Shown: piece by piece, positions 1 through 33,513 of the stretch
Layout of the letters: the number at the start of each line of letters is the position of its first letter
How positions within the stretch are numbered: the first letter of the stretch is position 1
DNA from: Deltaproteobacteria bacterium
Lineage (GTDB): Bacteria > Myxococcota_A > Bradymonadia > REDH01
Assembly (NCBI GenBank): GCA_013205435.1
Contig: JABMMX010000331.1
Coordinates: 1-33,513, forward strand
DNA length: 33,513 bases
Direction of reading: 5' to 3'
Notes under the pieces: model-generated
The model's input: only the letters and a program-made list of their open reading frames with translations
Database searches by the model: none
Told to the model about the DNA's origin: nothing
Program-made: the position numbers and the translations under genes

Positions 1-2
1 AT

Positions 3-122
3 CTACAGGGTGATGAACTGACCGAGGAAGGCTTTTCTCCCGCTGAGTTTGTGCCGGATGGTGACAGTATCGAAGACCCTGCGACCTCGGATGTCGTCAC
101 AAGCCCCGCGGTAACGCCGTGA
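3..122 (+). CDS. C-terminal fragment of an unidentified CDS (5' truncated by window edge), ...LQGDELTEEGFSPAEFVPDGDSIEDPATSDVVTSPAVTP*
   Basis: Open frame from base 3 to TGA at 120-122; overlaps the GTG start of the next gene in a GTGA 4-bp coupling arrangement. Confidence 0.6.
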   Translation, partial: LQGDELTEEGFSPAEFVPDGDSIEDPATSDVVTSPAVTP

Positions 123-1465
123 AGGTTTTTGCTGGAAGGGCTGCCTCGGGCAGTCAATTGGTTTCGTTTCTTGTTGTGGCTGTGGCCTCTCTGTTTGGAG
201 CAGGCGAAGCGAGTGCCGCTGGTGACGGGGTTCGTGTTGGAGCCCTCAAGATTGACGCGCGTCTCGGCACCGAGTTCGGCTTCAATTCTAACGTTCAGGC
301 GAACTCTGGGTCCGATGGTTCGGTTGCTCAGCTCAACCTGAAGCCGTCGTTGAATCTCTCGACGCCGGCGTCGGGCCTCATGCAGATCAACGCAGGCGCG
401 GGTTTGGGCTGGCGTCAATACCTGCTTGTTCCCGATGGGCAACAGGACCAGACCGCGCCAGATTTCGGCGGTATCTTCGCCCTCAAGTTCAATCCGGGTG
501 GCGCGTTCTCCTTCACCCCCTCGGACCAACTTCGGATCTCTTCTCCGCCCAATCCGAGCCCGTCGGGAGAGCCGATCACGGCTGTCTCAAACGAGGCTGG
601 GGCCGAGCTAGGCTTCCACCCAGGCGGTTCCGCCGCCAAGGCCCGCTTGGGTTTCAGTGCTCTTGCGAAGGGGTCTTACGGCTTCCTCCAGTACTCCAAT
701 GGGGACGGCTACGACTTCCGAGACAAGGGTGTCGGCAAGGGCCGCGGTGAGCTTCGTTACAACTTCCTGCCCCGCACGGCGGCTACCTTTGTTGCGACGG
801 TCGAGGACAATGTCTTCGAAAAGGCGTCTTCCATTGTTGGAGGTGGTGAAGGCTCAGGCGAGGGTTCGGGCGTTGAGCTCAGCAACATCAACACGACGCC
901 CATCCGTCTCTTCGTCGGCGGCGAGACTCTCCTCTCTGCGCAGCTCGAAGTGGCCGCCGAACTCGGCACCGCATTCGTAGTGTACGGCTCCCTCGACAAG
1001 CCGTCGGCCTTCGTCGCCAACGCGCGCGCGACCTACTACCTTTCTCGGCGGAACACGGTCTCGTTTGAGTATCTACGAGACTTCGCTGACACCGCTCGGT
1101 ACTCTTGGGTCCAGTTTGATCGGCTCTCGGTCAAGTATGGGACGAGCGATCAACTGTTCGACGCTTCCGCCCGTGTTGCGGCATCATTCCGCAACTTTGG
1201 CCCTGACCAGCAGGCCCCGCTCGTGACCGCGACCACCGATCTGGTCGCGAGCGCTGAGGGCCGGGTTGGATTCAAGGTGGCGAAGGGAGTCTTGGCTGGT
1301 TTCAAGTATGTCTTCGAGACGAGGTCTGGCTCTGCAGAGGGCGCCGTCGATGCTAGCGGAGCTGGAACTGGCGATGCTGGCGACCTTATCAGCGCTGGCG
1401 ACCTGACGCAGATCAACGAGTTTACGCGGCATCAGGCCTACTTTACCGTCGACCTGAAGTACTGA
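119..1465 (+). CDS. Putative outer-membrane beta-barrel protein of an exopolysaccharide locus
   Basis: GTG start; N-terminal signal-like segment ending ASAA; alternating beta-strand-like sequence; terminal aromatic residue (...AYFTVDLKY) as in BAM substrates; directly followed by Wza/Wzc-like genes. Confidence 0.65.
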   Translation: MKVFAGRAASGSQLVSFLVVAVASLFGAGEASAAGDGVRVGALKIDARLGTEFGFNSNVQANSGSDGSVAQLNLKPSLNLSTPASGLMQINAGAGLGWRQYLLVPDGQQDQTAPDFGGIFALKFNPGGAFSFTPSDQLRISSPPNPSPSGEPITAVSNEAGAELGFHPGGSAAKARLGFSALAKGSYGFLQYSNGDGYDFRDKGVGKGRGELRYNFLPRTAATFVATVEDNVFEKASSIVGGGEGSGEGSGVELSNINTTPIRLFVGGETLLSAQLEVAAELGTAFVVYGSLDKPSAFVANARATYYLSRRNTVSFEYLRDFADTARYSWVQFDRLSVKYGTSDQLFDASARVAASFRNFGPDQQAPLVTATTDLVASAEGRVGFKVAKGVLAGFKYVFETRSGSAEGAVDASGAGTGDAGDLISAGDLTQINEFTRHQAYFTVDLKY

Positions 1466-1531
1466 TTTGAGGTTACGAGCTGGCCGTAAGGCCCGCCCGA
1501 GGCTTCGGTCGTCTGTTGAGAGTTCGTTCCG

Positions 1532-2128
1532 ATGCGCCGCCTTACCTTGAGCCTCTTGCTTCTGGGTGCCTGTCGCCCCGCCGTTTCGGATTCCTATCTG
1601 GAGTGGGCAGAGCGGTCATGGCAGTTCCAAGACCCGGGCCGGCTAGGCGTGGGCGACTCGTTTGCCATCAAGGTGTTTGGGCAGGCAGACCTCGGGGGCG
1701 ACTTCGCTGTGAACGAGCTTGGCGTCATCAGGTTCCCGCTCGTTGGGACGGTTACCGCTCAGGGACGCACCTGCGCTGAACTCGAGGAAGACCTTACGGA
1801 GCGTCTTGCGGCGACCGTTTTAAAGGCGCCGCTTGTCACCTGTTCGCTCATCGAGATGCGGTCTCGACGCATCTCCGTCGTTGGCCAAGTCGTCTCGCCA
1901 GGTAATTTTCCCTACACGCCGGGCCTGACGGTCGTCGACGCGGTGGCGGCGGCGAAGGGCATCGATGCAACCAACGCCAGTGGCGACGTGCTTGTCACCA
2001 GGATGGTAGACGGGCAGCAGATCAAGCTTGAGGTCCCCCTGCAGGAGATCATGAAGGGGCGGGTGCCCAACCTTCTTCTCTGGCCCGGAGACGTTGTCTT
2101 CGTCCCAACCTTCCAACTGCTCAATTGA
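1532..2128 (+). CDS. Polysaccharide biosynthesis/export lipoprotein, Wza-like (Poly_export/SLBB type)
   Basis: Lipobox-like LLGAC near N-terminus; 'GDSFAIKVFGQADLGGDFAVNELGVIRFPLVGTVTAQGRTCAELEEDL' and 'ISVVGQVVSPGNFPYTPGLTVVDAVAAAKG' are typical of the family. Confidence 0.88.
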   Translation: MRRLTLSLLLLGACRPAVSDSYLEWAERSWQFQDPGRLGVGDSFAIKVFGQADLGGDFAVNELGVIRFPLVGTVTAQGRTCAELEEDLTERLAATVLKAPLVTCSLIEMRSRRISVVGQVVSPGNFPYTPGLTVVDAVAAAKGIDATNASGDVLVTRMVDGQQIKLEVPLQEIMKGRVPNLLLWPGDVVFVPTFQLLN

Positions 2129-2135
2129 GGTCGAA

Positions 2136-4373
2136 ATGAGCAGCGAAGGGACACAGCCACGTACCTCCGTCGAGTCTTCGACCGCATCGCAGGTCGACTA
2201 CCTCGGACTCATTCTACGGCACCTTTGGCTCACGGTGGCCGTCGTAGCCATCTCTATGCTCGGCACCTTCCTCTACCTGCGGACCCTCTCGCCGCAGTAC
2301 CGCTCGACGGCGCTCCTCGATCTCGACACCGAGTCTCCCAATGTCCTTGGCAGCATGTCGGCGGGACTCGATGCCCAAGGTGGAGCCCGCGGCGCGCGCG
2401 AACTGCGCATGAACTTCGAGTCGCAGTATCGCGTCATCGCAGGCCGTGCCGTCGCTGAAGATGTCGCCAATCGGCTCGCGCTCCGAGAGAACGCCGCCTT
2501 TGTTGGCCTGTCAGATGTCAAGGACCCTGCCGCTCTCCGCGAGGCGCTCGGGCGGGCCGACGCAGCCGCTGCCGTGATGGGTGCCATCACCATCGAGCCG
2601 GTCTTCGAGTCCTCGCTCCTACGTATTCACGCGCGTGCCTCGTCTCCCAGACTTGCCACCCAGATCGCGAACACGGTTGCGGAGGTCTACATCGACCAGC
2701 GGGTCAAGCGTCGGCTCGATGTTTCGGAGAGTTCGGCAGCCTGGCTTCGGCAACAGTACGAGGATCTCGGCAAGCAGCTCTCCGCCGCCGAGACCGCAGT
2801 TTACGACTTTCGCAAAGAGCGAAACATTCTCTCCATCTCGCTCGGCGATAAACAGAACCTCACGGGTGAGGCACTCGGAGAGCTGAGTGGACAGCTCTTC
2901 CAGGCCGAGTCAGATGCGCGCGGGTTGCGCGTAGCTGCCGAGCAGCATCGGGCTGTGAAGACCGACGAGGCGCTACTCGATGCCGCGGTTCAAGGTGTCA
3001 TTTCGTCGGAGCTGATCGAAGGCCTCAAAGTTCGTCTGGTCGATCTGAGCGTGGAGCGCACCAAACTCGAGGCAACCTACCTCGATGGCCACCCGCAGCT
3101 TGCCTCGGTGAAGGAACAGTACGCCCAGGTCCGCCTGATGCTTCTACGCGAGGTCCGAAACTCCATCCGTGCAGTTGAGTCTCAGCTAACGCAGGCAGAC
3201 AAGCGCGTTGCTGAACTCCGGGCCCGCCTCGATCAGACCCGCTCCGAGGCACTCGCGATGGGGCAGGACGAGCTGACCTACAACAGTCTCGTCTCTTCGG
3301 CTTCGTCAGACAGAGAACTTTACCGCATGATTGAGCGCCGACTCAAAGAGGTCGAGATCGCCCGTATGCTTCAGCAGAACCGCGTGGCGGTCGTTGAACG
3401 AGCTACCGACAACGGCGGGCCCGTCTTTCCAAAGTTTGGCGTCTCGATGCTGGCTTCCTTGGTTGTGGGCGTGTTGCTCGCCTTCGTCTTCGCCTATCTT
3501 GTCGAGACACTGGACACTTCGGTCCGTTCGGTCGGCGAGCTCGAGCGACTCATCGGCGTGACGGCCCTCGGCTTCTTGCCCATTATCTCGCGTGGGAAAG
3601 CCAGCCGGCGCTCCTCGCGCGCACCCGGAAAGGGCGAAGACTTTGAGCCCGACACCTTTGTCATCGATTTTCCGAAGTCGACAATGGCGGAATCCTGTCG
3701 GTCTATCCGAACCAACCTGATCTTCATGGGCTCAGAGCAGCCGTTGCGCTCCATCCTCGTCACCTCGGCGGGGCCTCGTGAGGGTAAGACGACTGCCTCG
3801 GTCAGCCTTGCCGCGGTGATGGCACAGTCTGGCAGTCCGGTCGTTCTGATCGACGGCGACATGCGCAAGCCCCGCCTTCATAAGATTTTCGGTCTGGACG
3901 GCGGGCTTGGGCTCTCCAGTGTGCTCATGGGCGAGGCCTCGCTGGACGAAGTCATCCAGGCCACGCGCGTCCCCGACCTCTTTATCATTCCTTGCGGAGC
4001 TGTCCCGGAGAACCCGGCGGAGCTGCTTCAGTCTGACAGGTTCCGTGAGCTGATTTCCGAGCTCACCGAGCGGTTCGGAATGGTCGTGTTCGACTCGCCG
4101 CCCGTGGTGCCTGTCACCGACGCGGCCATCATCGGTGCTGCTGTGGACGGCGTCGTCCTGGTTGCACGCTCAGGGTCGACGCGCCGAGAGATGATAGCAC
4201 GCGCGGTTGACCTGCTGAGAGGTGTCAACGCCAACCTTCTTGGCGTCGTCTTGAATGCGATCGACGTCGAAGGGCGTCGACGTGGTGGCTACTACTACTA
4301 CTACTATCGGCACTACGGCGCCTACTACGGTCAGCCAGACGACAAGGCGAAGGGCGGAGACTCCGCGGCCTAA
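2136..4373 (+). CDS. Wzc-like polysaccharide co-polymerase / bacterial tyrosine autokinase (BY-kinase), fused transmembrane and kinase domains
   Basis: Wzz-like N-terminus with TM; coiled coil; Walker A 'GPREGKTTAS', Walker A' 'VVLIDGDMRKPRLHKIFG', Walker B 'MVVFDSPPV'; C-terminal Tyr cluster. ATG at 2136 preferred over the upstream track start at 2094. Confidence 0.9.
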   Translation: MSSEGTQPRTSVESSTASQVDYLGLILRHLWLTVAVVAISMLGTFLYLRTLSPQYRSTALLDLDTESPNVLGSMSAGLDAQGGARGARELRMNFESQYRVIAGRAVAEDVANRLALRENAAFVGLSDVKDPAALREALGRADAAAAVMGAITIEPVFESSLLRIHARASSPRLATQIANTVAEVYIDQRVKRRLDVSESSAAWLRQQYEDLGKQLSAAETAVYDFRKERNILSISLGDKQNLTGEALGELSGQLFQAESDARGLRVAAEQHRAVKTDEALLDAAVQGVISSELIEGLKVRLVDLSVERTKLEATYLDGHPQLASVKEQYAQVRLMLLREVRNSIRAVESQLTQADKRVAELRARLDQTRSEALAMGQDELTYNSLVSSASSDRELYRMIERRLKEVEIARMLQQNRVAVVERATDNGGPVFPKFGVSMLASLVVGVLLAFVFAYLVETLDTSVRSVGELERLIGVTALGFLPIISRGKASRRSSRAPGKGEDFEPDTFVIDFPKSTMAESCRSIRTNLIFMGSEQPLRSILVTSAGPREGKTTASVSLAAVMAQSGSPVVLIDGDMRKPRLHKIFGLDGGLGLSSVLMGEASLDEVIQATRVPDLFIIPCGAVPENPAELLQSDRFRELISELTERFGMVVFDSPPVVPVTDAAIIGAAVDGVVLVARSGSTRREMIARAVDLLRGVNANLLGVVLNAIDVEGRRRGGYYYYYYRHYGAYYGQPDDKAKGGDSAA
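4290..4307 (+). repeat. (TAC)5-TAT trinucleotide repeat encoding YYYYYY in the BY-kinase C-terminal tail
   Basis: Direct reading: tactactactactactat, followed by RHYGAYYG. Confidence 0.95.
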
Positions 4374-5281
4374 CTTCGCGGGTGAGCGGCGTGCCAAGCG
4401 GCAGCCGATGCGATGTCGATGCCGATCTGTGCGCGAAGGGCGAGCGCCTCTTCGAAGCGCTGCTCGGGGCGCAGGTAGGCGTGAAGTTGGACCGCCACTG
4501 GCCCTTCGAAGGCAGCGAACTCTGTTAGTGCGTGGGCCTCGAGTGAGATGCGAGGGTCGTCCGCGAAGGTGGGCCGGACCCCAAGGTTGGCGACGGCAGA
4601 GATGGACTGCGCCGAGGTAACGATGGTCGCAACATAGACGCCGTGCGCAGGCAGCAGGTGTCCAAGCGGGTAGAGGTTGAGCGTAGGAACACCCAGCGTT
4701 CGGCCGCGACCGTGGCCCGAAGCAATCTCTCCTGCGATTGCGTAGGGTCGGCCGAGAAGTGCCGCGACGAGGCCCATGTCAGCCGATCGCAGCGCACCGC
4801 GCACCCGTGACGAAGAGACGACCACACCGAGATGGGTAACAGCCTCATGCACGGCGACGGTAAACCCTTTGCCCTCTCCGAGCGCGCCAAGCATCACCGT
4901 GTCGCCAGCGCGACCGCTACCAAAGCGGAAGTCCTCACCGACATGCACACGGGCGATCCCAGGATGGCGCGCTACCAGCAGGTCAACAAAGGTTTCGGGC
5001 GACATTGCCGTGAGCGCCTCACCAAAGGTCAGCCGATCTACGCGGCTCAGGCCCAACCCCGTGAGCGTCTCATCTCGGCCATCGGGTGACTGAAGCCGAA
5101 AGGTCTCTGGCGCGACACCCTTGAAAAAGCTCACAGGGTGCGGCTCGAAGGTCACTGCTACGGCTTTCGCCCCGGCTTCACGCGCATCCGCCACCGCTGC
5201 AACGACGAGGCGCCTGTGGCCGAGGTGCACACCGTCGAAGTTACCGATGGTGACGACAGTTCGTTGATTCGAAGATTGCAT
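4370..5281 (-). CDS. ribF: Bifunctional riboflavin kinase / FAD synthetase
   Basis: 'VVTIGNFDGVHLGHRRLVVAAV', 'VGEDFRFGSGRAGD', 'VVSSSRVRGALRSADMGLVAALLGRPYAIAGEIASGHGRGRTLGVPTLNLYP', C-terminal 'LRPEQRFEEALALRAQIGIDIASA'. Confidence 0.95.
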   Translation of the reverse strand: MQSSNQRTVVTIGNFDGVHLGHRRLVVAAVADAREAGAKAVAVTFEPHPVSFFKGVAPETFRLQSPDGRDETLTGLGLSRVDRLTFGEALTAMSPETFVDLLVARHPGIARVHVGEDFRFGSGRAGDTVMLGALGEGKGFTVAVHEAVTHLGVVVSSSRVRGALRSADMGLVAALLGRPYAIAGEIASGHGRGRTLGVPTLNLYPLGHLLPAHGVYVATIVTSAQSISAVANLGVRPTFADDPRISLEAHALTEFAAFEGPVAVQLHAYLRPEQRFEEALALRAQIGIDIASAAAWHAAHPRS

Positions 5282-5362
5282 CGACTTAGGGTTCCGTGCG
5301 GCGAAGGGTCTCGTCGGGCAAGTGCCCGCAGCCATCTAGGCCGTCGGCGTGCAAGGTGCCAG

Positions 5363-6289
5363 ATGTTCGCAGCGGGTAGGTTCGCAGTCGTGGGTGTAGA
5401 TGTGGTCGGTTCGGCCTCGCCTGCGATGCACAATGCTGCGCTGCAGGCCATGGGTTTGCAGCCGACCTATGAGGCCCGCTCTCTCATGGCCTCGGAACTT
5501 CCCGGATTCCTGCGTCGAGCCTCCGCAGAGGGGTTCCAAGGGCTAAACGTTACGGCGCCCTACAAGACATTGGCCTATGAGATGGCGAAGGTCTGCTCAC
5601 CGGTGGTGCAGGCTGCGGGCGCCGCAAACACCTGGCGCATCGGTCCGCGCGGCGCGGAGGCCTTCAACACCGACGTCGACGGGCTGTGGGCCATGCTAAC
5701 GGCCTATGGTGCGCTCTCCGCGGGGCAGCGGGTGGTGTTGCTTGGGGCAGGTGGCGCGGCGCGTGCCGCGGCCCTCGTGCTAGGGCAGTGGGCAGAGGCT
5801 GTGCTGGTCATCAATCGCACGCCGGCGCACGCGCGGGCACTCTGTGCCGCCCAGATGCTGCATCCTGAAAACAGGGCTCGCTGGCAGGTACTGCAACTCC
5901 AACATCCCGGCGATCTGGTGGCGCTGCAGGAGGCGTTTACCGATGCCGCGCTGGTGATAGACGCCGTTGGGGATCGCGGTGTTGCCCGATGCGGGGGCCA
6001 CGAGGCCCGTCTGCCGTGGCGTGTCCTCGACCACCGCGCCGAACTCTTCGACCTCAGCTACGGTAGCGCAGCTTCGCCACTGAGCCTCTGGACAGGGCGT
6101 GCTGCCTTCGATGGCGCAACGATGCTCCTGCATCAGGGAGCGGCCTCCTTCGAACTCTGGACGGGGCGCGCGGCACCGCTCGAGGTAATGCGCGACGCCC
6201 TCGCGGCACGGCTCGGCCGCCCCGCGCCCTCCATCCCCATGGTTCCCAGCGCGATCGGCCGCTTTGAACAGGCCGGCTCTCGCGGATAA
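5363..6289 (+). CDS. aroE: Shikimate 5-dehydrogenase
   Basis: 'VVGVDVVGSASPAMHNAALQAMGL', 'GFQGLNVTAPYKTLAYEM', 'AANTWRI...FNTDVDGLWAML', 'VVLLGAGGAARAAALVL'; ATG at 5363 preferred over the upstream ORF start. Confidence 0.92.
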   Translation: MFAAGRFAVVGVDVVGSASPAMHNAALQAMGLQPTYEARSLMASELPGFLRRASAEGFQGLNVTAPYKTLAYEMAKVCSPVVQAAGAANTWRIGPRGAEAFNTDVDGLWAMLTAYGALSAGQRVVLLGAGGAARAAALVLGQWAEAVLVINRTPAHARALCAAQMLHPENRARWQVLQLQHPGDLVALQEAFTDAALVIDAVGDRGVARCGGHEARLPWRVLDHRAELFDLSYGSAASPLSLWTGRAAFDGATMLLHQGAASFELWTGRAAPLEVMRDALAARLGRPAPSIPMVPSAIGRFEQAGSRG

Positions 6290-6345
6290 TGTCTCTGCCC
6301 GCTGCTCCTGCTAGGTGAGCTGCACCGCACTCTTCACGGGTCGAA

Positions 6346-7344
6346 ATGTCCTCGCAATCTGTCCAACTCGTTGTCGTTGTGACCCCTCGTCCGGGAGATG
6401 AGGCTGTTGTGCTGCCCGCGCGGCTGAGCGAGATCACCGGCCGCAGCAGGACGCAGCTCGCCATCGAGCTACAGCGCGGTGAGGTGGAGGTGCTCCGCAG
6501 CGACGATCGGGGCGAAGTCTCTCGCATTGTCGAACAGCTTGCGGCCTTTGGCCTGCTCGCGGTCGTACGCGAAGCCGCGGCGCCTGACCCGCGCAGCGCA
6601 ACGCCGGCTACCGGAGAGGGGTGGGGCAGGGTGCTCGGGGCCTTCGATGCCAAGGTTGCGGTCGCGCCTTCGCGCCTGCCCGACCGGCTCGCGGCGGGTC
6701 GCCTGCCCGAGGCCGATGGCTGGCAGCCGGCTGAGCCGCCACCGTTGCGGTTGAGTGACGCAGCAGCCTCCCCATCGGCGCACCGCGAGGGCGTCGTAGA
6801 CGGCCGAGGACGGCGGGCGCCGAACGCAGGCGCTGCCTCGGCCACCGATGTCGCGCTCGATCTCATGAGCGAGGCAGCAGGGTTGAACGGTCCTCCCGTC
6901 GGAGGTGTGCGGCGTGGTGCGAAAGGAGCGAACGCGGCGCCGAGGCGGCCGTCGGCGCGGGCCGTCGTGATAGCCCTGACCCTGCTGTTCGTCGCAGGCC
7001 TAGGATTCGCCGTCTACCAACGGATGCATCGTGCTCTCCCGCCGGTTGTCGCTCCGCCGGCCGGCCGCGCAACGGGTCTCGCACCCGTCGAGCCCTCGGT
7101 CGCTCCAGCCTCCGCTGCGCCTCAGCCTCCGACCGAGGAACAGGTCCGAATGCTCGTCGACCGCGCAGGCGAAGCTTGCCGCAGCGCAGACTTTGAGCGC
7201 TGCAAAGAGCTCGCCGATCAGGCGCTTGATCTCGACGAGACCAACCGCGCGGCGCAGGCGGTTCACATCAGGGCTGTCACCGCGATCAGCGCGCAGGCCG
7301 GTCGACCAGCGCAGAACCCGACTCCCCCATCAGGGCCGCCATGA
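6346..7344 (+). CDS. Hypothetical protein with one central TM helix and a short TPR-like C-terminal segment
   Basis: ORF; TM 'ARAVVIALTLLFVAGLGFAVYQ'; 'AGEACRSADFERCKELADQALDLDETNRAAQAVHIRAV'. Confidence 0.7.
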   Translation: MSSQSVQLVVVVTPRPGDEAVVLPARLSEITGRSRTQLAIELQRGEVEVLRSDDRGEVSRIVEQLAAFGLLAVVREAAAPDPRSATPATGEGWGRVLGAFDAKVAVAPSRLPDRLAAGRLPEADGWQPAEPPPLRLSDAAASPSAHREGVVDGRGRRAPNAGAASATDVALDLMSEAAGLNGPPVGGVRRGAKGANAAPRRPSARAVVIALTLLFVAGLGFAVYQRMHRALPPVVAPPAGRATGLAPVEPSVAPASAAPQPPTEEQVRMLVDRAGEACRSADFERCKELADQALDLDETNRAAQAVHIRAVTAISAQAGRPAQNPTPPSGPP

Positions 7345-8507
7345 TTGTCTCGCCTCGTGCAGCCATCTCGCTCCTCCTCCTCTGCGTCGCCGCGCTGATG
7401 CCCGACCGTGGCAACGCCGAAGCGGAGCCCGTCCGAGGATGGGTAGAAGCTGGCTCCGAGCCGCTCGTTGCGACCGACCTCGCGCCATGGGATGGCGATG
7501 GCACCTCCTTCGAGTCTTACGACTTCTGGGTCTGGCTCGACGACGGCCGATACATGAAGCTGCAGTTCGTCGTTACCTCGATGCGAGCCGGCTTCTTCAA
7601 GATTACTCGCCAAGGTAGCCTGAAGGTGGTGGTCGCCCCCATCGGTCAGACCACCACCGACGACACCATAGACGGGGTGTTTCGCGCCGGCCGCGGCTTC
7701 TCAGGGCAGGATGGCGAGTGGAGCTCCAGTGACGACGCTTTCAACCTCGTCTTTGACGACTGCTATCTGCGCGGTGATGGCCAAACCTTCCATCTCGCGC
7801 TCCTCGCCGGCCGCGTGAAGACCGAACTCGACCTCACGCTGAACCGGCCGCTCTGGCAGGCTGGAGACGGCGTGACCCGCTTTGGCTGGGATGGCGACAC
7901 GACCCTAACCGAGCACATCCTCCCTCGCCTTTCGGTCACCGGGCGCCTCAGTACACGGCAGAGCAAGAAGGACCCCGAGCAGTGGCAGGCCGTCACCGGG
8001 CTGGGGTATGCACAGCATCGCCGTACTTCATCCTTCCCCTCCTCGATCGGCGAGCGTTGGACCGGCTTTCGTGCCCTCCGAGATGATGGCCTGACCATCA
8101 CGATGAACCACCTCCTGACCCCCGACACCTATGGCCACGCCACCGTGGGCTGGCTCACCGTCAGCCTCGGAGATGAACTCCTCTTTGCATCGCGTGACCT
8201 TGTGCTGAAGCCCGTCGATGTTCGCAACCAGGCCATAGATGCATCGAACTACCCGGTCCTCTTCGGCTATCGTGTGCAGGCGCGGAGCGGTACCGACGAG
8301 GTTGAACTGACGGTCAACGACGGACAGATCGAACTCCGCGAGAACCCGCTAGCCTCGGTTAGTCCTGTGCTCCGCGCCGTGCTCGCGAGCGCGCTGGCTC
8401 CGATGGATTACGAACTCTCCAACCGGTACGAGGGCACCATCCGCATCGGTGGTGCTGTCGCGGCGGTGGCTGGCACGGGTTGGACAACGCTCAGCTACCC
8501 AAAGTAG
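7341..8507 (+). CDS. Secreted hypothetical protein, possibly lipocalin-like (AttH/CrtC/Svf1-type fold suspected)
   Basis: Signal-like N-terminus; beta- and Trp/Gly-rich sequence 'WVWLDDGRYMKLQFVVTSMRAGFFKIT'; ATGA overlap with the upstream gene. Family assignment is impressionistic. Confidence 0.6.
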   Translation: MIVSPRAAISLLLLCVAALMPDRGNAEAEPVRGWVEAGSEPLVATDLAPWDGDGTSFESYDFWVWLDDGRYMKLQFVVTSMRAGFFKITRQGSLKVVVAPIGQTTTDDTIDGVFRAGRGFSGQDGEWSSSDDAFNLVFDDCYLRGDGQTFHLALLAGRVKTELDLTLNRPLWQAGDGVTRFGWDGDTTLTEHILPRLSVTGRLSTRQSKKDPEQWQAVTGLGYAQHRRTSSFPSSIGERWTGFRALRDDGLTITMNHLLTPDTYGHATVGWLTVSLGDELLFASRDLVLKPVDVRNQAIDASNYPVLFGYRVQARSGTDEVELTVNDGQIELRENPLASVSPVLRAVLASALAPMDYELSNRYEGTIRIGGAVAAVAGTGWTTLSYPK

Positions 8508-8511
8508 CAGG

Positions 8512-9801
8512 CTATCCGTCGACGCTGCCCGCCCCGATCGCGCGGAAGATTGCATGCACCAGACCCTCTTCCCAGGGGTTGATGGCCCCTCCGAGTGCGC
8601 TGATGGCGCCCGCGCCGATCAGCAGGCCTAGGAGGACAGGGCGCCGAAGTACCGGCCCCTCTTTGTCAAGCACGCGGGCCGCTGCCAGAAACATCATCGG
8701 CTGCAGCAGGATGAACCAGCGAAAACCTACACAACGGCCCCCGTAGTTGTTGGTCCGGTACAGGTAGAAGCCCACCATCGCGACGACAATGAACCAGCCT
8801 GCATACCAAGCAGCGCGCTCCCTAGCTTCGGTGGGGCGGGCCGTGAACCATCCTGCCGATAGCAGCAGCCAAGGCGTCAGACTGAACAGCCCGTGATGCC
8901 CGAACAGGGAGTGGAAAGCATAGACGGGCAGGGGCTCATTGAGCGCGTCGAATTCAACGGGGTTCTTCCAGTAGGAGCCGGGATACTTCCATGCCGGATC
9001 CTGAAACTGGATCGGCACCGGAGAACCAGACTGGTTCCAGTGAATCGCCACCTGCACCAGCGGCAGAGAGGCCAAGAGGAGGCTCAGCCCGGCGAGTCGC
9101 CCCCACGCACGATCTCGGTAGAGCGCCGGCAGAAGCATGGCTGCAGATGCGGCAACTACCGCGCCGCTCGTAAGCTCGCAGGCAATCGCGAAACTGCCCG
9201 CGAGCGCTCCAAGCGCAAGCCGCGAGCCCGACAGCGCCTCGCCGCGGAAGGCAGGAAACCAGCGCTCCCACATCGCGAATATCAGCATGAAGCCGACCAC
9301 ATGGTTGTTGAAGGTCGCGCCGTAGGCGGTCGCCAAAGAACTGAGCGTGATGGCCACCATCGAGACGGTTCGGACCTGCCACGAACCCACCGTCAGCCGT
9401 AGCAGGCGGTGGAAAAGGAGCACCCCGAGCAGCCAGGGGAGCGTGCCGAGCAAGACTCCGAACAGCGAACCGAGCTGAAAGAGGTGGCTGTCGAAGGTCC
9501 AGCCGGTCAGCGGCTTGATGGCCGCGTAGAGCACCGCGCCGAGCAGATTCAGGACCGGCGGCTTGCTGCTGTAGAAGTGGTCGTCGAGGAAGACCTTGTC
9601 GATGGTCATCGAGCCGAGCGACACCCCGTCGATGGCCCAGGTGTGTTGCTCCACCAGCGCCTGAATGGCTGCCAATCGGCTCGCCGGATTCACGGGCATG
9701 TGAGGCTGGATCGCGCAAAAGAGCAGCCAGAGCGTCACAGCGGTGAGCGTGAGGCGGGAGATGAGGCGTTCGGTCGGGTGCAGCGGCATCAGGTTAGGCA
9801 T
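8512..9801 (-). CDS. Polytopic membrane protein, GT-C/GT39-like glycosyltransferase candidate
   Basis: Many TM segments; N-terminal lumenal-loop-like 'NPASRLAAIQALVEQHTWAIDGVSLGSMTIDKVFLDDHFYSSKPPVLNLLGAVLYA' typical of PMT/ArnT-like membrane proteins. Confidence 0.65.
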   Translation of the reverse strand: MPNLMPLHPTERLISRLTLTAVTLWLLFCAIQPHMPVNPASRLAAIQALVEQHTWAIDGVSLGSMTIDKVFLDDHFYSSKPPVLNLLGAVLYAAIKPLTGWTFDSHLFQLGSLFGVLLGTLPWLLGVLLFHRLLRLTVGSWQVRTVSMVAITLSSLATAYGATFNNHVVGFMLIFAMWERWFPAFRGEALSGSRLALGALAGSFAIACELTSGAVVAASAAMLLPALYRDRAWGRLAGLSLLLASLPLVQVAIHWNQSGSPVPIQFQDPAWKYPGSYWKNPVEFDALNEPLPVYAFHSLFGHHGLFSLTPWLLLSAGWFTARPTEARERAAWYAGWFIVVAMVGFYLYRTNNYGGRCVGFRWFILLQPMMFLAAARVLDKEGPVLRRPVLLGLLIGAGAISALGGAINPWEEGLVHAIFRAIGAGSVDG

Positions 9802-9854
9802 GATGACCGCGCGACTACGGTGCATCTGCCCCGCGTGCAAGCCAAAGGTGGTGC

Positions 9855-10793
9855 TTACGCGAGAGCGGCGCGCGGCAGAGGTTGTGATTCGCACCAGAGA
9901 AAGAAGGCGCGGAAACTCTGGGGTAGGGCCACCCCTTCGACCTCCATCCTCGCGCCGCCGCCGCCGACGGCGAGTTGGTTGCGCGAAGGGAGGTGGCGGC
10001 GAAGCTCCCGCACCTGCTCCAGCACCAGTGGGCGCGACGTCGTCACCGAGACGCTGATGAAGACCGATGCATCGGCCTGACGAGCGGCCTTCGCAATCTC
10101 GATCACGGGGGTATCGAGCCCGAGGTAGGCAATCTTACAGCCCGCGGCGGCAGCGGTCACGGCAGCCATGTGGAGGCCCACCGCGTGTGGCTCCATGGGC
10201 ATGGTCGCACCAACCAGCACGGGGCCCGTCGAGGCATCAGAGAGCGGACGCCAAATCGTCCCCAGAAAGTCGATGATTCGGTCCGAGGCAAAGTGCTCGT
10301 GCGGGATGCTGAGTTCATCACGCAGCCATGCCTCGCCGATTGCGACGATGAAGGGGTGAATGCGCCGCTCCAGAAAGTCGAAGAGACCGAGCTTGCGCCA
10401 TTCCACGGCGAAGCCATGCGACAGGGTCGCCGAGTCGAAGAGGGTCGCTGCGCGGAGCCAGCGCGAGACCACCGCATCGGTCTCTGCGTCAGACTCGATG
10501 CAGGGTGGCGCGTCGCAAACCACCGTAGGCAGCGGCCTTATCCCGTCCTGAGTCTCTGCCGCATCCCTGCCTGCGACGAACCGCTCGAAGGCCTGCGCCG
10601 GACGGAGACCTGAGTCGATGGAACGTTTCGCCTGCAGCAGTAGCTCGACGGTCGCAGGTTGGTAGAGACGCTGTCCGCCGGGTGTGCGCGTGGCGACGGG
10701 GAAGCCATACCGGCGCTCCCAGGTCCGGAGCGTCTCGACTGGGACGTCGCAGGCCTTTGAGACTGCGCCGATGCTGAGGAGGGGCGTGCGCAC
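9855..10793 (-). CDS. MerR-family regulator with C-terminal B12-binding domain, CarH/LitR-like
   Basis: MerR HTH 'LSIGAVSKACDVPVETLRTWERRYGFPVATRTPGGQRLYQ'; 'GEAWLRDELSIPHEHFAS' fits W-x9-EH; 'MEPHAVGLHMAAV' fits E-x-H-x-x-G; 'AVGGGGA'; GTG start. Confidence 0.87.
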   Translation of the reverse strand: MRTPLLSIGAVSKACDVPVETLRTWERRYGFPVATRTPGGQRLYQPATVELLLQAKRSIDSGLRPAQAFERFVAGRDAAETQDGIRPLPTVVCDAPPCIESDAETDAVVSRWLRAATLFDSATLSHGFAVEWRKLGLFDFLERRIHPFIVAIGEAWLRDELSIPHEHFASDRIIDFLGTIWRPLSDASTGPVLVGATMPMEPHAVGLHMAAVTAAAAGCKIAYLGLDTPVIEIAKAARQADASVFISVSVTTSRPLVLEQVRELRRHLPSRNQLAVGGGGARMEVEGVALPQSFRAFFLWCESQPLPRAALA

Positions 10794-10801
10794 GAGCCGC
10801 C

Positions 10802-11359
10802 TCAGGCTACCGCGAGCATGCGAGCCTTGAGGCCCTGACGGACGCGGTGCAGGCGGGCCTTGAGTGCTGGAATCGTCATCGAAAGCTCAGCGGCCACCTC
10901 TTCCTTGCAGCGACCGTCGAGATCCATCGCCACGTAGAGGCTGCGGTTGGTCTCCTCGATCTCCATCAGACCGGCCGCGTAGGCCTCGATGCAACGCTTT
11001 TCGCGGAGCTGGTCATCGGGGCGGTCCGACCTGTTCTCCATCGCCGCCGGCGCCATCATCGCGCTGAGCGTGTCGCTCTCGACGAGAATCGGGCGGCGCT
11101 TGAAGGTCCGCAGCTTCATCCTCGCGCAGTTCTCAGCCACGCGGTAGATCCAGCTCCAGAGCGCGCATTGCTCGTGGAAGAGGTCAATCTTGTTCACCAC
11201 AGTGAACAGGGCATCGTTGTTCGCCTCTTCGGCGTCCCACTCGTCCCGGAGGATGCGCACAGTCACAGCAAAGACGCGGTCCCGGTAGCCATCATAGAGG
11301 GCGCGAGCGGCGTTCGGGTCACGGCGGCGGAGGGCTTGGAGGAGTTCAATGTCTGTCAT
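10802..11359 (-). CDS. ECF-type RNA polymerase sigma factor
   Basis: Region 2 'LYDGYRDRVFAVTVRILRDEWDAEEANNDALFTVV', 'LWSWIYRVAENCARMKLR'; region 4 'CKEEVAAELSMTIPALKARLHRVRQGLKARM'; 8 bp upstream of the CarH-like gene. Confidence 0.88.
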   Translation of the reverse strand: MTDIELLQALRRRDPNAARALYDGYRDRVFAVTVRILRDEWDAEEANNDALFTVVNKIDLFHEQCALWSWIYRVAENCARMKLRTFKRRPILVESDTLSAMMAPAAMENRSDRPDDQLREKRCIEAYAAGLMEIEETNRSLYVAMDLDGRCKEEVAAELSMTIPALKARLHRVRQGLKARMLAVA

Positions 11360-11388
11360 GGCAACACCCGAGGTGGGAAGTGGTGGAC

Positions 11389-11442
11389 AGGTTATGAACA
11401 GTTTTTACCTCCAAGTCAACACTTCGAATAGGTACTGAATAG
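11389..11442. repeat. Pair of imperfect 13-bp direct repeats: AGGTTATGAACAG (11389-11401) and AGGTACTGAATAG (11430-11442)
   Basis: 10/13 identity, start-to-start spacing 41 bp, flanking the candidate promoter. Confidence 0.6.
11391..11419 (-). promoter_or_regulatory. Candidate sigma70-type promoter for the ECF sigma / CarH-like cluster: TTGACT-N17-CATAAC
   Basis: Minus strand -35 TTGACT (complement of 11414-11419), -10 CATAAC (complement of 11391-11396), spacer 17 nt, upstream of ATG at 11359. Confidence 0.45.
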
Positions 11443-11548
11443 CATTTTCTCCGCGCCCGCTCACGCCGCTAGGTCAAGTTGAACAACGGGTTAGCCTCTG
11501 TTACGCCGCTGAACTCCCGTCGGCGTCCCCTCGCGAAAGATCTTTCCC

Positions 11549-12520
11549 ATGAAACTGTCGCTGCTCATTCCCGTGTTCAACGAGGAGGAGAACCTCTGGC
11601 TGCTGCACGGGCAGATAGATGCCATGGCCAGGCAGTTCGATCTCGAGGTCGAGGTCGTGCTCGTCGATGACGGCTCTACCGATCGCTCCTTTGAGGTTCT
11701 TACCGCCATCGCAGCGGCCGACCCGCGCTGCCGTGTTGTCCGATTCAGGAAGAACTTTGGCCAGACCGCGGCGCTCGCTGCCGGCATCGCGCATGCGACC
11801 GGTGACATCTACATCCCGCTCGACGCCGACCTGCAGAACGACCCGGCAGACATACCCCGCCTCATCGCCAAACTCGAGGAGGGCTACGATGTGGTCAGCG
11901 GCTGGCGCAAGTCCAGGCAAGACCTGTTTTGGAGCCGGCGACTCCCCTCGGTCCTCGCCAACCGGCTCATCTCCGCCTGGACCGGCGTGAAACTCCACGA
12001 CTACGGTTGCAGCCTCAAAGCCTATCGCGCAGAGGTCATCCGCGACATCCGACTCTATGGCGAGATGCACAGGTTTGTCCCCATCTACGCATCGTGGGCC
12101 GGAGGCCGTGTCGCCGAGATTGTGGTCAACCACCGCGCGCGGCAGTTCGGCGTCTCCAAGTATGGCATCAACCGAACCTTCAAGGTCCTCCTCGACCTGC
12201 TGACCGTAAAGTTCCTGAGCAACTACGCAACCAAACCCATCTACCTCTTCGGAGGCATCGGGCTGATTCTCGCCGGCTTGGGATCCGCCATTGCACTCGG
12301 CGTAGTTGTCGGCCGATTCATCTGGAACGCTCCGCCCTTCCAGCACAACATGTCGCTCCTGCTCCTCTCCACCTTCCTCGTCACCATCGGCCTGATGCTG
12401 GTGATGATGGGGCTGCTCGCGGAGATCATCATTCGCACCTATCATGAGGCGCAGGGCAAGCAGATCTACCTCGTCCGTTCGGTGCTGAACCCTGCACCGG
12501 CCGCCGGCGCGAAGGAGTAG
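11549..12520 (+). CDS. Family 2 glycosyltransferase, membrane-anchored polyprenol-phosphate sugar transferase type (ArnC/GtrB-like)
   Basis: 'LSLLIPVFNEEENLWLL', 'VVLVDDGSTDRSFEVL', 'IPLDADLQNDPADIPRLIAKL', two C-terminal TM helices. Confidence 0.9.
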   Translation: MKLSLLIPVFNEEENLWLLHGQIDAMARQFDLEVEVVLVDDGSTDRSFEVLTAIAAADPRCRVVRFRKNFGQTAALAAGIAHATGDIYIPLDADLQNDPADIPRLIAKLEEGYDVVSGWRKSRQDLFWSRRLPSVLANRLISAWTGVKLHDYGCSLKAYRAEVIRDIRLYGEMHRFVPIYASWAGGRVAEIVVNHRARQFGVSKYGINRTFKVLLDLLTVKFLSNYATKPIYLFGGIGLILAGLGSAIALGVVVGRFIWNAPPFQHNMSLLLLSTFLVTIGLMLVMMGLLAEIIIRTYHEAQGKQIYLVRSVLNPAPAAGAKE

Positions 12521-12522
12521 CT

Positions 12523-14451
12523 GTGTGCGGCATCGCCGGCGGCTTCTTCGTCGCTCCCTCCGCCGACGACGAGGCGGTGCTCCGCCGCATGACGGACTCG
12601 CTGGCCCACCGAGGGCCGGACGGTGAAGGGCTGCTGCTCGAAGAGGGATTTGCCTTCGGCCACCGCAGGCTTGCCATTGTAGACCTCACAGGCGGAGCGC
12701 AGCCCATGAGGGCAGCGACACACAGGACAACGGTCTGTTTCAACGGTGAAATCTACAACCACATGGCGCTGCGGGCAGAGCTGGAACAGAAGGGCTATCT
12801 GTTCGAGACCTCCTCCGACACAGAGGTGCTTGTGCATGGCGCTCATGCTTGGGGGGCGGGCCTGCCGGCCAAGCTCAATGGCATGTTCGCCTACGCTGTT
12901 TGGGACCCTGCTCACCGTCGCGGACGGATTGCTCGCGATCGCTTCGGCGAGAAGCCGCTCTACTACATGCATCTACCCGATGGGTCGCTCTGGTTCGGCA
13001 GCGAGCTGCGCGCACTGATGGCCCATCCGAGCTGCACGCGGCGTATCTCGCAGGCGGCGCTCGAACTCTACCTGACCTACGAGTATGTGCCGTGGCCGCA
13101 CGCCGCCGTGGAGGGGGTGAGGAAGCTGGAGCCAGGCACAGCGCTGGTCTGGGAGGCCGGTCGGGTAACCATCGAACCCTTCTGCGAAAACGACTTCTGC
13201 CAGCCGGAGCAGGTTGATCTGACTGATGATGAATGGATCCGGCAGACCAAGCAGGCGCTGCTCGCCTCGGTGCAGGCGAGGACCATGGCCGATGTGCCGA
13301 TTGGGGTATTCCTTTCGGGTGGCGTGGACTCCTCCGCCATCGCCGCGCTCCTAAGCGCCGACATGCCCCGCGGCGCGCTCCAGACCTTCTCCGTTGCCTT
13401 TGACGATCCCTCGTTTGACGAGTCGCAATATGCATCGGCGGTCGCGGCGGCACTCGGTACAACCCACCATGTGCGGCGGTTCGGTGCCTCGGATCTCCTT
13501 GACCTCGTTCCGGCCATGATGGGCCACATGGACGAGCCATTCGGCGATGCAAGCCTGCTCCCCACCCACCTGCTGTCGAAGTTCACCCGTGAGCACGTCA
13601 AGGTTGCACTCGGCGGCGATGGCGGCGACGAACTTTTTCTGGGCTACGAGACCTTCCGCGCCGATGAAGTTGCGGCTCCCTATGCCAGGCTCCCGAAGCC
13701 GCTCCAACGACTCACCGAGCGGCTGGTGCGCGCGATGCCGGTCAGCACGGGGAACTTCAGCCTCGACTTTGTCGCCAAGTCCTTCTTGCGCGGAGCAGGG
13801 TCGCCGGGCGTCGAGCGCCACGTGCGCTGGCTCAGCTCCTTCCTGCCGGACGCCGGCCCGCAGCCGCTCGCGCGCGACCGACGCCGGCTTCTGAGCGCAG
13901 ACGAGGTCTTTGCCGTCATGGGGGTCCACTACGACGCACCCCAGGGTCGAGACCACCGCCAACGGCTCTCAAACGCCTACATCCGGACCTATCTCGCCGA
14001 AGACATCCTGACCAAGGTAGACCGGGCGAGCATGGCTGCGGGCCTCGAAGCGCGCTCCGCATTCCTCGACCCGGAACTCCTGAAACTGGTTGCCCGCATG
14101 CCTTCGCACCTCAAGATGGGCCGAGGCTTGAAGGCAAAGTGGGTGCTGAAGCAGGCGGTCGGTTCCATGCTGCCGCCAGTCGTGACGGCGCGGAAGAAAA
14201 AAGGCTTCGGGATGCCGGTCGCCGCCTGGCTCAAAGGGCCGCTACGAGAGCAGATGCACGACCTGCTCAGCCGCGATCGGCTCACTGCTGCCGGCGTGTT
14301 CGACCCAACCGTGGTCGAGCGTCTGATGGCCGAACACGAGGCAGGAACCTCTGACAACCGCAAACAGCTCTGGACCCTCATGATGTTTGAGGCTTGGCGG
14401 CAGCGGTGGGGTGTGACAGTCTCCGCGCCCGACACGGAGGCAATGGTATGA
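12523..14451 (+). CDS. asnB: Glutamine-hydrolysing asparagine synthase family amidotransferase
   Basis: GTG start giving MCGIAGGF (catalytic Cys); 'HRGPDGEGLLLEEGFAFGHRRLAIVDLTGGAQPM', 'CFNGEIYNH', 'FLSGGVDSSAIAALL', 'ALGGDGGDELFLGYETF'. Confidence 0.93.
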   Translation: MCGIAGGFFVAPSADDEAVLRRMTDSLAHRGPDGEGLLLEEGFAFGHRRLAIVDLTGGAQPMRAATHRTTVCFNGEIYNHMALRAELEQKGYLFETSSDTEVLVHGAHAWGAGLPAKLNGMFAYAVWDPAHRRGRIARDRFGEKPLYYMHLPDGSLWFGSELRALMAHPSCTRRISQAALELYLTYEYVPWPHAAVEGVRKLEPGTALVWEAGRVTIEPFCENDFCQPEQVDLTDDEWIRQTKQALLASVQARTMADVPIGVFLSGGVDSSAIAALLSADMPRGALQTFSVAFDDPSFDESQYASAVAAALGTTHHVRRFGASDLLDLVPAMMGHMDEPFGDASLLPTHLLSKFTREHVKVALGGDGGDELFLGYETFRADEVAAPYARLPKPLQRLTERLVRAMPVSTGNFSLDFVAKSFLRGAGSPGVERHVRWLSSFLPDAGPQPLARDRRRLLSADEVFAVMGVHYDAPQGRDHRQRLSNAYIRTYLAEDILTKVDRASMAAGLEARSAFLDPELLKLVARMPSHLKMGRGLKAKWVLKQAVGSMLPPVVTARKKKGFGMPVAAWLKGPLREQMHDLLSRDRLTAAGVFDPTVVERLMAEHEAGTSDNRKQLWTLMMFEAWRQRWGVTVSAPDTEAMV

Positions 14452-15155
14452 ATCCCAAGACGCTCATCATCATCCCAACCTACAACGAACGCGAGAACAT
14501 CGAGCGCATCCTGACGGCGGTTCACGCGGCTGTACCCGATGTTGAGATCCTCGTCGTCGATGACGGTTCGCCCGACGGAACCGGTGATCTTGTCGAGGCC
14601 CGAGGCAAGGCCGACCCCCGCATCCACCTCCTCCGCCGCTCCGGGAAACTAGGACTTGGCTCCGCCTACCTCGCAGGCTTCGCCTTCGCCCTCGAGCGGG
14701 ACTACCAGCGCATCTTCGAGATGGACGCCGACTTCAGCCACGACCCGAAGTATCTTCAGCCGATGCTCGATGCGTCGGAGAGCGCCGACATGGTGATAGG
14801 CTCTCGCTACGTCGAAGGCGGAGGTACCGTCGACTGGGGACTCTCGCGCCGTCTCATCTCACGCGGAGGCGGCCTCTATGCGCGGACCATCCTGGGACTC
14901 GATATCCAGGACCTCACAGCCGGCTTCGTCTGTTACCGACGTGAGACGCTGGAGAAGATCGCGCTCGGCGAGGTCTTCTCCACGGGCTACTGCTTTCAGA
15001 TTGAGCTGAAGTATCGGGTTCACCGGGCCGGCCTCCGGCTCGTCGAGATCCCCATCGTCTTCCCCGACCGCGTTGCGGGCGTGTCGAAGATGTCGGCAGA
15101 GATCGCCCGAGAGGCACTCGTGCAGGTGCTGCGCCTCAAGTGGAAGCTGGGCTAG
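14448..15155 (+). CDS. Polyprenol monophosphomannose (DPM1-like) synthase, soluble GT2 type
   Basis: 'LIIIPTYNERENIERIL', 'ILVVDDGSPDGTGDLV', 'GLGSAYLAGFAFAL', 'IFEMDADFSHDPKYLQPML', 'VIGSRYVEGGGTVDWGLSRRLISRGGGLYART', 'DLTAGFVCYRRETLEKI'; ATGA overlap with asnB. Confidence 0.93.
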   Translation: MNPKTLIIIPTYNERENIERILTAVHAAVPDVEILVVDDGSPDGTGDLVEARGKADPRIHLLRRSGKLGLGSAYLAGFAFALERDYQRIFEMDADFSHDPKYLQPMLDASESADMVIGSRYVEGGGTVDWGLSRRLISRGGGLYARTILGLDIQDLTAGFVCYRRETLEKIALGEVFSTGYCFQIELKYRVHRAGLRLVEIPIVFPDRVAGVSKMSAEIAREALVQVLRLKWKLG

Positions 15156-16969
15156 TTCCCCTTCTCGCCGCTCTTGCCCGTGAGTGCGCGCATGAATCCC
15201 ACCAGATCGGGATCGTTCGGTGACTGCCGGAGTGCCATCGCCAGGAATCCGGCTGCGGCTTTGGGGTCGCCGGTGCGCTGCAAAAATCGGGCATAACCGA
15301 CGCTCCACCAGATGAGGTTTCTCGAGCTCTGGAGTTCGAACGAGGAGCCCTCCGAGAATCGCCTCTTCCATGCGTCGAGCGCAACGATGGCTGCACCCTG
15401 CCGCTCCGCTGCGGTAGGCGCTACCGACTGCCAGACGAGGCCACCCTCACCAGCAAGCAGGTGTTGGCGCTCTTCGCTGGAGACCAGCTCATCTGGCTCC
15501 ATGCGGACGGCGGAGCGGTCGGCCCAGGCAGAGAGCGCAGGCGTCGATAGCGAGGCGTTTGACGGGTCGGCCTGAAGCAGTGGGGCGAGTCGGGGCTCTG
15601 CTGCCACAATCATCGCGTCGTAGTGCGGGTAGGTGCGGAAGGAGCGGTGGAGGTGGACGAGGTCCGGGCGCTGGTCCTCTGGCCCCTGCGCATACCAGGT
15701 CTGAAATGCGGTCTCGAAGTAGGCAGAGACCCAGAGGGTGTCGGGGGGTGCGCTACGCAGAAACGCATCGCGGAACAGCCCACTTTCGCGGTAGCCCGAG
15801 AGGTCGCGGGTTCGCCCGTCCTCAGCCTCTGCGATGCCCCAAAACAGCGCGGTGAGTGGCAGCAGGCCATAGGCGGTCAGCCGGACGATGTTCGACTGCT
15901 TGGCCCCCTCTGCAAGCCGCTGAAGGAGCCAGCCTGCGCCGAGTCCCAGCGCGGCCACCGACACCATGAAGTAACCGAGCACATCGGGGTTCCACGGGTC
16001 GAAGTCGAAGATGAACTGCGTTGCCAAGTTGAAGACCACCACGACGCTCAGCGGCAGTCCGAGACGCGGCTTTGTGATCGCGAGTCCGACAAGTCCGGTT
16101 GCACCGAGGAGCAACCCGAGCGGGCCAACCTGCTCCATGAAGAGCAGCGACACCTTGGTGAGTCCTGTCGCGACATCCACGGTCACCACCTTCGCCGCCG
16201 TCTTCTGGAAGGCCTGCGCGGAGACCACCCAGTAGAGGTTCTGAAAACTTTCGGGCCAAGCCCAGCTCCCGTGCGGGCGTGCGGCGCCACGGGCGACCAG
16301 CGCGGCGTAGCCGCCTACAAGCGACAGTCCGATGCCAAGTGAGGCCGCCACTCCGACAAGCAGGGGCCGTGTGCCAAACCGTGCGAGCAGCAGCCAGACG
16401 AGCACCGCAGGAAAGAGGAAGAAGGTGAGGTAGTGGTGGTTCAGCAGCCCCACGCCGAGCACCAGTGCGCAGAGTGTGAGCGCCCGCAGCCCAAGCCGTT
16501 CGACCGAGACCATGAGCCAGAGCGTCGCGACAGCCACAAGGAAGTGCAGGCTATAGACCTCACCGCGGATGGACTGGAGCACGAGCGCGGTTGACGCCCC
16601 TACCAGGAGCGTGAGGCTGCCCACCGTCAGCAGTGCAAACCGGGTTGCGACCGAAGCAAGGCGATCGGCAATCAGGGGGAGCAGCGATACTCCCAGAGCG
16701 GTGCAGGTCGCAGCAAAGAGGTGGATTCGCCACGGGTAGGGGCCAAGTGGAACCAAGCCTGCGAGATAGGAGAGCAGGTGAAAGGCCGGGTGACCGGGCG
16801 GGTGGCTGATGCCGAGCGACCAGGTCGCGTTGACCAGCTCGGAGCTGTCGAGCAGGTAGGTGGTCGGGGCGGCACGCCAAAGATAGAAGAGCCAGGCCGC
16901 GACGCCGCAGCCTGCAGCGAGCAGGCGCAATCGGTTCCGATCCGGCGGGAGCCGTTCAGCCATCGTCAT
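15152..16969 (-). CDS. DUF2723 / TMEM260-like polytopic membrane protein (GT-C-like)
   Basis: 'FYLWRAAPTTYLLDSSELVNATWSLGISHPPGHPAFHLLSYLAGLVPLGPYPWRIHLFAATCTALGVSLLPL' is characteristic of DUF2723; multiple TM segments. Confidence 0.88.
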   Translation of the reverse strand: MTMAERLPPDRNRLRLLAAGCGVAAWLFYLWRAAPTTYLLDSSELVNATWSLGISHPPGHPAFHLLSYLAGLVPLGPYPWRIHLFAATCTALGVSLLPLIADRLASVATRFALLTVGSLTLLVGASTALVLQSIRGEVYSLHFLVAVATLWLMVSVERLGLRALTLCALVLGVGLLNHHYLTFFLFPAVLVWLLLARFGTRPLLVGVAASLGIGLSLVGGYAALVARGAARPHGSWAWPESFQNLYWVVSAQAFQKTAAKVVTVDVATGLTKVSLLFMEQVGPLGLLLGATGLVGLAITKPRLGLPLSVVVVFNLATQFIFDFDPWNPDVLGYFMVSVAALGLGAGWLLQRLAEGAKQSNIVRLTAYGLLPLTALFWGIAEAEDGRTRDLSGYRESGLFRDAFLRSAPPDTLWVSAYFETAFQTWYAQGPEDQRPDLVHLHRSFRTYPHYDAMIVAAEPRLAPLLQADPSNASLSTPALSAWADRSAVRMEPDELVSSEERQHLLAGEGGLVWQSVAPTAAERQGAAIVALDAWKRRFSEGSSFELQSSRNLIWWSVGYARFLQRTGDPKAAAGFLAMALRQSPNDPDLVGFMRALTGKSGEKGN

Positions 16970-16974
16970 TCGAG

Positions 16975-18018
16975 CTAGCAGCCCGCCCCAAGCGACGCGA
17001 AGGAGGCGTCGAAGGCGGCAAGGAGCCGGCGTCGCTCGTCCAGCGACACGAAGGCCGAGGAGAAGCCGCGCCGGAGCAGCAGCGCGGTCTCGTCGAGGTT
17101 CAGCTGCGCCGCGCTCGCGACGGCCTGAAGTTCGTGGCTGAGCGTCACATCGGAGACGAGGCGGTTGTCTGTGCAGACAACGACTGTTGCACCGCGCTCA
17201 AGCAGGAGGCGCACGGGGTGGCGGTCGATCGAAGGCGCCGCGCCCGTCTGTACATTGCTGGTCGGGCAGACCTCGATGGGCAGCTGCCTATCGATCATCC
17301 AATCCATGAGCGCAGGGTCGTTGACGAGCGTCGTCCCGTGTCCGATCCGGTCTGCGCCTAGCGTGTGAAGCGCCTCGTAGATCGAGTCGGGCCCGTCTGC
17401 CTCGCCGGCGTGAACCGTCGTCCAGAGCCCGCCACGGCGGGCGACGCGGAAGGCCTCTTCGTGCCAAGCGGCTGCAAATCCAGCCTCGGGGCCGGCAAGA
17501 TCAAAGGCGACCACACCGCGGCTACGGAGTGCGACCGCAGCCTCGGCCAGCTCGACCCCTTCACGTAGATCTCGGTGACGGAGCGCACAGATGATCTGGC
17601 GCGCCATCGTCCCCGTCGCTCGCTCGCCCTCTTCGAGACCCTCTGCCACAGCCTCGATGACCTCTGCGACGGAGAGCCCGCCCAGCGTAAGCAGGCTGGG
17701 GCAGAAACGGGCCTCCAGGTAGGTAATGTTTTCGGCAGCGCAGTCTTCGACAAGTTCGCGCGCGATACGCCGGAGGGAGCCGCGCGACTGCATCACCGCG
17801 CAGGTCACATCGAAGGCCTTGAGATACCTCTCCAGACTGGGGGGGTCGAGCGGCGGGGAGAGGATCTTTCGGAGGGAGGTTTCGTCGCGGCTGGCGAGGT
17901 CTATGCCCTCGCTGGCGGCAATCTCCAATACCGTGTCGGCACGGAGTGACCCGTCGAGGTGGAGGTGCAGGTCGGCTTTGGGAAGCCGCAATATCGGGTC
18001 GAAAGGTGTCGATGCCAT
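16975..18018 (-). CDS. add: Adenosine deaminase family protein
   Basis: 'PKADLHLHLDGSLR', 'TVHAGEADGPDSIYEALHTLGADRIGHGTTL', 'LPIEVCPTSNVQTGA', 'VVVCTDNRLVSDVTLSHEL'; internal ATG at 18018 chosen. Confidence 0.92.
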   Translation of the reverse strand: MASTPFDPILRLPKADLHLHLDGSLRADTVLEIAASEGIDLASRDETSLRKILSPPLDPPSLERYLKAFDVTCAVMQSRGSLRRIARELVEDCAAENITYLEARFCPSLLTLGGLSVAEVIEAVAEGLEEGERATGTMARQIICALRHRDLREGVELAEAAVALRSRGVVAFDLAGPEAGFAAAWHEEAFRVARRGGLWTTVHAGEADGPDSIYEALHTLGADRIGHGTTLVNDPALMDWMIDRQLPIEVCPTSNVQTGAAPSIDRHPVRLLLERGATVVVCTDNRLVSDVTLSHELQAVASAAQLNLDETALLLRRGFSSAFVSLDERRRLLAAFDASFASLGAGC

Positions 18019-18123
18019 GCCGCCCTCTGCTGCATCATCGGAGGCAGAGGCGCAAGGTTTCGGCGCTGGAATGCACCTCAACCTGTTCTGGAATCGGCGG
18101 CAGACTTTCGCTAGTCGAAGAGC

Positions 18124-18495
18124 ATGGTCATCAAGCCCATAGGTCAATCTGGAGCCTCAACCGGCCCTCACGGTGTCGGAGAGGTCGGTGGTGCAACAGG
18201 TGCCGAGGCAGCAGGAGCTGCCTCAGGTGTCGGTGCTTCGTCCGAGGCAGCTCTCCGCGCCGCCCTCCAGTCAACCGTCGATCGGGTTGCCTCGCAGGTG
18301 AAGACCGGCGAGATCGCATTCTCCACCGGCATCTCCGAGGTCATCTCGTCGATGGCTCGTCAACAGATGCCAGCGGGTCTCGAAGGTCCCGCGCTCGATG
18401 CTCGCCTAGCGGAGGCGGAACAGGTCTTCGCAGACGACCCGCGGGTAGCGGCGAGCGTGGAGCGGCTGCTGCGCGGAGCCATCGCCGAAGACTAG
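18124..18495 (+). CDS. Small hypothetical protein with Gly/Ala-rich N-terminus
   Basis: 123-aa ORF in a gap between divergent and convergent genes; uniform helical C-terminal half. Confidence 0.6.
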   Translation: MVIKPIGQSGASTGPHGVGEVGGATGAEAAGAASGVGASSEAALRAALQSTVDRVASQVKTGEIAFSTGISEVISSMARQQMPAGLEGPALDARLAEAEQVFADDPRVAASVERLLRGAIAED

Positions 18496-20222
18496 GGCGC
18501 TTTGGGCTCGCCCGATGCCTCTGGCTTGGGCGCCCCCGATGCCTCAGGTGCCGGTGGCTGCTGAAGCAGGCCCAGATGGAGATCGGCCCCGAAGGTCTCC
18601 TTGCCGTAGCGGGTGCGGACTGTGAACGTGTCGAGCATGCTCAGCCCCGTCTGGACTTCGGGGGGAAGGCGCCCGCCAAAGATCTGGCCAATCGGACCCG
18701 CCGCAAGCTTTCCGATGTTGAGGTAGATGCCGATCGCCGCGGCCTCGTCGAGGAGCTTGACCGCCTCCGCGGGGGGCGCGCCGGCTGCAGGCGAGGGGGC
18801 GGCGAGGTTCGCCAACACCGCAGCGCGATCGCGGTCGGGAACGAGCAGCAGGAGCGAGTCGGTGAGCACGATATTGCCCGGGTCCATCTGTGAATCGGTA
18901 AACTGCAGCACGGTGGCACCGCTCTCGGAGAACTTCGTTGCCTTGCCTTCCAGAAGCGTCACCGCCTTGTCGAAGAGAGGCTCGAGCTTGGCCCGATCTT
19001 TCACCTGCCAGGCGGCTACGGCGCCGAGTGCGCTTGCGTAATCCGCAGCCGACTCCGCCGAGCCCAGGCTGAGAATTTTGGCGCGCGTCGTAAAGAGAAT
19101 GCCCGCGCTGCCGAGCGCAGGGATGACTTCCTTCTCGATGCTGGCTCCAAGAGCCGCATCGGCTTCGGCGATCACCTGCTCGAGTTCGGCATTCTTCTGC
19201 GCGCCGGAGGAAGCCCGGATGGTCGCGAGAAGGTCTGAGAACTGCGTCGTTACCCGAACGAATGCGTAGGCTTCATCCTTGAAGAGCTTCGAAAAGCCGG
19301 GGGCAACCGCGTTGGCCGGAGGGGTCAGCATCGGCTTGGCTGCGGTAACATCCTTGGGCGCCATCGTAACACGCAAGTCGAGAGCATCCTTGGCCATCCG
19401 AACCGAAGCACCGACCAGTCCTCCCGACTTCACGATGGGCGCCATCTGCTGCTTAAAGATGCCGAAATCGGGCGGCGGCGTGCCGTCCTTTCGGTCGCTC
19501 ACATCATACCAGCCGAAGACCGAATCACCCTTCGCCTCCTCTAGGACTTTGGCGACGAGCGGATCGGCCGCGGCATGTCGCGCCGTTGCGGCGAGCTCTG
19601 CTGTCATCGCTGGCTCGCAGCTGTTGGTCGTGGGGCAGACGATGATGCGGACCAGGCCCTTATCGATGTTCAGGTAGGCCTGACGCGTCTCGGGCGCCTT
19701 GGTGGTGTAGGTCTTGAAGGTCATCCCGCCGACTGTCGCCGGCTGAGGGTTGGCAACATAGTTGTAGGGCTGACGGGTGAGCACCCGCTCCACCTCGGTC
19801 GTGAACTTGTCGCCATCGGTGACCCACAGCATCGCCAAATTCGCGGTGCCCATTTGGGAGAACGAGACACCGCTGGTCTCCGGGATGCCCCACTTCGCCA
19901 GCGAAGCGGCATCGCCGAAGTCTACGCCGATGGTGTTCTTGAAGTCCTGGTCCATCACACGAAAGCCAGGAACCGCGGCGCTGATGGGTGCGCGCATGCT
20001 GCCAAAGCCCTTCGTGAAGGCAGCCGCATTTGGAATGACCAAGGCCCAACGGGTGCTCGCGGGGATCTGTTCAACTAGCGAGGCAGAGACCGCCGCAGGC
20101 GTCGCGGGCGCGTCGGGCCAGCCTGAAGTCTTGTTCTTGTCCGAAGAGCAGCTGCTGCAGCCGTTTGTCAGCAACAAAAGCGAACCAACGCCGATAAGTG
20201 TGAGGGAGGAGACAAAGCGCAT
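18492..20222 (-). CDS. Hypothetical lipoprotein (DUF3352-like appearance)
   Basis: Lipobox-like 'LLLLTNGC' after a hydrophobic signal; ATG at 20222 chosen. Confidence 0.75.
   Translation of the reverse strand: MRFVSSLTLIGVGSLLLLTNGCSSCSSDKNKTSGWPDAPATPAAVSASLVEQIPASTRWALVIPNAAAFTKGFGSMRAPISAAVPGFRVMDQDFKNTIGVDFGDAASLAKWGIPETSGVSFSQMGTANLAMLWVTDGDKFTTEVERVLTRQPYNYVANPQPATVGGMTFKTYTTKAPETRQAYLNIDKGLVRIIVCPTTNSCEPAMTAELAATARHAAADPLVAKVLEEAKGDSVFGWYDVSDRKDGTPPPDFGIFKQQMAPIVKSGGLVGASVRMAKDALDLRVTMAPKDVTAAKPMLTPPANAVAPGFSKLFKDEAYAFVRVTTQFSDLLATIRASSGAQKNAELEQVIAEADAALGASIEKEVIPALGSAGILFTTRAKILSLGSAESAADYASALGAVAAWQVKDRAKLEPLFDKAVTLLEGKATKFSESGATVLQFTDSQMDPGNIVLTDSLLLLVPDRDRAAVLANLAAPSPAAGAPPAEAVKLLDEAAAIGIYLNIGKLAAGPIGQIFGGRLPPEVQTGLSMLDTFTVRTRYGKETFGADLHLGLLQQPPAPEASGAPKPEASGEPKAP
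18502..18549. repeat. Two tandem 24-bp imperfect repeats at the lipoprotein 3' end (encoding PEASG-x-PK)
   Basis: ttgggctcgcccgatgcctctggc / ttgggcgcccccgatgcctcaggt, 20/24 identity. Confidence 0.8.
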
Positions 20223-20332
20223 GACAAGACCTAGCGTTTGGGCCAAAATACACTCGCGCGGCATAGCGTGACCGCGTGGGAAGTCAACGAGCCAGCCTCC
20301 TCGCCTCGGCCCTCGACTTCAGGAGTTTCACC

Positions 20333-22015
20333 GTGTTTCTAGAACTGACAATTCGCAATTTCGTGCTCATCGACGCCGTTACGCTCTCGCTCGGCGCGGG
20401 CCTGACGGTGCTGACCGGTGAAACAGGTGCCGGAAAATCTATCCTCTTTGATGCGATGCACCTGCTGCGCGGGACGCGGGCTAGCGCAGAGCTCGTGCGC
20501 TCGGACGCCCGCGAGGCCACGGTCAGTGCAACGCTGGCCGTCGCCCCGGCCCTGCGCCAGCGGGTGCACGACCTGCTCGACGCCGCCGGGATTCCCTTCG
20601 CCGATGAACTCATCGTCCGCCGTTCCGTCAGCAGAGAGGGAAGGAGCCGCGCCTTCATCAACGATGTTGCCGTCACCGTCTCGCTGCTCGAGCGGGTTGT
20701 GGGTGAACATGTTGAGATGATTGGTCAAAACGAGGGCGCGGCGCTCGCTCGACGCGATGTGCAGCGCGACCTGCTCGACGCCTACGCCGGGCATGAGGCC
20801 ATGCGGAAGGCCGTCTCGCGGGCGCACGCCTGCCACCGGGCCGCGCTGGCTGAGCTCGCTCAGATTGAGAGCGTCGCCCGCGAGCGCCAGCAGCGACTCG
20901 AGTATGTGGGTTTTCTTCTTGAAGAGCTCGAAGCGCTAGGGCTCGTCGACGGTGAGTACGAACAGCTCGACTCGAAGCTTGCTCGGGTCCGGCATGCGGC
21001 CAAACTGGGCGAGGGTGTGGGTCGAGCCGCAACCCTTCTGTCAGAGGCTGAACCCTCCGCCTCCGACCTCCTGCGGCAGAGCCGCCAGCTCATCGGAAAG
21101 ATGGCATCCATCGACGAGTCTCTCGGCGCCTATCTCCCGCGGCTCGACGCGCTCGCCTCCGAACTCGACGGCGTCGCAGACGACCTTCGCGGCTATCTCC
21201 TCGACGTCGAGGGCGTTGACGATGTTGACCGGCTTGAGACGCGGCATGAGCAGATACGCAAGCTCGCGCGCAAGCATGCGCTCGTACCCGAGGAGCTCCT
21301 CGGCCGTGTCGATTCCCTGCGCAGCGAGCGAGACAGTCTCATCGGCGTCGAGGCTGCCCTCGCTGGCGCCGCCTCCCGTGTCAGCGAGACCTCCAAGGCC
21401 CTTATCGAGGCTGGTCGGACGCTCGCGGCAGCTCGCCGCGCTGCTGCGCCGCTCGCCGCTGCTGCGCTACAAGCCGCCGCCCGCCCGCTTGCGCTGCCCC
21501 ACGCGATCGTCGAACTCAGGTTGGATGCACTCGCCGATGGAGTCGTCGCAGAACATGGCGCAGACGAGGTCGAGATCCTCTTCTGCGCCAACCCAGGCGA
21601 CAAGGCGCGGCCGCTCGGAAAGGTTGCAAGCGGCGGCGAGATTTCGCGCTTGATGGTGGCCTTCAAGAGTGTGCTCCTGCGCGGCGACCCAGCGGTCATC
21701 TATCTCTTCGACGAAGTGGATGTGGGCATCGGCGGCGCCACCGCCGAGACGCTCGGCGGCCTGCTGCGTGCGCTCGGGCGCGACCGACAGATCTTCGCTA
21801 TCACCCACATGCCCCAGGTCGCAGCCTATGGGCAGCATCACCTGCGGGTCGAAAAGGAGGTGGTCGAAGGTCGCACTGTCAGCCAGATCGAGACGCTCGA
21901 TGAGGATGGCAGGGTAGAGGAACTCGCCCGGATGCTCGGCGGAACCACGAAGTCCGATGCGGCGCGGACAGCAGCCCGCGAGTTGCTGGCAAGAGGTGCG
22001 CGTGCTGGCGGGTGA
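20333..22015 (+). CDS. recN: DNA repair protein RecN
   Basis: 'FLELTIRNFVLIDAVTLSLGAGLTVLTGETGAGKSILFDAM', 'ASGGEISRLMVAFKSVL', 'YLFDEVDVGIGGATAETLG', 'FAITHMPQVAAYG'; GTG at 20333 preceded by AGGAG at 20321. Confidence 0.95.
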   Translation: MFLELTIRNFVLIDAVTLSLGAGLTVLTGETGAGKSILFDAMHLLRGTRASAELVRSDAREATVSATLAVAPALRQRVHDLLDAAGIPFADELIVRRSVSREGRSRAFINDVAVTVSLLERVVGEHVEMIGQNEGAALARRDVQRDLLDAYAGHEAMRKAVSRAHACHRAALAELAQIESVARERQQRLEYVGFLLEELEALGLVDGEYEQLDSKLARVRHAAKLGEGVGRAATLLSEAEPSASDLLRQSRQLIGKMASIDESLGAYLPRLDALASELDGVADDLRGYLLDVEGVDDVDRLETRHEQIRKLARKHALVPEELLGRVDSLRSERDSLIGVEAALAGAASRVSETSKALIEAGRTLAAARRAAAPLAAAALQAAARPLALPHAIVELRLDALADGVVAEHGADEVEILFCANPGDKARPLGKVASGGEISRLMVAFKSVLLRGDPAVIYLFDEVDVGIGGATAETLGGLLRALGRDRQIFAITHMPQVAAYGQHHLRVEKEVVEGRTVSQIETLDEDGRVEELARMLGGTTKSDAARTAARELLARGARAGG

Positions 22016-23441
22016 CCAGTTCACGCGTGGGCTGCTTCGACGGCGCATTCGTCGGGCGCCGCGGCGGCGCAGCAGCCTCTGGTTCGCAGTTGCGATCTCG
22101 GTTGCCATCGCATTGGGGCTTGGCGTCGGCCGCCTCTGGGCTCACCGCGGCGGCGAGGTCGAGGAGGCCCCTGTGACCTCCGGCTCGCCGATGCTTGCCC
22201 TTGTCGCGCCCAAGATTCGCCTCGCCCTCAACAGCGCGCGCGGGGGCGGGTTGATAGCCGTCTCGACACCCGCCGTCACGGACCTGCAGCCATCAGGCGC
22301 CATTGAGCCGGGGGAGACGCTCTTTTCTGCGCTCACCGAGCGCGGCGCAGCCCCCGCTTCGACCCAGCGCGCGCTCATCGCTCTCTCTGCCAAGTTCGAT
22401 TTCAGGCGCTCCCGCGTCGGGCATACATGGGAGGCGAGCCTGCAGTCCGACGGCACCCTCGTTGCGCTCAAGTATCAGACCTCGCCGGAGCGATATCTCG
22501 AGGCGACGCTTGGTGCCGACGCAAGGTTCTCGGCCGTCGATGTGCGTGTACCCGTGGAGCGGCGCGCGCAGGCAGTCTCCATTCCGATCATCGGATCTCT
22601 CTGGGAATCGGTCGAGGCAGCCGGACTAGATTCGCAGCTTGCGCAGTCGCTCGCTGCGGTATTCCAGTGGGACATCGACTTCAGCCAGCAGGCCGTCGTG
22701 GGAGACGCACTCAGGGTGGTCTACGAGCGCCACTTTCTCGACGGCAAGCCCTACCGGCTCGGCGATGTTCTCGCGGCCGAGTACCTCGGCGCGAGAGGCG
22801 CCTGGGTCGCCTTCCGAAGCCCCGAGGAGGATGGCACCGACTACTTCAATGCAAAGGGCGAGTCGCTCTCCAAACTCTTCCTTGCGGCACCCTGCAGGTA
22901 TCGACGTATCTCCAGCAAGTTCGATCCCAACCGGCTCCATCCCGTCCTCAAGATCCACCGACCTCACCTCGGCGTCGACTACGCTGCGCCGACCGGCACG
23001 CCCGTCCGTGCGGTCGCAGATGGTGTCGTCGGCTTCGTCGGCCCCAAGGGCGGGAACGGCAACCTCGTCAGCGTTAGGCATGGTTACGGGTATGAGTCCG
23101 GCTACGCACACCTCTCTCGCTTCGCTCGCGGACTGAAGGCGGGGCAGCGTGTTGAGCAAGGGCAGGTCATCGGCTTCGTCGGAAACACGGGTCTGTCGAC
23201 CGGCGCCCACCTCCACTTCGGGCTCAAGCATGACGGCAAGTTCGTCGACCCGCTTGAGCGCCGCGAGATCCGAAGACCCGCTCTGAAGGGCCGGCAGCTC
23301 GCAGCCTACGCACGGCGCGTCGGAGCGCTGCGAGACCTGCTCGACAAGATCGCCGTTACGGCCCCCGTAGCTTCGCCGATAGCACCCTCGGACCCGACGC
23401 AACCCGGTGCTGCATCATGGGATGAGGCGGGGGACTTCTAA
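22002..23441 (+). CDS. M23-family metallopeptidase (MepM/NlpD-like), membrane-anchored
   Basis: 'HLGVDYAAPTGTPVRAVADGVVGFVGPKGGNGNLVSVRHGYGYESGYAHLS...GLSTGAHLHFGL'; N-terminal TM; start overlaps the recN stop (exact start uncertain, 21996 or 22002). Confidence 0.92.
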   Translation: MLAGDQFTRGLLRRRIRRAPRRRSSLWFAVAISVAIALGLGVGRLWAHRGGEVEEAPVTSGSPMLALVAPKIRLALNSARGGGLIAVSTPAVTDLQPSGAIEPGETLFSALTERGAAPASTQRALIALSAKFDFRRSRVGHTWEASLQSDGTLVALKYQTSPERYLEATLGADARFSAVDVRVPVERRAQAVSIPIIGSLWESVEAAGLDSQLAQSLAAVFQWDIDFSQQAVVGDALRVVYERHFLDGKPYRLGDVLAAEYLGARGAWVAFRSPEEDGTDYFNAKGESLSKLFLAAPCRYRRISSKFDPNRLHPVLKIHRPHLGVDYAAPTGTPVRAVADGVVGFVGPKGGNGNLVSVRHGYGYESGYAHLSRFARGLKAGQRVEQGQVIGFVGNTGLSTGAHLHFGLKHDGKFVDPLERREIRRPALKGRQLAAYARRVGALRDLLDKIAVTAPVASPIAPSDPTQPGAASWDEAGDF

Positions 23442-23442
23442 G

Positions 23443-25047
23443 ATGGCCAATCGGCCCGACGCCGACGAGGCAGCCGCCTTTCCGCTCCGCTCCCGCCTGC
23501 GCGCAGCCGTCGTTGCCTCGGTGCTGCTCGCGCTCGTCGGAGGTGTCGCCTTCCTCGGACTGCTTCGGATGTCTGGCGTAAAGGTCTTCAAGTCCATCGT
23601 CGTCTTTGGTGAGGCCGCGCCGTGGCCCGATGCCACAGCACCGCTGGCCGTTGCTGTGCGGACGCTCGAGAGCGGCCGTGTCGCTGCGCCGGCGACAGGC
23701 CGACTTCTCATCGGCGACAACCCGCTGACGGCCGGTTTCGCCACGAAGGAGAGCATGGTCTTCAACCTGCCGGTCGGTGAGCGCGTGGGGCCTATGCAGG
23801 GTAGGGCGGAGGCGTCCGCGCTGATGCTCGATGCGCCGCCACTGCCCTTCGTGATTGAGCCCTCAGACGACGCGCCACAGGCGATGGCGGCGGTAGCGAT
23901 GGATGGCCTTGGCCGGCTCATCCGGACTGCTACTCAGCCGCGTGACGAGGCCTCCGTTCCCATTGTCGGGGCGCCGGCACCCGGCTGCACAGACCTGGTC
24001 AGCATCGTCCCCATCGGCGGTGTGGCCCAACAGCTGATGGCGACGATACTGCTCGTCCGCCTCACCGACGCAGCTGGCCTACCAAGAAGCTCGGTAGCGG
24101 TGGAGCTGCTCGGCACCCGGCTCGGAGCAGCACCCGCTCCTCGCGCGGCTGCCCCTACCTCAAACTTCGGCCTCGCCGAGCTATCGGTCGTCCTCGACAG
24201 CGAGACCGCCTACCTGCTGCGATGGCGCTGCGGTGGTGCTGAGGTCACCGCACCGTTGCAGTTGCCGCTGCTGCGTGACGGGATGGTCGCCTCTTGGCTG
24301 CCCGTCACTGCACCGCTGCCCGCTCCGCTGCAGATTGCAACTGCCGAACTTCGAAACCAGGCCACCTGGCAGGGCGACCTCTTCTGCGGCGGTCGTTGGA
24401 CCGCGACTACGGTCTCGGAACTCTCCAACGGAGTTGGCCAGATCGAGGTGAATCTGCCCCGCAGCGTGGCGGGGCAACTCTGCCTCTTTCAAGCATCGAA
24501 CCAACCCTACCTACTCCACCCGCAGCAGGCCTCGACCTGGCTGCTCCCGGTCGAAGATGCGGCTCAATTGCGTGCCGGCGCGCTTGCGCTCCTTGGTGCG
24601 ATGCAGCTCTCTGCTGGAGGCCAACTCGCCGCTCAACTCCGGGCGCCCACGCGGGACCTTCTGTCCACAGCCGATGATGCGACCCTGCGCGCAGGACTCC
24701 GCTGGATGCTTGCTTGGCTACCGCGCCGGTTCGAGCAGCGGCCACTGCTTGCAGACTCGCGAGAGCGTGACCTCGCAGCTGTCGCTGCACACAAACAGCT
24801 CTGGCGAACCCGCTTTCGGTTCGCGCTGACTGCTGCCGTTATCGGTCTCATGCTCATCTGGCTCCCAGGTTCTATCGCCGGACTCCTCGCCGACGACCGC
24901 ACCTCCCGTATCGTCTCGCTCGATGCGGCCGACGGCATCGCCTCCGTCCCACGGCTCAGCCGGTCCCGTTTGACCGTCCCGCTTCTGCTGCTCGCAGCGC
25001 TGCTCGCGCTTGCTGCGCTGGCCGCGCTCGTCTGGATTGTCTCCTGA
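23443..25047 (+). CDS. Hypothetical membrane protein, N-terminal TM and two C-terminal TMs
   Basis: ATG 1 nt after the M23 gene stop; hydrophobic segments 'AAVVASVLLALVGGVAFLGLL', 'FALTAAVIGLMLIWLPGSIAGLLA', 'LLLLAALLALAALAALVWIV'. Confidence 0.78.
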   Translation: MANRPDADEAAAFPLRSRLRAAVVASVLLALVGGVAFLGLLRMSGVKVFKSIVVFGEAAPWPDATAPLAVAVRTLESGRVAAPATGRLLIGDNPLTAGFATKESMVFNLPVGERVGPMQGRAEASALMLDAPPLPFVIEPSDDAPQAMAAVAMDGLGRLIRTATQPRDEASVPIVGAPAPGCTDLVSIVPIGGVAQQLMATILLVRLTDAAGLPRSSVAVELLGTRLGAAPAPRAAAPTSNFGLAELSVVLDSETAYLLRWRCGGAEVTAPLQLPLLRDGMVASWLPVTAPLPAPLQIATAELRNQATWQGDLFCGGRWTATTVSELSNGVGQIEVNLPRSVAGQLCLFQASNQPYLLHPQQASTWLLPVEDAAQLRAGALALLGAMQLSAGGQLAAQLRAPTRDLLSTADDATLRAGLRWMLAWLPRRFEQRPLLADSRERDLAAVAAHKQLWRTRFRFALTAAVIGLMLIWLPGSIAGLLADDRTSRIVSLDAADGIASVPRLSRSRLTVPLLLLAALLALAALAALVWIVS

Positions 25048-25143
25048 CAGGGCCTAGGCTCCACCAGCATCGGGTTGCTTGAAAGTTCAGACGGGATCGG
25101 CAAGAGTGCTGCGACGGCTGAAATGTGAGCAGGGAGTGATAGA

Positions 25144-26592
25144 ATGACGAAGCCAACTTGGTACCGAGCGTTGAGCCTCGCCGGCCTCGCCGGAGTCTGC
25201 TGTTTTTCCTGCGCGGAGCACCCGGTGACGCCGCTCTCCGAGGCATTCGATCGCTGGCATATCGAACAGAGCCTGCCGCTCGGCACCAACCGTGTCGATG
25301 TGCTCTGGGTCGTCGATAACTCGAGCTCGATGCTCGACGAGCAGGCCCAGCTTGGTCGCGAGTTCGCCTCGTTCGTCGATGCGCTCAGCCTACTTGGCGC
25401 CGATGTCCATCTCGCTGCGGTCTCTACCGACATCAGCGAAGGCGGTACCTTCCGTCGCGGCCCCGGAGATGTTATCGCCAAGGGCTGCTTCAGCCCGCCA
25501 GACGACCTTGTCTCTTGTGGTCAGCGAGACCCCGTCCTCCGGACCTCCGACTACAAGGTCGATCCGAACGACCCGGGTAGCGCCATTGACGCCCCGCGGC
25601 TTGCCGCAGACTTCCGATGCCTCGGCCAGACCGGCGATTGCGGCGAGCCCATCGAAATGGGCCTCGATGCTGTGCGACTTGCGCTGAGCCCCGAGAACCT
25701 CGCTGGAGCGAATCAGGGCTTTCTTCGCCCCGACGCCTACCTCGTCGTGATCGTCCTCTCTGACGAAGACGACTGCTCCCAAAATGGCGCCGCGACCTCC
25801 GGAGGCGACAGCGCCTGCTATGCCGCCAGCCGAACTCTGCCCGGGGTCGAACTCTACCTCGACGCACTCATCCGCGCCAAAACCCGCCCGGGTCAGGACA
25901 CCTCGGTGCCCGACGAGCGCGCGGAGGTGTTGAGCCGCATCTTCTTCGCCGGAATCATCGGTCCCGACGCCGGCCCCCTGCCGGAGAATGGTCGAGACCA
26001 CCCCCTCGCCTGCACCCGCGAGACGACAGACGGAAGCGGCGCATCGGCAGAGACCTTTCTCTCAACGGGCTACGACGGCAAGCGTTACCGCGAACTCATC
26101 GACTACTTTGGTGCGCGCGGCCTCGAGCAGAACATCTGCGCCGGTGAGTATGCATCGGCGCTCACCCAGATTGGCGATGTCATCGGTCGTAACCTGAACC
26201 TGCGCTGCCTTCAGGACCCGCCCCTCACCTGCCAGAGCGACGCTGACTGCCCGGCTGGCGAGGCCTGCGTCAACCCTGGTGACGACACCATCCCGCCGAA
26301 GGTCTGCTCCGGCTTCGAAGTGGCGGTCGCGCTCAAGAACCCCGAGCAGCCAAGTTTCACGGCTCTCGTCTCCGCCGGCAGTGCAGGGGATTCTGAGTCG
26401 CTCGGCTCCGGCGATGCGGCCATTTCAGCAACGGCCCAGTATGTCGTCGACTACGACGCTACCAGCTGCCCCAACAGCATCGGCTTCCGGTTCATCACGC
26501 CCGCCTCCGTTTCCGAGGCCGACAAGCCCCTCGTGATCCCGGCCCCTGGCGCTGTCTACCGGGCCAATTACCCCGTCCCCGCGGCTCCCTAG
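25144..26592 (+). CDS. VWA-domain lipoprotein with a Cys-rich C-x-SDADC-PxGxxC motif
   Basis: Signal with Cys ('VCCFSCAEHP'); MIDAS-like 'VDVLWVVDNSSSM'; 'CQSDADCPAGEACV'. Confidence 0.82.
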   Translation: MTKPTWYRALSLAGLAGVCCFSCAEHPVTPLSEAFDRWHIEQSLPLGTNRVDVLWVVDNSSSMLDEQAQLGREFASFVDALSLLGADVHLAAVSTDISEGGTFRRGPGDVIAKGCFSPPDDLVSCGQRDPVLRTSDYKVDPNDPGSAIDAPRLAADFRCLGQTGDCGEPIEMGLDAVRLALSPENLAGANQGFLRPDAYLVVIVLSDEDDCSQNGAATSGGDSACYAASRTLPGVELYLDALIRAKTRPGQDTSVPDERAEVLSRIFFAGIIGPDAGPLPENGRDHPLACTRETTDGSGASAETFLSTGYDGKRYRELIDYFGARGLEQNICAGEYASALTQIGDVIGRNLNLRCLQDPPLTCQSDADCPAGEACVNPGDDTIPPKVCSGFEVAVALKNPEQPSFTALVSAGSAGDSESLGSGDAAISATAQYVVDYDATSCPNSIGFRFITPASVSEADKPLVIPAPGAVYRANYPVPAAP

Positions 26593-26635
26593 GCCTGCGC
26601 CTCGGCGCTCGGGTTCCAGCAGCTGTGCGGCAGTC

Positions 26636-26668
26636 AGGTTAGGCTTCTCGAACGGGGCCAAGTAACCT
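26636..26668. other. Imperfect inverted repeat / RNA hairpin candidate AGGTTA-gg-CTT ... AAG-TAACCT
   Basis: 9 bp of complementarity interrupted by a 2-nt bulge, in the 244-bp convergent intergenic gap. Confidence 0.45.
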
Positions 26669-26732
26669 ATGACGTGGTGCCTGCGCGCCGGCCTTTGCGG
26701 CTTCTCTCGCGGCTTCCAAGAGCCGTGCTGTA

Positions 26733-26752
26733 GTCGGGCAAGGTTGCCCGAC
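26733..26752. terminator. Perfect palindromic hairpin GTCGGGCAA-GG-TTGCCCGAC; possible bidirectional terminator
   Basis: 9-bp perfect arms, between convergent genes ending at 26592(+) and 26837(-); no clear T tract. Confidence 0.5.
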
Positions 26753-26836
26753 CGAGGCTGGTTGCCCCTGCGATCCTTCGTCGATCCAATGACATCTGCG
26801 GGTCCATCGGCTGCCGCAGTGAGGCGTCATCGCTCG

Positions 26837-27730
26837 CTACCTCTTTTCGCCCGAACCGCCAGAGCGACGCTCTAGGCTCGCGGCCTTCTGCAGCGCACTC
26901 GGTGCCCACGGATGGTAGTCGTAGCGCTGGGCAAATCCCCGATAGACCACGGCGCTCTCGCCGGCGCGACCGGACCGCTCCAGGCACTCCGCGCGGTGAT
27001 AGGTCGCGAGGATCGTGTCGTTGCGAGAGAGCGTGTTCGACTCGATGACCGCCGCATAGTGCGGCTCTGCGGCCGACCAGTCGCGGAGATGGTAGAGAGA
27101 CTCCGCCAATTGGAACCGGAGGTTCGGCGTATAGGTGGCCTGCTCAACATGGGTGAGTGACCGCAACAGGGCGTCGCGGGCACGCTCCCAGCTCTCCGCC
27201 TTCGCCGCCTTGATGCCCTCTCGATAGGCCTCTTGGGCGACCTCCTGCCGCGTTCGGTCGACTTCGCGCCGGAACAGTTCCAGCGTCGCCCGGTCCGTCA
27301 GCCGGCCCTGAATGGCGGCAAACCGCTCCACCACCTCGTCGCGCCTTCCCGATTGGAGCAGCTCGAGGAAGGCATAGCTCTCGCGCTCCGACTGACGCCT
27401 GCGCTCGATCTCCGCCTCGAGGTCGGCGAGCTTCCGCTGGTTCTGATCCTGCTTCTCCTCCACCAGCCGATGGTCCACCTCGTTGCGCTCGATCGCTGCT
27501 CGGAAGAAGAGGAACATGCCGGCAAAACTCAGCGCGGCAAACAGCACATACGAGGCGATGGAATTGAGCGCCGTCCGCCGTTCGCCGGCCTCTAGACGCC
27601 GGCCGAGCTGCTTCATCTCGGTCGTCAGTCCCCGCAGCGCATGGTCGGCCTTGATGGAGAGGTTGCGCGTCTCAATCAGCTCGCGCCGCATCTCGTGGAG
27701 GGTCTCCTCTGCAGACTGCTGCTCATCCAT
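26837..27730 (-). CDS. Membrane-anchored coiled-coil / TPR-like protein
   Basis: N-terminal coiled coil, TM 'NSIASYVLFAALSFAGMFLFF', long charged helix, TPR-like repeats 'NLRFQLAESLYHLRDWSAAEPHYAAVIE...TYHRAECLERSGRAGESAVVYRGFA'. Confidence 0.78.
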   Translation of the reverse strand: MDEQQSAEETLHEMRRELIETRNLSIKADHALRGLTTEMKQLGRRLEAGERRTALNSIASYVLFAALSFAGMFLFFRAAIERNEVDHRLVEEKQDQNQRKLADLEAEIERRRQSERESYAFLELLQSGRRDEVVERFAAIQGRLTDRATLELFRREVDRTRQEVAQEAYREGIKAAKAESWERARDALLRSLTHVEQATYTPNLRFQLAESLYHLRDWSAAEPHYAAVIESNTLSRNDTILATYHRAECLERSGRAGESAVVYRGFAQRYDYHPWAPSALQKAASLERRSGGSGEKR

Positions 27731-27914
27731 GGCTGGCCTCGCTCGGCGCCGGAGGGCAGATCGGGGGCAGCGGGTCGCGCGCCTCCTTCGCCTCCAGCCC
27801 CCGCAGCACGCCGACGAAGCTTGAGCTGACAGACACCGCGATCAGCGCCAGAAGAAAGAGGAATCCCGCGGTGCGAATCCTGCGTTGCAGGGCTGTTGTT
27901 TCTGCAACCACCAT
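27723..27914 (-). CDS. Small single-TM protein co-transcribed with the coiled-coil/TPR gene
   Basis: 'TAGFLFLLALIAVSVSSSFVGVL' TM; overlaps the start of the downstream minus-strand gene by 8 bp. Confidence 0.6.
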   Translation of the reverse strand: MVVAETTALQRRIRTAGFLFLLALIAVSVSSSFVGVLRGLEAKEARDPLPPICPPAPSEASHG

Positions 27915-28082
27915 CGCTTGCTCCAAAAGGTTAGGACAGCGTGGTACCAACTCCCGCTGTAGACGACAAACTTCCCGCGGCCCTCCACTGAACCGAAGAT
28001 GCGGTCGCGCTTAGCCCTTTGACTGAAACGCCTGCGGTGGTAGGCAAAGTTCCATTGCAAACATCTGCACTGCCGAGGAATC

Positions 28083-28583
28083 ATGCCAACCCGACCCCAC
28101 CTATACCTCTCCGGAATCCTCATGCTGACCTTCGCAGCATGCGGCTCGTCGAGTGCGACCAACCTCGAGCCGGCGGCACCGACGCCTCAGCCACAAGCTG
28201 CCGCTCCTGCCGCCGCTCCTGCCGCCGCGCCGGCTCTGGTGCCCGCTGCTGCACCTGCGGAGGCCGACACCGGCTTCAAACTGGTCGCCCGCGTCGAAGC
28301 AGGCCCCGATGGCCGCCATCTCGTCGCAGAGGTCACCCCCGAACCCGGCTTCCACATCAACCAGGAGTTCCCCTGGGCCCTCACGATTGCTGCCACCTCG
28401 CCTTTCCTGGCCGGCAAGAAGCTCATGAAGTCCGAGGCAAAGGAGCTCGGCGCAGATCGCGCCCGTTACGAGGTCGTCGTGCCCTCGGAAGGTTCCGGCA
28501 CTGTCGATGCCACTCTCCGCCTCAGCATCTGCAGCGAACGTGAGTGCCGCACGCCGTCGGCGCCCGTCAGCTGGAAACTCTGA
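28083..28583 (+). CDS. Hypothetical lipoprotein with Ala/Pro linker and a small C-terminal beta domain (DsbD-N-like suspected)
   Basis: Lipobox-like 'LTFAAC'; PAAAPAAAPA linker; 'PEPGFHINQEFPWALTI...LSICSERECRTPSAPVSW'. Confidence 0.7.
   Translation: MPTRPHLYLSGILMLTFAACGSSSATNLEPAAPTPQPQAAAPAAAPAAAPALVPAAAPAEADTGFKLVARVEAGPDGRHLVAEVTPEPGFHINQEFPWALTIAATSPFLAGKKLMKSEAKELGADRARYEVVVPSEGSGTVDATLRLSICSERECRTPSAPVSWKL
28200..28235 (+). repeat. 12-bp tandem repeat (gccgctcctgcc x2 plus one degenerate copy) encoding the AAPA linker
   Basis: Direct reading. Confidence 0.8.
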
Positions 28584-28619
28584 ACTTCCACAACGCATCT
28601 CTCGCTACACTCACACAGG

Positions 28620-29102
28620 TTGCCAATCGTGAAGAACCACATTGCATCTCTCGCCCTTATCGCTCTCATGCTCTCTGCGAGTATGGCGCACGCTCTCTCG
28701 CCCGAAGAAGTTGCCTCCCGCATGGAGGCGGCCAGCGGCCTCCTTGCCGAACTCGAGACCCACGAACTTCGGGACGATGCCAGCCAAGACATCTCCACTG
28801 CTCGTCTCGCGATCACCGACATCCAGACGAGCCTTGCCTCAGAGATGTACGGCAAGGCGGAGACGACACTCCTGACCCTCGAGGCGACGCTCAAGTTGGT
28901 CAAGTCGCTGCTCGACCGCGGCGAGATTGACCAGCTGGCCGACAAGCGCGAGGCGGACAATGTAACCATCCAAACCCAAGCGGACGAACTCCAGCTCGAG
29001 CTCGAGACCACCTCCTCGCGTCGAACCGACCTGCAGAGCCAAGTTTCGGCCATCGTCGATTCGCTCGACAAGGATACACCCGCGCCCAATTCGGGGAAGT
29101 GA
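28620..29102 (+). CDS. Periplasmic helical hypothetical protein
   Basis: Signal-like 'MPIVKNHIASLALIALMLSASMAHA'; helical remainder; start TTG 28620 or GTG 28629 uncertain. Confidence 0.72.
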   Translation: MPIVKNHIASLALIALMLSASMAHALSPEEVASRMEAASGLLAELETHELRDDASQDISTARLAITDIQTSLASEMYGKAETTLLTLEATLKLVKSLLDRGEIDQLADKREADNVTIQTQADELQLELETTSSRRTDLQSQVSAIVDSLDKDTPAPNSGK

Positions 29103-29103
29103 G

Positions 29104-30312
29104 ATGAACCAGATGACACACCGGAACCGCCTTTCCCGCATCGCACTCCCGCTCGCCCTCTCGTTGGCCCTCGTCGCCTGCGGCGGCCCTCGACCGAAGA
29201 CGGGGGACCTTGCCGAACTCGAGACCCTGCGCGCCCGCGAATACTCCGCAGAAATCCGCAAGCCCTTTGCCGACGAGCCAGAACCGAACCTCAAGCGCCT
29301 GCGCCAGTCGGCCAACGAGCTCGTGAAGCTCAGCGACGCCTACTACGAACTCTCGCTGGAGTCGTTCGATGAGCGAGACCCGGCCAACACAGATGCCCGC
29401 GCCAAAATTGCGCTCATGTACTACCGAGCAGCCGAAAACTACGCCCGCTCCGCAGACGCTCGTTTGCGCCTCAATCAGGCCAACCAGCGCTACCAGGAGC
29501 AGCTCTCCCGCCGGAATGACTACCAGAAGCGCCTTCAGAGCGAGCAGGAACTCGTAACCCTGCTCGAGACCATCCAGACCCTCTTCAAGCGCAACGAGGA
29601 GCTCCGCCGGTCGCTCGATTCCTTCGAAGAGAGGGCCAAGAGCGAGTCGCGCTCCATATACGCGCTCCAAGAGGCGCGCATCAAGAAGACAGAGGCCGAA
29701 GGCCTCAAAGCGCCTGACTTTGCCGGCGCCAAGTTCGGAGAGGCACAGAACCTCCTCGCGAAGGCCGAAACCTTCTACAACGACGAGAAGTTTGACGACG
29801 CCTATCAGATGGCGCTGCAGGCTCAGGAGGCCTTCAAGAGCGCAAGTGATGTCTCCCGCGCCCAGTGGACCGAGGAGCAAGACAAACTCCTCCGGAACAC
29901 CGAATCGCAGGCCATCTACGAGCGCGCCCAGAAGGAGTTCGGCGTGCGCAACGCCTTCATCGACGCCCGCGGCATCGTCGTCGTCACGTCGGGCATCTTC
30001 GATGGCCGCTCTTCCGGCCTCTCCCCCAGCGGCCGCACCCTGCTCGACAAGGTCATCGAGATCGCCAAGCAGTTCAAGAACCACTCCATCGTCATCGAGG
30101 GCCACACAGACGACCGCGGCAATGATTCATCCAATCAGTCACTGAGTCAGGCCCGCGCCAGCTCGGTACAGGACTACTTCCTGCAGCGCGCAATTTCGAC
30201 CGGCCGCCTCGGTATCCAGGCCTTCGGCGAGTCAAAGCCCCGGTATCAGGGCCAGCAGGCTGCGGATCGCGAAAAGAACAACCGCGTCGAGATCATCTTC
30301 CGCGGCAAGTAG
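29104..30312 (+). CDS. OmpA-family lipoprotein with N-terminal helical (DUF4398-like) region
   Basis: Lipobox-like 'LALVAC'; C-terminal OmpA domain 'SIVIEGHTDDRGNDSSNQSLSQARASSVQDYFLQRAIS...RLGIQAFGESKPRYQGQQAADREKNNRVEIIF'. Confidence 0.9.
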   Translation: MNQMTHRNRLSRIALPLALSLALVACGGPRPKTGDLAELETLRAREYSAEIRKPFADEPEPNLKRLRQSANELVKLSDAYYELSLESFDERDPANTDARAKIALMYYRAAENYARSADARLRLNQANQRYQEQLSRRNDYQKRLQSEQELVTLLETIQTLFKRNEELRRSLDSFEERAKSESRSIYALQEARIKKTEAEGLKAPDFAGAKFGEAQNLLAKAETFYNDEKFDDAYQMALQAQEAFKSASDVSRAQWTEEQDKLLRNTESQAIYERAQKEFGVRNAFIDARGIVVVTSGIFDGRSSGLSPSGRTLLDKVIEIAKQFKNHSIVIEGHTDDRGNDSSNQSLSQARASSVQDYFLQRAISTGRLGIQAFGESKPRYQGQQAADREKNNRVEIIFRGK

Positions 30313-30337
30313 GCGCCCTTACAACGCCTCGCAGGCC

Positions 30338-32326
30338 TTAGCCCTGCGTGACCGACAGGGTGGGGCGTGCAAGCTCCAACTCTGCCTCTGCGAGGGCCGT
30401 CAGGCAGGCGCGAAGCAGCGTCGCGGAAGCCTCGTCGGGCGTCGTGTTCACGATGTCTACCCAGGCCATCGCCTCCCACACCAGCCCGGTCGGCCCGGCG
30501 CTACGTAGCCACACCTTGGTCGGCTGGGTCGTCGAGCTGTCCTGAACTGCGGCGGCCGCGCCCTCCAATGCTGCTCGCGTCCGATCAAGGTCGCTGCCTA
30601 CCGGCAGGGTGACCTCGGTTCGCACCCGAACGAAGCGGGACTTGCGCGTCCAAACCACAATCTGACCATTCACGAGATCGCTGCTTGGCACCGAGATCTC
30701 CCTGCCGTCCGGCGTCTCGAAGAGCGTTCGACGAAGACCAATCTCCACCACCCGCCCAAACTCGCCGCTCGGCAGCGTCACGCTGTCGCCTCGTCCAAGC
30801 GTTCCGCCGAAGAGCAGCGTCATGCCGCTGATGGTCTGCGACGCCACTTCGCGCAGGCCCAGCCCGATCCCCAGACCGGCTGCACCGGCAAAGACCGCAA
30901 GCCCCCGCAAGTCGATGCCCGAGAGCGTCAGCGCCCCTGCTCCGGCGATCAGCATCGTCAGGTAGTGGGCGCCCGTGCTTGCGGCGCTCTGCGTTGCAGC
31001 CGGGACAGAGAGCGCCCTGAACCACCAGAGCTCCATCGCAGCACGCACCGTCCGTGAGATATAGGCCGCGATGAGCAGTACCGCGGCCCCCTTCGAAAGG
31101 CCGAGCAACGAGATGCCGCCCGAGCCCACCCAGAGGAAGGGTTGCGCCAAGATGGCCGTCAGCGGTGACCAGAGGCCGAGTGTGGCGAGCAGCGCCCACC
31201 CGAGCACCCCGTAGACCACCAGCCGGAGCACCCAGTCTGCCGGTCCCACCAGCACCTTGAGGACGGGGTGACGCGGCCCCGCACGCTCTGCCTCCTTTTC
31301 GCCGAGCCAGCGTGCGGCGAGCGCGCCCGCAAGGACCACGGCCAGGACGGCGTAACTGCGAAGCAGCAGCGTCTCTGCCGCTCTGCGAAAGCCTAGGTTC
31401 CAGAGCAGAAGAAGCAGCAGCGATGCGGCCAACAACAGGCCAAGCATGCGGCCCACGAAGGCCCGAACGGCCACGTATCGCGGACTGCCGGTCGGGGGGA
31501 AGATCGCCATGAGATCCGCTCGGACAGGCAGCAATGCCAGCACCGCAAGCATGAAGGCCACGTTGCGCACGAGCGTGAAGAGGTCGACGACTCCTGGGTG
31601 GACCGAAATCGCCTGCGCGATGACGACGAGCGCCGACAGGCCCGCGATGATGCGACCGGGGTAGACGAGATGCCTGCGGAGCCGCTCAGAGGGCGACAGG
31701 CCATCGGCGCCACCTTCGAGCGGCGCGAGCAAAGAGACGGGCAGCTGGAGAAGTCTGGTGCAGGCGAGCAAGAGGGCAAGCATGGCGAAGGCGCGCGCAA
31801 GCGAGGAGGCACCGAGGAGGTGCTGCGATAGCGTGAGCGTGAGCGCGACCCCGCAGGGAACAACCAGCGTTGCGAGCTGTTCGGCGAAGGGGAGCGCGAC
31901 ATGTCCGTAGCCGGCGGTTCGAACGAGCCGGCGGTCGACGAGCGCGAGCGTGGCGATGAGCAGGAGCGCCAGCGCGACGAGCGTTGCTCCCATGGCAGCT
32001 GATGCCAGAGAGTGGCCAAAGAGGAGCCCAACGAAGCCCTCCAACGCGCGCCACAGTTCTCTGACAGCGTCGATGGGCGAGTGCGTATCCCACCCCAGCG
32101 CCTGGCGCTCGAAGAAGCGGCCTGGGCTCGCTACGGTCGACCAGTCGAGGGGCTGGTAGTCGATGGGAATGGCCACCGCGTTGGCGGGTGCCGAGGCGCC
32201 GGGTGGAGATAGCAGTGAGGGCGCCAATGCTACGGCTGAAGCGAACCGCTGTTCGCCGCCGCGGAGCCTGCTACGAACGGTGTTGTAGTGGCCGCGCAAG
32301 ATCGCATGGAGAGAGATGTCGAGCAT
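30338..32326 (-). CDS. MscS-family mechanosensitive ion channel with multiple extra N-terminal TM helices
   Basis: 'GLAVFAGAAGLGIGLGLREVASQTISGMTLLFGGTLGRGDSVTLPSGEFGRVVEIGLRRTLFETPDGREISVPSSDLVNGQIVVWT' is the MscS pore/beta-domain signature. Confidence 0.92.
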   Translation of the reverse strand: MLDISLHAILRGHYNTVRSRLRGGEQRFASAVALAPSLLSPPGASAPANAVAIPIDYQPLDWSTVASPGRFFERQALGWDTHSPIDAVRELWRALEGFVGLLFGHSLASAAMGATLVALALLLIATLALVDRRLVRTAGYGHVALPFAEQLATLVVPCGVALTLTLSQHLLGASSLARAFAMLALLLACTRLLQLPVSLLAPLEGGADGLSPSERLRRHLVYPGRIIAGLSALVVIAQAISVHPGVVDLFTLVRNVAFMLAVLALLPVRADLMAIFPPTGSPRYVAVRAFVGRMLGLLLAASLLLLLLWNLGFRRAAETLLLRSYAVLAVVLAGALAARWLGEKEAERAGPRHPVLKVLVGPADWVLRLVVYGVLGWALLATLGLWSPLTAILAQPFLWVGSGGISLLGLSKGAAVLLIAAYISRTVRAAMELWWFRALSVPAATQSAASTGAHYLTMLIAGAGALTLSGIDLRGLAVFAGAAGLGIGLGLREVASQTISGMTLLFGGTLGRGDSVTLPSGEFGRVVEIGLRRTLFETPDGREISVPSSDLVNGQIVVWTRKSRFVRVRTEVTLPVGSDLDRTRAALEGAAAAVQDSSTTQPTKVWLRSAGPTGLVWEAMAWVDIVNTTPDEASATLLRACLTALAEAELELARPTLSVTQG

Positions 32327-32879
32327 CGTTCAAACCCTTCCAAATTTCGAGGTGGGTGCCGCGCCCGATGTGAACTTCCACATTGTACTCGTGGAGCCCG
32401 AGATCCCGCAGAACACGGGCAGCGTAGCACGGCTGGCGGCGGCAACGCACGCATGGTTGCACATCGTGCAGCCAATCGGCTTTGCGCTAGAAGACCGTTA
32501 CCTCAAGCGGGCAGGGCTCGATTACTGGCCGAGCGTGACACTGTCGGTGCACGAGAGCCTAGAGGCGCTGGAGCGGATGCTCCCTCAGGGACGGACCTAT
32601 CTCTTCACCAAGCAGGCGAGGCGGAGCTACTGGGACGCGGGGATGGAGCGTGGGGCGGTGCTGGTCTTCGGACGTGAGTCGAAGGGCCTTCCTGGGGACT
32701 TCATCGCGCGGTGGGCTGGGCAGGAGGTCAGCATCCCGACGACGAGTGGTGTGCGCAGCCTGAATCTGGCGACCGCGGTAGGGATCGGCGGGTACGAGGT
32801 GGTGCGCCGGATCGCGTCGGCCCAACAATTTTTGCATGCAGCGGCCGGTTACGGGGGGCAAAAGGGGCCTCTCAGCTAG
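32316..32879 (+). CDS. trmL: tRNA (cytidine(34)-2'-O)-methyltransferase, SpoU/TrmL family
   Basis: 'FHIVLVEPEIPQNTGSVARLAAATHAWLHIVQPIGF', 'VLVFGRESKGLP', 'VSIPTTSGVRSLNLATAVGIGGYE'; alternative GTG start at 32370 possible. Confidence 0.92.
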   Translation: MSSIVQTLPNFEVGAAPDVNFHIVLVEPEIPQNTGSVARLAAATHAWLHIVQPIGFALEDRYLKRAGLDYWPSVTLSVHESLEALERMLPQGRTYLFTKQARRSYWDAGMERGAVLVFGRESKGLPGDFIARWAGQEVSIPTTSGVRSLNLATAVGIGGYEVVRRIASAQQFLHAAAGYGGQKGPLS

Positions 32880-32915
32880 GAACGACGGGGGTTTGACGAA
32901 CTGATGACAACAGAG

Positions 32916-32943
32916 TTGACACTTGGTTTTCCCCCGCTACAAT
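32916..32943 (+). promoter_or_regulatory. rRNA operon promoter: TTGACA-N16-TACAAT with GC-rich downstream AGGGCCCCC
   Basis: -35 at 32916-32921, -10 at 32938-32943, spacer 16 nt, ~175 nt upstream of the 16S 5' end. Confidence 0.85.
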
Positions 32944-32951
32944 AGGGCCCC

Positions 32952-32993
32952 CCACCCATTGCGGGTCTCGAGAGAGTGTCGCAGGAGGGGTGG
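32952..32993 (+). other. rRNA leader hairpin: CCACCC/GGGTGG outer and TGCG/CGCA inner stems
   Basis: Complementary arms at 32952-32957/32988-32993 and 32960-32963/32980-32983. Confidence 0.45.
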
Positions 32994-32998
32994 TGAGG

Positions 32999-33011
32999 TT
33001 CTTTGAAAACT
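32999..33011 (+). promoter_or_regulatory. boxA-like antitermination element TTCTTTGAAAACT in the rRNA leader
   Basis: Matches the CTTTGAAAACT leader motif common upstream of 16S genes. Confidence 0.6.
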
Positions 33012-33118
33012 GGATGAAAGAGACAACCTGCGAAGGCCGGGAGGCTGGAGCGGGTAGACAAAGATGTTTGAGAGAAATGAGAAGCTAACGCAGATGGCGA
33101 GAGCCATCGAGCAGGATT

Positions 33119-33513
33119 CAACTGGCGAGTTTGATCCTGGCTCAGAACGAACGTTGGCGGCGTGCCTAACACATGCAAGTCGAGCGGGGGAGCAATCCCT
33201 AGCGGCGGACGGGTGCGTAACACGTGAGTAACCTGCCCTGAGGCTTGGGATAACGTTTCGAAAGGGACGCTAATACCGGATAGTTCTGTTGTGGGATGCC
33301 ATGACAGAGGAAAGGAGTAATCCACCTAAGGAGGGGCTCGCGGCCCATTAGCTAGTTGGGGCGGTAATGGCGCACCAAGGCGAAGATGGGTAGCCGGTCT
33401 GAGAGGATGATCGGCCACACTGGAACTGAGACACGGTCCAGACTCCTCCGGGAGGCAGCAGTGAGGAATATTGGTCAATGGGAGCAATCCTGAACCAGCA
33501 ATGCCGCGTGTGG
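33119..33513 (+). rRNA. rrs: 16S ribosomal RNA, 5' partial (continues past window end)
   Basis: 'gagtttgatcctggctcag' at 33127, 'acacatgcaagtcgagcg', 'actgagacacggtccagactcctccgggaggcagcagtgaggaatattggtcaatggg'. Confidence 0.98.

Follow-up and report, generated by a model that had tools for sequence, protein, structure and literature searches.

A probable B12-dependent light switch with an ECF sigma factor as its output, encoded beside glycan genes in Myxococcota

What does a predicted photoreceptor control when the genes around it point to the cell envelope? The question is raised by a stretch of 33,513 nucleotides (the window), which is one whole 33.5-kb contig (G000:C311) of a Myxococcota assembly (3.67 Mb, 404 contigs, 81% complete) whose close relatives are metagenome assemblies that, judging from record titles, appear to come from lakes. 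An initial annotation had described an ECF sigma factor gene 8 bp upstream of a CarH-like gene on the minus strand, a 53-bp gap between the latter and the ATG of a membrane-protein gene on the same strand, and GT2, asnB-type and DPM-type genes running divergently from the ECF gene. The ORFs, strands and spacings are as described (Table 1), and no anti-sigma gene adjoins the pair within the window. Pfam and NCBIfam searches returned Sigma70_r2 and the ECF superfamily model, MerR_1 and B12-binding, Glycos_transf_2 and asparagine synthase for the corresponding proteins. Our analysis indicates that the pair probably forms a B12-dependent CarH/LitR-type light switch that acts directly on its own operon and has the ECF sigma factor as its output.

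Table 1. Features of the ECF–carH locus and members of the DxDxDGxPG family (window positions unless a locus is named)
Feature	Position	Strand	Remarks
GT-C-like polytopic membrane protein gene	8512..9801	-	ATG at 9801; possible read-through gene
CarH/LitR-like MerR + B12-binding regulator gene	9855..10793	-	Wx9EH and ExHxxG...SxT...GG motifs intact
ECF sigma factor gene	10802..11359	-	Putatively LitS-like in role; member of the 22-genome orthogroup
CarH-type tandem half-sites CTGTTCA-N4-CTGTCCA	11384..11401	-	11-bp repeat overlapping the -10
Sigma-A-like promoter of the ECF–carH operon	11391..11419	-	TTGACT 11414-11419, N17, CATAAC 11391-11396; conserved in the genus
CarH-type tandem half-sites CTATTCA-N4-CTATTCG	11425..11442	-	11-bp repeat just upstream of the -35
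Conserved non-coding block	11475..11507	+	Possible separate GT2 promoter, TTGAAC 11479-11484, N17
GT2 (ArnC/GtrB-like) gene	11549..12520	+	First in the divergent operon; neighbour of the switch
asnB-type gene	12523-14451		Divergent from ECF–carH
DPM-type gene	14394-15155		Divergent from ECF–carH
DxDxDGxPG-family member	L038:10130-10882
DxDxDGxPG-family member	L040:8626-9459
DxDxDGxPG-family member	L048:2261-3190
DxDxDGxPG-family member	L052:7942-8733
DxDxDGxPG-family member	L057:6464-7417
DxDxDGxPG-family member	L063:7223-7984
DxDxDGxPG-family member	L129:4870-5790

The CarH-like protein starts with a MerR DNA-binding domain (PF13411/PF00376 matches), in which alignment reveals the RxWERRY motif as RTWERRY. 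The B12 motif D/ExHx2G/P-x41-SxT/V-x22-27-GG is recognizable as E201-P-H203-A-V-G206, S247-V-T249 and G277-G278, with a first spacer of 40 instead of 41 residues, and the Wx9EH adenosyl contact, which is crucial for CarH photoreceptor activity, is present as W156...E166-H167 (motif definitions from PMC9304148). The structure model (pLDDT 88.7) has Thermus thermophilus CarH (5c8d/5c8e, E 3.9e-17) as its top Foldseek matches, and these features predict that the protein should bind B12. We designate it CarH-like since it scores 110.6 bits against the 400-bit cut-off of the NCBIfam CarH equivalog NF052513. A PduO-type Cob_adeno_trans gene is found in the source genome and in two of its three genus mates (G000-G002); this adenosyltransferase makes AdoCbl. 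The CarH proteins of the window genus sit on a long branch of the tree (1.36 changes/column) and, given this branch, could have changed.

Intact B12 motifs would also suit a sensor of B12 availability or redox state, rather than light, with the ECF sigma factor driving a B12-related or general stress regulon. Light responsiveness in the clade is itself a prediction from sequence, and one homologue (G044) has no match to Wx9EH, which would also agree with this alternative. We consider it very unlikely, given that Wx9EH is kept in 29/30 homologues (ExHxxG/T in 30/30) and that many ECF loci lie near photolyase or carotenoid genes. The RNA-family search of the window also counts against this alternative: it returned no B12 riboswitch, whose involvement was accordingly rejected, its sole match being a 16S rRNA gene that starts at 33119-33513 (+) and is cut by the contig end.

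The ECF protein matches the superfamily model TIGR02937 (47.6 versus a cut-off of 42.9) and PF04542 (30.4 versus 24), with region 4 below its own Pfam cut-off. A profile search of 143 related genomes delineated an orthogroup of 22 genomes, whose members score at least 218 bits and whose next paralogue scores 161 bits. Coordinate comparison showed that in 20 of these 22 genomes (families f1, f5, f7 and f12) the ECF gene immediately precedes a CarH-like gene and shares its strand, which rules out chance neighbours: the ECF–carH pair is real and old. Both orthologues without an adjacent carH have distinct surroundings, as the G054 gene lies within a crt cluster, ~0.9 kb from crtB, and the G056 gene adjoins a two-component system where no CarH was found. 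CarH-like proteins were matched in 82 of the 143 genomes, with a closer subfamily (~36-45% identity, E < about 1e-44) in families f1, f2, f5, f7, f12, f19 and f27; the CarH tree is poorly resolved and would fit either a single or a repeated origin of the ECF pairing. Several CarH-like genes of family f5 that lack an ECF partner (L053, L057, L058, L060 and L066) neighbour genes for GST-like proteins, some together with a fatty-acid desaturase, and these constitute an alternative partner set for CarH.

Upstream of the ECF gene, the putative sigma-A-like promoter is associated with two tandem repeats of CarH-type half-sites (Table 1). CTGTTCA, read on the other strand as TGAACAG, agrees with the TnnACA half-site reported for CarH operators, which are 11-bp direct repeats overlapping a promoter (PMC9304148). 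The four genus genomes retain TTGAC[AT]-N17-CA followed by a variable A/T-rich stretch, and our promoter call rests on this conservation because a generic sigma-70 scanner called no promoter in 9700-11600. The layout recurs beyond the genus: (i) 46 half-sites occur upstream of the ECF gene in 17 representative regions, compared with a mean of 3.1 and a maximum of 10 in 300 shuffles, and (ii) a TTGA-N17-CA promoter with a half-site over its -10 is found at 12/22 ECF loci (shuffle mean 0.04, maximum 1). At five loci (G048, G078, G120, G056 and G070), the number of half-sites is one or none and does not exceed chance expectation. When the four genus genomes were scanned in full with a strict pattern, the tandem arrangement was detected at the ECF promoter only, a stringency that leaves room for weaker sites elsewhere. 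This enrichment across families, along with the restriction of the pattern to the ECF promoter in the genus, is our strongest new evidence and makes it most likely that the CarH-like protein represses its own ECF–carH operon.

A palindrome, TTGTTCA-CCACAG-TGAACAGGG, lies within the ECF coding region (11188-11211) and resembles two facing CarH half-sites; it was reported as a terminator-like site and may be due to chance.

Some operator copies in the window are degenerate (CTATTCA and CTGTCCA), and the ECF proteins of the genus depart from residues that are conserved in the others (QD to ND/TD/HD and W to F). Together with the long CarH branch, these traits could mean that the pair is decaying in this genus or that the genes around it are there by chance, with ECF and CarH persisting without a role in light sensing. 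Such a reading is highly improbable, as both ORFs are intact and share 91-97% (ECF) and 77-93% (CarH-like) identity across the four genus genomes, in all of which the core of the promoter and half-sites is invariant.

We favor a model in which, in the dark, the CarH-like protein loaded with adenosylcobalamin would sit on the tandem 11-bp TGAACAG repeats over the ECF–carH -35/-10 and block sigma-A transcription, a binding mode suggested by the operator layout. Light would cleave the Co-C bond and release CarH from DNA, as anticipated from CarH biochemistry and the intact binding residues, and ECF and CarH would then be made together. The sigma factor, having no adjacent anti-sigma, would be controlled by its abundance and would transcribe photoprotection genes, for instance those for making carotenoids and possibly for repairing DNA; in the window genus, these genes lie elsewhere in the genome. 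In this genus, the GT-C-like gene 53 bp downstream may additionally receive read-through.

The initial annotation regarded the locus as the window's best candidate for an undescribed regulatory system, yet its logic is known from LitR-LitS of Streptomyces coelicolor, in which an AdoCbl-binding MerR photoreceptor controls its own gene and an ECF sigma factor gene, and the sigma factor drives carotenoid transcription (PMC5401885, PMC12705666). Control of the ECF gene by the photoreceptor may operate in the same manner here, as the operator sequence on the ECF promoter suggests. The two systems differ in phylum, in the single ECF–carH operon seen here and in the position of the crt operon, which is not adjacent to the pair in the window genus; the likeness of the sigma factor to LitS proposed here is one of role. 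No LitR/LitS-like pair on a plasmid was recognized among the matches listed, which comprised proteobacterial MerR/B12 proteins, Thermus CarH and unrelated ECFs.

CarH proteins of Myxococcus, Sorangium and Haliangium share the architecture, the motifs and the 11-bp TnnACA direct repeats overlapping a promoter, but they directly repress crt promoters, that of M. xanthus being sigma-A dependent (PMC9304148), whereas the operator described here is at the ECF–carH operon and none was found at the crt genes examined. In the CarQ-CarR-CarS system of Myxococcus xanthus, an ECF sigma factor, CarQ, likewise acts in light-induced carotenogenesis (PMC9304148); unlike the system proposed here, CarQ is held by the anti-sigma factor CarR and answers singlet oxygen and not B12 photolysis, and no CarR-like gene adjoins the pair in the window. 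In LitR-LdrP of Thermus thermophilus, as outlined in PMC5401885, the photoreceptor likewise derepresses a second-tier transcription activator, which turns on crt and photolyase genes and belongs to the CRP family instead of being a sigma factor. The literature searched, of incomplete coverage, yielded no description of an ECF–carH operon in Myxococcota. The operon and its own CarH-type operator indicate that a two-tier cascade of the LitR-LitS kind is at work in part of this phylum. Such a cascade could bring many genes under light control, and the operon itself is compact and testable, with a clear operator code.

As to the genes that the sigma factor may control, the reported absence of carotenoid genes holds for the 33.5-kb window but not for the genome, as crtB, crtI, crtE, a cyclase-type gene, crtC and a photolyase gene are found elsewhere in it. 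Among the relatives, 9/22 ECF loci have crt, photolyase or photolyase-related (DPRP) genes within ~10 kb (G027, G036, G038, G047, G048, G054, G070, G078 and G093), some of these labels relying on clustering with one Pfam-scanned member; the neighbours include crtI/crtB/crtE/crtC, photolyase, a photolyase-related protein and an SDR with DUF1731. G004, a near-complete sister genome, has neither a CarH-like gene nor the ECF orthologue nor crtB. Two genomes, G105 and G055 (the latter only 65% complete), possess the pair without a crtB match, so there must be some output besides carotenoids. Where crt loci were sampled in pair-bearing genomes, CarH half-sites did not cluster, in keeping with a sigma factor acting between CarH and crt, and no CarH repeats were present in the aligned crt, cyclase and photolyase upstream regions of the genus. 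In 12 genomes that carry the ECF gene, a search upstream of crt for a common two-block ECF motif (-35/-10) gave nothing convincing above shuffled sequence, so a sigma regulon of photoprotection genes is a proposal.

Across many Myxococcota, distant families included, a family of secreted or lipoprotein-like proteins with a conserved DxDxDGxPG motif is encoded beside genes for CarH, photolyase or carotenoid synthesis (crt) (Table 1). The two members scanned have no Pfam match, and homologues in the window genus are present but unlinked; the family is a candidate conserved light-response protein. Beside the GT-C gene, the window encodes a protein conserved in the genus (7341-8507, +) with a CrtC/Svf1 lipocalin-type match (E 0.0015) below the Pfam cut-off, and a clearer CrtC-type gene is located elsewhere in the source genome.

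The glycan genes invite a different reading, in which the switch mainly controls surface glycans, with CarH or the ECF sigma factor acting directly at the GT2 promoter and the GT-C gene belonging to the same operon. The GT-C gene adjoins carH in 4/4 genus members (92-94% identity), and no terminator-like site was found on the minus strand in 9700-11600; given this and the 53-bp gap, co-transcription with ECF–carH by read-through is plausible. Moreover, the promoter-like block upstream of GT2 is the most conserved non-coding part of the divergent region and is overlapped by one TGAACA half-site. The tandem operators nevertheless lie at the ECF promoter, with about 37 bp or more separating them from the putative -35 of GT2. 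GT-C, GT2 and asnB are not found beside the pair in the sister genus or in other families, and the genome does contain carotenoid genes at other places. We thus regard primary control of glycans as unlikely.

Conserved ECF–CarH–GT-C synteny, which had been set beforehand as a check, is confined to the genus: in neither the sister genus (G005) nor any other family does GT-C adjoin the pair, and distant GT-C homologues (G054, G055, G056, G079 and G097) are on contigs other than that of the pair or in genomes without it. The immediate divergent neighbours of the G005 pair are DPM-type glycosyltransferase and adenosine-deaminase-type genes, with no GT2 and no asnB. The two genera thus have different glycan genes around the pair, and linkage to GT-C is peculiar to the window genus. 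The label GT-C-like is itself weakly supported, as the protein has no Pfam match and the poor quality of its structure model (pLDDT 54) makes the best fold matches (ALG12/ALG3/OST/PMT, E about 0.01 or worse) merely suggestive.

The proposed B12/light switch acting on glycans through the sigma factor thus survives in its first half, as the intact photoreceptor motifs, the CarH-type operator on the ECF–carH promoter and the conserved pair argue for a switch operating through sigma. The second half, coupling to genes for envelope glycans in place of carotenoids, is not supported, in view of synteny that stops at the genus and of the carotenoid and photolyase genes in the genome and near the ECF loci of relatives; judged by its neighbours alone, the pair would have been assigned the wrong output. 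A narrower version is conceivable though doubtful: in this genus, genes for envelope glycosylation would have come under the light/B12 switch, GT-C through read-through from the ECF–carH operon and the divergent GT2-asnB-DPM operon perhaps as well, and surface glycans would then change with light. A further gene of this neighbourhood, absent at the corresponding place in G005, encodes a TMEM260-like protein O-mannosyltransferase family member (15152-16969, -) and lies between the DPM-type glycosyltransferase and adenosine-deaminase-type genes of the window.
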